In this document: piece after piece, positions 1-64,000 of the stretch | Layout of the letters: each line of letters begins with the position of its first letter | How positions within the stretch are numbered: position 1 is the stretch's first letter | Notes under the pieces: generated by a model | Seen by the model: only the letters and a program-made list of their open reading frames with translations | Told to the model about the DNA's origin: nothing | Database searches by the model: none | Made by a program: the position numbers and the translations under genes | DNA from: Leptolyngbya sp. SIO1E4 | GTDB taxonomy: Bacteria > Cyanobacteriota > Cyanobacteriia > Phormidesmidales > Phormidesmidaceae | Reading direction: 5' to 3' | NCBI GenBank assembly: GCA_010672825.2 | Contig: JAAHFU020000001.1 | Coordinates: 1,240,001 to 1,304,000 of the forward strand | DNA: 64,000 nt

Positions 1-464
1 CGCCGGATATACCAATCTAAATTTTCTGGCAGCCCCCACATACGCAGCGCTGATTGACTCGATGGACTATCCACAACTAAATAGTCATAAGCGGCAGAAT
101 CATACAGCTCACGAATGGCATTTAAAGCCAATGCGTCGTCCATCCCGGGTAAAACCACCAGTTCCTGACCAAAAACTTGTTTCAAGAGGGGGCTCCTGAG
201 GTATTGACCCTCAAGGGTTTTAATAACCTCCCAACTTTTCTCAAGCATCACTGTGGCCTGCAGTTGCAGTGTCCAAAGATTGGATCCTACAGACTGGACT
301 TCAGGTGCAAGCGACGATCCCCAAAGCAAGGCAGGTAATGGACCACTATCCTGAGTCATCCATAAAACCTTGGCTCCCTGCTGAGCCAGACTACGCGCAA
401 TCCCAATAGAGGCGATCGCACATTGGCGACGGGGTTGCCCAAGAAAGGTCAAAATTTGAGGCAC
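1..464 (-). CDS. ArsA/Get3-like ATPase-fold protein, 3' end cut by window edge
   Basis: Partial gene; 154 codons are visible before the left window edge. The start chosen is GTG at 464, 17 nt after the DUF2862 stop, so the two are probably one operon. The N-terminus follows the ArsA/Get3 pattern (strand, loop, helix with SIGIARSLAQQGAKVLWMTQ, then a QDSGP-like turn), and VVLPGMDDALALNAIREL and YDYLVVDSPSS match later ArsA-family segments. ArsA/Get3 proteins are cytosolic ATPases that move oxyanions or tail-anchored proteins. Here the P-loop position reads GQPRRQCAIAS rather than the GKGGVGKT type, so nucleotide binding may be lost. Family assignment is from motif pattern only. Confidence 0.62.
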   Translation of the reverse strand, partial: MPQILTFLGQPRRQCAIASIGIARSLAQQGAKVLWMTQDSGPLPALLWGSSLAPEVQSVGSNLWTLQLQATVMLEKSWEVIKTLEGQYLRSPLLKQVFGQELVVLPGMDDALALNAIRELYDSAAYDYLVVDSPSSQSALRMWGLPENLDWYIR

Positions 465-481
465 AATTCTTACCCAAACTA

Positions 482-679
482 CTACTCTTGGGTGAGTTCG
501 TCTTCAAAGAACCAGGTGGAAAAGCGATCATCGAACTCCACCACGACGCCTACACCGCTGCCATCTACCATCTTAAATTGGCGCACAACGCCTGACTTGC
601 CCAGACGAGCAACAACCTCTTGGGGCACGCGATCTCGTAAGCGCCTTACCTTAACCTTCTGTCCAATTTCTAAGGCCAT
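482..679 (-). CDS. DUF2862 domain protein, small cyanobacterial conserved protein
   Basis: A 65-residue protein beginning MALEIGQKVKVRRLRDRV and ending near FDDRFSTWFFEDELTQE, which fits the cyanobacterial DUF2862 family. An upstream in-frame ATG at 769 would add 30 residues, but ATG at 679 has a strong AGGAG four bases ahead and gives the usual family length, so I prefer it. The IGQKVKV start, the GVVVEF strand and the acidic end suggest a small beta-barrel, SH3-like fold (inference). No biochemical role is known to me. It lies directly upstream of the ArsA-like gene and is divergent from hisF. Confidence 0.72.
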   Translation of the reverse strand: MALEIGQKVKVRRLRDRVPQEVVARLGKSGVVRQFKMVDGSGVGVVVEFDDRFSTWFFEDELTQE

Positions 680-835
680 TCTTCTCCTACCCAACCTGAG
701 ATCTCTGAATTTTTCTGTTGCGATATTTAAACGCAAACCAATCCACAGTTTATCAGCGTCTTGCGCCATCCTGATCTATGGTGGATAGCGAAAATCAACG
801 CTCCCTTTCACTTTTTTGAAAAAAGTTGAGAAGCC

Positions 836-1615
836 ATGCTGGCGAAGCGAATTCTCCCTTGCCTTGATGTTAAAGCCGGTCGTGTTGTCAAAGGTGTCAA
901 CTTTGTAGACTTGCAAGATGCAGGCGACCCCGTAGCGTTAGCCCAGGCCTATAACCAGGCTGGAGCCGATGAGTTAGTGTTTCTAGACATTACGGCTACC
1001 CACGAAGATCGTGACATTTTGATTGATGTGGTTTATCGCACTGCCGATCAGGTTTTTATCCCACTCACCGTTGGCGGCGGCATCCAATCCTTAGAAAAGA
1101 TCAAACAATTGTTAAGAGCTGGAGCCGATAAGGTCAGCATTAATTCTGCAGCGGTTAGAGACCCCAACTTGATTGACCGAGCCAGCGATCGTTTCGGACG
1201 ACAATGCATTGTGGTTGCCATTGATGCCCGCAGACGATTAGATACAGACAACCCAGGATGGGAGGTCTACGTCCGAGGTGGACGAGAAAATACGGGGATT
1301 GACGCTTTGCAATGGGCTGAAGAGGTTGTGCGACGGGGAGCTGGAGAACTGCTCATTACCAGTATGGATGCTGACGGAACCCAAGCGGGATATGATCTAA
1401 CGCTGACTCAAGCGATCGCCAGTCAGGTGCCCGTACCTGTCATTGCCTCTGGAGGCGCAGGGACGTGCCATCATATTTATGAGGCATTAACCCAAGGCCA
1501 GGCTGAAGCAGCTCTTTTGGCCTCTCTACTCCACTACGGGCAACTCACTGTTGCCGAAATTAAGACATATCTTTCTACTCATCAAGTGCCTGTTCGACAA
1601 CAAACTCGAATCTAA
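836..1615 (+). CDS. hisF: Imidazole glycerol phosphate synthase, cyclase subunit HisF
   Basis: HisF is the cyclase half of IGP synthase. With HisH it turns PRFAR plus ammonia into imidazole glycerol phosphate and AICAR, joining histidine and purine synthesis in the cytosol. At 259 residues it is full length. It is a TIM barrel opening [20 protein letters not shown]; the two catalytic aspartates are in place at D11 (PCLD) and D130 (VVAID). Phosphate-binding glycine loops are visible at VGGGI and ASGGAG. No hisH or other his gene is nearby, as usual in cyanobacteria. The ATG has no strong ribosome site but matches the family start. Confidence 0.97.
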
Positions 1616-1632
1616 CGACTTCATTAAAAATC

Positions 1633-1649
1633 TGTTACAATGCGTAACA
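1633..1649. promoter_or_regulatory. Inverted repeat, possible operator or small hairpin
   Basis: TGTTAC, five bases, GTAACA: perfect 6-bp arms between hisF and the small membrane protein gene that starts at 1688. The spacing fits a dimeric regulator site or an RNA hairpin. No T-run follows, so a terminator is unlikely. Confidence 0.35.
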
Positions 1650-1687
1650 AGGGGGTTTAATAAAGTCATACGGTACTCGCAGATCCT

Positions 1688-1948
1688 ATGTTGCTTCTTA
1701 TTTTGCTGGTTGTCATCGCACTGGTTGCTTGGGCGCTGCGCCTCATGGAGCAAGCAATTCAGAGTCAAGAGTTCTCGTTTATGTTAGCCGGTTTTTTAGT
1801 GGCGACCTCTGCAGCAGCAATGATGGCGGTCTACTTCTTAACCAATCACTATGTGATTTATATGGATCAGGCTATCAGCGATGGCTCCTCAGATGTGGTC
1901 ATCTCGTATGAGTTAGCTGATGCCTATTTCTCCAAGGCAAATAATTAA
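1688..1948 (+). CDS. Small two-helix membrane protein, unknown function
   Basis: An 86-residue protein with two predicted membrane segments: residues about 1-20 (LLLILLVVIALVAWAL) and 30-55 (SFMLAGFLVATSAAAMMAVYF), separated by a short polar loop with LMEQAIQSQEF. The C-terminal ~30 residues are polar and acidic. I do not recognise the family. It is 72 nt downstream of hisF on the same strand, but a small inverted repeat lies between, so it may have its own promoter. Composition and clean reading frame make it likely real. Confidence 0.6.
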   Translation: MLLLILLVVIALVAWALRLMEQAIQSQEFSFMLAGFLVATSAAAMMAVYFLTNHYVIYMDQAISDGSSDVVISYELADAYFSKANN

Positions 1949-2068
1949 CTCGATGTTCTGACCTAGATCTTGTCTCTAGCACGTCTCTTACGCTGAGAAA
2001 CTCACCTAATATGCTTCTGCCTATCTAGAAGAGATCCTGTTGGAACCCAGCGATTATTCTATGGTTCC

Positions 2069-2929
2069 TCAGTCTGGCAATATGTGAGAGGGCACATCGA
2101 GATCGTCTTGATCAGAAACGCGATTGAGGTTGCAGACCCACAGATCCTGATAAAACGCTTGTTGAGAAAGTTCAACCTTGGACTGGGCAGACAGGTATAG
2201 TAATCCCCAAAAAACGCCGACTCGCTCATGCTTATCTGCTTCTTCGGGAGATTCTGATATGTGATTCTCCTGGTCAGGGCGATGTTTGGGCCACTCTACT
2301 AGCAGCTCTTCAAAATTTAACCAGCTTAGTTTGCCCTCTAAAGCATCCCAGTATTCATCTAAAAAGGCCTCTAAGGCTGCGGCAATCTCCGACAGATTCT
2401 CTTGGTGCGCCAGTTGTGTAATCGCTCGCACTGCCTGACGCTTAGATTGCGGGCGAGCTCGGCGAGCCCGGCCCCTAGGCGGCTGTTCTGAAATGACCGC
2501 AGCGATAGTTTCTAATTGCGCAATCAGTTCCTTAAGGGTAACAGGGCGACGCTCTGGGGGTGGGGCGATCGCACGGCGGTGTAAATGTCGTTCTAAATTA
2601 CGCGGCAGAGGCATTTCGACCAGATCCTCTGCCTCAAACAAGGCTTCTGCCTCCAGGGCAGCTTCTGCCTCATCAACCTCTGCCCTGACCAGGGTATCCG
2701 CCTTTAGCAAAACCAGCATGGAGGCATATAAAAAAGCCTGCCCCGATTCAGACAAGCTGGCTTCATAAGGCGAGCGGCCTGGCCCAGGCAACACCACCGG
2801 ATCGGTCTTAAGCGTTTTTAAGAACCGATCAATGACATCGATCACTTTGACATCCCAGGGATCAATTTCCCCCTGCTCAGCCAAATCAATCAAAAATGCG
2901 ATGGCATTTTGAGCCAGGGATACTGTCAT
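2069..2929 (-). CDS. scpA: Segregation and condensation protein A (ScpA)
   Basis: ScpA is the kleisin that bridges the SMC heads and, with ScpB, forms the bacterial condensin that compacts and segregates chromosomes. At 286 residues it opens AQNAIAFLIDLAEQGEIDPWDV, the typical kleisin N-terminus (LLxLIexgeiDiwdi). A long acidic, alanine/glutamate-rich middle (EAEAALEAEALFEAEDLVEMP) and an arginine-rich stretch near 155-165 precede the winged-helix end, with FWGLLYLSAQSKVELSQQAFYQDL. It starts 2 nt after the stop of the upstream LapA-like gene, so the pair is surely co-transcribed. scpB and smc are not in the window. Confidence 0.9.
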   Translation of the reverse strand: MTVSLAQNAIAFLIDLAEQGEIDPWDVKVIDVIDRFLKTLKTDPVVLPGPGRSPYEASLSESGQAFLYASMLVLLKADTLVRAEVDEAEAALEAEALFEAEDLVEMPLPRNLERHLHRRAIAPPPERRPVTLKELIAQLETIAAVISEQPPRGRARRARPQSKRQAVRAITQLAHQENLSEIAAALEAFLDEYWDALEGKLSWLNFEELLVEWPKHRPDQENHISESPEEADKHERVGVFWGLLYLSAQSKVELSQQAFYQDLWVCNLNRVSDQDDLDVPSHILPD

Positions 2930-2931
2930 GC

Positions 2932-3297
2932 TTAGCCAGCAAGTGCCCCACTGGACTCCGCCTCATTTTCTGAGGCTTTCGACGCCGGCAACATGGGTTT
3001 TTGTTCTTCCAACTCAACCCGGTAGCGTTCGATATCTTGTTCCAGCTCCTGAATGCGAATTTCTCGCTGCTCTACTTGCTTACCCATACCAAAGTAGCCC
3101 TGAACCTGAACCCAGACACTAAATACCCAGGCTAAAACTGCCCCGATGCCCATGGCAACGATCAGCTCTATACAGAGTGGGGCTTCAATATCAATTCCCT
3201 GCACGATGTGGATAACGGCAGGATCAGTATTCTCGATGCCAAAAAGCACCAACGCAAGAGAGATAACAAAGATAACGACAAAATTCACCTGCCGCAT
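2932..3297 (-). CDS. LapA/DUF1049-type inner-membrane protein
   Basis: A 121-residue protein: membrane helix about 5-22 (FVVIFVISLALVLFGIENTD), a short loop, a second helix about 42-62 (LIVAMGIGAVLAWVFSVWVQV), then a cytoplasmic coiled coil (KQVEQREIRIQELEQDIERY) and an Ala/Ser/Glu-rich tail. This is the LapA (DUF1049) plan; in enterobacteria LapA helps control lipopolysaccharide assembly, but in cyanobacteria the role is unknown. It is followed after 2 nt by scpA. A second short member is at 33603-33821. Confidence 0.78.
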   Translation of the reverse strand: MRQVNFVVIFVISLALVLFGIENTDPAVIHIVQGIDIEAPLCIELIVAMGIGAVLAWVFSVWVQVQGYFGMGKQVEQREIRIQELEQDIERYRVELEEQKPMLPASKASENEAESSGALAG

Positions 3298-3486
3298 GGT
3301 TGCTGACTCCTAACGTCGTCGAGGGATCAATTTTCATGAAAGAACCCCTGATAAGTCAGCGCAGGAAAACGCTAATCTCAGGAAGGTCCCCCCTAACTAT
3401 AAGGCCAGGATGCGATCGCGACCTTAAAGAGATGTAATTGCCTTGAATGTTTCGATAAAACGTCTTGAGAGGCTGCACCCATCATG

Positions 3487-4146
3487 CTAATAAACAGGCC
3501 GAGCGTCGCGACGATCGCCTGATGAACGAGCCCGCTCTTTCGCTTTAGCAGCACTCTTTTTAAGCGCATCCAGCCGCTTAATATACTGGTCGCGTTTACG
3601 CTTTTTAGGGGTTTGTTCAATGAGGGTCTTCAGCGCACTCCCTAAGCTCTTGTAGGCGTTGGGCAACGTATAGCCAAAGCGGGTGGCAATCGCGATCGCC
3701 CGTTCATCGGCTTGAATGGACTCTTCTAAAGCTTTTATAGGATTGTTGCGTCGATAAAGCCGCCAGCCAGAAAACCCACAAAGTGCCACGGCTAACATCA
3801 GCAACAAACCATCCTGAACCCACAGTTCACCAATGGCGCCCCCTAAACCAATTGCCAGGGCAGCCATTTCCCATCCATCTCGAGGAATCGTATCGTTCTG
3901 AATACGGCCAACCTCATGCCAAAACATGAGGTTGCGCTGGTCAAGGGCAAGACTTTCCCACTTTGCCAAATCCACCTGAATTTCAACCTGATCCTTGCCA
4001 AGTTCTTCACAGGTAATCAGCGGTGGAGACACGTCGGTTGCAGCTTCAACGGTGACCCAACTCTGAAGTTCGGGCGGTAAAAGGCTGCGAAGGCGGCGTA
4101 ACTCTCCCATGTCGGCTCTGGCAGTGGATGTTGCGTAGGAAGTCAT
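3487..4146 (-). CDS. DUF3318 membrane protein
   Basis: A 219-residue protein with a soluble N-terminal part (ADMGELRRLRSLLPPELQSW, then DLAKWESLALDQRNLMFWHEVGRIQND), a hydrophobic hairpin about 95-130 (MAALAIGLGGAIGELWVQDG, LLLMLAVALCGFSGWRLY), and a basic C-terminus rich in Lys/Arg. This matches the cyanobacterial DUF3318 family. The FWHEVGRIQ element looks like a degenerate metalloprotease HE helix, but no second metal ligand is obvious. Function unknown. It is a single gene with about 190 bp between it and the LapA-like gene. Confidence 0.72.
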   Translation of the reverse strand: MTSYATSTARADMGELRRLRSLLPPELQSWVTVEAATDVSPPLITCEELGKDQVEIQVDLAKWESLALDQRNLMFWHEVGRIQNDTIPRDGWEMAALAIGLGGAIGELWVQDGLLLMLAVALCGFSGWRLYRRNNPIKALEESIQADERAIAIATRFGYTLPNAYKSLGSALKTLIEQTPKKRKRDQYIKRLDALKKSAAKAKERARSSGDRRDARPVY

Positions 4147-4263
4147 AAAACCTAAAGTAATACTTGAATGACCCCGGAGTCTACATGACCAAACCGATCA
4201 TGCTGAGGTGATACTGCTTACCATGGTAGCCAAAAATGCTAATTCCATCTTCAAATCATGGAA

Positions 4264-5373
4264 TTACCTGACTGCCTGCGACGGAGCCGCAACAGGATCT
4301 AGCTGAGTCGCGGCCGAGTTTGACCAAGATGATGGCCAGATTAGGGCATGCTCACCCTGCGCTTCTAAGCGGGCGATCGCACCTTGTAACAAATCCTCTC
4401 CCGCTGCAACAGATTCAATTCGACACAGCTTTTCTCGGAGATCTGCAGCACCGGCAAACCCCTTGACATACCAGGTCATGTGCTTACGAGCTTGGCAGAT
4501 GCCTCGATACCCCTTGTAATCAGCGATTAATCGCAAATGCTCCTGAGCGCATAGCAAGCGGTCAATCGTCGTTGGTTCAGGTAAGCGCTGACCGGTTTTG
4601 AGATAGTGGTCAATTTCGCCGACAAGAAAAGGATATCCCAACGTCCCCCGTGAACACATCACACCATCAGCCTGAGTAATTTCTAAGCAACGCACCGCAG
4701 CGTCAACAGAATCAATATCACCATTGGCAATAACCGGAATAGAGAGGGCAGCTTTGGCACGGCCAATCCACTCCCATCGGGCTTGGCCCGTATACCCTTG
4801 AGCCCGCGTGCGTCCGTGGAGTGTCAATAGCTGTACACCGACATCCTCTAGACGGCGGGCAAACTCAATGACGTTAATGGTGTTGTCATCCCAGCCAATG
4901 CGAGTTTTGACAGACACCGGAACAGCCACTGCCTCAACGACAGTACGGGCGATCGCTACCGCCATCTCCGGATCCTTTAGCAAGGATGACCCACCCCCTT
5001 TGCGGGTGATTTTATTCACCGGGCAGCCCATATTGATATCAATCGTATCTGCCCCTTCTGCCACAGCTCGGCGAGCCGCATCTGCCAAAAAGTCAGGCCG
5101 ACAGTCAAACAGCTGAATACTAATAGGATGCTCACCAGGGTCAACTTCCATAATTTGGGGCAAAACATCCACATGACAAACCCCAGCTGCATGAACCATC
5201 TCGGTGTACAGCATGGATGTCGGCGCATACCGGCGCACCAATCCCCGAAAGACTTTATCAGTTACCCCAGAGAGGGGAGACTGTAAAACTCGGCTATTGA
5301 CCACCACTGTCCCAATCATGAGGGGGGTTGCGAGTCGTTTTTGCAAATCAGGGGATAGAGAAACCATCGGCAT
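4264..5373 (-). CDS. dusB: tRNA-dihydrouridine synthase, DusB/NifR3 family
   Basis: Flavin enzyme that reduces specific uridines in the tRNA D-loop using NADPH. The 369-residue protein has the FMN TIM barrel (PLMIGTVVVNSRVLQSPLSGVTD), the catalytic cysteine in NMGCPVNKITRKGGGSSLL (about residue 117), the phosphate-binding VKTRIGWDD, LHGRTRAQGY and VIANGDIDS, and a C-terminal helical tRNA-binding domain (about 265-340). Length and motifs are those of an intact Dus; which paralogue (DusA or DusB) is less certain, though GGGSSLL and NMGCP favour DusB. Stands alone, divergent from the polysaccharide block. Confidence 0.88.
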   Translation of the reverse strand: MPMVSLSPDLQKRLATPLMIGTVVVNSRVLQSPLSGVTDKVFRGLVRRYAPTSMLYTEMVHAAGVCHVDVLPQIMEVDPGEHPISIQLFDCRPDFLADAARRAVAEGADTIDINMGCPVNKITRKGGGSSLLKDPEMAVAIARTVVEAVAVPVSVKTRIGWDDNTINVIEFARRLEDVGVQLLTLHGRTRAQGYTGQARWEWIGRAKAALSIPVIANGDIDSVDAAVRCLEITQADGVMCSRGTLGYPFLVGEIDHYLKTGQRLPEPTTIDRLLCAQEHLRLIADYKGYRGICQARKHMTWYVKGFAGAADLREKLCRIESVAAGEDLLQGAIARLEAQGEHALIWPSSWSNSAATQLDPVAAPSQAVR

Positions 5374-5878
5374 TGATGGGGAACGTGATTATCGGCCAAC
5401 TAGCTTCCCCAGTATGACACCGCCTTGGAAACACCCCCTTAAACGCCCTCCGATTTCTGCAGAAACACTTCCATAGCCCTCTCTTTGCACACAAATCTAG
5501 AGGTGCCAAATGCTTTCGTCCCTACAACCAACACGCACGCTGTTTTGGCAACAGATTTTACAGATAACTTCATGAGAAAAAAGCCATCCAGGGCTATTCC
5601 CCGCATGACTGCGTATAAAAAGAAACGATTTCCTTTGCGTTAAGGTGGTTCTGTAAAGCGCTACGGGCAATGTGCTGACCTTTTGTGAAAGATTCGTGAA
5701 AATGGCCTGATGCACTGGTTTCCATGAATCAGGGAACCTTACTGTAGAGTCAAATGTGAGGTGACCGGGTATAGCCATGACAGACAGTGCTGCTTTGACA
5801 TTTATGAATAACAGAGAGCACGAACTGTCAGTATCTCACCAACCCTGTGCACAGCCTGCCCATCAGGAGCAGTCAAAC
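5374..5878. other. Intergenic region upstream of the polysaccharide block
   Basis: No convincing gene. It separates dusB (leftward) from the first glycosyltransferase (rightward) and must carry both promoters. An in-frame ATG at 5777 would extend the glycosyltransferase by 34 residues, but this extension lacks homology to the tandem copy. No hairpin or repeat stands out. Confidence 0.5.
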
Positions 5879-7651
5879 ATGCCCTCCATTGATTTAACAG
5901 TTGCAATACCTACCTATAACGGGAGCAAGCGACTGCCTGCTGTACTAGAACAGCTAAAAAACCAGATTGATACAGCCGCCCTTTCTTGGGAAGTGATTGT
6001 TGCCGACAACAATAGCCGAGATGATACTGCAGCAGTCGTCAAACAGTATCAGCAACAGTGGCCTAGTGGTACCGCTTTGCGCTACACCTTTGTCCCAGAA
6101 CAAGGAGCAGCTTTCGCGCGGCAACGCGCTGTGGAAATCGCTTGGGGCCGGGTTGTCGCCTTTTTAGATGATGACAACATTCCCGCCGTTGATTGGGTCA
6201 TCAATGTTCATCGCTTTGCTCAGGCAAACCCTCAAGCGGGTGCCTTTGGCAGCCAGATCCACGGGGATTTTGAAAGCCCTTTGCCTGAAGAGATGAAGTC
6301 TATGGCCTGTTTTTTGGCCATTGTAGAGCGAGGCCATAAACCTCACCTCTACGAACCTCGCAAAAAAATATTACCGCCTGGGGCAGGGTTGGCAGTACAA
6401 CGCCAAGCTTGGTTAAAGCACGTTCCGAAGCGTTTATTTCTGAATCACAAGGGTAAAAAAGCAGGGCTGGCCAGCGAAGATTTAGAAGCCATTCTGCATA
6501 TCCAGAAGGCTGGATGGGAGATTTGGTACAACCCAGATATGGTGGTTTACCACCGTATTCCCAATTCTCGCCTGCAGGAAAGTTATTTGCGCTCTCTACT
6601 TCGTTGTGTAGGTCTTAGCCGCTTCTACATCCGTATGCTAGGAACGAGAGAGTGGCAGCGTCCCCTACTCGTCCCTGCCTATATTGCTAACGATATCCGG
6701 CGATTAGCGCTGCACTATATCAAGGAGGGACAACGGTCGGAACAGCTGAGTCTTTCGAGCAGTTGTGCCCGAGAATATCTTCAGAGCACCATAGCTAGCC
6801 CATTTTTCTTGTTGAAAAAGGCATTTCAGTCGCAGGTAGATACCCGTGTTGAACAGCTTCGCTTTCCTAAAAAAGACTTCTACTTAAGCAGCTTAACGCA
6901 GACCTTTGAACAGGGGAGCTTTCATCTGTATTGTCAACCTGTCATGGGGGTAACCAATCATCTTCAAACCCCCTTTCAAAAAGAGTTACTAGTCCGATTA
7001 CCGCTCACAATGCCTGCTGAGTCTTTTCAGGAATTCTGGGCTTTTGCAGAGCATCACCATCTTGCTGGAACCATTGATCGCTGGGTAATTTCAAAGGTAT
7101 TTCATGATCTGAAGATAGATGCCTCTGAGGCAGAGCGTCTATCTGTGAGTTCACAATATTCTATTAACCTTTCCCAGAACAGCGTCCTTGATCCGGATTT
7201 GCCTAACTTCATTGACAGCAAGTTAATTCAGCAGGAACTTCCTGCGCAAAAAATCTGCTTTGAGATTCGTACAGATGTTGCGCTAGCTCATCCTAAAGCA
7301 GCCCTAAGATTAACAAATGCGCTTCGAGAGATGGGGTGCTCTATTACACTAGATAGTTTTGGGACACGGCGAATTTCTCCTCATCGGATTAGTCAACTAC
7401 CCGTTGATTTTATTAAGGTTAATCCTCGCCTTTTGGACACAAATCGAGGGTTCAAGGCTTATGCTAATCAGTTTCAAGATTTCTTGAGATCTAATAAATC
7501 AGAAGCAACTTTGATTGCCAAGGGTATTGAGAGCGTTAGGCTCCTTGAAAATGCACGTCACCTGGGGATTAGTTACGCCCAGGGATATCAGTTATCTAGA
7601 CCACAAATTTGGTCTGTCAAACCGGCATCTGTAGATACGTCAGTAGGCTAA
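5879..7651 (+). CDS. HpsE-like family 2 glycosyltransferase fused to a degenerate EAL domain
   Basis: Residue numbers count from the ATG at 5777; I prefer ATG 5879 (M35), which has AGGAG nine bases ahead and aligns with the start of the next gene. Residues 35-350 form a GT-A glycosyltransferase like HpsE of hormogonium polysaccharide synthesis: VAIPTYNGS, VADNNSRDDT, metal-binding DDD at 131-133, and LASEDLEAILHIQKAGWEIW. Residues about 365-615 form an EAL domain. Retained: E403 (ELLVR), N464 (INLS), E496 (FEIR), K547 (FIKVN), QGY at 602. Lost: the second Asp of DDFG is S527 (LDSFG), and AEGVE reads AKGIE (K582). So phosphodiesterase activity is doubtful; c-di-GMP sensing or a structural role is the inference. 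Operon with the next gene (22 nt). Confidence 0.88.
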   Translation: MPSIDLTVAIPTYNGSKRLPAVLEQLKNQIDTAALSWEVIVADNNSRDDTAAVVKQYQQQWPSGTALRYTFVPEQGAAFARQRAVEIAWGRVVAFLDDDNIPAVDWVINVHRFAQANPQAGAFGSQIHGDFESPLPEEMKSMACFLAIVERGHKPHLYEPRKKILPPGAGLAVQRQAWLKHVPKRLFLNHKGKKAGLASEDLEAILHIQKAGWEIWYNPDMVVYHRIPNSRLQESYLRSLLRCVGLSRFYIRMLGTREWQRPLLVPAYIANDIRRLALHYIKEGQRSEQLSLSSSCAREYLQSTIASPFFLLKKAFQSQVDTRVEQLRFPKKDFYLSSLTQTFEQGSFHLYCQPVMGVTNHLQTPFQKELLVRLPLTMPAESFQEFWAFAEHHHLAGTIDRWVISKVFHDLKIDASEAERLSVSSQYSINLSQNSVLDPDLPNFIDSKLIQQELPAQKICFEIRTDVALAHPKAALRLTNALREMGCSITLDSFGTRRISPHRISQLPVDFIKVNPRLLDTNRGFKAYANQFQDFLRSNKSEATLIAKGIESVRLLENARHLGISYAQGYQLSRPQIWSVKPASVDTSVG

Positions 7652-7673
7652 AACTTTTGTAGAGATTGGGGTT

Positions 7674-8645
7674 ATGGTTGACTTTACTGTAGCAATTCCC
7701 ACCTATAATGGAGCCGCCAGGCTACCCAAGGTTTTGGAATGCTTGCGCTCACAAAAAGAGACTGAAAATTTCCAATGGGAAGTTTTAGTCGTAGACAACA
7801 ATAGCCATGACGAGACGGCCAATGTGGTACGTCAATATCAGGAAAGTTGGCCCTCACAGACACCTCTGAAGTACTGTTTTGAGGGTAAGCAAGGGCTGGC
7901 CCATGCTAGGCAATGTGCGATTGACAATGCCCGTGGAGAACTAATCGGATTTGTGGACGACGATGTCCTGCCTGCCCAAGACTGGGTGTCATCGGCTTAT
8001 GGCTTCAGCCTTAAGCACCCTGAAATAGGCGCCTATGGAGGACAAATTCATCCCGCTTTTGAGAGTTCCCCTCCAGAGAACTTCAAACGCATTCAATCTT
8101 TCCTCGCAATTCGAGAGCGAGGAGACAACCCCCACCGTTACCGCCCAGAGCTTTTGAATATGCCCCCTGGGGCTGCTCTTGTTGTTCGTAAAAGGGCTTG
8201 GCAAACAAGTGTCCCCAAGGAACTCCGTCTCATTGGACGTGTCAATGGGACGATGCTTTCTGGTGAAGACTTTGAAGCCTTGCTCCATATGCACCATCAA
8301 GGCTGGGAAATTTGGTACAACCCCACCATGCATAGCCATCATCAGCTGCCAGCCCATCGTCTAGATAAGCCTTATCTCTTGAAACTAGCTCAGGGGTGTG
8401 GTCTGTGTGTTTGCTACTTAAGACTCATGCATTCCCACCCTTTAAGCAAGCCAATTATTGTTATCAAGATCATTTTAGGGGGCTTGAAAAGGACGATTCA
8501 GCACTGGTGGAAATATAGACATCAGATCCCAACAGATCCTGTACTGGCTTGCGAATTCAAGTTTTTCATGAGTACCTGGCTGAGTCCTTTATTTTGGTTG
8601 AGCCAGATATTTCAAAGACGTAAAGCCCAATCTGCGGATGCTTGA
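7674..8645 (+). CDS. HpsE-like family 2 glycosyltransferase, tandem paralogue without EAL
   Basis: A 323-residue GT-A glycosyltransferase closely related to the N-terminal half of the preceding protein: VAIPTYNGAARLPKVLE, VVDNNSHDETANVV, FVDDDVLPAQDW (DDD metal motif), PPGAALVVRKRAW, and GEDFEALLHMHHQGWEIWYN. The acceptor-side histidine-rich HSHHQLPAHRL region parallels YHRIP of the first copy. It likely moves a sugar from a nucleotide donor to a growing extracellular polysaccharide on the cytoplasmic side. C-terminal hydrophobic stretches (PIIVIKIILGGL, STWLSPLFWL) may touch the membrane. Tandem duplication followed by gain or loss of EAL is the simplest history. Confidence 0.88.
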   Translation: MVDFTVAIPTYNGAARLPKVLECLRSQKETENFQWEVLVVDNNSHDETANVVRQYQESWPSQTPLKYCFEGKQGLAHARQCAIDNARGELIGFVDDDVLPAQDWVSSAYGFSLKHPEIGAYGGQIHPAFESSPPENFKRIQSFLAIRERGDNPHRYRPELLNMPPGAALVVRKRAWQTSVPKELRLIGRVNGTMLSGEDFEALLHMHHQGWEIWYNPTMHSHHQLPAHRLDKPYLLKLAQGCGLCVCYLRLMHSHPLSKPIIVIKIILGGLKRTIQHWWKYRHQIPTDPVLACEFKFFMSTWLSPLFWLSQIFQRRKAQSADA

Positions 8646-8741
8646 ATTTATCAAAGTTTCTTTTTTCTCTAAATTCAAGTCACGCCGCGCCGTTCTCTTG
8701 ACTATTCATTTCTTGTCCTAATCTTCTATAGGTAGGTAAAC

Positions 8742-10400
8742 ATGAGACCTCAAGTTATTGCGATTGGTTTAGACGCTGGTGATCCTATCCTGATTGATAA
8801 ATGGGTTGATCAAGGCAAACTACCCATTCTTCAAAGCTTGAGAGAGAAGGGTGCCCATGGTTCTTTAGACAACATGGGATATTACAAAGCTGAGACTCCC
8901 TGGACAAGCTTTCTAACGGGCTGTTTACCTCAGAAAACAGGCTACTGGTCACCTTTCAAATTCCAAGAGGGTTCTTACGAAGTTGAAGAACTTCAAGCCT
9001 ATGACTTCCAGGAATATCCTCCCTTTTATGCATTAGGGTCTGAGTATAGGGTGGCGGCTTTTGATATTCCACAATCTCATCTAGCACCTAACGCTAATGG
9101 CCTACAGGTGTTAGCTTGGGGTGCTCACTCGCCTCAGACACCCAGTCATTCTCTTCCAGAAACGGCCCTGGATGAAATCAATCGAAGCTACGGCAAACAT
9201 CCAGCACTCCATAAAGATCACGGTGACTGGTGGGATGAGGATTACCTAAAACGTCTCTACAAGTCCTTACATAAGGGCTTAGACAAGCGGGTCAAAATTT
9301 GTCACCAGCTCTTAGAGCAAGAGCGTTGGGATTTATTTCTGACGATCTTCGGTGAAACACACTCTGCAGGACATGACTTTTGGTATCTCAGTGATCCAAC
9401 CCATCCTCTTTACTCCCATCGACCCTCTACCTTTGGAAACTCAGATCCTCTACTAGATGTCTTCCAGGCCACGGATCGAGCCATCGGAAACATCTTAGAA
9501 AAGGCTCCTAAAGACAGTTACGTTGCCGTTTTTGCTGCACATGGAAGTGGTAATAACACAACGGATGTCTCTAGCATGCTGCTGCTACCAGAGTTCTTAT
9601 ACCGGCTTAATTTTCCTGGAGAGATTCAGCTCGCTCCAGGGAAGAAACAGCTACCCGGTTTGCTCACTAACCCTAAGAGAAAAACATGGACGGGTGAAAT
9701 TTGGCAGACTAAATACGATAAGAATCCTGTCAAGCGGCTTCTACGTAAGCAGCTCCCCTCTAAGTGGCATCGATATTTAGACCAGACTTTCGGAACCGAT
9801 GCCCATGAATTACGCTCGCCTGAGCAGCTAAGAGCAGATGGCCATTCTCTATTTTGGCAACCTTCACTCTGGTACAAAGACTTTTGGCCTCAAATGAAAG
9901 CCTTTGCCCTGCCGAGTTTTTCAGAAGGGTACATCCGGATTAATTTATCTGGTCGCGAGCCGAATGGCATCGTTGATCCTCAGGACTATGCTGCTGTCTG
10001 TGAGGAGTTAATCCAAGAACTTCATCAAATTATCAATCCTAGAACAGGGCGTCCTGTGATCAAAAAGGTGGTCAAAACGCGTCAGTCTCCGTTTGAACGC
10101 GATGCTAAGCTGCCTGACGCAGACTTAGTTGTTGTTTGGGATGAAGAGCCGACTGACGTTGTGGATCATCCTAAGTGCGGGCGAATTGGCCCGGTGCCTT
10201 ATCGTCGAACAGGCAGTCACCGTGGCAGAGGTTTCCTCACTCTGACAGGTCCTGATATTGCGCCTGGTAGCCAGTTACGCAAGGGACATGGTGTTGATTT
10301 GGCACCAACATTGCTGCATTTGATGGGAGCACCTATTCCTGATTATTGTGATGGGGTTTCTTTACTAGAGTCTGCACAAGTACAAGCTCAATATGCATAA
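8742..10400 (+). CDS. Alkaline-phosphatase-superfamily phosphodiesterase/phosphatase
   Basis: A 552-residue soluble member of the type I phosphodiesterase/nucleotide pyrophosphatase group. D11 in AIGLDAGD is a metal ligand; the nucleophile is T52 or T55 in ETPWTSFLTG; GETHSAGHDFW supplies a further ligand pair; the late GSHRGRGF carries the last histidine. The usual SDHG motif reads FAAHG here, so one aspartate is missing. No signal peptide, so it acts in the cytosol if active. Start has AGGTAGG ahead of the ATG. It follows the two glycosyltransferases (96 nt) and probably acts on a phosphate-linked sugar or lipid-linked intermediate of the same pathway (inference). Confidence 0.78.
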   Translation: MRPQVIAIGLDAGDPILIDKWVDQGKLPILQSLREKGAHGSLDNMGYYKAETPWTSFLTGCLPQKTGYWSPFKFQEGSYEVEELQAYDFQEYPPFYALGSEYRVAAFDIPQSHLAPNANGLQVLAWGAHSPQTPSHSLPETALDEINRSYGKHPALHKDHGDWWDEDYLKRLYKSLHKGLDKRVKICHQLLEQERWDLFLTIFGETHSAGHDFWYLSDPTHPLYSHRPSTFGNSDPLLDVFQATDRAIGNILEKAPKDSYVAVFAAHGSGNNTTDVSSMLLLPEFLYRLNFPGEIQLAPGKKQLPGLLTNPKRKTWTGEIWQTKYDKNPVKRLLRKQLPSKWHRYLDQTFGTDAHELRSPEQLRADGHSLFWQPSLWYKDFWPQMKAFALPSFSEGYIRINLSGREPNGIVDPQDYAAVCEELIQELHQIINPRTGRPVIKKVVKTRQSPFERDAKLPDADLVVVWDEEPTDVVDHPKCGRIGPVPYRRTGSHRGRGFLTLTGPDIAPGSQLRKGHGVDLAPTLLHLMGAPIPDYCDGVSLLESAQVQAQYA

Positions 10401-10717
10401 CTCTGAGGGGTGATGTGTCTGTACACCTGTAGAGCGATGGAAGCGTTGAATGAGTTGACTGCAAAGTCATGACAGACCATTAGCGGTTGATCATCTGCAC
10501 GCAGGTATTGCAGAAAAGTTTTCTGCCTGACTAGATGACTTAGTCTGAAAGCTCGCTAAGTTTCTGCATGGCTGTACTGAAAAATATCAATAGGCAGTAA
10601 TTGCCAATGCTTTCATAGTGCTAGCATTGCAGTTACTGTCTATTTTTATCATTACTCTCAAATCAAGATTTTTAATTTTTTAGTCCCATGCCGCTTTCGC
10701 GAAAGGGCGCAATCGAT
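10401..10717. other. Convergent intergenic region
   Basis: 317 bp between the phosphodiesterase gene and recQ, which read towards each other. It holds the hairpin at 10595-10647 and a 12-nt palindrome CTTTCGCGAAAG at 10694-10705 near the recQ stop. I see no gene. Confidence 0.5.
10595..10647 (+). terminator. Probable terminator after the phosphodiesterase gene
   Basis: Arms at 10595-10611 (CAGTAATTGCCAATGCT) and 10623-10638 pair with one mismatch and one bulge, followed by TCTATTTTTA. It lies 195 nt beyond the stop codon and fits the end of the glycosyltransferase/phosphodiesterase transcript. Confidence 0.6.
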
Positions 10718-12898
10718 TTATCTGGCCAGCGTTGATTGCTCTCGACGGTAAACGCCTCGCACGAGTCGAATTTCGTCATAGGTATAGCTGCGATCCAGAA
10801 GATCGCGCACTTCACTTAGCCGGTTGCTCACAACCTGCCCCAAAACTTGCCGAATCATCGTTTGCCGTTCTGGAGTGACAAAGTCGTCTAAGTTAATCTC
10901 TTCACCAGTTTCCAGGAGTTCAGCAAGATGACGAATGACGGTGGTTTGACGTAAATTCCGCAGACGGGCAATCTCGGTAGGGGAATGCCCCTGCTGATAT
11001 AGCTGCAGGGTAATGGCATGGGTGTTGCCAACCAGCACAGGCTCGCTAGGGGCAGACGGCTCTGAAGTCAGGCCCGTCTCATCGCAGAAAGCATTAATGT
11101 CATCGATAAAGGCCTGACCGTATTGTTCAAGTTTGCGGCTACCAACCCCAGAAATGCGACCGAATGCAGCCAGAGATCGCGGCATCCGCTGAGCCATTTG
11201 ACGCAGGCTGGTTTCTGTAAAGACAATGTAGGGAGGCACACCCTGTGCGTCTGCGAGACGTTTGCGGAGAGATCGCAACCTTTCCAAGAGACTCTCTGTT
11301 TCCCCAGACTGACTCAGTGCAGATGCAGCCGAGCCTCCTTGTAAAGCGTCGGGAATAGCCACCTGCACCGAAATTTGTTTGCGCAACACCTGCCAGCTCG
11401 CCGCATTCAATTTCAGTACAGGAAATCCATCCGTTGTCTCGGCCATCAGCCCTTGATGTAGTAGGGAACGACCCAGCAACTTCCATTCTTCAACGCTGCG
11501 GTCTTTGCCAATGCCATAGGTCGAGAGTTGATCGTGGTGCAACTCTCGCACACGTTTTTTTTGAGAGCCGCGCAACACATCAATGATGTGCACCATGCCA
11601 AATCGTTCTCGGCAACGGGCCACGCAGGAAAGAAATTTTTGGGCGTCAACCGTCCAGTCTTCGACCGGTTTGGGATGACAGCAATTGTCACAACGATTGC
11701 ATTGGCCCGGAAAAGACTCCCCAAAATAGCCGAGTTGTATCTGCCGTCGGCAGACAGTACTTTCGGCGTAATCTAGCACCTGTCGAAGCTGTTGACGAGC
11801 GATATTTTGTTCTTGCTCGTTCGGCTTTTGATCAATTAGGTAATTAACTAGGGAGACATCTCCATAGCTGAAATAAAAGGTGCAGTGGGCAGCTTCTCCA
11901 TCTCGACCAGCACGCCCCGATTCCTGGTAGTAGCTCTCTAAGGTTCGGGGTAAATCATAGTGCACCACAAGACGCACATCGGGCTTATTGATACCCATTC
12001 CAAAGGCAATCGTCGCAACGATGACCTGCACATCGTCACGAAGAAACCGGGTTTGGTTGGTAGCCCGGAGCTGATCAGACAAGCCAGCATGATACGGCAA
12101 GGCAGAGACCCCATCCTGCTGCAGCCTTAACGCCAATTCATCGACTCGTTTACGACTAAGGCAGTAAATAATACAGGCGCCTGGAGTTCCCTTTACCTGA
12201 TGCAGCAGGGCTCGATAGGTGTGCCGATCTTTAGGGCGGATTTCGTAGTAAAGATTTGCTCGGTTAAAGGTAGCGACAAAAACCTGGGGCTGATCCAGCT
12301 GGAGCTGCTGAACAATGTCTTGCCGCACACGGGCCGTTGCCGTAGCGGTCAATGCCATCATAGGCACTTGGGGAAAAGCCCTGCGGAGGCGATGTAGTTG
12401 ACGATATTCTGGCCGGAAGTCGTGCCCCCACTCAGACACACAGTGGGCTTCATCGATCGCAAAGCCAGAAATGCCAACCTGCTGATGCAGTTGAGACAAA
12501 AATGGCCAAAATCCCTCACTCAGCAGCCGTTCTGGTGCGACATAGAGCAATTTGATGCGCCCTTGCAGCAGATCATATGTCCGCGATCGCACCTCCAGGC
12601 CATCCAAGCTGCTATTCAAATAGGTGGCTGCAATGCCGTTGTTATTGAGGGCATCAACCTGATCCTGCATCAGTGCAATCAATGGGGAAACGACAACCGT
12701 GACCCCGAGCCGTAGCAAAGCCGGTAGTTGATAACACAGAGACTTTCCCCCACCGGTGGGCATCACAACAAGCCCGTCACCTCGGTTCAGAAAATTCTCA
12801 ATGACAGCTCGCTGCTCAAAACGGAATTGGTCATAGCCAAAGAAGTGCTTTAAGGCCGCCTCTAGAGATGGAAACTGAGGGGATGCAGCTGAAGTCAT
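10718..12898 (-). CDS. recQ: ATP-dependent DNA helicase RecQ
   Basis: A 3'-5' DNA helicase of recombination and fork repair. At 726 residues it has Walker A MPTGGGKS (K52), DEAH at 149-152 followed by CVSEWGHDFRPEY, the SF2 motif VI region YYQESGRAGRDGE, a zinc site with C..GQCNRCDNC (about 378-400), and a winged helix. The HRDC domain spans about 530-605 (PPYIVFTETSLRQMAQRMP, FGRISGVGSRKLEQYGQAFI). Beyond HRDC, about 630-725, an extra helix-turn-helix region reads LYQQGHSPTEIARLRNLRQT, as in long RecQ proteins. Convergent with the polysaccharide block. Confidence 0.96.
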   Translation of the reverse strand: MTSAASPQFPSLEAALKHFFGYDQFRFEQRAVIENFLNRGDGLVVMPTGGGKSLCYQLPALLRLGVTVVVSPLIALMQDQVDALNNNGIAATYLNSSLDGLEVRSRTYDLLQGRIKLLYVAPERLLSEGFWPFLSQLHQQVGISGFAIDEAHCVSEWGHDFRPEYRQLHRLRRAFPQVPMMALTATATARVRQDIVQQLQLDQPQVFVATFNRANLYYEIRPKDRHTYRALLHQVKGTPGACIIYCLSRKRVDELALRLQQDGVSALPYHAGLSDQLRATNQTRFLRDDVQVIVATIAFGMGINKPDVRLVVHYDLPRTLESYYQESGRAGRDGEAAHCTFYFSYGDVSLVNYLIDQKPNEQEQNIARQQLRQVLDYAESTVCRRQIQLGYFGESFPGQCNRCDNCCHPKPVEDWTVDAQKFLSCVARCRERFGMVHIIDVLRGSQKKRVRELHHDQLSTYGIGKDRSVEEWKLLGRSLLHQGLMAETTDGFPVLKLNAASWQVLRKQISVQVAIPDALQGGSAASALSQSGETESLLERLRSLRKRLADAQGVPPYIVFTETSLRQMAQRMPRSLAAFGRISGVGSRKLEQYGQAFIDDINAFCDETGLTSEPSAPSEPVLVGNTHAITLQLYQQGHSPTEIARLRNLRQTTVIRHLAELLETGEEINLDDFVTPERQTMIRQVLGQVVSNRLSEVRDLLDRSYTYDEIRLVRGVYRREQSTLAR

Positions 12899-12926
12899 GA
12901 CAGAGTTGTTGCGATTGCACCGAGCC

Positions 12927-13388
12927 TCAGTGTACCCGCAGATGCGAAGAGCGACTTCTCTTCAGTACACCTTTCGCCAAGGGTTTTGAGGGGGTAAACC
13001 AGGCCTTCAAACGCTCCCACAGAGACCGCTGTTGCTGAGTAGGCTGCTGGCCTGCCGCCAAGTCATAACACTCATAGGCTTCATGAAAGCGCCCTAACCG
13101 ATGCAGCGCAACGCCACGAAACAGCCAAGCTCTTGCATGTCCAGAGGTTAACGAAAGCGCACAATCGCAAGCTTGTAAAGCATCTTTGGGCCTTTCTAGA
13201 TGAATCAAACTGACTGCCTGTGACACATAGTCATCCGCAGTTGGAACCTCTTGGACAGCCTGACAAAAGCAGTGTAACGCCGCTTCATATTCACCCTGAT
13301 CAAGCAAGACATGGCCTTTATCAGACCAGAACTGAGCATTTGAACGCAAGGATCCTGAAGACATTGTGGAGAAATTAGAAGGTGCCAT
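12927..13388 (-). CDS. Small TPR-repeat protein
   Basis: From ATG 13388 this is 153 residues; an upstream in-frame start at 13502 would give 191 and a start at 13364 gives 145. No candidate has a good ribosome site. It contains about three TPR units: NAQFWSDKGHVLLDQGEYEA, PTADDYVSQAVSLIHLERPK, GHARAWLFRGVALHRLGRFH with DALQACDCALSL between. The C-terminus is basic (PLAKGVLKRSRSSHLRVH). TPRs bind partner proteins; the partner is unknown. It lies upstream of recQ on the same strand (28 nt) and may be co-transcribed. Confidence 0.68.
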   Translation of the reverse strand: MAPSNFSTMSSGSLRSNAQFWSDKGHVLLDQGEYEAALHCFCQAVQEVPTADDYVSQAVSLIHLERPKDALQACDCALSLTSGHARAWLFRGVALHRLGRFHEAYECYDLAAGQQPTQQQRSLWERLKAWFTPSKPLAKGVLKRSRSSHLRVH

Positions 13389-13927
13389 GAGAGTAAACAG
13401 CAGCAGCTTGTGAATTAGCCCCTGCCTGATAACAGTCGCAACAGAGTTACCGCGACCCTGCGCAACTACAACCCCATCCAAGCAAATTGCTGATCGAGAC
13501 ACATCGCTGAGCGAGATGTTAGATGGCTAAGCACTACTTTTCTTGATTTTATTGGGGCAAAGAATATTGGCCGATGCAAGATTGTCTGCGCTTTCATTCC
13601 GGGAACTTATCAAGTTCCATGTTCTTACAAAGAAACACGCTTATTCTGGCGCAAACAGGAAAACTTAACCGGCAGTTAACCTTTCTTCACAACACGCCTC
13701 CACCTGGCGAGAGGTTTCATCGACAGCTCAGCTTTAGACCACATCACATCTCTCTAACTTTTCGACCAGTTCCCCTACAAACAATCGTTGAGTTAAGCCT
13801 CAATCGCGCGCCCTTTTGTTGAGTATTGTAAACAAAATGCCGTCATGCTGGCTTTCTGTCTTGACAGTATCGGAAAGAAGCCGTTACCTTGACATCCATA
13901 CCCGGGTCACACAACCTAGAGCGCAAA
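13389..13927. other. Intergenic region before the RHH-ycf46 operon
   Basis: About 540 bp with no convincing gene. Near the right end lies a possible sigma-70 type promoter: TTGACA at 13861-13866 and TACCTT at 13885-13890, spacer 18, just before the RHH start. An AT-rich inverted pair TTTTGTT...AACAAAA is at about 13813-13837. Confidence 0.4.
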
Positions 13928-14281
13928 ATGCAAGACAAGCACAGAGCAACGAAGGTCACGCTATACATACCGCAGGAGTTGCACCGCCAGCTTAAAATTC
14001 GTTCCGCAGTCGAAGGTGAGCCGATGTCTACCCTTGCGGAGCGGGCGCTAGAGTTTTACCTGAATCACTCCGATGTTGTTGAGGAGTACTCAGGTCATGG
14101 AAACACTCATCGGGTTTATAGCTGTCCTACCTGTTCCGAATCTGTGGTCATGCGAGAGGGCGGTCTACTTCCAGTTAAGGATGTAGCTTCATCTTCCTAC
14201 TCCCACGATTTGCATGTGGGAGTGCATGAGGTTGCATCTGAGGGGAGCCGGCCCGAAGAGGGGCAGTTGGTTCCTTGCTAG
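13928..14281 (+). CDS. Ribbon-helix-helix DNA-binding protein with CxxC motif
   Basis: From ATG 13928 the protein has 117 residues (a TTG at 13889 would add 13). Residues about 6-45 fit a CopG/Arc-type ribbon-helix-helix: strand KVTLYIPQELHRQLKIRS, then helix EPMSTLAERALEFYLNH. Residues 65-80 (YSCPTCSESVV) hold a single CxxC pair that could bind metal in a dimer. The tail is unstructured. RHH proteins are dimeric regulators or antitoxins; no toxin is next to it. It sits 107 nt before ycf46 on the same strand, a layout I believe is conserved in cyanobacteria, suggesting regulation of that operon. Confidence 0.72.
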   Translation: MQDKHRATKVTLYIPQELHRQLKIRSAVEGEPMSTLAERALEFYLNHSDVVEEYSGHGNTHRVYSCPTCSESVVMREGGLLPVKDVASSSYSHDLHVGVHEVASEGSRPEEGQLVPC

Positions 14282-14387
14282 TTGTTTATGAAGTCATTTG
14301 ACTTTATTTGGTTGTTGGATTCGTCAGTCAGCAAAGTGACGCTTTTCAAAATCGTCAAGAACCAACAGTTACACCAGGAGTGACCGA

Positions 14388-15902
14388 ATGAGAGAGGATC
14401 TGAACATACTCATACAGGCTCAGTACCCCCTGGTCTACCTGGTTACTTTTGAAGAGGAGCGGGCAGAGCAAACGATTGCTTCTGTCGCTCAGCGCTCCAA
14501 GCCTCAGCGGAAGCTATTCACCTGGACGATGACCCATGGCGTCTTGGAGTATGGTCAGCCCCGTAATGTGACTCAGCACAGCAGCACCCTATCACCAGAA
14601 GCAGCTGTTGAGTGGGTTATGAGACAGCGTGAACCTGGTATTTATGTTTTCAAGGATTTGCATCCTTTCAAGGATTCGCCAGCGGTTACCCGCTGCTTAA
14701 GGGATGCGATCGCAAGTTTCAGGGGTGCACAGAAAACTATTGTTCTGATGTCTCCCATTCAAGAGATTCCTGTCGAGCTAGAGAAGGAAGTTGTTGTTTT
14801 AGACTTTCCTCTCCCCACAATGGCTGAGCTTAATCAGGTTTTAAGTGGTGAGCTAGATTCTTCGAAGGGTGGCCGCATTACAACGGATGTTCGAGAGAAG
14901 CTCTTGAAGGCAGCCCTCGGATTAACACGCGATGAAGCTGAGAAGGTTTATCGCAAAGCACGAGTCACGGCTGGCAAGCTGACTGAGCACGAAGTTGACA
15001 TCGTGCTAACGGAGAAAAAGCAGCTTATCCGTCGTAACGGCATTCTTGAGTTCATGGAAGTGGACGAAACAATTGATGCTGTTGGCGGCTTGGAAGAGCT
15101 TAAGCACTGGCTGAAGCAGCGTTCTGATGCGTTTACAGAGCGCGCCAGGGAGTATGGATTACCTCAGCCCAAAGGCATGTTGATTTTAGGTGTTCCTGGC
15201 TGTGGGAAGTCTCTGATTGCAAAGACGACTTCGCGGTTGTGGGGACTCCCTCTTTTGCGGCTAGATCTCGGTCGAGTTTACGACGGTTCTACAGTGGGCC
15301 GTTCTGAGGCTAACCTAAGGAATGCGCTCCGTACGGCAGAATCCATTTCTCCGGCAATCTTATTTATTGATGAAATTGATAAAGCTTTTGCCGGAGGCGT
15401 TGGATCTTCTGACTCAGATGGTGGAACTTCTAGTCGCATCTTTGGCACCTTTTTGACCTGGATGCAGGAGAAGACCTCGCCTGTATTTGTGATGGCGACG
15501 GCTAATCGAGTCGAGCGTTTACCTAGTGAATTTTTAAGGAAGGGGCGTTTCGACGAAATTTTCTTTGTGGATCTCCCCAACGAAGAAGAGCGCAAAGCTA
15601 TTTTCAAGATTCATCTTCAGAAGCGCCGCCGCGACATTTCTCGGTTTGATATCGAGCAACTTGTGAAGGTCTGTGATGGATTTTCTGGGGCCGAGATTGA
15701 GCAAGGGCTTATTTCTGCAATGTACGAAGCATTTGCTCAAGGTCGGGAATTCACCCAATTAGATATTATTGCTGCGATTCGGGCAACGTTGCCCTTGTCT
15801 AAGACGATGAACGAACAAGTGACGGCCCTGCGCGATTGGGCACGTCAACGCGCACGTCCTGCAGCAGCCTCCGTCGCTGAATATCAGCGCATGGAGTTTT
15901 AA
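14388..15902 (+). CDS. ycf46: Ycf46-type AAA+ ATPase
   Basis: A 504-residue AAA+ ATPase of the plastid/cyanobacterial Ycf46 family. N-terminal domain about 1-215 opens with LNILIQAQYPLVYLVTFEEERA; the AAA module follows with Walker A GVPGCGKSLIAKT (about 268-280), Walker B FIDEIDKAF (about 325-334), sensor 1 VMATANRVERLP and arginine finger FLRKGRFDEIFFV. A C-terminal four-helix lid ends near 480. AGGAG stands seven bases before the ATG. In Synechocystis the homologue is, as I recall, stress-responsive and needed under inorganic-carbon limitation; the target is unknown. Operon with RHH and Ycf35. Confidence 0.92.
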   Translation: MREDLNILIQAQYPLVYLVTFEEERAEQTIASVAQRSKPQRKLFTWTMTHGVLEYGQPRNVTQHSSTLSPEAAVEWVMRQREPGIYVFKDLHPFKDSPAVTRCLRDAIASFRGAQKTIVLMSPIQEIPVELEKEVVVLDFPLPTMAELNQVLSGELDSSKGGRITTDVREKLLKAALGLTRDEAEKVYRKARVTAGKLTEHEVDIVLTEKKQLIRRNGILEFMEVDETIDAVGGLEELKHWLKQRSDAFTERAREYGLPQPKGMLILGVPGCGKSLIAKTTSRLWGLPLLRLDLGRVYDGSTVGRSEANLRNALRTAESISPAILFIDEIDKAFAGGVGSSDSDGGTSSRIFGTFLTWMQEKTSPVFVMATANRVERLPSEFLRKGRFDEIFFVDLPNEEERKAIFKIHLQKRRRDISRFDIEQLVKVCDGFSGAEIEQGLISAMYEAFAQGREFTQLDIIAAIRATLPLSKTMNEQVTALRDWARQRARPAAASVAEYQRMEF

Positions 15903-15906
15903 GGCT

Positions 15907-15930
15907 TTTTCCTCAGTTTGCTGAGGAAAA
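15907..15930 (+). terminator. Hairpin after ycf46, possible attenuator
   Basis: Perfect 10-bp stem (15907-15916 with 15921-15930) around the loop TTTG. The T-run is on the upstream side and A-run after, so it would terminate better on the opposite strand; on the + strand it may stabilise or attenuate the mRNA between ycf46 and ycf35. Confidence 0.45.
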
Positions 15931-15932
15931 GG

Positions 15933-15950
15933 GCTAGCGAGCTCGCTAGC
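15933..15950. promoter_or_regulatory. Perfect 18-bp palindrome between ycf46 and ycf35
   Basis: GCTAGCGAGCTCGCTAGC is its own complement. It follows the ycf46 hairpin after two bases and precedes a pyrimidine-rich leader. It could be an operator for a dimeric regulator (the RHH protein of the same operon is a candidate) or an RNA processing element. Confidence 0.4.
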
Positions 15951-16048
15951 AGCTACAACCGAAGATAATTAGAGGCTTTCTTTCTCTGGTTGTCTTCTCT
16001 CTCTCAAACCTCGTTGTCTCTCTCAAGTTCTCTTCAGGAGGAAACATT

Positions 16049-16399
16049 ATGTCTCACTTCAGCACTCTGCGCACGAAAGTGGCCGACGCTGAGATTCTTA
16101 AGCAGTCTCTGTGTGACCTGGGCATCTCGGTAAAGACCGAGGCTGATGTCCGGGGTTATAACGGTCAGCGTGTTCGTGCCGACATTGTGGCTGTTTTGGA
16201 AGGCGAATATGATCTGGGCTGGTCTCGCAATGCCGATGGCAGCTTTGATCTGATTGCTGACCTTTGGGGTGTCGCTAAGAAGCACAACCAGACTGAATTG
16301 ATCAACTCTATCAACCAGAAGTACGCAGTTAACAAGACCTTAGCGGAAGTTAAGCGTCCTGGCCTACAGAACGCTAACGTGAAGCTGGTGCTTCAGTAA
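16049..16399 (+). CDS. ycf35: Ycf35 / DUF1257 protein
   Basis: A 116-residue protein starting MSHFSTLRTKVADAEILKQS, characteristic of DUF1257/Ycf35, a plastid and cyanobacterial family of unknown function. Later landmarks are VRGYNGQRVRADIVAVLEG and YDLGWSRNADGSFDLIADLW. A strong AGGAGG lies seven bases before the ATG, at the end of a CT-rich leader, which suggests high expression. The gene is 146 nt after ycf46; hairpin and palindrome between suggest separate control. Ends at a good terminator. Confidence 0.93.
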   Translation: MSHFSTLRTKVADAEILKQSLCDLGISVKTEADVRGYNGQRVRADIVAVLEGEYDLGWSRNADGSFDLIADLWGVAKKHNQTELINSINQKYAVNKTLAEVKRPGLQNANVKLVLQ

Positions 16400-16424
16400 G
16401 CCTATACCGCGTTCCCAGATGTTT

Positions 16425-16458
16425 GGGCTGACCTGTTTCTAAGGTCAGCCCATTTTTT
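16425..16458 (+). terminator. Rho-independent terminator of ycf35
   Basis: Perfect 10-bp stem GGGCTGACCT (16425-16434) with AGGTCAGCCC (16442-16451), seven-base loop, then a T6 run at 16453-16458. Confidence 0.92.
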
Positions 16459-16598
16459 ATGAGACAAGCACGCCTGCAAGAGCCTCGTTCATACAGCAGC
16501 AATCGATGTGATCACCGTACTCAAATCACTGAAGCATTGTCAGACAGCGGCATTCTCCCATGGGATTTTCTACACTCAGAAACAAACCGCTCATGCTT

Positions 16599-17834
16599 TC
16601 ATCCAGAGATCGTTAAATCTCTCATTGCGAAAATTACAGGCTTATCCTCTAATGCCTTAGGTTGAACAGGATACTTAACTCGATCAATACGCTCACCCGC
16701 TGCGTTATAGAGCGAAATTGTTCCGCCTCGATTACCTAGCTGAATGGGAGAGAGTGGCCCGATCTGCATTGCCTCCCCTGGCCCTAACACCCCTCCAATC
16801 ATCAACTCATCTTGTGGATCTTTTAAGCGCCAGCCTTGAAAATCTACCCGCTGGTTGGAAAGATTGATAATGGAAATCCATTCACCCAAGGTTTCATCTC
16901 CTGAGGCGTTAACTAGAGCTGCAGCAATAAAAATAGGGACTTCCTCATCACGAACGGTCTCCCGTTGGTCGTCCATGCTAATCATTTCGTCTGGTGCATC
17001 AACCTCGATATGTTCAGGGAAGTGATTCACATTTAGATCCGTCACAGCTCGCGGATTTTCATTAAAAAATAGCGGGTTATTGTCTGGTAGCTGTTGTGGA
17101 AATATCAAGCCGGTTTTCTCTTCAATCTCTGTAATGGAAACTTGATAACGCTGGAAGTTAAACAGCCGTTTTCCCCGTTTATCTCGCAAGGCCTCCTCAT
17201 CTTGCATCATCATGAATGCTCGTACTGCCAATGTCTCTTGGTGGTCAATATAAGCAACGACCTTGAAAAATCCCGATGGGATTAATGCTGTAGGGCGACC
17301 TTGAGGGGTGATCGATCGCGCAAATTCACCAAAGATTGGACCTGAGATCACGCTAATTTTATTCGTCGTATCAAGCGTCAGGTCTTTCACCCAATCTTCC
17401 AAGGCCAACCATTCGTCTTGGTTAAAATTCTCATGCTGTAATGATGCATTGGAATAGAAAAAAGTATCATCTGAGGCAAGTTTTGCCTCTCGGGCTGATT
17501 CTCCCCAAGCTGCTGAAGAGCGACGAGCCAGATGCCCCCGATCCCAAGGATTTGAGAAGTAGTAATCGTTATTTAGCTGATTTTCAGCACCTATCCGGGT
17601 ATCAATACGCCAATCATTTGAGCGGCTAACGCCCTTGATCTTGCTTTGATCAATATTGAGTGCCGCAAATAAGGGCGTTCGCAGCTGCTGATTCATCGCA
17701 ATGGTGTAGTTGTAGTACTGAGCATAAATGCCGTCTAGCAACTCTGGTTTCTCTAGGACAAACCCAATTAAACTGGGTGAGAATTCAGGTAATGGCACTG
17801 TTTGGCCCAAAAAATCGGGATCGTAACCTACCAT
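16599..17834 (-). CDS. DNA/RNA non-specific endonuclease with C-terminal lamin-tail domain
   Basis: The start is taken at ATG 17834 because GGAGG lies five bases ahead; ATG 17846 would add four residues. The first ~265 residues are a NUC1/NucA-type beta-beta-alpha-metal nuclease: DRGHLARRSSAAWG with the general-base histidine (H105 from the upstream ATG), the SNASLQHENFNQDEW metal-asparagine region, and ISGPIFGEFARSI. Residues about 305-400 are an immunoglobulin-like lamin-tail domain (LGEWISIINLSNQRVDFQGW). These nucleases cut DNA and RNA without sequence preference and are often secreted, yet no signal peptide is visible. Alone on its strand, upstream region full of repeats. Confidence 0.85.
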   Translation of the reverse strand: MVGYDPDFLGQTVPLPEFSPSLIGFVLEKPELLDGIYAQYYNYTIAMNQQLRTPLFAALNIDQSKIKGVSRSNDWRIDTRIGAENQLNNDYYFSNPWDRGHLARRSSAAWGESAREAKLASDDTFFYSNASLQHENFNQDEWLALEDWVKDLTLDTTNKISVISGPIFGEFARSITPQGRPTALIPSGFFKVVAYIDHQETLAVRAFMMMQDEEALRDKRGKRLFNFQRYQVSITEIEEKTGLIFPQQLPDNNPLFFNENPRAVTDLNVNHFPEHIEVDAPDEMISMDDQRETVRDEEVPIFIAAALVNASGDETLGEWISIINLSNQRVDFQGWRLKDPQDELMIGGVLGPGEAMQIGPLSPIQLGNRGGTISLYNAAGERIDRVKYPVQPKALEDKPVIFAMRDLTISG

Positions 17835-17874
17835 AACGACCTCCATATCCTTGACTCAGAAAATGTTGCAACTA

Positions 17875-17957
17875 TAGCGGTGTGCATTCGGATAAAGCAC
17901 ACCCTGGACCCCAAACTCTGCCCCGCCAGATGTGCTGAATTTAATTGCACAAGACGA
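17875..17957 (-). repeat. Repeat A, diverged copy
   Basis: Starts TAGCGGTGTGCATTCGGATA, keeps AGCACACCCTGGACCCCAAA and ends near AAGACGA; TA follows on both sides. Shorter (83 bp) and more diverged than the copies at 18110 and 57097. Confidence 0.7.
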
Positions 17958-18064
17958 TAACTAACCGAACGAAACCCCTTGTAGATTTCACTGATACAGA
18001 AAGCTTTCTGTTATCCAGATCGAAATCGCAGCAAAACTTCAAACTCCGTGGCAATTGTGATAAC

Positions 18065-18239
18065 GGCCCTCTCATCAAGCGTTTCTATTCATCCTTGTGC
18101 CTACTGCTATAGCCTTGTTCAGTTGAGTCCAGTACATCTGGGTCAAGACAGGGTCTAGGGTTTGGGGTCTAGGGTGTGCTTGATTAGCCTGCATACTGTT
18201 ATACGCAGAAGCAAGTTACATCCTTTTGTCTTTTGCTAC
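18065..18239 (-). repeat. Repeat B, interrupted by repeat A
   Basis: The two halves, 18065-18109 and 18202-18239, match the continuous copy at 24319-24400 (7 differences in about 79 bases). The 92-bp A element at 18110-18201 splits it, with TA at both junctions. Confidence 0.82.
18110..18201 (+). mobile_element. Repeat A, full 92-bp copy inserted in repeat B
   Basis: MITE-like element, TAGCCTTGTTCAG ... GCATACTGTTA, flanked by TA on each side. It differs from the copy at 57097-57188 at 3 of 92 positions. The uninterrupted target is present at 24.3 kb. No coding capacity. Confidence 0.82.
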
Positions 18240-18315
18240 AGGGATGACCTGAGGCTGTAAAGCAGAAATTTAGCCGACCGCTGAAATGTTTTAACTAAGG
18301 CGTTTACGGCGTAAT

Positions 18316-19557
18316 TTACGTGGATTTGCTCGTTAATAGTCGATTCCGATTAGAAGTTCTCTGAGTACCATCATATTTGTTCAAAGCGTTGGCCAATCGT
18401 TCAATATCCTGTGGCGACATACCCTCATGGACAGGCAGATACAATAATTGCTGAAAGATTTGCTTGGCTGCTACCGGATACAATTCAGGGCAATTCGCTG
18501 GCGGATCAAGAACGTATAGGCTTGACCCACCCTGGGTAGCATCAAAGCCTTGGCGCCATAAAGAGTGCATCAATTGTTCTGGAGAGTCGCAGAGAATCGG
18601 AAAAACCCAGTGAGTATGGTCACAGGCTCGACTGCCTGGTCGCCTGATGCTAGATGTCAGTCTTATCAACTGCTCCGCCAGGTCTATACGCGCAACAATT
18701 CTGCCCGGATCAAATCGCGTAAGCCGACGCTCTAAAAGCAATAGCAGAGCAGAAGAAGGCCTTTGTCGAATTTGTGTGAAGAACTTATTGCCTGGAAATC
18801 CTCGGACGATGTTGCCAATCAGACGATCGTGATTCATGTTGAAGGCAGAACATGCCCCGACAAAAACACGGTAAGTAGCGCGGTAAGAAAGCGCCATTAG
18901 CAAAGCATATTTACAAATTCGGACTAGAAACCACAGACGACTGTGTATGGGCCAACGATTCTGATATGCGCACACCGCATTCCGAAGAAGAGTATCGCGA
19001 AACTGTAGAATGCCTCCGGCCAGGGCTGTCGAAGTTTTAATAGGGCCAAAGCTAAACATCGTGACATCGCTCTGAGGATGCCCCCGATACTGATGACCCG
19101 CATAAGCTTGGGCACAGTCTTCAATGACGATAAGGTTGTGCAGTTGGGCAACACGCAGTATCGGTTCCATAGGCATATGGCTACCAAACAAGTGAGCGAC
19201 GAGGATCGCTTTCGTGCGTGGTGTCACTGCTTTTGCCATAGACTCAGACCGCACAGCCAGCTGCGTGCAGTCTAGGTCAATCGGCACAGGAACAAGACCA
19301 TGGGCCTCAATAATGCGTGTCATGCCATGAATGGTGATGGCTGACACCAAAATTTCAGTTTCAGGCTCGAAGTCGAATACTTGCAGGAGTGCATCGAAGC
19401 CACTCCGGACTGATAGGCAGGCAAGACTGGCCCTTTCCTGAGACCATAACCGCTCAAGTCGCCGCTCAATCACCCGGCGACTCTCTAGCTGTAAACAACC
19501 TTTAATGCCAAACAGAAGATCTGCCCAAGCAATGTCAAGACGTTTTCGGGGAATCAC
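18316..19557 (-). CDS. DegT/DnrJ/EryC1-type PLP aminotransferase
   Basis: A 413-residue fold-type I PLP enzyme. Visible are the substrate loop LACLSVRSGFDALLQVF, the cofactor aspartate D147 (VIEDCAQAYAG), the SFGPIKTSTALAGG loop with the Schiff-base lysine K174, and a C-terminal half with HTHWVFPILCDSP. DegT enzymes transfer amino groups to keto-sugars for polysaccharides or antibiotics. The usual sugar-pathway neighbours are missing, so the substrate cannot be named; the C-terminal region (about 200-290) with RVFVGACSAFNMNHDRLIG is atypical. Separated from the GAF-protein gene by 63 nt, so possibly co-transcribed. Confidence 0.78.
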   Translation of the reverse strand: MIPRKRLDIAWADLLFGIKGCLQLESRRVIERRLERLWSQERASLACLSVRSGFDALLQVFDFEPETEILVSAITIHGMTRIIEAHGLVPVPIDLDCTQLAVRSESMAKAVTPRTKAILVAHLFGSHMPMEPILRVAQLHNLIVIEDCAQAYAGHQYRGHPQSDVTMFSFGPIKTSTALAGGILQFRDTLLRNAVCAYQNRWPIHSRLWFLVRICKYALLMALSYRATYRVFVGACSAFNMNHDRLIGNIVRGFPGNKFFTQIRQRPSSALLLLLERRLTRFDPGRIVARIDLAEQLIRLTSSIRRPGSRACDHTHWVFPILCDSPEQLMHSLWRQGFDATQGGSSLYVLDPPANCPELYPVAAKQIFQQLLYLPVHEGMSPQDIERLANALNKYDGTQRTSNRNRLLTSKST

Positions 19558-19620
19558 GGGCTAACGGTTTTGTTTGGACTCAGCCTGTCTCACAATCAAC
19601 ACAATCCCACAAACCCTCGC

Positions 19621-21921
19621 TTAGGCCTCTAACACCCGAACACGAGCAAATTTTAATCCGGTTACTCCCTGAAGCGGTTCGACCGAGCCTTGTTCAACCT
19701 CAATGCCAATCCAGCCTTCTCGTTGCAGATAGCGCAGATATTCTTGGTATTCTTGCCACTCTTGATTGGTGGAATACACCAGCGTCAAGCAGCCGGGTTG
19801 CGTAATCCGCTCCTGGGTCTTAGAGTCTAAGGCTTTGTCGATGCGCTTTTTCACAATTTCATACCGCGTGTCGCGGGTGCCTCGAACATCGAACAGGCGC
19901 TCGGTGTTCTCGTCGTGGGTAATATCCACCGTCGAGTCTTGTACCAGCACCAGGTGGGTGATTTCCATGTCTGTTTGATGCTCGGCTTTCAGTCGGAAGC
20001 TGGTACGCGCACAGTCACACATGGCCCGCAGTTGCTCGTAGCGCAGACTGCGCAAGTGAAAGTCTGTGAAGGTGCTGTCGATCGCCTGCCCCGCATAGAT
20101 CATATGGTCAATGCCATCGGTGGTTTCAATGTCACAATAGTGGCGGGTTACCGTTTGCAGGGTACGCTGCCAACGGTGCCAGGTATCTCGCAGTGATTGG
20201 TTAATGGTTTGCACCGTTTGGTCGTATACAGCACGCGCAGCATAAATGCAGCCCTGTTCTGGATCTTGAGCTGCCTGGTAAGCTGCGATCGCGGCTTCAG
20301 CAGGTTCTCCACAGGTGCGAAAAAAGTCGAAATGCGCTTCCAGATTTTCTCGCAAATATCGCAGTAACGTGACTTCTGCATCCACCGTCACCCGCTGCTG
20401 CAGCTGCTCCATATGGGCTAGCAAGTCAGCCCGAAACTGATGGGCAAAGGCAGTATCCACCGCCGTACACACCGCCTCTGCGACAGCCAGCCCCAGCTGA
20501 AACTGCGTCAACAAATCCTTCTGGATGGCTCGGTTACGCTCATGGGAAGAGCCGCGAATATCCGAAATGCCATAGAGGGGATACACCTCATTGAAGACTA
20601 TCGGCTCCGGCGGCAATCCCAAGCTCCGGCGTTCAGCTTCTTCTTCAAAGCGCCAGCGTACTGATTCATGAATGTTGGTTAATCGTTCGTTCACCGTGTG
20701 CCGCATGGCGATCGTCAGGGCAGGCACCAAGGTTCTGGCATGGTGTTCATCAATAGTGTCAAAGGCGTCATACTGATCACTCATGACGGCTAATAGCCCC
20801 AACAGTTGGGAAGAGGCTTTGAGGCGGGTCGACTTCACCACTAATGGCAGCACTAATAGCGACTTGACTCCCCGCTCCCTCAACAGGATCTCAAGATTCT
20901 CTGGACACTGATGGAGCAGGTCTTGCATGTTGAGCACGGTGCCGCGATACGCAGCCTGAAATAGCGGTGATTCCTGCAGTGATTGAACCGATAGGAGATG
21001 AACCGCCCAATCCGGGCTGTCTAAATCCAGATACACCGTTGCCGTATCGGCCTCTGCAGTCAGAATCAGGCTGTCGGTCGCGCGAAACAGGCGTTTGAGC
21101 AGGTGATTAGCTTGCCGAAAGCGATGGGGTTGCAAAATCGATTCTCGATCCAACAAGAGATGGACGAGCCGCTGCGCAACTTCGCGATCGGTCACATCCA
21201 TTCCTTCCAACAAAATGGTGCCGCTGGCCTGGTAGGTTTGAGGGTTTAGAAGCTGCAGCACCGTCTGTAATGGGGCCTGTGGGTCATTAATTTGTTGCAT
21301 GACCGACGCAGCATCCGGGGTCCCCGACCAACAAGCATCCAACGCTGATTCCACAGCTGGGGCAAGGGAAACCAAACGAATGCGATCGCTACTCACCGAA
21401 AACTCGACAAACCGGGCGCGATCTTCTTCTAACGGCTTGACTGACAGAATCAGCGGCTCGTGGAGCCAACGTGAGGAGAGTAAGTCAGTGCGATTGTATC
21501 GGGTCGTCAAAATCGCGTTCAGGACATGACGGCGGACACGCTCACGAACGAATTGTTGGTCATCGGGTTCCAGACGATGCAAGACGGCGTCCCCTAACGT
21601 TGGCGGGGTCCCTGTCATGCCGACTAGTTTACGGAAGCGATCGCTGACCCACTCAATACGATGATCGCGAAGATTTACCACCGCTACCAGCAAACGGCTA
21701 TAACGCTCGATTACCGGCCACCAGGCCGGAACATCGGGTTCAGAAGGGTGTTGAGAGATCTCTCCGACCGCTTGCTCGGTTGTCTCCAACACCTGATCGG
21801 TTTGTTTATAGGTCATTGCGGTATCCCTGTGCCCAGCCCAATGCGATCGCACCCACCCTAACCAAGACAGTCCTGTCGAGCGAAACCCTAGCCAATTGTT
21901 ACTCCACGCACCTTGACTCAT
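19621..21921 (-). CDS. Large GAF-domain signalling protein, function unknown
   Basis: 766 residues from ATG 21921; ATG 21816 (M36) is a possible alternative, and neither has a strong ribosome site. Residues about 70-140 are PAS-like (RLLVAVVNLRDHRIEWVSDR). A GAF domain occupies about 255-420 (VKSLLVLPLVV, QLLGLLAVMSDQYDAFD). A helical module follows with the landmark EVYPLYGISDIRGSSHERN, as in GAF proteins of unknown role in Bacteroidetes, and a C-terminal alpha/beta segment (PGCLTLVYSTNQEWQEYQEY). No kinase, GGDEF or HD domain is seen. Cytosolic; probably a ligand-sensing protein. Confidence 0.72.
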   Translation of the reverse strand: MSQGAWSNNWLGFRSTGLSWLGWVRSHWAGHRDTAMTYKQTDQVLETTEQAVGEISQHPSEPDVPAWWPVIERYSRLLVAVVNLRDHRIEWVSDRFRKLVGMTGTPPTLGDAVLHRLEPDDQQFVRERVRRHVLNAILTTRYNRTDLLSSRWLHEPLILSVKPLEEDRARFVEFSVSSDRIRLVSLAPAVESALDACWSGTPDAASVMQQINDPQAPLQTVLQLLNPQTYQASGTILLEGMDVTDREVAQRLVHLLLDRESILQPHRFRQANHLLKRLFRATDSLILTAEADTATVYLDLDSPDWAVHLLSVQSLQESPLFQAAYRGTVLNMQDLLHQCPENLEILLRERGVKSLLVLPLVVKSTRLKASSQLLGLLAVMSDQYDAFDTIDEHHARTLVPALTIAMRHTVNERLTNIHESVRWRFEEEAERRSLGLPPEPIVFNEVYPLYGISDIRGSSHERNRAIQKDLLTQFQLGLAVAEAVCTAVDTAFAHQFRADLLAHMEQLQQRVTVDAEVTLLRYLRENLEAHFDFFRTCGEPAEAAIAAYQAAQDPEQGCIYAARAVYDQTVQTINQSLRDTWHRWQRTLQTVTRHYCDIETTDGIDHMIYAGQAIDSTFTDFHLRSLRYEQLRAMCDCARTSFRLKAEHQTDMEITHLVLVQDSTVDITHDENTERLFDVRGTRDTRYEIVKKRIDKALDSKTQERITQPGCLTLVYSTNQEWQEYQEYLRYLQREGWIGIEVEQGSVEPLQGVTGLKFARVRVLEA

Positions 21922-22248
21922 CTTGCCCGTTTGCCTAGCGTAAATTCATGGACATCTACCAGATCAACCTGAACAGGTAAGGGAGCCTTGTTCAGGCTTC
22001 TGTTAGGTGCCGACTGTCTTACCATCCGGACCTTACCTCCTGTGTCTGTACCGCAGAAGATGGGAACCCGTAATGAACCGTAAAATTCCCATTACCTGCA
22101 ATACCACCACTGACAGCCACCCTTTAGAATAAAGATTCGAACTGACGGCTTTTAAAGGACAGTAATATTTCCGAAGAGTCTAGTAGCATTTTCTACTATT
22201 CTGCCTTGATTGGTCGTTCTACTGTGCAAAACTGCATGAAATTCACCT
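21922..22248. other. Structured intergenic region upstream of ffh
   Basis: No gene. Between 21968 and 22099 three mutually competing pairings are visible: CCTGAACA (21968-21975) with TGTTCAGG (21989-21996); AGGTAAGG (21975-21982) with CCTTACCT (22031-22038); and CAGGTAA..GGGA (21974-21984) with TCCCATTACCTG (22088-22099). This looks like a small RNA or structured leader rather than random DNA. Family not recognised. Confidence 0.45.
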
Positions 22249-23736
22249 ATGTTTGAAGCTCTTTCTGATCGTCTTGAAGGTGCCTGGAAAAAGCTCCGTG
22301 GCCAGGACAAAATTAGCGAAGCCAATATTCAGGAAGCTCTGCGAGAGGTTCGTCGGGCCTTGTTAGAGGCAGACGTAAATCTTCAAGTCGTTAAGACCTT
22401 CATTGCCGATGTGCAAGAAAAGGCCCAGGGAGCCGCAGTGGTTGCAGGGGTCGACCCGGGTCAACAGTTCATCAAAATCGTCAATGATGAGCTGGTTCAT
22501 ATCATGGGAGAAACCAACGCTCCCCTGGCCCAGGTAGAAAACGCCCCAACAGTTGTTCTGATGGCAGGTTTGCAGGGCACGGGTAAAACTACCGCCACCG
22601 CTAAACTGGCGCTGCATCTACGCAAAGAAAAACGATCAACCCTACTGGTCGCAACAGACGTCTATCGTCCTGCAGCCATTGATCAGCTTGTCACCCTGGG
22701 CAAACAAATCGATGTCCCCGTGTTTGAGATGGGTAGCGATGCTGACCCAGTAGAGATTGCCCGGCAGGGCATTGCGCACGCGAAGGCAGAAGGGGTAGAC
22801 ACCGTCATTGTGGATACAGCGGGTCGCCTGCAAATTGACCCAACGATGATGGCGGAGTTAGCCAATATTAAATCCGCCATCCAGCCCCATGAAGTTCTGC
22901 TGGTCGTTGACGCGATGACCGGTCAAGAAGCGGCTAATTTAACCCAGACTTTCCATGAGCAGATCGGCATTACAGGGGCCATTCTCACCAAAATGGATGG
23001 GGATGCTCGCGGGGGTGCAGCCCTCTCAGTTCGGCAGATTTCTGGCCAGCCCATTAAATTTATCGGGGTAGGTGAAAAAGTTGAAGCGCTACAGCCTTTC
23101 TATCCTGAACGCATGGCCTCCCGAATTTTGGGCATGGGCGATGTGCTCACCCTGGTAGAAAAAGCTCAAGAAGCCGTCGATATTGCCGATGCTGAGAAGC
23201 TTCAGAAGAAGATTCTGGAAGCGAAATTTGACTTCAATGACTTTCTGAAGCAAATGCGCCTCATGAAGAATATGGGGTCTCTCGGCGGCATCATGAAGCT
23301 GATTCCAGGGATGGCAGGCAAAATCTCTGACGATCAGCTCCAGCAGGGCGAAACCCAACTCAAGCGGGTGGAAGCCATGATCAACTCTATGACTAAAGCG
23401 GAACGCACCCAGCCTGAGCTACTTTCGGGCTCTCCCAGCCGTCGCCGCCGCATCGCCAAGGGATCTGGCTATCAAGACAAAGATGTCAGTAAATTGGTGA
23501 GCGATTTCCAGAAAATGCGCAGCATGATGCAGCAAATGGGGTCTGGGCAGATGGGTGTCCCTGGCATGGGCGGCGGCTTTCCTGGCATGGGTGGCGGTTT
23601 CCCTGGCATGGGTGGTGGCTTTCCCGGGATGGGCGGCGGTGGGCCCCAACCCGGGTTTCGGGGCTATCCTGGCATGGGTGGTGGCGGCAAGAAGAAAAAG
23701 AAAGGCAAGAAGAAGAAGGGATTCGGGCAGTTATAG
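22249..23736 (+). CDS. ffh: Signal recognition particle protein Ffh (SRP54)
   Basis: Binds 4.5S/SRP RNA and signal sequences of nascent membrane proteins and delivers them to FtsY. The 495-residue protein has the N domain (MFEALSDRLEGAWKKLRG), the G domain with GLQGTGKTTATAKLA (about 104-118), VDTAGRLQ and TKMDGDARGG, and the methionine-rich M domain (FDFNDFLKQMRLMKNMGSLG, SMTKAERTQPELL, SPSRRRRIAKGSG). The end is extended: four FPGMGGG-type repeats in about 440-475 and a lysine-rich tail (GGGKKKKKGKKKKGFGQL). The glycine/methionine repeats are encoded by near-identical 21-nt units. Upstream region may encode a structured RNA. Confidence 0.97.
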   Translation: MFEALSDRLEGAWKKLRGQDKISEANIQEALREVRRALLEADVNLQVVKTFIADVQEKAQGAAVVAGVDPGQQFIKIVNDELVHIMGETNAPLAQVENAPTVVLMAGLQGTGKTTATAKLALHLRKEKRSTLLVATDVYRPAAIDQLVTLGKQIDVPVFEMGSDADPVEIARQGIAHAKAEGVDTVIVDTAGRLQIDPTMMAELANIKSAIQPHEVLLVVDAMTGQEAANLTQTFHEQIGITGAILTKMDGDARGGAALSVRQISGQPIKFIGVGEKVEALQPFYPERMASRILGMGDVLTLVEKAQEAVDIADAEKLQKKILEAKFDFNDFLKQMRLMKNMGSLGGIMKLIPGMAGKISDDQLQQGETQLKRVEAMINSMTKAERTQPELLSGSPSRRRRIAKGSGYQDKDVSKLVSDFQKMRSMMQQMGSGQMGVPGMGGGFPGMGGGFPGMGGGFPGMGGGGPQPGFRGYPGMGGGGKKKKKGKKKKGFGQL

Positions 23737-23780
23737 ATGTCTAGAGACTGACACATACATCATCATCAACCCAGAAAATC

Positions 23781-24239
23781 ATGAGCCTTAAAGACCGCAT
23801 TAGTGACGAAATCAAAGCCGCCATGAAAGCCAAAGATAAAGTGCGGCTAGAAACTGTTCGCAGCATCAAAAAAGTCATTATCGAGAAAGAAAGTCTCCTT
23901 CGCGCCAGTGGCCAAACCGAACTCACAGAGACGCAAGAATTGGAAGTGCTGACTCAATTGGCTAAACAGCGTAAGGATGCGATCGCACAATATACCCAAG
24001 CTGGGCGCGAAGACCTGGCAGAAAAAGAAGCTGCAGAATTGACCATCATCCAAGCATATTTACCGGCCCAACTCTCCGATGCAGAGATTGAAGCGATCAT
24101 TGACGACCTGATTGCGAAGACAGGGGCGGCCTCCCCTAAAGACATGGGCAAAGTCATGGGGCCAGCCATGAAGGAATTAAAAGGGCGCGCCGATGGCGCC
24201 AAGGTACAGGCTGTCGTCAAAGCCAAGCTCGCTGGATGA
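23781..24239 (+). CDS. yqeY: GatB/YqeY domain protein
   Basis: A 152-residue free-standing YqeY protein, related to the tRNA-binding tail of GatB, the amidotransferase subunit that makes Gln-tRNA. Motifs: LKDRISDEIKAAMKAKDKVR, LETVRSIKKVI, KQRKDAIAQYTQAGREDLAE, EKEAAELTIIQAYLPAQLSD and SPKDMGKVMGPAMKELKGRADG. The role of the stand-alone form is not settled; it may assist aminoacyl-tRNA handling. It starts 44 nt after ffh and is likely in the same transcript. Confidence 0.92.
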   Translation: MSLKDRISDEIKAAMKAKDKVRLETVRSIKKVIIEKESLLRASGQTELTETQELEVLTQLAKQRKDAIAQYTQAGREDLAEKEAAELTIIQAYLPAQLSDAEIEAIIDDLIAKTGAASPKDMGKVMGPAMKELKGRADGAKVQAVVKAKLAG

Positions 24240-24562
24240 GGGGGAACGGTTTAACCCATTTCAGTGAGTTGCCTCAATGGGCCCGCAGTTAACTTGCGGG
24301 CGAAGGCACACCGGAGTCTGTCGCAAAAGGCAAAAGGATGTAGCTTGCTTCTGCGTAGCAGTAGGCAGAAAGGTGAATAGAAACGCTTGATAAGAGAGCC
24401 ATTGAGTTATCTGGACTGTCCTAACACAAACGCGTACTGCTACATAAGATCTCCGTCGAAGCCACGCTACAAAAGGTGCGCAGGCTAAAACCATGCAAAT
24501 TTTGATGGTCTGTTTTTGATGACCTGCTAGCGCAAAGCCTATGATGATGGCCTAGACCCAGT
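24240..24562. other. Convergent intergenic region with repeat B
   Basis: 323 bp between yqeY and lepA. Most of it is repeat B (24319-24400) and its flanks. Inverted GCCCGCAGTTAACTTGCGGGC at 24281-24301 forms a 7-bp stem just downstream of yqeY; no T-run follows. Confidence 0.65.
24319..24400 (+). repeat. Repeat B, uninterrupted copy
   Basis: Contains CAAAAGGATGTAGCTTGCTT and TGAATAGAAACGCTTGATAA around the junction CTGCGTAGCAGTAGGCA. This is the empty-site equivalent of the element-bearing copy at 18065-18239. Confidence 0.82.
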
Positions 24563-26368
24563 TTAAGTCAGCTTCAAAACCGCCATAAAGGCATCTTGGG
24601 GCACGTCTACGGTGCCGATTGCCTTCAAACGCTTCTTCCCTTTGGCTTGCTTTTGCAGGAGCTTTTTCTTCCGCGAGATGTCACCGCCATAGCATTTTGC
24701 CAATACGTCTTTGCGAAGCGCAGGGATACTTTCACTCGCAATCACCCGGCTACCAATGGAAGCCTGTAAAGGAATCCTGAACTGATGTCGCGGAATCAGT
24801 TCTTTCAATTTTTCGACGAGGGCTTTACCTACGTAATAAGCTTTATCGCGATGCACGATAGTCGCTAATGGATCTGCGGGCTCACCGTTAATTAAGATGT
24901 CTAGACGAACCAGCACATTTTCGCGATAACCGATGAGGTGATACTCCATGCTGGCATAGCCCCGCGATCGCGACTTGAGCTGATCAAAAAAGTCTGTAAC
25001 CACCTCTGCCAACGGCAGCTCATACACTAATGACGTGCGCCCTTGCGCCAGATACTTCATATCCTTAAAGTCACCCCGACGACTCTGGCAGAGTTCCATC
25101 AAAGCACCCACAAACTCTTCTGGGGCAATCATCTCTACCCGCACGTAGGGTTCCTCAATTTTTTCACGCTCTTGAGGAGAAGGTAGCGTGCTTGGATTAT
25201 CAATCTCGACGAGCGTGCCATCAATGAGCGTGACCCGATAAATCACCGAAGGGGCTGTGGTGATCAAGTCCAGGTTATATTCTCGTTCAAGACGCTCCTG
25301 GACAATTTCCATATGCAGCAGCCCTAGGAAGCCACAGCGGAATCCAAACCCCATGGCGCTAGACGTTTCGGGTTCATATTGCAGAGCTGCATCGCTAAGG
25401 CGCAGTTTCTCCAGGGCATCCCGCAAATCTTCGAATTGGTCAGAATCCGTTGGGAACAACCCACAAAACACCATGGGCTTGGCTTCTACATAACCCGGTA
25501 AAGGAGCCTCAGCAGGGGTTTTAACGAGGGTGATGGTGTCACCCACCCGAGCATCTTCTACCGCTTTAATGGCCGCTGAAAAGTAGCCGACTTCCCCCGC
25601 GTGCAGCACCTCAACCGGCACCTGTATCGGTGAGAGCACCCCTAACTCATCAATGTCATATTCCTTCTGGGAAACCATCAGGCGCACGCGATCGCCCTTG
25701 CGTAAGGTGCCATCCATCACCCGGAAGTAAACAATGACGCCTCGATAAGGGTCGTAATAGCTATCAAAAATCAGTGCTCGCAGCGGCTCCTCAACCGTAT
25801 CTTGTGGGGGTGGGACAAGGTAAACGATGGACTCCAAGATCTCGTCAACGCCAATTCCTTCCTTCGCAGAGGCCAAAATAGCGTTGCTACAGTCCAGCCC
25901 AATAATGTCTTCAATTTCTTGTTTAATGCGGTCTGGATCAGCCCCTGGCAAATCAATTTTATTGAGTACCGGGATGATTTCTAGATCGTGCTCCAGCGCT
26001 AAATAGACGTTCGCTAACGTCTGTGCTTCCACCCCTTGAGAGGCATCGACTACCAACAGCGCCCCTTCACAGGCCACCAACGACCGAGACACCTCATAGG
26101 CAAAATCAACGTGGCCAGGCGTGTCGATTAGGTTCAGCACATAATCTTTACCATCCTGGGCCGTATAGCTCATGCGAGCGGCTTGCAGCTTGATCGTAAT
26201 GCCCCGTTCCCGTTCCAGATCCATCGTGTCCAGGAACTGCTCTTTCATGTCGCGATCGCTCACCGTGCCGGTTTTCTGCAATAAGCGATCGGCCAGAGTT
26301 GATTTGCCGTGATCAATGTGGGCAATAATGCAAAAATTCCGGATCCTGGAGACGGGTACGTCAGTCAT
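24563..26368 (-). CDS. lepA: Elongation factor 4 (LepA)
   Basis: Ribosomal GTPase that back-translocates or remodels stalled ribosomes. From ATG 26368 it has 601 residues, the usual length; a start at 26422 would add an unlikely 18. Motifs: [13 protein letters not shown] (P-loop), [14 protein letters not shown] (G3), [10 protein letters not shown] (G4), the [14 protein letters not shown]-like region written as [15 protein letters not shown], then the LepA-specific C-terminal domain with LPRHQF-like [13 protein letters not shown] and the basic end [19 protein letters not shown]. All domains are present. Single gene, divergent from the sensor kinase. Confidence 0.97.
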
Positions 26369-26757
26369 ATATGCCAGATACTTAAGCGGTCTGTAACTTA
26401 TTTTAATGGGATTAAACAACAAGGCTGCATTGGTCTCACAACTCTCCTAGGGTCTAAAACGCCTGAATGAGAGGTATTGGCTACGTTTTCATTGTTTCAA
26501 ATTGTGGGCAAGGCTGTTGCAAACCAAGCATTTTCCATGGTTTCGGGCACACTTTAACTAGTTTGCGGTGTCAAAGCCTTGATTAGAATGGCAATGCAAG
26601 CACTCGCTGAATACAAAACGCTATTACACGCCAGTCAGGGCAGGCTTTACCCCCTCTGGGAGGAGTCATTATCCTGTTCTGTATTCTCAGTGGTAAGTGA
26701 CGTGTTGACTCAGACCCCTTGCTCTGAATTTCCCTCACTCAAGACCCATGGTATGCA
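26369..26757. other. Divergent intergenic region lepA / sensor kinase
   Basis: About 390 bp that must hold both promoters. I see no repeat, strong hairpin or gene in it. Confidence 0.4.
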
Positions 26758-28521
26758 ATGACCCCTTTCAACGATTTGACTTATCGTGTTCTGACTGACA
26801 CTCATGGTACTGCTGCGACGGAGCGTCAATCCAGTCTGCAGGAGGTTCAGGCGTCTTTGGTAGGCAGCCCGAACTCTCCCTTGATTTTTGCGCTCGATAG
26901 TCAAGGCTGCTTTTTGAGTTTGGCTTGGCCCTTAGCCGAACAGTACGGGGTAAACCTAGAGCGATATATTGGGCGATCGCTCCTACAGCGCCTTACAGCC
27001 TCTCGTGAATTGAGCCTAGAGGCATTGCTGGCAGGTGACCTTTCAGCCTCGAACCTCACCGACACCTGGACGCTGCAGTTGGAGGAATGCCAGCTTACCG
27101 GACAGGCAAGTTTAACGTTACTACAGCCAGCAGACTCAGCGTGCCAGCTGATGGGGGCAATTCAGGTGAGTCAAATCTCTAGGAGTGGCGTCCTCAGACC
27201 GACACCGTGGCGTCTAGGGTATCGATCTCAGCTCACCCAATTCACCTGGAACATTCGACGCACCCTAGACCTAGAGACCATTTGGCAGCAAACCACCGAT
27301 GGCTTAAGCACCATCTTTGACGTTGAGTGGTGCGGAATTTGTCCTTACACGCTTCATTCTACGGACGTCAGAGTCGTTGCTGAAGTCGCCAATACCCCTG
27401 GGCAAACGCGGCGTGGCGAGACGTTGGTGCTGGCCGAGTATCCCAGTTTTCGAGAAGCCTTGCGGGCACGACGGCCAGTCGTCTCAAAGCCACTCGGCCA
27501 CGATGTTGAGGCTTCAGAAACACTGCTCATTGCGGCCACTAACCATCACAACGAACCGAATGGGCTGATTTTGCTTCAGGCTACTGAGGGAACTCGGTGG
27601 GATGATTTAGACTGCAAACTCTTCCAAGAAGTGGTCCAGCAAATAGGCACCGCGATCGCCCATGCTTATCTTTTCCGCGATGCCCAAGGCTTAGCGGATG
27701 AGCTACAGGCTGCCAACCAGCGCCTGCGCCAAAAGCATCGAGAACTGGAAGAAGCCCGTCATCAGGCAGAAGAAGCCTCTCGCCTCAAAAGTGAGTTTTT
27801 AGCCAACACCTCCCACGAACTGAGAACCCCGCTCAACGGCATGATCGGTTTCTTGAAACTGATTTTGGACGGCATGGCAGACGATCCGGAAGAGCAGCAA
27901 GAATTTTTACAAGAAGCCCATAAATCTGCGATTCACCTGCTCAACTTGATTAATGATGTTTTAGACATCGCTAAAATCGAGGCGGGCAAGATGCAGATCG
28001 ACATGGCCCCTGTGAAGGTGCGTGAACTGTTCTTAGATGTCGAAAACTTTACCCGCCCTCAAGCCGAACAAAAAGGGCTAGGATTCGAAATCGTCGTGCC
28101 CCCGACCCGCGATGAAATTATTGTCAATGGTAATTATCAGCGACTTTTGCAAGTCATTCTGAATTTAGTGGGTAATGCGATCAAATTTACCCATGAAGGC
28201 AGCATTACCATTAGTGCTGAAATTAAATCTCAAAAGATCGAATTTCAGGATCATGAGTGGCCTGGCATTGTAAAGGTCAGCGTTGCTGATACAGGTATTG
28301 GCGTCTCCCTCGAAAAGCAGGATCGGCTGTTTCAGACCTTTAGCCAAGTAGATGGTGAGCGCACTCGCCAGTACGGGGGCACCGGCTTAGGGCTAGCCAT
28401 TTCCCAACGTCTTGTCGAAGCGATGGGAGGCGTTGTTCAATTTATCAGCATGGGTGAGGGGTTGGGGTCTACGGTGACTTTTACCACCTTGCTGTATCAA
28501 GAGCCGGTCATGATTGAATAG
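26758..28521 (+). CDS. Sensor histidine kinase (PAS-GAF-HisKA-HATPase)
   Basis: A 587-residue cytosolic kinase with no membrane segment. Residues about 40-140 are PAS-like (FALDSQGCFLSLAWPLAEQY). A GAF domain covers about 170-310 (IWQQTTDGLSTIFDVEWCGI), then a coiled coil 315-345. HisKA: NTSHELRTPLNGMIGF with phospho-acceptor H353. HATPase: N-box NLVGNAIKFTH (N473), G1 DTGIG 511-515, G2 GGTGLGLA 540-547. GAF in cyanobacteria often binds bilins, but the C in WCGICPYT is not in a clear bilin-lyase context, so the ligand is open. No receiver is fused, and the partner regulator is not adjacent. Confidence 0.92.
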   Translation: MTPFNDLTYRVLTDTHGTAATERQSSLQEVQASLVGSPNSPLIFALDSQGCFLSLAWPLAEQYGVNLERYIGRSLLQRLTASRELSLEALLAGDLSASNLTDTWTLQLEECQLTGQASLTLLQPADSACQLMGAIQVSQISRSGVLRPTPWRLGYRSQLTQFTWNIRRTLDLETIWQQTTDGLSTIFDVEWCGICPYTLHSTDVRVVAEVANTPGQTRRGETLVLAEYPSFREALRARRPVVSKPLGHDVEASETLLIAATNHHNEPNGLILLQATEGTRWDDLDCKLFQEVVQQIGTAIAHAYLFRDAQGLADELQAANQRLRQKHRELEEARHQAEEASRLKSEFLANTSHELRTPLNGMIGFLKLILDGMADDPEEQQEFLQEAHKSAIHLLNLINDVLDIAKIEAGKMQIDMAPVKVRELFLDVENFTRPQAEQKGLGFEIVVPPTRDEIIVNGNYQRLLQVILNLVGNAIKFTHEGSITISAEIKSQKIEFQDHEWPGIVKVSVADTGIGVSLEKQDRLFQTFSQVDGERTRQYGGTGLGLAISQRLVEAMGGVVQFISMGEGLGSTVTFTTLLYQEPVMIE

Positions 28522-28584
28522 CGGGTCTACTGATACGGTGCCCTTCAACGACTCCATCTTCACCCTCATCATTCAAGCTGGCCA

Positions 28585-29421
28585 TTAAAGAAACTTAGGG
28601 CGGGCATGATGGTTTTCGTCAAGCTTGGCGGCGATCGCATCCCATTGTTCAGCCTGAATGAGCTGCGTCAACCGATCGATTTCTTCACGATAAGCCTGTA
28701 ACGATCTCAATACCTCTGAACGGTTATAGCGAGCCATCATCACCCCTAATTCAGAATGCCCCCCACCCACCCGACTAGTGTCGCGGAAACCCGAACTCGC
28801 AAAGTGCTGTGCCAGGGCTCGTACTTGGGGGTCAGCCTCATGCAGACAGGCCTGAATCAGGCTACTGCTAACCATCACAGGTAAATGAGAGATCCACGAT
28901 ACCGCGCGATCATGACTCTCTGGAGAACAAACAAACACCTCAGCCTTCAAAGACTGAGCTAGCCCCGTGACAATTTCAACGGCGGCAGGGGGGGTTTGTG
29001 CTGTTGGCGTAATCACATAGGCTCGATTCGCAAATAGCTGCGGCTCGGCAGCAGCAATACCCACCTCAGTTTTACCCGCCATGGGGTGGCCCCCCACAAA
29101 CCCCGGCCAATGCTTCGCAGCTGTATAGGCGATCGCAGCCTTCACAGACCCCACATCTGTAACAATCGCTTCAGGTTGCAGATGTGGGACTAATGCAACC
29201 AGCGTGGATTCAATGGCCGCAATGGGGGTTCCCACAAACACGACCTCCGCAGAGCTGAGACTATCTAATGAGGTACTCGCCTGATCGACCGCTCCCCGAG
29301 CGACAGCGGCATCACAAGTTACCTGGCGACGAGCCACCCCCAAAACGGTATGGCCCAATTGTCTAAAATCAAGACCTAAAGACCCACCAATTAACCCTAG
29401 ACCAACAATACCAATTCTCAT
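28585..29421 (-). CDS. tyrA: Prephenate/arogenate dehydrogenase TyrA
   Basis: Oxidative decarboxylation step of tyrosine synthesis; cyanobacterial enzymes usually use arogenate and NADP. From ATG 29421 (278 residues; ATG 29436 adds five) it opens MRIGIVGLGLIGGSLGLDFR, the dinucleotide-binding GxGxxG. Further motifs: VFVGTPI, VTDVGSVKAAI, FVGGHPMAGKTEVG, and the catalytic-domain SHDRAVSWISHLPV with the key histidine. C-terminal helices contain YRSEVLRSLQAYREEID-like NRSEVLRSLQAYREEI. No ACT domain, so feedback control would be direct at the active site. Monocistronic, convergent with the kinase. Confidence 0.93.
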   Translation of the reverse strand: MRIGIVGLGLIGGSLGLDFRQLGHTVLGVARRQVTCDAAVARGAVDQASTSLDSLSSAEVVFVGTPIAAIESTLVALVPHLQPEAIVTDVGSVKAAIAYTAAKHWPGFVGGHPMAGKTEVGIAAAEPQLFANRAYVITPTAQTPPAAVEIVTGLAQSLKAEVFVCSPESHDRAVSWISHLPVMVSSSLIQACLHEADPQVRALAQHFASSGFRDTSRVGGGHSELGVMMARYNRSEVLRSLQAYREEIDRLTQLIQAEQWDAIAAKLDENHHARPKFL

Positions 29422-30012
29422 AAATCTCACTATCAAATAGAGGTCGTTTTGAACATCTTTGTATCGTTGAATGATCGAGTAGATCTAGCGCCTCAGTAGC
29501 ATAGAAGGGCTGACAGGGTCGAGTCTCTTTGATGTCTACTATGAAGCAATCGCTTTACAAAACCCTCATAGTTCATAGTGTTCACAGTATTGCCACACTT
29601 GCCTATTACACCTTATAAACGTGTTGTTCAAAAGATCGTTGGGGAGTGATGGACTGGACGTTCAATCAAACTCAACCAGATTTTGCCGATACGTATTAAG
29701 AGTGCATCAGTTTGACGCTACAGACATTTCCAGAGAGGTCTAAGTCACAGAAAGCTTAAAGTCTTTTTACACAAAGGCTTGTGACTTTAAAATTGCAATT
29801 TAGCGGAAAAATCAGCTAAAACATAAGCTTCCTATGCGCGATAGCGTGTAGTCATGCTGTATCTGTGTGATACGACGATTAGAGCTAACTATTTTGCCAG
29901 AGTCTTCAGGTCTCAAACCGTGTGGTGCCGCAAAATCTACCTGGCACCAGAGTTCACCCAATTTTTTTGACTATTCTCAATCACCTTATCAAGACGGTGC
30001 TGAACTGCCCCT
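29422..30012. other. Long divergent intergenic region
   Basis: About 590 bp between tyrA and the pentapeptide gene. AT-rich in its middle (29740-29860). No gene, no copy of repeat A or B, and no strong hairpin seen. Confidence 0.4.
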
Positions 30013-31551
30013 ATGAGCTCATCATCTTCATCTACCACTGCAGAGAGCCTTCTCAGCAAATATGCTCAGGGAACGCGAGACTTCTCGGGTATCACGTTGA
30101 ATGAATGTACGCTATCTGGGGCCAAACTACCCCACATAATTCTGCAGCAAGCCAGCTTAAAAGTGGTCAACCTGAGCACCGCTAATCTGAGCTATGGCAA
30201 CTTGCAGCAAGCCGTTCTCAATGTGAGTCGGCTCAGCGGTGCCAACCTGAGCCAAGCTCAACTCCAGCAAGCTCAACTCAACGTTGCGAATCTAATTCGG
30301 GCGGTTCTGGTAGGTGCTAACCTCTCTGAAGCGTCTTTGATTCGAGCCGAACTCCTGAGGGCCGATCTCAGTAATGCCACCCTAACCCGGGCTAACCTTC
30401 AAGAGGCCGATCTCCGAGAGGCTCGACTACGGTGGGCGCGACTGAGTGGAGCCAATCTCAGTCAGTGTGATCTGCGGGATAGCAGTTTGCTCGGGGCTAA
30501 TTTAAGTTCAGCCCAGCTTTATTCGGCCTCTCTCAATGGAGCAGTCCTGAGCGGTGCCATTCTCCTCAGAGCAGAATTACGCCATGCCAACTTGCAATCA
30601 GCCGATTTGAGTGGAGCTAACTTGCGGGGAGCCAATCTCCGTTGGGCAGACCTTAGCGGTGCCAACTTACAAGAGGCCGACTTGACCGACGCCAAACTTA
30701 GTGGGGCTAACCTCATGGGAGCCCGGTTGGATGGGGCAACGTTGGAGAATACAACGCTCGTGCATGCAGACCTGAGTCGCACAAATTTGCAAGGGGTTCA
30801 TTGCGTCGGCTCTGATCTCTCCGGTGCCACGCTGACCGGTGCATTAATGTCTGGAGCGATTTGCTACGATGTGCGAACGGCAGAAACCGTCTGTGAATGG
30901 ATAGACCTTAGCCCCTATGGTGACCATTCTCAACTACGTCACTTTAACTATGCCGCCGACATTCATACGTTCCTAAATCATCGCCCACCTCGGGTACAAG
31001 TGGTGGTTGACTTAGCCCTCACCCAAGCTGCCCATACCGCTTTAGCCACAGCCTATGAGCAAATTGGACAAACGGTTACGATGTTTAGCCGCCCTCCCCA
31101 TATTGAAATGAGCCATCGCCGAACCATGCTGACTTTTATCGCGCAAGAAGAAGCCAGCCTAGCAGCGATCTCATACTTGGCCACCTGGCCCTTTCACGAT
31201 GGCACAGCGATTCAGATGACCCTCTCTGATTTGATTGACCAAGGGCTAGAGAGACCGATACGCTCCTCCGTTCAAGATGATGCTCACCAAAAACTGTACG
31301 AAGCCATGACCCGGCTAGAGACTGAGAAACTCCAGTCTTTACGGCAGCAGGTGGATGAGCATCCTTTTTTTGCAGCCCCCATCCAAGCTAAGCTATCTAA
31401 CCAGAGTGGACAGACTTTGGAGCTTTACCACAATCCTCGGTTTGGGGTTCGCAATTTACCTCCCTCCGATGGCTTCTTTCCGGTACAGCCAGGATATTTG
31501 CCATCCCCCCAGTTAGACGAGTACTTGGCCTTTCTTTCGCCATCAAGTTGA
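30013..31551 (+). CDS. Pentapeptide-repeat protein with unknown C-terminal domain
   Basis: 512 residues. About 25-295 is an almost unbroken run of A(N/D)LXX pentapeptides (SGANLRGANLRWADLSGANL and the like), which folds as a right-handed quadrilateral beta-helix. The last ~215 residues are a different domain: ADIHTFLNHRPPRVQVVVDL, a LATWPFHDGTAIQMTLSDLI segment and a C-terminus with ELYHNPRFGVRNLPPSDGFF. I do not know a function for that half. Cytosolic, no signal peptide. The gene is 102 nt before the DinG-like gene on the same strand and may be its operon partner. Confidence 0.85.
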   Translation: MSSSSSSTTAESLLSKYAQGTRDFSGITLNECTLSGAKLPHIILQQASLKVVNLSTANLSYGNLQQAVLNVSRLSGANLSQAQLQQAQLNVANLIRAVLVGANLSEASLIRAELLRADLSNATLTRANLQEADLREARLRWARLSGANLSQCDLRDSSLLGANLSSAQLYSASLNGAVLSGAILLRAELRHANLQSADLSGANLRGANLRWADLSGANLQEADLTDAKLSGANLMGARLDGATLENTTLVHADLSRTNLQGVHCVGSDLSGATLTGALMSGAICYDVRTAETVCEWIDLSPYGDHSQLRHFNYAADIHTFLNHRPPRVQVVVDLALTQAAHTALATAYEQIGQTVTMFSRPPHIEMSHRRTMLTFIAQEEASLAAISYLATWPFHDGTAIQMTLSDLIDQGLERPIRSSVQDDAHQKLYEAMTRLETEKLQSLRQQVDEHPFFAAPIQAKLSNQSGQTLELYHNPRFGVRNLPPSDGFFPVQPGYLPSPQLDEYLAFLSPSS

Positions 31552-31653
31552 GTGACATAGCAACGCTAACTCAACAGCCACTCGCGCTCTTGTCTGAGAA
31601 GACTAGGAGGGCTGTGTCACAATTAAGGTCATCATGCTGTCAGGAGCAATTAA

Positions 31654-33207
31654 GTGCTGGAAGCAAGAGTTCACGAGCAATTGCGGGCTTTCCTGAGACA
31701 TCAGGGAAACACCGACTGGCCTCATCATCTGACGATGGCGCGTCTAGCCGCTCGCGCTCTGCGTTTGGGACGCAGCTCTCTGATGCAGGTAGGGAGCACA
31801 GCTCTATACCAAGGGCACTATCGGCTCAGCTACCTAATGTCGTTGTTGATGTGGCCGGGGCCAGCCATTTTAGTGTTATCCGAAGCAGCCCGGCAATCTG
31901 TCCAGCTCATTGATATTCCTCGCTTACAGGAGTGGATGCCCAGCCAAAAACCGGTTCATTGGGGTGAGGAGTGGCCGGGAGAAGACTTTCAAGGGGTGTT
32001 GTTGACGACGCCCCAGATCTGGCTTCACGATCGCATTTCAGGTGTCCATCGTTTCCCGATGGGCGTGCCCGTCGTCATTGATGGGGCTGATGATCTCGAA
32101 GATTGGATCCGTGAATGCCTAACGATCACCCTGGATGCCGATGCTTGGCAAACCCTGATGCAGGCTTATCCCCATCAGCAAGCCTTGATTAGAGATATTC
32201 GCGTTCGTCTGACCCATAGCATTTTCCAACATCCTCCCAACCCTTATCAGTGTCATCTGATCGAAGCCACAGAACGGCAAATGCTGGCAGCGTTACGACA
32301 GACACTTCTGGCTGAACCTGCGGCCCCAGCAGCCATGCCCAAACGGTGGAAACAGTTTTGGGCCCAAACGGATCGTTCAGAATCTCTGCTATGGGCCAGC
32401 TTAAACCGTGACCTGGGGCAGTGGACGTTGCACAGCGCACCCATCGATGTGGCTCCTAGCATTACAGACTGTTGGCAGCAGCAGCCAATGGTCATCATCG
32501 GCGGTGCCTTAGACATTACCTCAGAGGCGACCTATTATCGTCAACGCTTAGGGCTCGGGGATATGACCTGCCTGAAGTTCAGCCCCGATCGCCAGACGGA
32601 AGAAATTCAACTCTATCGACCAGATGGGATTCCGTTTCCTAATACACCAGAATTTCAGCCCGTCTTGCTAGAGGAGGTGGCCACCCTGATTCTGACGAGC
32701 GCTGGCCAGACGGGGCTAACCGTTGTACTAGTAGATGACACCCCCTTAAAACAGCAGGTAGCCACGGTTCTAGCGTCTCAGTTTGGCTCTCGGGTGCAGT
32801 TAGAAACGCACACCCTAGCTGACAACGGCATTCTTGTAAGTGGCTGGCGCTACTGGCGAGATCATCAGGCTCAGCTCCCTAAGCCGACGCTTTTAGCCAT
32901 GGCGACTTTACCCATTCCGTCTTTAGAAGATCCCTTAGTCGCAGGCCGAGTGGCCTATTACAAACGCTGCCATCAAGACTGGTTTCGGTTATACCTTTTA
33001 CCAACGGCTCTCAATGAACTTCAGCGCGCGATCGCGCCTGTCCGCCCTCATCAAGGAACCGTCGCCCTCTTGGATAACCGTGTAAACCATCGTAGTTATG
33101 GCCGCCAAATTCTAGACGCGCTCAATCCAGCCGTGCACCTCCATCAGCGCCATACGCTGTGGCTCTCAGAACCATCTTCGTTTCCTCAGAGCAGACGAAG
33201 CTTCTAG
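31654..33207 (+). CDS. DinG/XPD-like helicase relative lacking ATPase motifs
   Basis: Start GTG 31654 with AGGAG eight bases ahead; 517 residues. The C-terminal motif VALLDNRVNHRSYGRQILDAL matches motif VI of DinG-type SF2 helicases, and LVDDTPLKQQVATVL plus LVAGRVAYYKRCHQDWFRLYL resemble the HD2 domain. The N-terminal domain has the order of a helicase (LTMARLAARALRLGRSSLMQ), but the P-loop position reads STALYQGHYRLSYL instead of GTGxGKS and the DEAH position reads VVIDGADDLED. So the protein should not hydrolyse ATP in the usual way. No iron-sulfur cysteine cluster is seen. Role unknown; DNA binding without unwinding is an inference. Confidence 0.74.
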   Translation: MLEARVHEQLRAFLRHQGNTDWPHHLTMARLAARALRLGRSSLMQVGSTALYQGHYRLSYLMSLLMWPGPAILVLSEAARQSVQLIDIPRLQEWMPSQKPVHWGEEWPGEDFQGVLLTTPQIWLHDRISGVHRFPMGVPVVIDGADDLEDWIRECLTITLDADAWQTLMQAYPHQQALIRDIRVRLTHSIFQHPPNPYQCHLIEATERQMLAALRQTLLAEPAAPAAMPKRWKQFWAQTDRSESLLWASLNRDLGQWTLHSAPIDVAPSITDCWQQQPMVIIGGALDITSEATYYRQRLGLGDMTCLKFSPDRQTEEIQLYRPDGIPFPNTPEFQPVLLEEVATLILTSAGQTGLTVVLVDDTPLKQQVATVLASQFGSRVQLETHTLADNGILVSGWRYWRDHQAQLPKPTLLAMATLPIPSLEDPLVAGRVAYYKRCHQDWFRLYLLPTALNELQRAIAPVRPHQGTVALLDNRVNHRSYGRQILDALNPAVHLHQRHTLWLSEPSSFPQSRRSF

Positions 33208-33294
33208 AACACGATAAGATGCAAAATAGGGCGAGCCGTTTCACGAACTTGCTGACGCCCACCTTGAAGTGTAGACAGAGGTTAGTCGTCTGCC

Positions 33295-33510
33295 ATGGGA
33301 GAATCTAAGCGCCGCCAGCAGAAATTAGGGGATGATTACGGCAAAGAGGCTACTATCTTGCCTTGGCTACCAATCACAAAACGGCAGGGAGAGCAATTTG
33401 TCGCATGGACCACTCGGGGAGCATGGATTGGGATTGCTGCCATGATTACGCTGTGGGTTACCGTTCGCTTTATTGGGCCAGGGTTTGGCTGGTGGGATAT
33501 CGTTAATTAA
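33295..33510 (+). CDS. DUF2839 small membrane protein
   Basis: 71 residues, MGESKRRQQKLGDDYGKE... with a single membrane helix about 41-60 (GAWIGIAAMITLWVTVRFIG) and ending GFGWWDIVN. This is the cyanobacterial DUF2839 pattern. Function unknown. It follows the DinG-like gene by 87 nt and converges on the small LapA-like gene. Confidence 0.82.
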   Translation: MGESKRRQQKLGDDYGKEATILPWLPITKRQGEQFVAWTTRGAWIGIAAMITLWVTVRFIGPGFGWWDIVN

Positions 33511-33602
33511 TCCAGGCCCAGCTTGCGTGTCAGCTCAGCGTTGGGGGTAAACCGTTAAGTTACCTCGCAGTGTGGTTGCAAGACTACCCTTGCCCTCGTC
33601 CC

Positions 33603-33821
33603 CTAGCGCGGCATCGAGCGGTAAGAACGAAACAGGTTCATTAATATGGCGGTCGCAATCATTCCCCCGGCCACGCAGAAACTTAACACAACCCCAAACG
33701 GTAGCTCGACTGAGCGAAATGCCAAGAACTGAACGGAGATAGGCGTGGCATTTTGAACCGACACAATCGCAATCACGATCACCCAAAGTGCTGGAATTAT
33801 TACCAGAAAAAGTTTTTGCAT
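33603..33821 (-). CDS. Short LapA/DUF1049-like membrane protein
   Basis: From ATG 33821 the protein has 72 residues; an upstream start at 33959 would add 46 residues of unlikely composition that also overlap rplI, so I reject it. Two membrane helices (LFLVIIPALWVIVIAIVSVQ and FGVVLSFCVAGGMIATAILM) flank the loop NATPISVQFLAFRSVELP, which is the DUF1049 signature. No coiled-coil tail, unlike the relative at 2932-3297. Confidence 0.74.
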   Translation of the reverse strand: MQKLFLVIIPALWVIVIAIVSVQNATPISVQFLAFRSVELPFGVVLSFCVAGGMIATAILMNLFRSYRSMPR

Positions 33822-33941
33822 GGTTCTGCGGGTCTTTTCACTAACGCCATTCTGACATTTTAGTGGCCGAAGTCGACCAGGGTCTTGCGTTAGGCACCTA
33901 AGATTCGGTAAGGTTATAGACTGGGCGTTTAATAGAGAATC

Positions 33942-34400
33942 ATGGCTAAGCGAGTTCAAGTTGTTTTGCAGACAGATATCCGCAAATTAGGCATTGCTGG
34001 AGATTTGGTTGAAGTAGCCCCAGGCTATGCCCGAAACTACCTCTTTCCGAGAGGGCTAGCGGTTCGCACGACACCGGGTGTCCTCAAGCAGGTAGAGCGG
34101 CGACGGGAAGAGATTCGTCAGCGTTTAGAGCAAATTAAGCAAGACGCAGAGTCAATGAAGACGGCGTTAGAAACAATTGGCATGTTTGTCATCAAGAAGC
34201 CTGTGGGCGAGAATGACGCCATTTTCGGGACAGTCACATCGGGCGATGTGGCCGACACGATTCAAGAAGCAACCCAAAAAGAAGTGGATCGCCGCGATAT
34301 TTCTGTACCAGATATCAACAAGCTGGGGGAATATACAGCCACTCTCAAGCTACATGCTGAGGTAACAGCAACCATTAACATTCGAGTTGCCGCTGAGTAG
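33942..34400 (+). CDS. rplI: 50S ribosomal protein L9
   Basis: 152 residues, full length. N-terminal rRNA-binding domain MAKRVQVVLQTDIRKLGIAG with the conserved VEVAPGYARNYLFPRGLA, the long connecting helix (KQVERRREEIRQRLEQIKQD), and the C-terminal domain with ENDAIFGTVTSGDVADTI. L9 protrudes from the L1 side of the large subunit and affects frame maintenance. Divergent from the small LapA-like gene. Confidence 0.97.
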   Translation: MAKRVQVVLQTDIRKLGIAGDLVEVAPGYARNYLFPRGLAVRTTPGVLKQVERRREEIRQRLEQIKQDAESMKTALETIGMFVIKKPVGENDAIFGTVTSGDVADTIQEATQKEVDRRDISVPDINKLGEYTATLKLHAEVTATINIRVAAE

Positions 34401-34447
34401 TGGTTTAGATTAGGCGCCCATCCTTTCAAGAACACTCACCATAATCT

Positions 34448-36187
34448 TTACTTTGGCGCTGTTTGTAAGAGCGCAGTGGCCTTCTTGGAATTAAGCGGTT
34501 TGCCAAAAAAGTAGCCCTGACCATATTGAATCCCCAGCGCCTGCAGGTGAGCTAGCTGCTGGGGCGTTTCAATACCTTCGGCAATCAGATTGAGGTTCAG
34601 GGCTTCGCCTAAGCCGATAATGGCTTGTAGGATCTCAGATTTGTTATTGGGGGTGCCAATCTCTTTGACAAAGGCCCGATCAATCTTCAAGCTGTCAATG
34701 GGGAACTGGTTCAAATAGCCCAAGGATGAATAGCCGGTACCAAAATCATCAATGCTGAGCTGCATGCGGCGCGATCGCAACTCTTGGGTAACGTCAACGG
34801 CCGCCTTTGCATCCTCCATGATGGCGCTCTCCGTAATCTCAAGCCTCAGCAATTCGGGGTTAATGTGAGTTTCAGTCACCACCTGATCGATTTCTGTAAT
34901 CAGGTTGGGGTGAGCAAATTGCCGCACTGATAGGTTGACGCTGATCGTTAGATCAGACCAACCCGCCTGATTCCATTGGTTCAGCTGCTGACAGGCCAAT
35001 TGCAGCACCATCATCCCCACTGGAACAATTAAACCCGTTTCTTCCATACAGGGAATAAACCTTCCAGGGGAAACCATCCCTAATTCAGGATGCAGCCACC
35101 GCACCAGCGCCTCAAAGCCTGTGATCTGACCAGTGCGAAGGTTGACGATGGGCTGGTAGAAGTTGACAAATTCCTGGCGTTCGAGGGCACGACGCAAGTC
35201 ATTTTCTAAGGTCAGTCGCTCCATGAAACGCTGATGCATTTGGCGATCAAAGACCTGATAGCGCCCCTTGCCCCGCAGCCTAGCCTGATACATAGCGGTA
35301 TCAGCATCTTGCAAGGGTTCATGGGATTGGGTATAGCCATCGCTGCTGAGAGCCACCCCGATACAAGCCGTGACATAAATTTCAAAGCCTGCCACTGCAA
35401 AGGCTTCATCAAAATCTTGAAGAATTTTCTGCACAAAGAGGCTGACAGAGCCTTGATCAGAAACCTGATCTAAGAAAAAGCAGAACTCATCTTCACCCGT
35501 GCGGGTCAGTAAATCCCCTGGGCGCAGGTGCGTATTCAGTCGTTTGGCAATTTCTACCAGCAGCTGCTCACCAATATCATGTCCCAAGGAGCCGTTGATC
35601 AACTTGAATTGATCACAGCCTAAATAGACCAAAGCAAACTCATGATGGTGATCTTGAAGCACTGTTTGCAAGTGCTGAAGTAAAAATGCTCGACTTGGCA
35701 GTTGAGTCAGGGGATCCTGAAAAATTCTTTGATATAGCTCAGAGGTGCGTTGCTGTACGGTGCTTTCTAGCTGCCGGTTAAAGTCCGAAAGCGTTTGGTA
35801 CTGCCGTCGAATCCTCAACATCGATTTCACCCTGGCCCGCAGCTCAATACGACTCACAGGTTTACTGATGAAATCATCTGCACCTGCCGCCATACACTTG
35901 GCCAGGTCTTCCTTTGCTGTCAGCGCTGTCACCATAATCACGGGAATCGTACTCCACTCAGGCATCCGCTTAAGGTGACGACAAACCTCCATGCCATCCA
36001 TGTCAGGCATCATCACATCCAGCAGAATCACATCTGGCTGAAAGTGAGTTAGCTGACTCAAGGCCTGCTGACCGCCCGGTGCATAGTAAAAATCATACTC
36101 TTCGCCATTGAGCAGCGCCTCAATGACGTCAAAATTATCGGGCTCATCATCTACGACTAATATAGACGGCATTTTTTCCGCGTGCAT
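34448..36187 (-). CDS. Response regulator with REC, degenerate GGDEF and intact EAL domains
   Basis: Numbering is from the GTG at 36196; the ATG at 36187, one base past the kinase stop, is an equally good start. REC 11-127 with phospho-acceptor D60 and K112. GGDEF 150-315: the signature is GEDEF (234-238), so cyclase activity is doubtful. EAL 330-575 is complete: FEALVRW (E362), N421, EITE (E453), DDFGTGYSSL (D483, D484), K504, AEGIE (E540). It is therefore predicted to be a phosphodiesterase that degrades c-di-GMP, controlled by phosphorylation. Either start implies translational coupling to the upstream hybrid kinase, its likely phospho-donor. Confidence 0.93.
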   Translation of the reverse strand: MHAEKMPSILVVDDEPDNFDVIEALLNGEEYDFYYAPGGQQALSQLTHFQPDVILLDVMMPDMDGMEVCRHLKRMPEWSTIPVIMVTALTAKEDLAKCMAAGADDFISKPVSRIELRARVKSMLRIRRQYQTLSDFNRQLESTVQQRTSELYQRIFQDPLTQLPSRAFLLQHLQTVLQDHHHEFALVYLGCDQFKLINGSLGHDIGEQLLVEIAKRLNTHLRPGDLLTRTGEDEFCFFLDQVSDQGSVSLFVQKILQDFDEAFAVAGFEIYVTACIGVALSSDGYTQSHEPLQDADTAMYQARLRGKGRYQVFDRQMHQRFMERLTLENDLRRALERQEFVNFYQPIVNLRTGQITGFEALVRWLHPELGMVSPGRFIPCMEETGLIVPVGMMVLQLACQQLNQWNQAGWSDLTISVNLSVRQFAHPNLITEIDQVVTETHINPELLRLEITESAIMEDAKAAVDVTQELRSRRMQLSIDDFGTGYSSLGYLNQFPIDSLKIDRAFVKEIGTPNNKSEILQAIIGLGEALNLNLIAEGIETPQQLAHLQALGIQYGQGYFFGKPLNSKKATALLQTAPK

Positions 36188-36188
36188 G

Positions 36189-39050
36189 CTACTCACCCTG
36201 TATCAAGGTACCAATTGTGGTTACTAATTCCTTTAGCTTGACCGGCTTAGCTAGGCAGGCATTCGCACCTATCACTAAACACTGTTCAGAATCACCCGGC
36301 ACCGCTGACGCTGTGAGGGCAATGATGGGAAGGCAGGCACACTCTGGTAAAGCTCGAATTTGTTGAGTCACGTCTCGGCCGTTTATATCAGGCACATCAA
36401 GGCTGATCAAAATAATGTCTGGTTCCTCAACCTGGACGAGATGAATTGCCTCATATCCATCAGTGGCAATGGCCAGTCGATAGCCTTTCGCTTCTAAATA
36501 TCCGCTGATGCTATAGCAATTCGCCTCGTTATTTTCAACTAATAAAACGAGTGGCGCTATCTTTTCTACCATAGGCTGTGCCGGTGCTGAGGCTATGGGC
36601 TCAGGTGCTGGACTCCCCATCAAATTGCGGAATGATTCTCTTAATTGTTCCCTTGAAAAAGGCTTGACCAAATAATCTACAGCTCCAAGCATCCGACCTT
36701 TTTGGCGCTCATCTACCACAGAGGTAATGATGACCGGAATAGATTGGGTTTGGGGGTTGGCTTTTAGTTGAGTTAATATTTCCCAGCCCGTTTGCCCAGG
36801 CAACTGCACATCTAAAATCACCAGGGCTGGCTGCAGTTGCATGACCCTTGCTAGGGCATTCTCTCCAGACCTTTGAAGCGTAGGGACTAACTTTTCTTCC
36901 TTCAGATAGCGAACGATTTGTTCAGCAGCTGCCTCAGAATCTTCAATCACAAATACTTGCTTTCCGCCTTTCCAAGGACGAGAAGGGTGATGGGTTGTTC
37001 GATCTCGATGCGCAGTTTTGGACTGCAACAAATGGCTCGGGAGTTTGATCGTAAAACAGCTGCCTCGATTTACTTCACTGTCTACTGTGACCGTACCGCC
37101 ATGCATCTCAGTGATGCGTTTTACCAGGGCTAATCCTAAGCCAGTGCCCTCATATTGGCGATTAAGTTTACTGTCAATTTGAACAAAAGACTGAAAGAGC
37201 TTGGTCAAGTTTTCAGGCGCAATCCCGATGCCAGTATCGATCACAGAGATGGTAACCATCTCCAGAGTATTTTCGTTCGAGGTAGGGCGCTGAACCGCTG
37301 CATCATCCACCTCCAACCCGTTTGCTGGAGGAGCACAGGTCTCCAAGTCAACAGCCAAGGTAACGTCACCATCTTGATGGGTAAATTTAATGGCATTGCT
37401 TAATAAATTAATGAGCACTTGGTGCATGCGACGCTCATCTACAGCGACTGATAACCCCGCTACAGAATCTGAGATTTGCAGCACTAGGTCGATGTGCTTT
37501 TTGTGGGCTAACTCCCTAACGAATGACAGGCTCGTTTTGCAGAGGGACTGGATCGCAACCTGTGTAATATCAAGCTCCATTTTGCCTGATTCCACTTTGG
37601 CCAGATCGAGGATGTCGTTAATCAGCGCCAGTAAATGTCGACCGCTGTGTTCAATCGTGGTGAGAGATTGTTGCTGACGGGTATTCAGAGAGCCAAACAC
37701 ATTTTCTTGCAAGGCTTCAGTCATTCCCAAAATGGCATTCAGCGGGGTTCGGAGTTCGTGACTCATATTCGCTAAGAATTCGTCTTTCAGGCGGGTAGCA
37801 TGCGCTAATTCAGCATTGGTTTGCTGTAGCTGAGCCTCGTAAGCTTTGCGATCGCAAATGTCTCGCATAATCCCTTGGATTAGGGTGATGCCCTCTAGCT
37901 GAACAAGGGTTGAAGCAATGCTCACAGGAATGATTTGCCCATTTTTACACCGTACGTCGACTTCGATGGCGGTGGGCGAATGCCCCGCTAATGCAGCCTG
38001 AAAATGCGCTGTCACAGCCTCCAGGTCTGCCGCTGGATGCAGCTGTGTGAAGTGCATTGCCGTCAGCTCTTCGCGGGTGTAGCACAGCAGTTCCTCTGCT
38101 TTACAGTTCACCTCAACCAGCCTTCCTTGCGCATTGGCCAACAAGATGGCATCACTGGCCCCATTCATCAGGGCTCGATAGCGGGCTTCACTCTTGCGTA
38201 AACAGTCTTCTGCCTGTTTGCGATCTGTGATGTCAATGGCGGATCCTAAAATTTGCGTCGGTTGGTGGGTACTATCGCGTGCAAAAACCACATCACAGCT
38301 CACAAACCAGTGCCAATTTCCTTGGCGATCGCGCAGGCGATATTCTACGTTTAAGGACTGCTCATCTGGCACCGCCGCAAGACAGCAATGATGACGCGCA
38401 ATCACTGAATAATCTTCTGGATGCACAAGGTGGGTAAAAAAGTTGTTGGCCATCGCCTCGATGGCTTCAGAGTCATAGCCTAGAAGCGATCCGATTTTTT
38501 GATTGGTATAAAGAATGCGCTGCGTTTGCAGATCATAGAGGTAGAGAAAATGGGGGGTTATCTCAGCCATGCGCTCACGCAAGCACTGTTGAGTTCTCAG
38601 GTCTGCTGTGCGCTGGGCAATCTGCAATTCCAAAGCAATCTGCTTTCGATCAGCCCGCATCTGGGCGTCTTGAACTTCTCGACGGATGGCCGCTGGGAGG
38701 CGCGTTAAGTTATCTTTCATGACATAGTCATGGGCACCTGCCTGCATCATCTCGACGGCAGTACTATCGTTCAACACGCCAGATACCAGGATAAATGGAG
38801 CATCTTGCTGATGCTGCTGCAAAATCGCTAAGGCCGCTGGAGCACTAAATTGGGGTAAACGATAATCGGAGATAATCACGTCCCATGCTTGGCTATCCAC
38901 AGCAGCCTCGAATTCTGCAGCCGTTTGGATCCGCTGCCATCGGGGTGTCAACCCAGCCAGATGGAGTTCTTGAAGGATGAGCAAGGCATCTTCCTCTACA
39001 TCTTCAACCATGAGGATATTTAGGGTTAATGCGTTAGCTGCCTTAGCCAT
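36189..39050 (-). CDS. Hybrid histidine kinase, REC-PAS-PAS-HisKA-HATPase-REC-REC
   Basis: 953 residues, cytosolic. REC1 about 10-125 (D62 in IISDYRLP). PAS1 165-275 and PAS2 285-400 (YRALMNGASDAILLANAQGR). HisKA with H431 in FLANMSHELRTPLNAI. HATPase with NLLSNAIKFTHQD, DTGIGIAPEN and EGTGLGLALVKR. REC2 about 697-815 has D747 (LVILDVQLPG) and K797. REC3 about 832-950 reads PDIILISLDVPDING, so the usual Asp is S883 while K935 stays; it is probably not phosphorylated. Downstream, coupled to the REC-GGDEF-EAL gene, suggesting a kinase-to-c-di-GMP relay. Signal unknown. Confidence 0.93.
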   Translation of the reverse strand: MAKAANALTLNILMVEDVEEDALLILQELHLAGLTPRWQRIQTAAEFEAAVDSQAWDVIISDYRLPQFSAPAALAILQQHQQDAPFILVSGVLNDSTAVEMMQAGAHDYVMKDNLTRLPAAIRREVQDAQMRADRKQIALELQIAQRTADLRTQQCLRERMAEITPHFLYLYDLQTQRILYTNQKIGSLLGYDSEAIEAMANNFFTHLVHPEDYSVIARHHCCLAAVPDEQSLNVEYRLRDRQGNWHWFVSCDVVFARDSTHQPTQILGSAIDITDRKQAEDCLRKSEARYRALMNGASDAILLANAQGRLVEVNCKAEELLCYTREELTAMHFTQLHPAADLEAVTAHFQAALAGHSPTAIEVDVRCKNGQIIPVSIASTLVQLEGITLIQGIMRDICDRKAYEAQLQQTNAELAHATRLKDEFLANMSHELRTPLNAILGMTEALQENVFGSLNTRQQQSLTTIEHSGRHLLALINDILDLAKVESGKMELDITQVAIQSLCKTSLSFVRELAHKKHIDLVLQISDSVAGLSVAVDERRMHQVLINLLSNAIKFTHQDGDVTLAVDLETCAPPANGLEVDDAAVQRPTSNENTLEMVTISVIDTGIGIAPENLTKLFQSFVQIDSKLNRQYEGTGLGLALVKRITEMHGGTVTVDSEVNRGSCFTIKLPSHLLQSKTAHRDRTTHHPSRPWKGGKQVFVIEDSEAAAEQIVRYLKEEKLVPTLQRSGENALARVMQLQPALVILDVQLPGQTGWEILTQLKANPQTQSIPVIITSVVDERQKGRMLGAVDYLVKPFSREQLRESFRNLMGSPAPEPIASAPAQPMVEKIAPLVLLVENNEANCYSISGYLEAKGYRLAIATDGYEAIHLVQVEEPDIILISLDVPDINGRDVTQQIRALPECACLPIIALTASAVPGDSEQCLVIGANACLAKPVKLKELVTTIGTLIQGE

Positions 39051-39704
39051 GGCGCTGATCTCTCAGGATGTGAACTAACATGTTTACAACAGGCGTTCTC
39101 CATCGGACGGGTTTACTGTGTATTACTGCAAATTCTGCTCAGGGAGGGGGCGAAGTGATTGCCGGTGATGGATGACCTAGCCCGATTTAGCCTCTGGACT
39201 CAGGCACCCGATAGCCCATTGCCGACGGCATGAGCAATCTCATCGGGGGCAATGACAAAGTTTGTGGGCTGCTCTGGGCCCGAAGTTTGTCGCTCATCTA
39301 TCAATTCTGTGGAGTCTCACTAAAATTGTTCGAGTGGCGGCATATCGGGATGCGAAACCCACCCTAACCACAGCCAGCCATCAACCTATAGGCCTACACG
39401 CTGAACACGGCTGTGAATACGATTGAGGTCGTCTAAACCTTACTCATCAAGAGTGTTCCCCATCCTTTTCTAAAAGCGCCTTGTGCGAGTTATCAATCGT
39501 CTTAGGCCAGTCGATAGAAAAGCACCCAGGTTTATCCCTGATCATCCACCTCTGATCATCCAAAGACCGTCCCTAGCCAGAGAACAGCATCCGGCGAGGC
39601 TGCGCTGCAAGCATCGACTTGGGGCAATCTAAATGCCTAGGTAATGGCATAGTGCTCTCTCGAACAAGGGAGTATGATCAAGCAGGCAACCGGATCCAAG
39701 AGTC
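39051..39704. other. Intergenic region with a possible coding remnant
   Basis: About 650 bp between divergent genes. On the minus strand 39200-39316 is open and protein-like (PTNFVIAPDEIAHAVGNGLS) but short and bounded by stops, perhaps a gene remnant. Otherwise nothing stands out. Confidence 0.35.
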
Positions 39705-40367
39705 ATGAACATCCGCTGGCGCAGTGCGTTTCGGTATCCCCAGACGATTTTTTTGCTCATTGGCGCTGCCTTGGGTTACTTGGCAATGGCCGTTTTCACA
39801 AGGGCGAGCGTCGTGGGCCTGGGGGTTGGCGCACTGATTACCTTGGGCATGCTGATAGCCTGGTTTCTTCAGTTTCAGCGCGATCGCATCACCACGACCG
39901 GCAATTTGCTTAATCGCACCGTCATGCTCGAGCATTTAGATGCCATTGCCCGGCGACTCGCGGGGGTTGAGACGCTATCCGTGTGGGCAGATGCTTACCA
40001 GTGGGCCAGCGCCAGCCAAACCGCTGCCGCTGAGATTGCACAAAGAGAGCCCACCCTAGTCCCTGACCTGGTGGAAACGCTCTACACCGTAGAAGCTCTA
40101 GTGTCTGATGTTGGAGGGAGTGCCATCGCCCTAGAGCAGGTACAAACAGAGCAATACCGTACCCTTACGCAGCGGCAATTAACTCAAAGCTGCGATCGCC
40201 TCCGCGCCACCCATGATCAGCTGCAGCAACTCCGGGATCAAATTGTCCTTTCCCAACTCAAAGCTGACGCCGCTGCCAGTGCCGCCCTACCCGCTCGGCT
40301 ACAACTTCTGATTGACGCCAATAAAACGACCTTAAAAGCTGCCACTGACGATCGCCCATCACCCTAA
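39705..40367 (+). CDS. Membrane-anchored helical protein, partner of the VWA lipoprotein
   Basis: 220 residues: two N-terminal membrane helices (about 12-34, FLLIGAALGYLAMAVFTRAS, and 36-55), then a long soluble helical part with RRLAGVETLSVWADAYQWAS and LRATHDQLQQLRDQIVL. I do not recognise a named family. Its stop is only 3 nt before the start of the SBP-VWA gene, so the two are co-translated and likely act together at the membrane. Confidence 0.66.
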   Translation: MNIRWRSAFRYPQTIFLLIGAALGYLAMAVFTRASVVGLGVGALITLGMLIAWFLQFQRDRITTTGNLLNRTVMLEHLDAIARRLAGVETLSVWADAYQWASASQTAAAEIAQREPTLVPDLVETLYTVEALVSDVGGSAIALEQVQTEQYRTLTQRQLTQSCDRLRATHDQLQQLRDQIVLSQLKADAAASAALPARLQLLIDANKTTLKAATDDRPSP

Positions 40368-40370
40368 CCT

Positions 40371-42128
40371 ATGTTTTTTCAGCGCTCTTTTCCCCGACTC
40401 AAGCAGACTTTTTCTTTAGGATTGATCGTAGGGCTCACCCTAGCCGTTCTCGGAGGTTGCCTGGGGAGTGGTATTCCCAGCGTCGATTCTCCAGAACAAG
40501 CTGAGACAGTCCTGCTTGAGACCGTATTACCGACCCTCGATCAGGAGGAAGATTTCGTCTCAGATGCAGTGGCGAGTCGGTACAGCACTGACACCATTAC
40601 AGAGCCCCTACCGAACATTGAAGACTTTCCCCTCTACGCTGCTACCCCTGGCACCGACCCCAACACCCTCTTTGTAGAAATCTACAGCTCTTCTGAAAAG
40701 GCCAATGTCGATAAACAAAACGAGCGTTGGTTAGTCGAAGTCGCCGAGGCCTTTAACCAACAGGCGATGACAACAGCCAACGGGCAAACGATTCAGGTCG
40801 GCATTCGGCAGATTCCGTCTGGGACAGCCGCCCGGCTGTTAGCGGCGGGTGTTGTCCAGCCAGCGGGCTATTCACCCTCCAACGATCTCTGGGTTGAGAT
40901 GCTGAAGAGTCAAGAGGTGAACGTCACCCCAGTTCAGGAACGGCTGGTCCCGAATGCGGCTGGCTTTGTCTTACCAGCCGCTGCCTACGATGCTCTTGGC
41001 AGCGACGTCAGCTTTGATCAGGTGGTTGATGCCATGGTCTCAGGGCAATTGACGGCAGGGTATCCTAACCCTTACACCAGCTCGACCTCCCTTAATCTGC
41101 TCTACAACCTGTTTTGGCGAGCTGCGGGGCACCAAGAAGATGGTCAACCGCTTACCAATAGTGACCTAGAGTCTCCAGAAGTGACGTCTGTGTTTAGCGC
41201 CTTCCAAGATCAGGTGCTGATTACCACCACTACCACCTTGGATTTGCAAGAGATTTTTATTCGCGACCCGGACAAACTCCAAGCATTTCCCTTGGAGTAC
41301 CAAAACTACCAAGCCTTAATCCAGCTGCCGGGTTTTGAAACGGTTAAGTTTGTCCCCTTCGGCATTCCTCACAATAACCCCCTTGTCGGATTTGAGTGGA
41401 ACTCAGCAGACCAAGCCGAGGCTTTGCAGCAGTTTGGGGCGTTTGCCACCACGCCTGACATGCAGGCATTGGCAGCTCAGCAGGGATTTGAAATGATTCC
41501 CTATTTGCAAGCTGGAACTACCCCTCCCATTCCCTCAGGGCCGGTCATTACTGCCGCGCAGACCTATTGGAAAGCGCGCAAGGATGGGGGGAAGACGGTG
41601 TACTTGATGGCGGTGGTAGACACCAGCGGCTCTATGGACGGAGCCCCCCTTAGAGCGGTGCGAGAAGGGCTGCAGGTGGCTAGTTCAGTGATCAATGCGG
41701 GGAACTTTGTGGGGTTAATTACCTTTGGAGATCGCGCAGTTTATCGGCTGCCCCTAGCCCCCTTTGACCAATTACAGCACCAGCGCCTTTTAGCCACTAT
41801 CGATACGCTACGCGCCGATGGCAGCACGGCCATGTATGACGCCACCCTGCTAGGGCTGGCGGAACTGATGCGGCAACGCCAGACCGATCCCGAAGGGCAG
41901 TATTACTTGTTGCTGCTGACAGACGGTGAAGCTAACCGAGGGTATTCCTTCAATGACATTCAAACATTGGTGACCTACAGCAATATCCGCATTTACCCCA
42001 TTGCCTATGGAGATGTTAATGAATCGGAACTGCAGGCGATTGCTCAGCTACGGGAATCAACGGTCAAAATGGGCAATCCTGAAAATGTGCAAGACTTGCT
42101 GAAAGGAATTTTCCAAACCAACTTGTAG
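40371..42128 (+). CDS. Lipoprotein with substrate-binding-like and von Willebrand A domains
   Basis: 585 residues. Signal peptide with lipobox LGGC (C30), so it is anchored outside the cytoplasmic membrane. Residues about 90-395 resemble an extracellular solute-binding protein (PLYAATPGTDPNTLFVEIYS, TSTSLNLLYNLFWRA, FVPFGIPHNNPLVGFEW). Residues about 410-580 are a VWA domain with an intact MIDAS: DTSGSMDG (D417), T in DGSTAMYDA, and DGE in LLLTDGEANRG. VWA binds partner proteins through a metal ion. Such fusions are seen in other bacteria but their role is unclear; adhesion or complex assembly is inferred. Confidence 0.84.
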   Translation: MFFQRSFPRLKQTFSLGLIVGLTLAVLGGCLGSGIPSVDSPEQAETVLLETVLPTLDQEEDFVSDAVASRYSTDTITEPLPNIEDFPLYAATPGTDPNTLFVEIYSSSEKANVDKQNERWLVEVAEAFNQQAMTTANGQTIQVGIRQIPSGTAARLLAAGVVQPAGYSPSNDLWVEMLKSQEVNVTPVQERLVPNAAGFVLPAAAYDALGSDVSFDQVVDAMVSGQLTAGYPNPYTSSTSLNLLYNLFWRAAGHQEDGQPLTNSDLESPEVTSVFSAFQDQVLITTTTTLDLQEIFIRDPDKLQAFPLEYQNYQALIQLPGFETVKFVPFGIPHNNPLVGFEWNSADQAEALQQFGAFATTPDMQALAAQQGFEMIPYLQAGTTPPIPSGPVITAAQTYWKARKDGGKTVYLMAVVDTSGSMDGAPLRAVREGLQVASSVINAGNFVGLITFGDRAVYRLPLAPFDQLQHQRLLATIDTLRADGSTAMYDATLLGLAELMRQRQTDPEGQYYLLLLTDGEANRGYSFNDIQTLVTYSNIRIYPIAYGDVNESELQAIAQLRESTVKMGNPENVQDLLKGIFQTNL

Positions 42129-42316
42129 GGTACTAGGCCTGATCGAGTCGCAAATGAAGGCGTGTTCCCTAAGGGATGGCACCCTGAATTCATTCAAGAC
42201 ATTGCCTGCCCAGGGTCTCGCGCCTTAAGCACTAACCCCATTTGATTCAGGCAACCTTTGCTTGTAGGATGCAATGATGCATATCGACCGTAAACATCTT
42301 TCTTACTGAATCACCC

Positions 42317-43042
42317 GTGCGCAAGATAGTCATCGCTGGAAATTGGAAAATGTACAAAACCCAAGCAGACGCGCTGGCGTTTCTGCAGGGCTTTATGGGG
42401 CAGCTATCAAACACACCAACGAATCGAGAAGTTGTTCTCTGCAGCCCGTTTACAGCGTTGGGAGCATTGTCCAAAAATCTTCACGGCAGCCGGGTCAAGC
42501 TGGGTGCACAGAATATCCACTGGGCAGATGAAGGGGCGTTTACAGGCGAAATCTCGGGGAATATGCTCACAGAAATCGGGGTGAGCTACGTCGTCATCGG
42601 ACACAGTGAACGGCGACAGTACTTTGGGGAAACGGATGAAACCGTGAATCAGCGACTACTCGCAGCCCAGCGCCATGGCCTTATCCCTATCTTGTGTGTC
42701 GGTGAAACTAAAGCCCAGCGAGATGCTGGGGAAACTGAGAACATCATCAGCAAGCAGCTCTCGCAAGATTTGGTAGAGGTGGATCAGGCCAACTTAGTGA
42801 TCGCTTATGAGCCTATTTGGGCGATCGGCACCGGAGATACCTGTGAGTCAGGGGAGGCCAATCGCGTGATTGGGGAGATTCGTAAGCAGTTGGCGAATCA
42901 AGACGTGCCGATTCAATATGGTGGCTCCGTCAAACCTGGGAACATTGATGAAATCATGGCTCAGCCCGAAATTGATGGCGCCTTGGTGGGAGGTGCCAGC
43001 CTGACCCATGACAGCTTTGGGCGCATTGTGAATTACGTCTAA
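42317..43042 (+). CDS. tpiA: Triosephosphate isomerase
   Basis: Interconverts dihydroxyacetone phosphate and glyceraldehyde 3-phosphate in the Calvin cycle and glycolysis. 241 residues, GTG start required because the conserved NWKMYKT is at residues 9-15. Catalytic residues: K in NWKM, H in [13 protein letters not shown] in [14 protein letters not shown]; the phosphate loop [10 protein letters not shown] and GGASL follow. Intact. Single gene. Confidence 0.97.
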
Positions 43043-43137
43043 GCAACGATGGCAAAACCCAGGGCCGATAGGCTCCGAGCAGCTGCGATCTCCGACCTTT
43101 ATCGCTAGAATTCGGGCAGACGCGCTACTTGTATGTC

Positions 43138-43518
43138 ATGGAGTCAAATCGGCTAAATCGAGCTTTAATTCGGATTTTAGGCTTGGGATGGGCAGCCTTC
43201 GCCATTGCTGTTTTAGCCATTCGCATCGTCTTTGCAGCGCCTGATATCACCCTACTCGTTGACCGCAGCTACTGCGAACCCACCCAGTGGAACCAGGTTG
43301 TCGCCGAGTATGAAAGGCTCTATGAGCAGAGTCAGCGGGGACAAATCAACCTGCAAGCGGTTATCTTCTTTAGCGACCTGGGAGAAGAAAAGGCAGCGTC
43401 TCTGCCCACACCCGTTACATTTCGGGATCTGAAAACCTATGGCAAATCTAACCCCGATCGCCAAGCTGCCTTAGAAGCAGCCTACCCACAGTCACGTTTA
43501 TTAACCTGTCAGCCCTAA
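43138..43518 (+). CDS. Exported or membrane-anchored small protein, unknown function
   Basis: From ATG 43138 it has 126 residues (TTG 43129 would add three). One N-terminal hydrophobic segment, about 12-32 (LGWAAFAIAVLAIRIVFAA), is either a signal peptide or anchor. The rest is soluble: DITLLVDRSYCEPTQWNQVV, VIFFSDLGEEKAASLPTPVT, and a single C near the end (LLTCQP); two cysteines could form one disulfide. I do not recognise it. It lies 95 nt after tpiA. The tail is followed by a 20-nt tandem duplication. Confidence 0.6.
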   Translation: MESNRLNRALIRILGLGWAAFAIAVLAIRIVFAAPDITLLVDRSYCEPTQWNQVVAEYERLYEQSQRGQINLQAVIFFSDLGEEKAASLPTPVTFRDLKTYGKSNPDRQAALEAAYPQSRLLTCQP

Positions 43519-43546
43519 TGCAGGCGCTGTCAGCCCTGATGCAGGC
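43507..43546 (+). repeat. 20-nt tandem duplication
   Basis: TGTCAGCCCTAATGCAGGCGC is repeated with one change (TAA becomes TGA) at a 20-nt period, spanning the stop codon of the preceding small gene. Confidence 0.7.
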
Positions 43547-43609
43547 GGTAAACATCCTTGGCCCACGCAGGCGCGCTTGGGTTGACTGCGGTAGCGTTGG
43601 GGGTACACC

Positions 43610-43693
43610 TAGCGCCTGGTTAGTTGAGTTCAGGCATCTTGACCCAGACAGGGGCTAGGGTTTGGGGTCTAGGGTGAACTTTATCCAAATACA
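43610..43693 (+). repeat. Repeat A copy
   Basis: Keeps TAGTTGAGTTCAGGCATCTT and GGGGCTAGGGTTTGGGGTCT, then diverges. It lies just before the caspase-like protease gene. Confidence 0.68.
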
Positions 43694-43741
43694 AGCCCGT
43701 GACTACTCATCGGGTTTCAGCAGCAGGTTGGGGCAGCGGCA

Positions 43742-45916
43742 ATGGCACAGCAGTTTTCACGGCGTCACTTTTTGCAGGCAGCTGGGGCCACCTTGGCGAC
43801 CCTGGGCTGGTCTCAAGTAGACGTGCTCCGACGAGGCGATCGCTACGGTCGGGTTTTGGCCCAGTCTACCCCCCGCAAACTGGCTCTACTGGTTGGCATC
43901 AACGACTATCCGCAAGACGGTCTATTCCCACCTTTAAACGGCTGTGTCAACGACGTGGAGCTACAGTATCACCTGCTGGTACACAGGTTCGGGTTCAAAC
44001 CCAGCGACATTGTCAAGCTCACAGACCAGCAAGCAACCCGTGCAGGCATTCTGACGGCCTTTGAAGAGCATTTGATCAAACAAGCTCAACCAGGGGATGT
44101 AGCCGTCTTTCACTTTTCTGGACATGGATCGCGCGTGCTGGATCCCGATCAAGACTTCCCAGATGGGTTGAACAGTACGTTGGTGCCTGTTGATAGTCTT
44201 TTACCCGCAGGGTTCCCGCAGAATGGGGGCTCGGTACAAGACATTACCGGCCACACGCTGTTTTTGTTGGGTAGCGCCCTGCCCACCGAGAACTTCACGA
44301 TGGTTTTGGATAGCTGCCATTCTGGCGGAGCAAAACGGGGCAATTTGGTGATTCGTCGCCGCAGCGGCGGCAGTAGCCTGACGATGGATGAGGCCGAACT
44401 AGCCTACCAAGAATACTGGTTGTCTCAGCTTGGATTATCTGCCGAAGACTTTATCCAGCGTCGTCGAGAAGGCATTGCCAAGGGGGTCGCGATCGCTTCT
44501 GCCAAACGCGATCAATATGCCGCCGATGCCCCCTTTGAAGACTTTTATGCAGGCGCCTTTAGCTATGTGTTGACCCAGTATCTGTGGCAGCAAACGGGCA
44601 GCCCCTCTTTTGATAGCACTCTCGGCAACGTCGCGCGAACCACAACCCAGCTTTCTTTCAGCAACCAAGAGCCCCAGTTTGAGACACAACCCGGCAGCAG
44701 CTACGATAGCCTGCCGATTTATTTCACGCAGAAAACGACCCCACCTGCGGAGGCGGTGATTACTCATATTCAAGGCGGCGAGGCCGAAATTTGGTTGGGG
44801 GGTATTGATCCTCGTAATTTAGCAGCCTTTGAGCAAGATGCTGTGCTGGCAGCAGTGGACGCAGGCGGGCAAGAACAAGGGCTGATCCAAATGACGCAAC
44901 GCCAAGGCCTCATAGGACGCGGGCGCTTGCTGCAGGCGTCTTTACCATCGGGAGCGCTCCTACAAGAACAGGTGCGTGGTGTGCCCACTAACGTCACCCT
45001 GCGTATTGGGCTAGATGAATCTTTAGGGCGTGATCAGGCCAGTGCCCGCGCCGCCCTTGCGGCCATCCCTCGCATTGAACCCATGACATTGGGCCAGGGC
45101 GAAGTGCATTATATTTTGGGCCGCATGACCTCAGACTATCGCCAAGACCTGGCAGGGCAGCCTGACATCCCCGCTGAAAACAGCCTGGGTCTGTTTTCTC
45201 AAGGGCTAGATCTGGTGCCAGGCTCCTATGGCAACGCAGGAGAATCGATCGCGGCAGCGGTGGAGCGGTTGCAGCCTAAGTTGCGATCGCTCCTGGCAGC
45301 CCGGATAGTTAAACTCACACTCAACCCTGGGTCTTCTCGCCTCAATCTCAGCGTCACCATGGCACCGGAAGGGGGCGGCCAGCTGGTGGCCAGTGCGTTC
45401 ACCGTACGCGGCAGCAGCACCCCACCCCCTCGTCCTGGAATTGAGCAAATCCCAATTGATACAGCTATCCAGTTTCAGATTCAAAACCAGGAGCCCCGTG
45501 ATCTGTATTTGAGCGTGCTAGTCATTGACGCCACGGGGGAAATGGCGGTCATTTTTCCGAATCAATGGACCGCTTCTACAGAAGCGACCCTCCTACCGGC
45601 TGGACAAACGCTGTTGCTGCCCAACCCTAATCAAGATAGTTTTCGGCTCGTAACCCAGGCCCCCCAAGGGACCACTGAGGTATTAATTGTGGCCAGTAGC
45701 AACCCGCTAGACACCGCCCTACGGGCTTTACAGGGAATGGCCACTCGCTCAGGAGTAGCCACCGGCCCCGTCGGAATTGATGACCCTACTCAAATAGCTG
45801 ATAATCTGATTCAAGACGTGAGTCGACAGTCGCAGGAAAGTAATGAAACTTTACCCGTTCAGCCGGTGAGCGTGACTCAGTTGGCAGCCCTCTCCATCAC
45901 GTTTGACGTCATCTAA
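43742..45916 (+). CDS. Tat-exported caspase-like (orthocaspase) protease with DUF4384-like tail
   Basis: 724 residues. The N-terminus has a twin-arginine signal (SRRHFLQAAGATLATLGW). Peptidase C14 domain about 45-330: KLALLVGINDYPQDGLFPPL, catalytic H128 in HFSGHGSR and C192 in VLDSCHSGG, so the dyad is intact. The acidic substrate pocket is suggested by DLDPDQDFPDGLN-like ... DPDQDFPDGLN after it. Orthocaspases cleave after arginine/lysine. The C-terminal half, including DLYLSVLVIDATGEMAVIFP, is DUF4384-like. Exported, so it acts in the periplasm or outside. Alone; no obvious inhibitor next door. Confidence 0.88.
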   Translation: MAQQFSRRHFLQAAGATLATLGWSQVDVLRRGDRYGRVLAQSTPRKLALLVGINDYPQDGLFPPLNGCVNDVELQYHLLVHRFGFKPSDIVKLTDQQATRAGILTAFEEHLIKQAQPGDVAVFHFSGHGSRVLDPDQDFPDGLNSTLVPVDSLLPAGFPQNGGSVQDITGHTLFLLGSALPTENFTMVLDSCHSGGAKRGNLVIRRRSGGSSLTMDEAELAYQEYWLSQLGLSAEDFIQRRREGIAKGVAIASAKRDQYAADAPFEDFYAGAFSYVLTQYLWQQTGSPSFDSTLGNVARTTTQLSFSNQEPQFETQPGSSYDSLPIYFTQKTTPPAEAVITHIQGGEAEIWLGGIDPRNLAAFEQDAVLAAVDAGGQEQGLIQMTQRQGLIGRGRLLQASLPSGALLQEQVRGVPTNVTLRIGLDESLGRDQASARAALAAIPRIEPMTLGQGEVHYILGRMTSDYRQDLAGQPDIPAENSLGLFSQGLDLVPGSYGNAGESIAAAVERLQPKLRSLLAARIVKLTLNPGSSRLNLSVTMAPEGGGQLVASAFTVRGSSTPPPRPGIEQIPIDTAIQFQIQNQEPRDLYLSVLVIDATGEMAVIFPNQWTASTEATLLPAGQTLLLPNPNQDSFRLVTQAPQGTTEVLIVASSNPLDTALRALQGMATRSGVATGPVGIDDPTQIADNLIQDVSRQSQESNETLPVQPVSVTQLAALSITFDVI

Positions 45917-46220
45917 CATCAAAAATTATAGGGATATTGTGAGACCTCTCTATTTTAGGCTCAAAGCGCTGACAGTAAAGCATCCGGTTTTTTACTATCA
46001 CGGTAGAAGAAAGGCAATAATGGCTGAATTATTTATCACTAAGCTTACGCTTAATCGGGTCAATCTCTTTCCTCAAGGGGGATATATGGTTCTCTAACTA
46101 ATTTTAATTTGAGAAATCAGGGTGATCACAGCGATCCAATGGTTCTGAAAATGGATCCTTCAATATCAGCATAGTCAGTGAAAAGATAGCCCGAGCAACC
46201 TTACTCAGTGGTGTCGTCCC
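45917..46220. other. Intergenic region
   Basis: 304 bp. A short overlapping reading frame at 45903-46097 has no homology signal or ribosome site. Nothing else seen. Confidence 0.4.
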
Positions 46221-47330
46221 ATGACTCAAACTACGACAATGATTGCCGAACAGACTTTACCCAAGGGTAAGCTACCGCCAGAAGATAACTTGCTAGCGTT
46301 ACTTGCCTATTACGACCAACATCTCTCACAAGATCCCAACTCAGCCGAACTGTGGCGACAACGCAGTTACTGTTTGGCCCGTTTAGGGCGATATCAAGAG
46401 GCAATCGACAGCTACCAAAAAACGCTCGCCTTGATTGATGATGATGCGCGGGTTTGGTGCAACTATGCCAGTGCGTTGGCGGCTGGCGGCTACCTCAATG
46501 AGGCAGTGGGCGCCTATGACCGTTCGCTAGATTTAAACCCGACCTATACGAATGCCTGGCGACGGCGAGGGAACGTATTTTATTGCCTGGGCAAATATGC
46601 CCGCGCTATCGAAAGCTATGACCAGGCGCTTGCCCTATCGTCTACAGATAGCCGCCTCTGGTACGGCAAGGGGCTAGCCACCTACCAGCTCCAGCAGGTT
46701 GATCAGGCGATTCAGTATTTCAAGATTGCGATTGAAAACAATACCGACAATCCTGAACCCTATCGCTCTTTGATTTACGCCCTCATTTGTCAAAAGCGCC
46801 ATGATGAGGCCCTACAGTACATAGAGCCGCTCATGAAGAAAGGGTGCAATGATGCCTATCTTCATCGCTGCTATGGCTATTTATTGCAGCAACGGGGTAA
46901 TGTGAAGGGTGCCTTGCAGCAGGTGCAACAGGCAATCTGTCTAGAGCCGGAAAATGCTGATGTGTGGTTTCGATTAGGGCTCACGTTGACGCGACTTAGG
47001 AATTATTCAGAGGCCCATAATGCCTTTAGAGAGGCCTTAAAGCGGCAAGCCTATCATGCCGATGGCTGGTTAGCATTGGGGATGATTCTGCGGAAGCTCT
47101 CTGCCTATGAAGACGCCATTGCCGCCTTTGACAAGGCGCTGGCGATCGCCCCAAATCATCCTTTAGCGTTCTTTCATCAAGCATGCTGTCATGCGTCTCT
47201 GGGGAGACCTGATTGGGCACTTGAACACCTCAGGCGAGCGATTTCTCTAGATGCCAAAACATACGTCCGCAAAGCTGAGCGAGAACCCGCCTTGAGTGAA
47301 CTGAAAGCGCGATCGGCTGTGGCGTATTAA
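46221..47330 (+). CDS. TPR-repeat protein
   Basis: 369 residues made almost wholly of tetratricopeptide units of about 34 residues: AELWRQRSYCLARLGRYQEA, NAWRRRGNVFYCLGKYARAI, DSRLWYGKGLATYQLQQVDQ, DAYLHRCYGYLLQQRGNVKG, DVWFRLGLTLTRLRNYSEAH, DGWLALGMILRKLSAYEDAI and HPLAFFHQACCHASLGRPDW. Roughly nine units. No signal peptide or membrane helix. A scaffold for protein partners; partners unknown. Confidence 0.88.
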   Translation: MTQTTTMIAEQTLPKGKLPPEDNLLALLAYYDQHLSQDPNSAELWRQRSYCLARLGRYQEAIDSYQKTLALIDDDARVWCNYASALAAGGYLNEAVGAYDRSLDLNPTYTNAWRRRGNVFYCLGKYARAIESYDQALALSSTDSRLWYGKGLATYQLQQVDQAIQYFKIAIENNTDNPEPYRSLIYALICQKRHDEALQYIEPLMKKGCNDAYLHRCYGYLLQQRGNVKGALQQVQQAICLEPENADVWFRLGLTLTRLRNYSEAHNAFREALKRQAYHADGWLALGMILRKLSAYEDAIAAFDKALAIAPNHPLAFFHQACCHASLGRPDWALEHLRRAISLDAKTYVRKAEREPALSELKARSAVAY

Positions 47331-47356
47331 AGTATCCAGACGGCTTGTGGCAACTG

Positions 47357-47452
47357 CGATAGGGCATTGTTCGCTTGAGTCTAGGACATCTGGAGCAGGG
47401 CAGGGGCAAGGGTTTAGGGTCTACAGGTGTGCCTTAGCCGGGTGCAAATCGC
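47357..47452 (+). repeat. Repeat A, diverged copy
   Basis: GCGATAGGGCATTGTTCGCT ... GGTTTAGGGTCTACAGGTGT ... ATCGCTATCG. Ends carry CGATAG on each side in inverted orientation. Confidence 0.6.
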
Positions 47453-47552
47453 TATCGTTTTTAACCTCTATAGCTGTGCAACCTTCTCATAAATCTCCTT
47501 CGCTTGGGAGACCCATCAGGGGAAAAACTACTAAAGTTAGAAATCTTAAGAA

Positions 47553-47624
47553 TGGCTCAGGCGTGATTTGAACACGCGACCAAGGGCTTATGAGTCCCCT
47601 GCTCTACCACTGAGCTACTGAGCC
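47553..47624 (-). tRNA. tRNA-Met (CAU)
   Basis: Read on the minus strand: acceptor GGCTCAG/CTGAGCC, D-arm GCTC-GAGC, T-arm GCGTG TTCAAAT CACGC, anticodon loop CTCATAA giving CAU. The anticodon stem has a G-U pair and an A-G mismatch next to the loop. No CCA is encoded. Elongator Met is most likely; Ile with modified CAU cannot be excluded. Confidence 0.93.
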
Positions 47625-47696
47625 AAGGTGCTGTTTTAGCAACTTGAGTAATTTAACACAGAATTGAACCAAACTTACCGCTCGCAGCCGCCTTTA

Positions 47697-47785
47697 TAGG
47701 CGTGTTCAGTTGAGTTCAGTACACCTGGGTTATGAGAGGGTCTAGGGTATGGGAGATAGGGTGTGCTTTATCCAAATAGGCGTTA
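47697..47785 (+). repeat. Repeat A copy
   Basis: TAGGCGTGTTCAGTTGAGTT and GGGTCTAGGGTATGGGAGAT with a TA before it; ends near AGGCGTTAT. Third copy within 4.2 kb counting 43.6 and 47.4 kb. Confidence 0.7.
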
Positions 47786-47833
47786 TTTCACATCGGGATG
47801 ATTCCTCACCAATAAGAATATTACGCCCCCTTC

Positions 47834-48916
47834 TCAGCCCGTGTTCAAGATTGCGCGCACGAACCATGCCAACAGCGCCCCAGAAACCAAGCCCGCCGTA
47901 GCAGTCCCCCCTAAAATCCAAAACACTTGCCTGGGTCGCAAGTGTTCATCCAGTTTTTCACCAGCCCAAACCACAGCCACAACCCCAAACCAAGCCGCGG
48001 GCCCAACCACAAACCAAACCCAAACCCAATCCCCAGCCACAGCCACAACCATAGCCACAACCATAGCCCCAGCCAAAGCCACAGCCAAAGCCCCAGCCAA
48101 AGCCCAATCCCAAGCCACAGCCACAGCCAAAGCCACAGCCAAAGCCCCAGCCAAAGCCCCAGCCAAAGCCCCAGCCTCAATAGTGAGATAACCTTGAACA
48201 CCATAGAGAGCAAAGATAACTGTTAACGGAAGCCATGGGATATCTATCGGTGGAGATCGTCTACTTCTGCGAGAAATAACTGAAGATTGGGGAGTTTTTC
48301 TAACGGGTGCTCCGACTGGTCGCCTACTCTCAACCTGCAAGGTTCGATGCGCTGTTTCAGCTGAAGACGGGGATGGAGATATTGGTGGAACAAAGTCAAT
48401 GACAGGCTGCTTTCGGGTCTGGCGAGCTTCCGAAGACAGGTTGTTATCAGCCGCAATATTTTGCTGGAGTGGAATTACCTCAGCCGTGTTTAATCGGCCC
48501 TCAGGCTTTTGCCCAGTAATGCCCCAGATGAGCTGTATCAGTGGGTCGGGCTGGCTTTGCCGAAAATCTACCCAGTGTCGATTGCGTAAAAAGATCGGCA
48601 ATTTTGGCTGTTGAGGAGCATATGACAGCATCACCGGAATCACCGGGCAGCCACGACGAATGAACTCCTGCAAAAACGCGTAAACTTCTTCGCTCTGCCA
48701 AGGGCCGAACCCCTGCTGCCCCACAAAAACAGCAGCGGCCCCAATACTTTCAATTTGTTGCTCTAAAGAAAATTGCCAGATCGCACCGGGCTGCAGTTCC
48801 CAGACATCTAACCAGGGCTTGAGGTTGTTTTGTTGAAGCTGCTGAGCAATCTCAATGACGGCAAGTTTATCTTCACTGTTGTGACACAGGAAAACATCAA
48901 ACTGCTGATCTGCCAT
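47834..48916 (-). CDS. TIR-domain protein with alanine-rich membrane segment
   Basis: 360 residues. TIR domain about 1-140: QFDVFLCHNSEDKLAVIEIA, WLDVWELQPGAIW, the BB-loop area, and GPWQSEEVYAFL, in which W73 and E77 fit the WxxxE pattern of NAD-cleaving TIR domains. A proline/serine-rich linker (about 165-230) leads to a very hydrophobic Ala/Val/Gly/Trp region (about 240-330), then a last helix (WILGGTATAGLVSGALLAWF). The DNA of the hydrophobic region is a tandem mosaic of CCAAAGCC/CCACAGCC hexamers and could vary in length. Likely a membrane-tethered NADase or signalling protein; a defence role is a guess from the TIR. Confidence 0.82.
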   Translation of the reverse strand: MADQQFDVFLCHNSEDKLAVIEIAQQLQQNNLKPWLDVWELQPGAIWQFSLEQQIESIGAAAVFVGQQGFGPWQSEEVYAFLQEFIRRGCPVIPVMLSYAPQQPKLPIFLRNRHWVDFRQSQPDPLIQLIWGITGQKPEGRLNTAEVIPLQQNIAADNNLSSEARQTRKQPVIDFVPPISPSPSSAETAHRTLQVESRRPVGAPVRKTPQSSVISRRSRRSPPIDIPWLPLTVIFALYGVQGYLTIEAGALAGALAGALAVALAVAVAWDWALAGALAVALAGAMVVAMVVAVAGDWVWVWFVVGPAAWFGVVAVVWAGEKLDEHLRPRQVFWILGGTATAGLVSGALLAWFVRAILNTG

Positions 48917-49143
48917 CCGTTAACTGCTCCTGTAAGCTTCGGTCAGGCATTGAGAAGAATAAGGCAAATGGCTGTCATCAATCAGTCGTCAATCAGAAGT
49001 CACTGTGCACCTGCCTATTTCTATCTTAAATAGACCAAACTAGCCAAGCCCCATAACTTTTGTGGTCTGATGCAAAGTGGTAGAAATACATCTAGTGATG
49101 TACCAGGCTGATGCAGTAACCCGACGAGCATCATGACGCCCTC

Positions 49144-49769
49144 GTGAAGCAGGATATCCCACAGTTCAAAAACTTGTGTTTAACCGGGTTCGATATTGTC
49201 TGCAGCAAAGTAGGTAATCCCAAAGCGGCCCTGCCCCAAGACAGCCTCAATCGTGTATCTGCTGTTCTGTATTTGACTTCAATCTCACCGTTATGGATGC
49301 CTTTTCATCTGAGGGGGCTCGATGCGAGTTGGTTATTTTTCCCATTCTTCGAGAAATCTATAAGCGTTACACAGATGAGACTGCACTCTGGGTGCAAAAA
49401 TCATTTGCTGTCGATGCAAAGCTAAGCAGTACGCCAGACTACATGATTTCTCGCAAGCCTGAATTGGGCAAAACAATTTTGGAATCGCCTCTCTTACTAT
49501 TAGTTGAAACCAAGCGAAATGACTTTGAACAAGGCTGGGGGCAATGTCTTGCTGAACTCATTGCCCCCAGCCTTAATCATCATTCTCGCCCCGTTTATGG
49601 GATCGTGACTGATGGGAAATTGTGGGAGTTTGGACGGTTGCAGGATCAGGTATTTACAAAAAATGCAGCCAGCTACACCATTAGCAATTTAGAAACTTTA
49701 TTTTGCGTACTCAATGGCTTACTAGATCTAGCCACTCAAAATTTAGAGGTTCCAGCGCTGGCTGAGTAG
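49144..49769 (+). pseudogene. Frameshifted PD-(D/E)XK-like gene
   Basis: Two frames join into one protein. Frame one (GTG 49144) gives DIPQFKNLCLTGFDIVCSK and ...DSLNRVSAVL; then the reading must shift at about 49268-49275 to VFDFNLTVMDAFSSEGARCE and onward to 49769. A net loss of 3n+1 nt explains this. The second part has TPDYMISRKPELGKTILESP and VETKRNDFEQGWGQCLAELI, the D...ExK spacing of restriction-like nucleases. A shorter protein from ATG 49293 (158 residues) could still be made. The broken state could also be a sequencing error; the next gene is on the same strand but 136 nt away. Confidence 0.7.
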
Positions 49770-49905
49770 AAGTCGCCTGGGAGCATCATTCAGCCACCGC
49801 TGTCGGTGCTTGTTGCGCATGATTAACCACCGTGGTCGTCCCTTTTAGCGCCTGACTATCATCGTTAAATGGCAGTAATGTTCCATCCCCACGACGGACT
49901 CCCTC

Positions 49906-52900
49906 ATGACGAAACAACAGTCTGGCTACTATCGGTTTCCGACCATTCGCGGCGATCGCGTCGTCTTTGTCTGCGAAGACGACCTGTGGAGCGTTCCGGT
50001 TAGCGGCGGTGTCGCCATGCGGCTGACTGCAAACCTGGGGGAAGTCAGTCATCCGGCCCTGTCTCCCGACGGTAGCCAACTCGCCTTTATCGGGCGTGAA
50101 GAGGGCAATGCGGAAGTTTACGTCATGCCTGCCACCGGAGGAAACGCGAAACGACTCACCTTCTTAGGGGCAGACACCGCCGTCTCAGGCTGGAGCCCAG
50201 ACGGACAGTCCATTATTTTTGTCAGCAACGCCAGTGAACCGTTTCCGCGACTGGTGCAGCTCTATACCATCAGCGCCGAGGGCGGGCTGCCGCAGCGGTT
50301 GCCCTACGGCATGGCTCACACCGTCTCATTTGGCCCCCAGGGTAAAGCCGTTGTAGGAAGGAATATTGCCGACCCCGCTCGCTGGAAGCGCTATCGCGGC
50401 GGGCGGGCAGGCGTGCTGTGGGTCGATGCCACTGGCACCGGGCAGTTTGAAAAACTGCTAGATATTCAGGGTAATCTGGCCTCCCCGATGTGGATTGGCG
50501 ATCGCATTTATTTCATTTCTGACCACGAGGGTATCGGCAACCTGTATTCCTGCACGCCAACGGGCCAAGACCTGCAGCCCCTCACTGAACACCGAGAATA
50601 CTACGTTCGCAATGCTGCCACCGACGGCCAGCGGATTGTTTATCATGCAGGCGCGGCGCTGTTCTGCATTGATGTGGTATCTGGGGCTCACCACGAAATT
50701 GAGATCGCCTTTCACAGCCCTCAAGTTCAGCGACAGCGCAAATTTATCGAGACGGGCAAATACCTAGAAGATTACGCCCTGCATCCCGATGGTCACTCCA
50801 CCCTGATTACCAGCCGGGGCCAGAGCGTTTATTTTGGCAACTGGGAAGGGGCCGTGACGCCGCTGGGGCAGCCCGGAGTGGGGCGCTATCGGCTCACCAA
50901 CTGGCTGCAGGATGGGATTCGGGTTGTAACTGTGTGCGATCGCAGCGGCACGGAAACCCTAGAAATCCTGAGCTCTGATTTCGATGTCGCCCCCATTCCC
51001 CTCACCGGGCTCGACCTGGGCCGAGCGACGGCCCTCAAAGTTTCCCCCGTCGCCGATCAGGTGGTGCTCTCAAACCATCGTCACGAGCTGATCTGGGTAG
51101 ACCTCGACAGTCAGCAACAGCGGGTTCTCGACCACAGCCCCTATAACCGAATCTATGGGTTTAACTGGTCTCCCGATGGGCAATGGGTGGTCTATGGCTG
51201 TAGCGAAGCCCAGTACACCGCTTCTATCAAGCTCTGCCGAATCAGCGATGGTGAGACCTATCGTCTAACGCCGCCACGGTTCTTAGATTTTGCCCCTACG
51301 TTTGATCCCCAGAGCAAATTCATCTACTTTCTGTCAGTGCGTGAGTTCAACCCTGTCTACGACAGCGTGTATTTTGATCTGAACTTTCCTAAGGCGACGC
51401 GACCATTTCTGATTTCGCTGCAAAAAGAGACCCCATCGCCCTTTATCCCCGTCCCCAAACCCTTGGCAGACGGGAATGGCAAAGACCCCAAAGCCCCGTC
51501 AACATCAGAGCCAAAATCAGACGGCCCTGGCGCAGAGTCCTCATCATCCACCGATAATCCTCCAGTTCAGGACGATGCTGTGCCACCCGTGACTATTGAG
51601 TTTGAGGGTATCGAGCAGCGGGTCGTGGGCTTCCCCGTTCCAGAGGGGCGCTATCGCCAAATCTGGGGCATCAAAGACAAGGTGCTATTTAGCTCAGTAC
51701 CGGTAAAAGGCAGTCTGGGGAAAAACTGGTTCAGTACCAAACCTCCGGCTGAGGCCAAAATTGAGATTTACGATTTCACCACCCACACCTGTGAACTGGT
51801 GGCTAAAAAAGTCACTGACTTTAAGGTTGCCAAGGATCATCGCACGCTGATTTATCGGTCTGGCGATCGCCTGCGGGTTTGTGCTGCCAAGGCCCAACCA
51901 ACCACCCGAAACTCCCAAGGCAATGGCAATGCAGAGGCCAATAAGCCTAGCCGCAAAACGGGCTGGCTTGATCTCAAACGCGTGCGCATTTCTGTATTGC
52001 CCCAGCAAGAGTGGCAGCAAATGTTTCGGGAGATCTGGCGGCTGCAGCAAGAGCATTTTTGGACGCCCGACCTATCCGGAGTCGATTGGGAGCGCGTCTA
52101 TCAGCGATATCGTCCCTTGTTAGATCGGGTCTCCACCCGATCCGAATTCTCTGATCTGGTGTGGGAAATGCAGGGAGAACTGGGCACCTCCCATGCCTAT
52201 GAAATTGGCGGTGACTACCGCAAAGAACCTGAATACCCCCTCGGGTTCCTGGGAGCAGACTTTACCTACGATGCTGCTGTTGCAGCCTATCGCATCACTC
52301 ACATTGCCCAGGGCGATAGCTGGACTGACCAGGCCTCACCTCTGCGGCAAATTGGCTTAAATATGCAGGTGGGGGATCTGCTTTTAGCGGTAGATGGGCA
52401 GCGCCTAAGTCAGCATGTAGCACCCCATGAACGCCTGGTACATCAGGCCAACTGCCCGGTGCAGCTTACGGTTGCCAATCGAGAGGGGCAGAACCGCCGC
52501 ACGGTGACCGTTAAAACATTGAAAAATGAAAGCCGACTCCGCTATCGCGAGTGGGTAGAGCGCAACCATCAAGCGGTTGCTGAAGCCACTGAAGGACGGG
52601 TGGGTTACGTGCATATCCCGGATATGGGGCCTGCGGGGTACGCAGAGTTTCACCGCTACTACTTCGCTGAGGTACACAAACAAGGGTTAGTTGTGGATGT
52701 CCGCTTTAATCGCGGGGGCCATGTTTCCCAATTGATTCTCGAAAAATTGGCTCGACAACGGATTGGTTATGACGTACCCCGCTGGGCACAACCAGAACCT
52801 TACCCCTTTGATTCAATCTTGGGGCCGATTGTCGCCGTTACCAACGAACATGCCGGTTCCGATGGCGACATTTTTAGCCACTGCTTCAAGCTCATGGGCA

Positions 52901-53202
52901 TTGGCCCACTGATTGGAACTCGCACCTGGGGGGGCGTCATTGGGATTTCACCCAGCCAGCGTCTGGTAGATCTGAGCATTGTTACTCAGCCCGAATATTC
53001 TTTCTGGTTTAAAGATGTGGGCTGGAAGGTAGAAAACTACGGCACCGATCCGGATATTGAAATAGACATCCCACCTCACGATTGGGCCCAAGGGAAAGAT
53101 CCCCAGCTAGACACCGCCATTCAAATCATTTTCAAGGAGCTAGCGCAGACCCCTGTCAAACTGCCGGAGTTTGGCGATCGCCCCCAGCTGCATTTGCCGT
53201 AA
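49906..53202 (+). CDS. Tricorn-type protease (S41 family with PDZ)
   Basis: 1098 residues. Propellers: about 1-320 six- or seven-bladed WD-like (SPDGSQLAFIGREEGNAEVY, SGWSPDGQSIIFVSNASEP) and a second to about 560, then an acidic/proline-rich linker (about 510-560). Core: DLKRVRISVLPQQEWQQMFR, a PDZ domain (AQGDSWTDQASPLRQIGLNM), and the S41 protease. Catalytic elements known from tricorn are visible: TSHAYEIGGDY (Ser-His) and NEHAGSDGDIF (nucleophile Ser). It degrades peptides produced by other proteases. No signal peptide, so cytosolic, as expected for tricorn. Confidence 0.93.
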   Translation: MTKQQSGYYRFPTIRGDRVVFVCEDDLWSVPVSGGVAMRLTANLGEVSHPALSPDGSQLAFIGREEGNAEVYVMPATGGNAKRLTFLGADTAVSGWSPDGQSIIFVSNASEPFPRLVQLYTISAEGGLPQRLPYGMAHTVSFGPQGKAVVGRNIADPARWKRYRGGRAGVLWVDATGTGQFEKLLDIQGNLASPMWIGDRIYFISDHEGIGNLYSCTPTGQDLQPLTEHREYYVRNAATDGQRIVYHAGAALFCIDVVSGAHHEIEIAFHSPQVQRQRKFIETGKYLEDYALHPDGHSTLITSRGQSVYFGNWEGAVTPLGQPGVGRYRLTNWLQDGIRVVTVCDRSGTETLEILSSDFDVAPIPLTGLDLGRATALKVSPVADQVVLSNHRHELIWVDLDSQQQRVLDHSPYNRIYGFNWSPDGQWVVYGCSEAQYTASIKLCRISDGETYRLTPPRFLDFAPTFDPQSKFIYFLSVREFNPVYDSVYFDLNFPKATRPFLISLQKETPSPFIPVPKPLADGNGKDPKAPSTSEPKSDGPGAESSSSTDNPPVQDDAVPPVTIEFEGIEQRVVGFPVPEGRYRQIWGIKDKVLFSSVPVKGSLGKNWFSTKPPAEAKIEIYDFTTHTCELVAKKVTDFKVAKDHRTLIYRSGDRLRVCAAKAQPTTRNSQGNGNAEANKPSRKTGWLDLKRVRISVLPQQEWQQMFREIWRLQQEHFWTPDLSGVDWERVYQRYRPLLDRVSTRSEFSDLVWEMQGELGTSHAYEIGGDYRKEPEYPLGFLGADFTYDAAVAAYRITHIAQGDSWTDQASPLRQIGLNMQVGDLLLAVDGQRLSQHVAPHERLVHQANCPVQLTVANREGQNRRTVTVKTLKNESRLRYREWVERNHQAVAEATEGRVGYVHIPDMGPAGYAEFHRYYFAEVHKQGLVVDVRFNRGGHVSQLILEKLARQRIGYDVPRWAQPEPYPFDSILGPIVAVTNEHAGSDGDIFSHCFKLMGIGPLIGTRTWGGVIGISPSQRLVDLSIVTQPEYSFWFKDVGWKVENYGTDPDIEIDIPPHDWAQGKDPQLDTAIQIIFKELAQTPVKLPEFGDRPQLHLP

Positions 53203-53209
53203 AATCCCA

Positions 53210-53563
53210 TCACGTCTGAAGTCGCAATCGCTGCCCTTGATATGCACTGGCATCAAAAACCTGCATGAGAGTCCCAAAGCCCTCTACTTCAGGGGTTTGG
53301 GCGCGAACCGTACCACTGGCGCTACCGCGATAGGCGAGGGTGAGATCGGCTCCCATGGCGTAGTCTTCGGGATGACTTCCGGCTTCAAGCCACTGTGATA
53401 AAGACACAAGTTCTGCAGCATTCGGCTGAGATGGACGGGTTTCTTGCGCGATCGCCCTTAAGCCCAGTGGGTTACTCAAGAAGTAGCTGCCCAGGGCAAC
53501 AGAGCCGATTAAACCTGATATCAGGAGTATGCCTGCTCGTGATTTAGACAGATGATGAAACAT
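53210..53563 (-). CDS. Exported protein, C-terminally truncated relative of a larger family
   Basis: From ATG 53563, with GGAGG nine bases ahead, it has 117 residues; an upstream in-frame ATG at 53623 is less likely. Signal peptide or anchor at about 8-30 (RAGILLISGLIGSVALGSYF). The rest (FVSLSQWLEAG-like LSQWLEAGSHPEDYAMGADL, EGFGTLMQVFDASAYQGQRL) follows the pattern of longer proteins in which this YxGxRxR strand continues, yet a stop falls after RLRLQT. The downstream 3' end overlaps nothing but sits 7 bp from the tricorn stop, so the missing part may have been deleted. Confidence 0.58.
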   Translation of the reverse strand: MFHHLSKSRAGILLISGLIGSVALGSYFLSNPLGLRAIAQETRPSQPNAAELVSLSQWLEAGSHPEDYAMGADLTLAYRGSASGTVRAQTPEVEGFGTLMQVFDASAYQGQRLRLQT

Positions 53564-53623
53564 GGCTTCAAACCTCCATACCGCTTTAAGCCTAGTGTGG
53601 GCTGTCGGGTAGGAAGCGACCAT

Positions 53624-53945
53624 ACAGGATCGCTACTTTAAGCGTTAATTTAAGGCTGCCCAAGAAAATCAGCCATCTGCAGCCCTCCTTATTGAGCAAG
53701 ATAATTTGACGCGATTTCCCTTCTACAGATAGCTGGATATATTACAAATTTTCTGTAGTACCTCTCATCAAACGAATAGGGATACCCGTACAGAAAAGAA
53801 GGAACAGCGCTAAAGTTCATGGAATTTGATAGGGATATGCAGAAAATGCGATCGCATTTTCTGCATATCCCTATCAAATTCACCCTAGAAAAGCTTAACG
53901 AGGCAAAAATGCCCCCTTTCAACCCCTCATTTCTAGGGAGTTCTT
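53624..53945. other. Divergent region with large palindrome
   Basis: 322 bp. Holds the 60-bp palindrome at 53822-53881 and the GGGAG ribosome site of the repeat protein at about 53935. The left half is AT-rich. Confidence 0.6.
53822..53881. repeat. Perfect 60-bp palindrome centred on HIP1
   Basis: 30-base arms with no mismatch and no spacer: GAATTTGATAGGGATATGCA... mirrored, with GCGATCGC at 53848-53855 as the centre. It stands 64 bp before the start of the seven-repeat protein. In RNA it gives one long hairpin; in DNA it can form a cruciform. Confidence 0.95.
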
Positions 53946-55190
53946 ATGAATACTCGCAAGTTCGTCAGCCATATCACCCTCGGTTTTGTAATGGCCACCT
54001 CGACTCTGTCGATTCCCACGCTGGTCAATGCAGCTCAAACCAGCCCCTTAGGCTTACATACGGATTCAACACCTACCCTTTCAGCCCCTCTGACCCCATC
54101 CGGCAATCTGCTCGCTGAGGCCGGAGCTGCGATTCTACGGCAGGGTGACAGCGGTCATCAGGCTGGAATCGTCTCTGACATTGCCACCACCTATTCCTAT
54201 AGCTATGGCCAAACTATTACCGCCGTTCGCACCGCTGCAGGCACCCTCAAACTCGTGGGCTGGCAAGTCAATGGCAACGGTTCTGTGACCCGCACGGGCG
54301 ATAGTGGCGACCAGGCTGGGCAAGCATCCCAGATTGATATTGCAGCCGGTCGCTTAATCGTGACGGCAGTTCGTGCTGCCAACGGTCACTTAAAACTTAT
54401 CAGTTGGTCAGTCGGTAGCGATGGCAACATCAACCGCCGTGGCGACAGTGGTGATCAGGCTGGAACAGCCAGTCTGGTGAAGATCATGCAGCTTCATTCA
54501 AATATCTTTGTGACCGCAGTCCGAACTACCGAAGGCAGACTCAAACTCATTAGCTGGCAACTGACGAGCGATGGTGCTCTCCATCGCTTAGACGATAGCG
54601 GCAATGAAGCAGGGGCTGTGAGTGAAATTGCCCTCTCCGGCGAAAGCATTAATAACCGGCGCCACATCATTACGTCCGTGCGCGACAGCCAGGGCAATCT
54701 CAAGTTAATTGCCTGGGAAGTGTCGCCTCGGGGTGTGATCACGCGCCGGGGTGACAGCGGCAATCAAGCTGGAAATGCCCGCATGGTTCAAGCCGCCAAG
54801 GCTGGGGAGTACACGGTTACTAGCGTTCAAACCGCCACGGGCGACTTAAAGCTGATTAGCTGGTTAATTTCTCAAAATCCTAATGGCAGCATTAACATTG
54901 CCCGTGTTGATGATAGTGGTGATCAGGCCGGCCAAATTCAGGGAAATGCCCTTCTGCAACGCCCTGATGGAGCGGTCTCTGCGGTGAGAACAGCATCGGG
55001 TGATCTCAAACTGATTCGCTGGCAGATCACCCACGCAGGGGCGATCGCCCGCACAGGAGACAGCGGTCATCAGGCAGAGAGGGCCACACTCATTAATATC
55101 AGCGCTAATCATAACGGGGGGCAGGCACCCATCATCACTGCCGTAAGAACGGCACAGAACACCCTCAAACTGATTACCTGGGATGATTAA
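53946..55190 (+). CDS. Secreted protein of seven ~50-residue repeats, possible beta-propeller
   Basis: 414 residues. Signal peptide 1-30 (KFVSHITLGFVMATSTLSIP..., cleavage near VNAAQ). Then seven repeats start at GDSG-like motifs 67, 118, 167, 216, 269, 322 and 371 (spacing 49-53). Each unit: R.GDSG.QAG, a variable part, ITAVRTA.G.LKLISW, then ..G.I.R. Ends LKLITWDD, completing the last unit, so seven full units are present, which fits a seven-bladed beta-propeller (inference). No enzyme motif. AGGGAG five bases before the ATG. Not recognised as a named family. Confidence 0.83.
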   Translation: MNTRKFVSHITLGFVMATSTLSIPTLVNAAQTSPLGLHTDSTPTLSAPLTPSGNLLAEAGAAILRQGDSGHQAGIVSDIATTYSYSYGQTITAVRTAAGTLKLVGWQVNGNGSVTRTGDSGDQAGQASQIDIAAGRLIVTAVRAANGHLKLISWSVGSDGNINRRGDSGDQAGTASLVKIMQLHSNIFVTAVRTTEGRLKLISWQLTSDGALHRLDDSGNEAGAVSEIALSGESINNRRHIITSVRDSQGNLKLIAWEVSPRGVITRRGDSGNQAGNARMVQAAKAGEYTVTSVQTATGDLKLISWLISQNPNGSINIARVDDSGDQAGQIQGNALLQRPDGAVSAVRTASGDLKLIRWQITHAGAIARTGDSGHQAERATLINISANHNGGQAPIITAVRTAQNTLKLITWDD

Positions 55191-55231
55191 TCTTCCCAAA
55201 ATCTGGAAGATTGCGAGGCCGATGGGGTCTC

Positions 55232-55313
55232 ATGGGCATACAGCACACCCTAGACCCCAAAACCTAGACCCTGTCTAGCCCCAGACGTGCTGGACTCAAC
55301 TGAACAAGGCGAT
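55232..55313 (-). repeat. Repeat A copy
   Basis: Contains CAGCACACCCTAGACCCCAA and ACTCAACTGAACAAGGCGAT. Lies 42 bp after the seven-repeat protein gene. Confidence 0.75.
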
Positions 55314-55516
55314 AAGTCAACGCCAAATGGCGATGTGCATAATAATTCCACGTATGGAGCCCTTGACTCTTCCCTTAGGGCAGCGTCTTTACTGCAAGTG
55401 AACTGTTCAAACACCCTGAACGCACTGCAACCATGCAGGGTTTGTTGCCTGAACGACACACAATCCCCCCTGTGGAAGTTGCACTGACTGTAAAGACTGA
55501 GAGAGACACGATACCG

Positions 55517-56953
55517 ATGGAAGCCCACCTCTCATATGCCTCCGCTACCGAGGTGGCGGAAGCAATTCGTTCCCGGACGATTTCTGCCGTAGCTGTGCTA
55601 GAAACGCAGTTAGATCGGATTACACATCACAACCCCCAGCTCAATGCCCTTGTGACGGTAGATGTAGAGGGCGCCCGTCAACGCGCGATAGAAGCGGATA
55701 CAGCCTTAGCGCGAGGTGAAATTTGGGGTCCCCTACACGGCGTCCCGATTACGATTAAAGACTTCTTTGAAGTGGCGGGGATGCGCTCTACGGGCAGTTG
55801 CCCAACGTTTGCCAAACATATCTCGCAGCAAGATGCCATTAGTGTGGCACGCCTGAGATCGGCAGGCGCCGTCATTTTAGGCAAAACCAACTTACCTGAA
55901 CAGGCTATGGACTTTCAAACCAACAGTCCACTGTTTGGGCGTACGAATAACCCATGGGACATCACTCACACGCCGGGTGGCAGCACCGGTGGTGGCGCAG
56001 CCGCAGTCGCCGCAGGGCTTTCCTTTTTGGAACTGGGGAGTGACCTAGGGGGCTCTATCCGTATACCCGCTCACTTTTGTGGCATTTATGCCTTGGCGCC
56101 CACCTACAACCTTGTCCCTCAAACCGGTTGGATTCCCGAACCACCGCACACCGGCACGCTGGCTAACTTTATCCGCGTCGGGCCATTGACCCGTTCTCTG
56201 GCAGATTTGCGACTCGGGTTAGAAGTGTTGGCTGGCCCGGATCTGCATCAACCCGATGTGCCACCGGTAACGCTCAAAGCGCCGCCTTCGCGCCCGCTGC
56301 AGACATTGCGGATTGCCTGGACAGATGATTGCGGTCTGCCACTCTGCGCCGATACGCGTGCGGCTCTACATACTGTGGTTCAGCAACTAATTAATCAAGG
56401 GTGCCATGTGGAACGTGCTCGCCCAGAAAACTTTGATTTCGAATTGGTGCAGCAGTTACACAAACGGTTTTTATTCAATGCCGTGGGCACACACCTTCCA
56501 TTCATTCAGCGCTGGTTGGGACGCTACCTGGGCAAAACAGCTGCCTTTGATTTGAATATGCACAAGCTGCTTGAGGCTGAGGCTGCACGGATGCGGTTAA
56601 TTGTGGAATTGGAACACTTCTTAGCCCAATGGGATGCCTGGCTGCTGCCGGTCGCCGCCAGGCCAGCCTATCCCCACTTGGAACCTTTACGGCGCAGGGG
56701 AGCCTACGCTGAATACGATCCACTGTCAGTTGACGGCCATCCTGTCTCCTATAGTTTGGTCAATGCTGGATTAACGATTCCCTTCAATGTGACCGGTCAG
56801 CCAGTTGTAGTGTTACCCATTGGTCAATCCTCTGAAGGGTTACCCATTGGGGCTCAATTGATCGGCCAACGTTGGCATGACATGGAACTCTTGAACGTAG
56901 CTGAGGAACTGGATGCCGTCATCGGTGCCTGGCGATCGCCTCCAGGCTATTAG
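55517..56953 (+). CDS. Amidase signature family hydrolase
   Basis: From ATG 55517 it has 478 residues (an in-frame ATG at 55433 would add 28 of poor composition). Ser-cisSer-Lys triad: lysine in GVPITIKDFFEVAGM, cis-serine in TPGGSTGGGAAAVAAG, nucleophile in GSDLGGSIRIPAHFCG. The C-terminal substrate domain has NAGLTIPFNVTGQPVVVLPI. It hydrolyses an amide; the specific substrate is open. It is not GatA (no gatB/gatC nearby, and the C-terminus differs). Upstream lies a repeat A copy rather than an obvious promoter. Confidence 0.87.
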   Translation: MEAHLSYASATEVAEAIRSRTISAVAVLETQLDRITHHNPQLNALVTVDVEGARQRAIEADTALARGEIWGPLHGVPITIKDFFEVAGMRSTGSCPTFAKHISQQDAISVARLRSAGAVILGKTNLPEQAMDFQTNSPLFGRTNNPWDITHTPGGSTGGGAAAVAAGLSFLELGSDLGGSIRIPAHFCGIYALAPTYNLVPQTGWIPEPPHTGTLANFIRVGPLTRSLADLRLGLEVLAGPDLHQPDVPPVTLKAPPSRPLQTLRIAWTDDCGLPLCADTRAALHTVVQQLINQGCHVERARPENFDFELVQQLHKRFLFNAVGTHLPFIQRWLGRYLGKTAAFDLNMHKLLEAEAARMRLIVELEHFLAQWDAWLLPVAARPAYPHLEPLRRRGAYAEYDPLSVDGHPVSYSLVNAGLTIPFNVTGQPVVVLPIGQSSEGLPIGAQLIGQRWHDMELLNVAEELDAVIGAWRSPPGY

Positions 56954-56985
56954 CTCCCAATGTCCCTAGAACCGCGACCCCCACC

Positions 56986-57042
56986 CCCGGTGATGACAGT
57001 GCCTTGACCAAGATGTCCTGAATTCACCTGAACCAGGCGATA
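56986..57042 (-). repeat. Repeat A, partial and diverged
   Basis: CTTGACCAAGATGTCCTGAA and CACCTGAACCAGGCGATA match the last third of the element. Confidence 0.55.
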
Positions 57043-57096
57043 CAGCATTTCCTTTCTAGGTGAGGGACAGCTGATTTCCCGAGATCAAGGGTTCTA

Positions 57097-57188
57097 TAGC
57101 GGTATGCAGGCTAATCAAGCACACCCTAGACCCCAAACCCTAGACCCTGTCTTGACCCGGATGTACTGGACTCAACTGAACAAGGCTA
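57097..57188 (-). mobile_element. Repeat A, full 92-bp copy
   Basis: 89 of 92 bases are identical to the copy at 18110-18201 (reverse orientation). TA precedes and follows. Internal direct repeat CCCTAGACCC. Non-coding, MITE-like. Confidence 0.82.
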
Positions 57189-57332
57189 TAGGTAGATCTG
57201 TGTACCTCACTGGATTCAGAAACGCTGTATGAAGGTTTGTTATGAATGCGAAGCTGTAAACCGTCGAAGTCTCCTGCTTACTGGAGATGTAAGGTACGCT
57301 GAGTAAAACATCATCTCTAAAAGGGCACTCCG

Positions 57333-57746
57333 ATGGAAACAACCACTGTGGAACTGCTTCGTATCGGCCAAGTGAGTGACCAAAGTCAGCTGCCAGTAAA
57401 AACTATTCGCTTCTATGAAGAGCGCGGGCTGATTCAGGCAGCCAGTCGGACATCGGGCGGGTTCCGACTATTTGAGCCCTCTGTGCTAACGCGCCTCAGT
57501 TTTATCAAGCGATCGCAGGCTCTAGGTCTTAGCCTCAACGATATTCAGGACATTCTCAAAATCGCCGATACAGGACAACGCCCTTGCCAAAATGTGCGCC
57601 ACAAATTCCAGGAAAAAATTGTTGAAATCGAAAACCGCATCAGCCAGCTAGAAAAACTGAAGGAACAGCTAAAAACGCTCATGCAAGACGCGGATCAAAC
57701 CGAAACCTTAGAGGCCGAGATCTGCCCGCTGATTGAGCACGCTTAG
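57333..57746 (+). CDS. MerR-family regulator, metal-responsive type
   Basis: 137 residues. N-terminal winged helix: LRIGQVSDQSQLPVKTIRFY, the ERGLI turn and GGFRLFEPSVLTRLSFIK. A dimerising helix follows (IVEIENRISQLEKLKEQLKT). Cysteines in QRPCQNV and EICPLIEH sit where ZntR/CueR-like sensors bind metal. MerR proteins activate a promoter with a long spacer; no metal transporter gene adjoins, so the target is elsewhere or lost. A repeat A copy lies just upstream. Confidence 0.86.
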   Translation: METTTVELLRIGQVSDQSQLPVKTIRFYEERGLIQAASRTSGGFRLFEPSVLTRLSFIKRSQALGLSLNDIQDILKIADTGQRPCQNVRHKFQEKIVEIENRISQLEKLKEQLKTLMQDADQTETLEAEICPLIEHA

Positions 57747-57838
57747 CTAAAGCGATCGCCCATGATCACTCAGAGCTATTCAAGACTTTGCCGCAGGTAA
57801 CTGCATAAATTCGAGTCTTAACTTTGAGCAGAAACAGC

Positions 57839-58573
57839 CTATTGACCTTGCCCACCAGCAGGTTGCGGGGATTGAAGATATTCCAACGTTTGCGAAGCTG
57901 GTACAAACTGAATCAGCTCTAAAAACTGATTCAAATCCGGATCGTCGGAGTCCAAGTTACTCAAGATTGCTTCAAAGCTCACCACCTCTACCCCGATGGA
58001 ATCCTCAAGATCAGGGTTATTGGCAATTAGATTTGACAACTGTGACTGCAAATCTTGCAGCGAGAAAAACATCGGCAACGTGTTGTTGCCCGTTAGCAAA
58101 TACTGATCATTTTCAAGGTCAACTGCAGCAAACAACGGCACCCCTTGAATCTCACGATCTACCAGTTCAGTGGCTTGGGTCACAGATTCCGAGCTAGGAA
58201 TGTAAACCAGGGATTCAGCACCTTCTAGCTGAACAGATGCCTCCTCATAAACTTCGCTGAGGGGTAACACCGCAATCTGAGCTTCAGCGGCTAGTTCCGA
58301 CTGCTCCTCTTCCGCCTGATCTAGAAATGCCTCAGCCTCATCAGAACTGATAAAGACAATAGGCACCTGAATATCCGTTTCCTCATTATTGACGCTTGCT
58401 GTTAGAGATTGCCCTTCACCATTGACAATCAAAAACACAGGAACAGTATTCAGCTTTTGCAGGATCTCCTGCTCTGTTAGCGCTAGAGCACCCTGGGGTA
58501 GCGTCAGTACCGGGCCTAACATTGCAACGCTTACAAGGCTTAGATTGGTCAATTTGCGAATCACGCCTTTCAT
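57839..58573 (-). CDS. Tic22 family protein
   Basis: 244 residues. Signal peptide about 1-31 (LSLVSVAMLGPVLTLPQGAL, cut near ALALT). Then a Tic22-like domain: LNTVPVFLIVNGEGQSLTAS, VPIVFISSDEAEAFLDQAEE, VLPLSEVYEEA, and VPLFAAVDLENDQYLL. In cyanobacteria Tic22 is a periplasmic or thylakoid-lumen chaperone of outer-membrane proteins, the ancestor of the plastid import factor. Glutamine/proline-rich end (SPQPAGGQGQ) is extra. Alone on its strand. Confidence 0.84.
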   Translation of the reverse strand: MKGVIRKLTNLSLVSVAMLGPVLTLPQGALALTEQEILQKLNTVPVFLIVNGEGQSLTASVNNEETDIQVPIVFISSDEAEAFLDQAEEEQSELAAEAQIAVLPLSEVYEEASVQLEGAESLVYIPSSESVTQATELVDREIQGVPLFAAVDLENDQYLLTGNNTLPMFFSLQDLQSQLSNLIANNPDLEDSIGVEVVSFEAILSNLDSDDPDLNQFLELIQFVPASQTLEYLQSPQPAGGQGQ

Positions 58574-58836
58574 ATGTGCAAAAATAATGAGCTACACAAC
58601 AAGACTGCCCAAAGAAGCTCCAGTGTTCCCACGGTGGCGGATCTGCAGCTCTTAGGCTTTCCATGATAACGCACTAAGGCTAGGCAACTTAAAACCTGAG
58701 CATCCTAAACAAACGCTCTCAAAAGTCAGGATACTCAGACATTAGCCGCAATACTGCAACCTAAGTAACAGTCTCCACAGAAGCGCACCGCGAAAGGGCA
58801 TTGATGGCAGATTCACCTTTGCGCAAAGGTCTCATG

Positions 58837-58893
58837 GATGAGTAAAAGCCTCAGAGATGAGTAAAAGCCTCAGAGATGAGTAAAAGCCTCAGA
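58837..58893 (+). repeat. Three perfect 19-nt tandem copies
   Basis: GATGAGTAAAAGCCTCAGA repeated three times without mismatch. Period is not a multiple of three. Confidence 0.95.
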
Positions 58894-58929
58894 GAACAGG
58901 CCTCACTTGCACATCGTATTGCTCACTTT

Positions 58930-58958
58930 TGGAGAACTAGACTTCTGGAGAACTAGAC
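58930..58958 (+). repeat. Two direct copies of a 13-nt unit at 16-nt period
   Basis: TGGAGAACTAGAC appears twice, three bases apart, 26 bp before the tRNA-Arg gene end. Confidence 0.8.
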
Positions 58959-58983
58959 GATGGGATTCAGATGTGGCACAGTA

Positions 58984-59056
<73 letters not shown>

Positions 59057-59361
59057 ACGTCAGCCTGCACATTTAGACACTCATTTGGTTGAGAGTCAAC
59101 TCTATTATCTACTCTGTCAGGAAATCAGCAATAGTCGCAGCAACTTCGCGAACGACGGATATGATATTCCCAAGGTTCCCAGTACTCTTGCTGGCGATCC
59201 TGCGCAATGGGCTAGTGTAGGGTATCACTTAGGTCATTCTGGCGGATTTCTGCAAGCAGACCAGAGTGATATTTTCTCTAGTGTGGAAGCAGTTTTTCGG
59301 CTGGAGCGATCGCCCTTGTCTATAATGCTGCCTCAATCCCACAGACTTAACTCGCTGCACC
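59057..59361. other. Intergenic region
   Basis: 305 bp. A 101-codon frame overlapping the next gene has no start site signal and no protein-like pattern. Likely holds the promoters of tRNA-Arg and the next gene. Confidence 0.4.
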
Positions 59362-60033
59362 ATGTTCATTTTGAAGCGACAGGATGTTGAGATCAAAAAT
59401 TTTCAACATCCCAATAAGGATCAGCCGATCCCTATCTTGCACTACCACGGACAAACCTTTCGCCTGCTGAGCGTATTTAATGCGGCTCAGGAAGAGGAAG
59501 CTAGAGCGCTATGGCGAGACCTGACTGACAATCGGGGAAAAGCCTGTGTTCTGTTAGAAGAACCTGAAAGATTCAGTGTATGGGGAAAAGTTCGTTTAGA
59601 GACCTTTGACGGTCACGCTGACGACACTTCCACCAAAGAGAAAACTGCCGCTCAGGTTTTAATTCAGGGATGTTTATTGTTGCTACAAGCCTTATTTATC
59701 GATATCGAAGATCTGCTGGGGAACAAACAAGCCAACCTATTTGAGAAAGACATTGCAGAGGTCTTTACTCAATGGCACTTTCCTCAGGCTACTTCAGAGA
59801 AATCCGTGAAAGCACTGCTTACGATGGATCCATTAGCGACTCAAGTGCCCGCCTGGGAAGACACCCATCTTTTGAGACTGTTAGAAGAACTCCATCGTTT
59901 AGGGAAAGATTATTTCGGGAATGCAAACTTTACTGAACGATCGCTAGACGCTTTAGAAGATTTGTCGGGCAGTGATCGAACAACGTTTTTAGCCTGGTTA
60001 GATCAGTCCTCTGCTGGGAAACTTTGGACATGA
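59362..60033 (+). CDS. Npun_F0813-like conserved cyanobacterial protein
   Basis: 223 residues starting MFILKRQDVEIKNFQHPNKD; later landmarks are EEEARALWRDLTDNRGKACV, LLEEPERFSVWGKVRLE and a helical half (QVLIQGCLLLLQALFIDIED). This fits the family named after Npun_F0813, by memory of its pattern. Cytosolic, function unknown. Followed 131 nt later by a membrane protein gene. Confidence 0.72.
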   Translation: MFILKRQDVEIKNFQHPNKDQPIPILHYHGQTFRLLSVFNAAQEEEARALWRDLTDNRGKACVLLEEPERFSVWGKVRLETFDGHADDTSTKEKTAAQVLIQGCLLLLQALFIDIEDLLGNKQANLFEKDIAEVFTQWHFPQATSEKSVKALLTMDPLATQVPAWEDTHLLRLLEELHRLGKDYFGNANFTERSLDALEDLSGSDRTTFLAWLDQSSAGKLWT

Positions 60034-60188
60034 GCACCTTGGCTTTAAGATTTATTAAATTTAGTGTTTTCCTGCTAGGGTATGCCACCCTTTCTGAACA
60101 AGACTCCCATACCCTCAATCGGGTTTGATTTGAGGATGGAATTTCACCTAACCCTATCTACGTTGTGCCCTCTGAGGAGAGTTTCCCA

Positions 60189-61211
60189 TTGAGCAAACAG
60201 TCTGCCACTTCTGCGCCCTTTTTATCTACCCGCACCCTGCTATCTCTCGGGGTTGGATGGGCACTCGTTTCCCTTTTATTCTTTCTTTTTTTCAGTGTTC
60301 CTCCCCCAGGACAAGAGCAGGCTGATTGGTACTTCGTTGGCATCACAATTTTAGAAACTGGAGCCTTTGCTTTATCCAGTTTGATGTGCTTTCGCAACTG
60401 GAAAAGTGGACAAATCGTGAGCGGTCGCAGCGTCTGGCTTTCGATTGGTTTAGGCCTCATGTGTTTTGCCATGGGCAACATTTTGTTCTACCTCTGGGGC
60501 AATGTTTGGGGCAAAGATCCGGCGGTGTCTTTGGGAGATGCGTTTTATCTGCTCTCCTATATTTTCTTAGCCGCTGGCATGCTGAAAGCAGTGCTCCCCA
60601 GGCGACTCAATTTAGAAAGCCGTCAGTGGGTCATCATCGCAGTCATTGGTCTGTTGGGCATTGCCCTCGCTTATTTCTTTAACTATCAGGTGGGGGGTGC
60701 CGATTTAGAAGAAACGCTCCCACTTCCAGCGGCCACCCCTGAAGCCGTTTCTCCTGAATCGACGCTGGCCCCAGAAGGCGACACCACGCTTGACCCCACA
60801 CAGTCAGCACCGGACATTGCACCAGCGGCTGAGCCTGAAGAGGAAGTTCCATCATCGACAGCGCCTGCATGGGTTGTGAGCTTAGATGCGCAATTAGAGC
60901 CCTTCGAGTCTTTTGTGAGTCTGCTCTACGTGGTTGGCGATTGCTTATTGTTAGTCGTAGCAGCAACCTTACTGGTAGCTTTTTGGGGAGGTCGATTCTC
61001 TCAGTCCTGGAAACTGATTGCGATCGCAGCCTTCTGCTTATACATTGCTGATATGTATTTTGCTTACTATGTAAATCAGTCAGACTACCAAGAAGGTAGC
61101 CTTTGGGAAGTTTTCTGGACTTTCTCCGCTGTCTTTTTTGGGCTTGGGGCTATTGTCGAACATGCCATTTCAAGTCGTTCTCGACGCACGTCCCGCCGCC
61201 GTCGCGCGTAG
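60189..61211 (+). CDS. Multi-pass membrane protein, unknown function
   Basis: Start taken at TTG 60189, because GAGGAG lies nine bases before it; GTG 60165 would add eight residues. About 340 residues. Membrane helices: LLSLGVGWALVSLLFFLFFS, a second with ILETGAFALSSLMC, WLSIGLGLMCFAMGNILFYL, FYLLSYIFLAAGMLKAVL, WVIIAVIGLLGIALAYFF, then an acidic Pro/Glu/Ser-rich loop (about 180-235), and three more helices (VGDCLLLVVAATLLVAFWGG; LIAIAAFCLYIADMYFAYYV; VFWTFSAVFFGLGAIVEHAI). Ends with a basic tail. Resembles an input domain of sensor proteins, but no output domain is attached. Confidence 0.74.
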   Translation: MSKQSATSAPFLSTRTLLSLGVGWALVSLLFFLFFSVPPPGQEQADWYFVGITILETGAFALSSLMCFRNWKSGQIVSGRSVWLSIGLGLMCFAMGNILFYLWGNVWGKDPAVSLGDAFYLLSYIFLAAGMLKAVLPRRLNLESRQWVIIAVIGLLGIALAYFFNYQVGGADLEETLPLPAATPEAVSPESTLAPEGDTTLDPTQSAPDIAPAAEPEEEVPSSTAPAWVVSLDAQLEPFESFVSLLYVVGDCLLLVVAATLLVAFWGGRFSQSWKLIAIAAFCLYIADMYFAYYVNQSDYQEGSLWEVFWTFSAVFFGLGAIVEHAISSRSRRTSRRRRA

Positions 61212-61259
61212 TGGGCAGTAAGATAGGGAAACATTTCATATCAGCGCAACGCATCCTCA

Positions 61260-62342
61260 ATGGCACCTAGCAAACTTTCCGACGCAGATAAGCAAAGAAT
61301 GACTGAACTGTATTGCAAGCCAGGGGCGACTACGTCAACCCTGGCTGCAAAGTTTAGCGTGAGCAGCAGCACAGTCAGCCGGGTGTTGAAGCAGCAGCTA
61401 TCGGAAGAGGACTATGCGCAAGTTATTCAATGGAAACGAGGGGGTGAACGGGGCAGCCTCACACTGTCTTTCCAGGCTGCTACGGGTGAGAGCGATCCTG
61501 CGCCTGCCGTCGAAGCGATCACCGAGCCTGAACCGAGCCCAGCGGCCAGCCCCGACCCCAAGCCTGAACCGAGCCCGGCCCCAAATCCTGAGCCCGACTT
61601 AGAGCCAAGTTCCGAATCAAGCCCCGACCTCGCGCCTGAATCAGATCCCGAGCAGCCCCGAGCAATGCCTCTCCCAGTTTTGAATCGGCGATCGCGGCGA
61701 CGCTCGACCTCCAAAACCCCGGATCAGGATGACAGCCAAGATAATCAAATTTCGCTCCCGCTGGATGCACCGGATGACCGACCAGTAGCCGCCACGCCTA
61801 CCCCGGTTGACAGTGACCCGGATGACCTACCAGAGGATGAATTGTCGGGCATAGAAGATGACTCCCCACTTCAAGACATCGACATCGCAGCGGACTGGGA
61901 TGCTGATGCACTAGAGGACTCAGAAGACTATGAGGACGACTACGAAGACGACGAAGAGGATGAAGACGACGAAGAGGACGATTGGGAAGAGAGTCGTGAG
62001 GAAAGACCCTTACCGACTCCTCGTCAAGAGCAGTTAGAGATTCTTCCGTTTGAGCAACTCGTACTACAGCGGCCTTGCTATCTCGTCGTTGATCGTCTAT
62101 CTGAGCTGATCACATGCCCGCTCAAAGAATTTTCAGACCTAGGGCTGATTCCACAAGCAGAAGAGCAAGCCCGCACGCTACCGGTGTTTGATAACCACCG
62201 CATTGCCCGTCGATTTTCTCGCCGCAATCAGCGGATTGTTAAAGTGCCCAATGGCACGATGCTGACCAAAACTCAGCAATACCTCCATGCCAAGGGGATA
62301 ACACGAGTTCTATTTGATGGTCAGGTTTATGCCTTAAGCTAG
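61260..62342 (+). CDS. Helix-turn-helix protein with long acidic linker
   Basis: 360 residues in three parts. About 3-50: a transposase-like helix-turn-helix (DADKQRMTELYCKPGATTST, LAAKFSVSSSTVSRVLKQQL). About 70-250: low-complexity, Pro/Glu-rich repeats of PEPSPAP type, a basic patch RRSRRRSTSK, then very acidic (DEEDEDDEEDDWEES). About 260-360: a compact domain with LEILPFEQLVLQRPCYLVVD, VVDRLSELITCPLKEFSDLG and LTKTQQYLHAKGITRVLFDG. I believe cyanobacterial relatives exist. Probably DNA-binding, with the last domain meeting a partner. 48 nt after the membrane gene. Confidence 0.74.
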   Translation: MAPSKLSDADKQRMTELYCKPGATTSTLAAKFSVSSSTVSRVLKQQLSEEDYAQVIQWKRGGERGSLTLSFQAATGESDPAPAVEAITEPEPSPAASPDPKPEPSPAPNPEPDLEPSSESSPDLAPESDPEQPRAMPLPVLNRRSRRRSTSKTPDQDDSQDNQISLPLDAPDDRPVAATPTPVDSDPDDLPEDELSGIEDDSPLQDIDIAADWDADALEDSEDYEDDYEDDEEDEDDEEDDWEESREERPLPTPRQEQLEILPFEQLVLQRPCYLVVDRLSELITCPLKEFSDLGLIPQAEEQARTLPVFDNHRIARRFSRRNQRIVKVPNGTMLTKTQQYLHAKGITRVLFDGQVYALS

Positions 62343-63073
62343 CGCCTATGACGATTTCCTTGTTAAGGGAAACCCATCAGAAAGAGGCTCACACGCCCCC
62401 CTAAAAACATCTGGCAGGTCTTAATTAGGCTAGCGGTTACTATGGTCGCGAGCCCGATTAAGGTAAGCCTGAGAGCTATTTTAATTCTTTTTAAACCTCA
62501 AAGCGACGCTCGCTGTCTTCATCAAAACAGCGAGTCTTATCAGTCATGATTAGAGCCGTTTGCCCAAACATGTGGAAGAAAGTTTACCCACATTGGCGGG
62601 CTTCACGTATCTCACAAAGGCTCCCCTTATCGAACAAAAACTCAGCGTATGCGCCTTCTTCATGTAGGCACAGAAGCTTGCCGTTTCGAAAGGGTTGTAA
62701 TACAGAACCGCACTACCAGGCCTTGACTATCAGCAGAATAAGCCAGCTATCAAACAAAATATTCGAGGAAAACTGATCCTATCAGGATACAAATCCCTTA
62801 TTTTTCAGCATGACAAAAATCACAGAAAAACTCATTTATATTCACTTAAAAGCCTTCTTGGCAGAATGCGAGCATGTTTTTCCTCATTCTTTAACAGGTA
62901 TTGAAAAATCTTAAATAACGTAAAGCTGAAAAAAATTAGGATTATCTAGTTCTCTAGACAAGAAGTCGACCACAATGAGTCATACGTTGGCCTGAAGATT
63001 TTGGCTAATTGGCATTCATCCATTTAGTGAAATTAGTTTTGTCTCTCAGAAACAAACAACCTTACGGTGAGTG
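62343..63073. other. Long intergenic region
   Basis: About 730 bp. A hairpin with CTCGCTGT/ACAGCGAG arms lies at 62508-62534, without a T-run. A possible 34-codon peptide (ATG 62810, TAA 62914; begins MTKITEKLIYIHLKAFLAE) has no ribosome site. The part after 62760 is AT-rich. Confidence 0.45.
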
Positions 63074-63460
63074 ATGGCTCTCCCTCAAGAGTATGTATTA
63101 GTCCTTGATGAGCAGCAGCGGTGGTTGCCCCAGGCAGACTTACCGCTCGCTTCTGATCACTGTCCCTTTGTCGTTGCGGCATCTGCCGAACATGCAGTTG
63201 AGCAGGCTCGGCAAGCAACACCCTGTTTAGTCATTTTGATTGGGGAGAATCACGCATGGTTTAAGCATCAAGTTCATGCACTGCGCCATTCAACCCATGC
63301 CACATCCATGACTATTGTGGCCCTCACTGAATCGGCGTCACCGAACTGGCAGCCTGAGAGAGACATGCTTGATCTCGATGGCTTTCTGGTCAAGCCCGTG
63401 ACAGATGATGTTCTGATGTCCCTAGTGCAATCTGCAATTATTAAGCAGTCCTATCATTAA
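63074..63460 (+). CDS. Degenerate response-regulator receiver protein
   Basis: 128 residues from ATG 63074 (GTG 63071 adds one). Single REC-like domain: YVLVLDEQQRWLPQADLP, VEQARQATPCLVILIGENHA, SMTIVALTESASPNWQPERD, GFLVKPVTDDVL. The late lysine (K in LVKP) and the T/S in ALTES are kept, but the phospho-acceptor position (usually D in LIxLDxxMP) is IGENH, so phosphorylation is unlikely. It may act as a constitutive or ligand-controlled adaptor. No output domain; no kinase nearby. Confidence 0.7.
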   Translation: MALPQEYVLVLDEQQRWLPQADLPLASDHCPFVVAASAEHAVEQARQATPCLVILIGENHAWFKHQVHALRHSTHATSMTIVALTESASPNWQPERDMLDLDGFLVKPVTDDVLMSLVQSAIIKQSYH

Positions 63461-63910
63461 GGGAATGTTTGAGAAAAAAATCTCTCTCGTTGCGGCAGAT
63501 TGAGCCAAAACTCAAGGCTCATTGCCGATAGAGGTCAGCGAAATCTGCCCGTATTGGTATTTTGTTAACGACAGGACTAACGCAAGCGAGTAATCTCTTC
63601 AGCAGTCCTAGCCTTATGAGACATGATCGTGTGTCGAGATCGCGCGTCACTGGAGATGATTAGCTGGATCAGACAGTTAGGCCGCTCCACTCGTCTTGCC
63701 GTAATGGCACTGAATATTCAAAAGACTTTAGGGCGATCGCCCTCTCCCTCACAAGTTTTGGTCTATAAACGAAGGCTTAGGGTGCCTTTTGCTATGCTCA
63801 CTTTTCAGTAAATTTACATATTCAGACAACCGTCTGGAAATCTGAGGATGACGGGTGTTTATAGCAAGTAATGAGAAAACTTGTCCAAGCGAGTCTAGAG
63901 GGCTTTTGTT
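63461..63910. other. Intergenic region at right end
   Basis: 450 bp. Holds the hairpin at 63493-63527. A 62-codon frame at 63623-63811 has no support. A HIP1 site lies near 63735. Confidence 0.4.
63493..63527 (+). terminator. Hairpin after the degenerate receiver gene
   Basis: CGGCA and TGAGCC pair with GGCTCA and TGCCG around a nine-base loop; small internal bulge. No clear T-run, so its use as a terminator is uncertain. Confidence 0.4.
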
Positions 63911-64000
63911 GTGCTGCCAAGCGTGATTTCTGAGAGTGCGGTTCAGCCATTCAAATTTTGGTTCAACGGCACCCTACAAGATGGGTTACATTTTCACAAT
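63911..64000 (+). CDS. Possible 5' end of a gene running off the window
   Basis: From GTG 63911 thirty codons are open to the window edge (VLPSVISESAVQPFKFWFNG and on). A GAGGG lies about eight bases ahead. Too short to identify; the next bases decide whether it is real. Confidence 0.35.
   Translation, partial: MLPSVISESAVQPFKFWFNGTLQDGLHFHN

What the first reader, a model, noticed from the sequence alone, without database searches (positions are those of the whole stretch)
53822..53881. Perfect 60-bp palindrome centred on HIP1
Thirty-base arms are identical with no spacer. Such long perfect palindromes are unstable in most bacteria because SbcCD cuts the hairpin, so persistence suggests a function or a very recent origin. 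The centre is GCGATCGC, the most abundant octamer in this genome. It stands 64 bp before the secreted seven-repeat protein and near a truncated gene, so it could be a regulator, a terminator or the scar of an inverted duplication.
Basis: seen in the sequence. Interest (0 to 1): 0.72.

Follow-up and report, generated by a model that had tools for sequence, protein, structure and literature searches.

The report
Perfect 60-bp hairpin palindrome before gene
A flawless 60-base mirror-image DNA stretch sits between two genes of a cyanobacterium; it is real and the longest of several dozen hairpin sequences found in the third of the genome examined, but its HIP1 centre is no more than expected and it most likely arose by a local DNA-copying slip rather than being a new kind of genetic element.

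Summary
The palindrome at 53822-53881 is real, perfect (30+30, no spacer) and far beyond chance. It occurs once in the 8.2-Mb genome; no related DNA was found in 64 other same-family genomes, viral contigs or plasmids. It is not isolated in kind: 35% of the genome holds 21 zero-spacer perfect palindromes with arms of 14 or more; this is the longest (next 27). HIP1 is not a special centre: it is the core of 25% of palindromic octamers and of 25-36% of palindromes at every arm length. SbcC and SbcD are encoded; 60 bp is well below the 246-460 bp palindromes of the E. coli SbcCD work read here. It is not a usual terminator: no T-tract, divergent genes. The truncated neighbour is truncated at its far end. 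Upstream (53748-53797) lies an eroded quasi-hairpin related to the arms (p about 0.001-0.002), and the Shine-Dalgarno region can pair in a separate 9-bp helix. Best reading: a local inverted duplication made or perfected by replication template switching, now in the probable 5' leader of the 414-aa secreted repeat protein, where the RNA would fold at -45 kcal/mol. A regulatory role is possible, untested.

The parts
53822..53881 (.). perfect zero-spacer palindrome, 30-bp arms, HIP1 (GCGATCGC) centre at 53848-53855
   Evidence: unique in own genome; RNA fold -45 kcal/mol, DNA strand fold -30.1 kcal/mol
53748..53797 (.). eroded quasi-hairpin related to the arms in inside-out order (right-arm-like 53748-53772, left-arm-like 53776-53797; TTTTCTGTA/TACAGAAAA 9-bp ends)
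   Evidence: p about 0.00125-0.0015 against GC-matched random genome segments; the motif pair occurs once in the genome
53883..53938 (+). possible leader hairpin CCCTAGAAA (53883-53891) / TTTCTAGGG (53930-53938) that would sequester the AGGGAG Shine-Dalgarno region
   Evidence: 8 of 916 leaders in this genome have a 9-bp perfect inverted repeat with its 3' arm within 16 nt of the ATG
53946..55190 (+). 414-aa secreted repeat protein (signal-peptide-like N-terminus), all-beta repeats; gene downstream of the palindrome
   Evidence: AlphaFold model low confidence, all strands
53210..53623 (-). 137-aa ORF, N-terminal part of a 230-aa family, truncated at its 3' end; divergent neighbour of the palindrome

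Best explanation
The palindrome is a locally made inverted duplication. During replication the growing strand switched template at a short palindromic core (here a HIP1 octamer, or an older imperfect hairpin around it), copied its own 20-odd bases backwards and returned, leaving two identical 30-bp arms; the same process can keep such arms identical. It now lies in the divergent intergenic region and probably in the 5' leader of the 414-aa secreted repeat protein, where the RNA would fold into a 28-bp stem with a 4-nt loop. Shown: perfection, uniqueness, excess over chance, HIP1 share as expected, related eroded hairpin next to it, absence of terminator signs. Inferred: template switching as origin, transcription through it, and any effect on mRNA stability or translation.
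For: Single copy, no mobile family. Several dozen hairpins, 63 of 79 perfect, with a tail of long zero-spacer palindromes far above a Markov expectation, as expected where arms are made or corrected together; PMC8794818 describes template switching that creates and mends perfect hairpins, and PMC6060812 (citing van Noort 2003) notes that imperfect inverted repeats are rarer than perfect ones. The HIP1 share is about constant from arm 4 to 15 (0.25 to 0.36), so palindromes grow from cores in proportion to their abundance. Related eroded inverted pair 25-75 bp upstream; ours is among the 4 of 79 hairpins with p<0.01 for related sequence nearby.
Against: No close relative with the same intergenic region is held, so the state before the event was never seen. 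A single event does not explain the eroded upstream pair, which needs earlier events or selection for the motif. Perfection could also be kept by selection on an RNA or DNA structure.
Confidence: 0.6

Rival explanations
1. It is a functional 5'-leader hairpin of the 414-aa gene: the long stem next to the SD-sequestering helix shields the mRNA from nucleases or tunes translation.
For: 64 bp before the ATG in the coding direction; -45 kcal/mol stem; SD helix directly after it, and the leader with the palindrome cut out still folds at z -2.3; such SD helices occur in only 8 of 916 leaders. PMC6060812 finds E. coli inverted repeats enriched some 20-45 bp before start codons.
Against: No transcript data, no promoter match; only distant homologues of the gene are held, and the one upstream region read (L006) has no such hairpin; the SD helix alone is only p 0.05 by shuffles.
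Confidence: 0.2
2. It is an operator or paired operator for a DNA-binding dimer controlling the two divergent genes, with the upstream TTTTCTGTA/TACAGAAAA dyad as second site.
For: Divergent position, four related half-sites, two in each orientation.
Against: The motifs occur nowhere else in the genome beyond the control level, so there is no sign of a regulon; operators rarely need 30-bp perfect arms.
Confidence: 0.08
3. It is a transcription terminator (hairpin without U-tract) that stops read-through from upstream.
For: Cyanobacteria have no known Rho and some predicted terminators have no U-tract (PMC7406221); 33 of 79 hairpins in this genome lie between convergent genes and 36 of 79 have a T-rich tail.
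Against: Ours has no T-tract (3 and 4 T of 8 on the two strands) and lies between divergent genes; the terminator scan finds none here.
Confidence: 0.07
4. It is an assembly or cloning artefact.
For: Perfect symmetry; reads not seen.
Against: Arms are only 30 bp, in the middle of a 2.7-Mb contig; many similar shorter palindromes occur across the genome.
Confidence: 0.05

Closest known systems
Template-switch / quasipalindrome-corrected hairpins (PMC8794818, PMC7202029)
   Same: Perfect adjacent reverse-complement arms, single copy, no family, related imperfect hairpin nearby
   Different: The switch itself cannot be seen without a close relative; arms are the longest in the part of the genome read
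HIP1 sites (GCGATCGC; PMC4390886)
   Same: HIP1 is the exact centre
   Different: HIP1 proper is 8-10 bp; the 26 outer base pairs on each side are not part of HIP1 and the whole arm occurs nowhere else
Rho-independent terminators of cyanobacteria (PMC3219970, PMC7406221)
   Same: Strong RNA hairpin between genes
   Different: No U-tract, divergent position, AT-rich outer stem
REP/REPIN (PMC3116915) and small dispersed repeats
   Same: Short palindromic intergenic DNA
   Different: Single copy in its genome

Membership tests
Intrinsic terminator | stem-loop followed by a T-rich tract | tested here: not met
   3 and 4 T of 8 on the two strands
Intrinsic terminator | position at a gene end | tested here: not met
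   between divergent ORFs, 199 bp and 65 bp from their starts
Dispersed palindromic repeat (REP/REPIN, SDR, MITE) | many related copies in the genome | tested here: not met
   one copy in 8.2 Mb
Extended HIP1 element | conserved bases well outside GCGATCGC shared between sites | tested here: not met
   best other match in the genome is 15 bp; commonest immediate flank pair holds 366 of 2,715 HIP1 sites
Template-switch inverted duplication | perfect adjacent arms beyond chance | tested here: met
Template-switch inverted duplication | relative without the inverted copy at the same place | not testable with these tools
   no relative holds this intergenic region
Structured leader RNA | compensatory changes or conserved fold in relatives | not testable with these tools
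   no homologous sequences; no Rfam family reaches its gathering score

The most novel reading that the evidence does not exclude
A regulated 5' leader in which a 30-bp perfect hairpin and an SD-sequestering helix act together on a secreted repeat protein, with arms kept identical by repeated template switching, so that mutation itself maintains an RNA structure.
Probability: 0.08. Interest if true: 0.6.

Novelty: new member of a known kind. Interest (0 to 1): 0.3.

Why it matters
The genome carries several dozen perfect hairpins far beyond chance, and HIP1 centres them only about in proportion to its abundance. This argues that short palindromic cores in general, not HIP1 as such, seed them. 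The longest one, in a genome that encodes SbcCD, shows that a 60-bp perfect palindrome can persist there.

Tried and rejected
Dispersed repeat or mobile element: rejected, single copy. HIP1 as a specific seed: rejected by the near-constant share. Link to the second-longest palindrome (C1:2132968, also HIP1-centred and in a divergent gap): arms unrelated, followed by a run of seven T, so probably a terminator. Regulon of the arm motif: none; C1:832401 has two partial matches, probably chance. Rfam: only sub-threshold models, mostly microRNA precursors, that score any long hairpin. Tandem repeat around the palindrome: none by TRF. A tandem-array reading of the upstream copies (period about 50) could be drawn by eye but only the inside-out pair is statistically supported. 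Synteny: relatives keep the tricorn-like protease but not the genes around the palindrome. The structure model of the 414-aa protein is of low confidence (mean pLDDT 48) and was not searched further.

Full report
Observation. The sequence at 53822-53881 is a perfect palindrome of 60 bp without spacer, centred on GCGATCGC. The next base on each side does not pair. In the window the next longest zero-spacer perfect palindrome has a 9-bp arm.

Chance. I read 2.86 Mb (35%) of the same 8.2-Mb genome. Zero-spacer palindromes drop about 3.5-fold per added base up to about arm 8; then a flat tail begins: 35 with arm 11 or more, against none in a 5th-order Markov simulation of the same length. With spacers up to 12 there are 79 hairpins of score 14 or more, 63 of them perfect. 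Ours is the longest (30), then 27, 24 and 23. So the finding is the extreme member of a class. In 0.99 Mb of relatives and other bacteria fetched for other reasons, two hairpins reach the same score (30), both with a spacer.

HIP1. HIP1 forms 1,981 of 7,902 palindromic octamers (25%) in the first 2.06 Mb read. Its share of palindromes stays at 25-36% at every arm length from 4 to 15. The HIP1 centre is about what one expects if long palindromes grow from, or contain, a random palindromic octamer of this genome.

Uniqueness and relatives. The palindrome has no second copy in the genome. The intergenic region has no clear homologue in 64 other genomes of the family, in viral contigs (exact 28-mer) or plasmids. 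Only distant homologues of the downstream gene are held; relatives with the upstream protease (74% identity at best) do not have the genes around the palindrome. So 'do relatives keep it' cannot be answered.

SbcCD. The genome encodes SbcD (C8:66261-67040) and SbcC (C3:465234-468227), both over the curated cut-offs. In the E. coli SbcCD paper read here the palindromes were a 246-bp interrupted and a 460-bp perfect one (PMC4245961). A 60-bp palindrome is far shorter, so its persistence needs no special explanation, though E. coli is said to be poor in inverted repeats with arms of 13 or more (PMC6060812).

Context. 33 of the 79 hairpins lie between convergent genes (background 4.2%) and 36 have a T-rich tail on at least one strand, so many are probably terminators. 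Ours lies between divergent ORFs and has no T-tract. The 137-aa ORF on its left is the N-terminal part of a 230-aa family; its missing end faces the protease gene at 53202, away from the palindrome, so the truncation and the palindrome look like separate events.

Neighbouring related sequence. At 53748-53797 lies a quasi-hairpin whose two halves resemble the right and the left arm (order along the strand: right-like, left-like, left, right). Against GC-matched random genome segments this has p about 0.00125 to 0.0015; it was noticed after looking, so the p-value is optimistic. The TTTTCTGTA/TACAGAAAA pair at this spacing is unique in the genome. Of 79 hairpins, 11 have related sequence nearby at p<0.05 (about 4 expected), ours at p 0.007.

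Leader. As RNA the palindrome folds at -45.0 kcal/mol. One base after it starts a 9-bp helix CCCTAGAAA/TTTCTAGGG that covers the AGGGAG Shine-Dalgarno region. A 9-bp helix ending near the start codon occurs in 8 of 916 leaders. By shuffles this helix alone is borderline (p 0.05). No sigma-70-like promoter was found.

Mechanism. The most likely origin is a local template switch at a short palindromic core, possibly on an older imperfect hairpin, of the kind described in PMC8794818 and PMC7202029. What is shown is the anatomy and the statistics; the event itself is inferred. A role in the mRNA leader is possible (about 20%), an operator (8%), a terminator (7%) or an artefact (5%) less so.

Verdict.

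Noticed in passing
G000:C1:2132968-2133021 (L204:8968-9021): Second-longest perfect zero-spacer palindrome (27-bp arms), also HIP1-centred and in a divergent gap, followed 4 nt later by seven T: probably a terminator of a lost or unannotated gene.
   Followed up: partly
window 53210-53623 (-): 137-aa ORF truncated against a 230-aa family (50% identity to the ORF in L248), its lost end abutting the tricorn-like protease stop codon.
   Followed up: partly
window 53946-55190 (+): Secreted protein of about seven all-beta repeats with no Pfam match over cut-off; among the relatives searched, homologues were found only in one other genus of the family. Possibly a beta-propeller, model confidence low.
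   Followed up: partly
G000:C1:290234, 324037, 447647, 476088, 647091, 1132606: Several short palindromes share a TAGGGRCAGC-like or GTAGAGACGC-like arm, possibly a small dispersed palindromic family of this genome.
   Followed up: no
window 49531-49574: 16-bp perfect inverted repeat with 12-nt loop inside or at the edge of an ORF before the tricorn-like protease gene.
   Followed up: no
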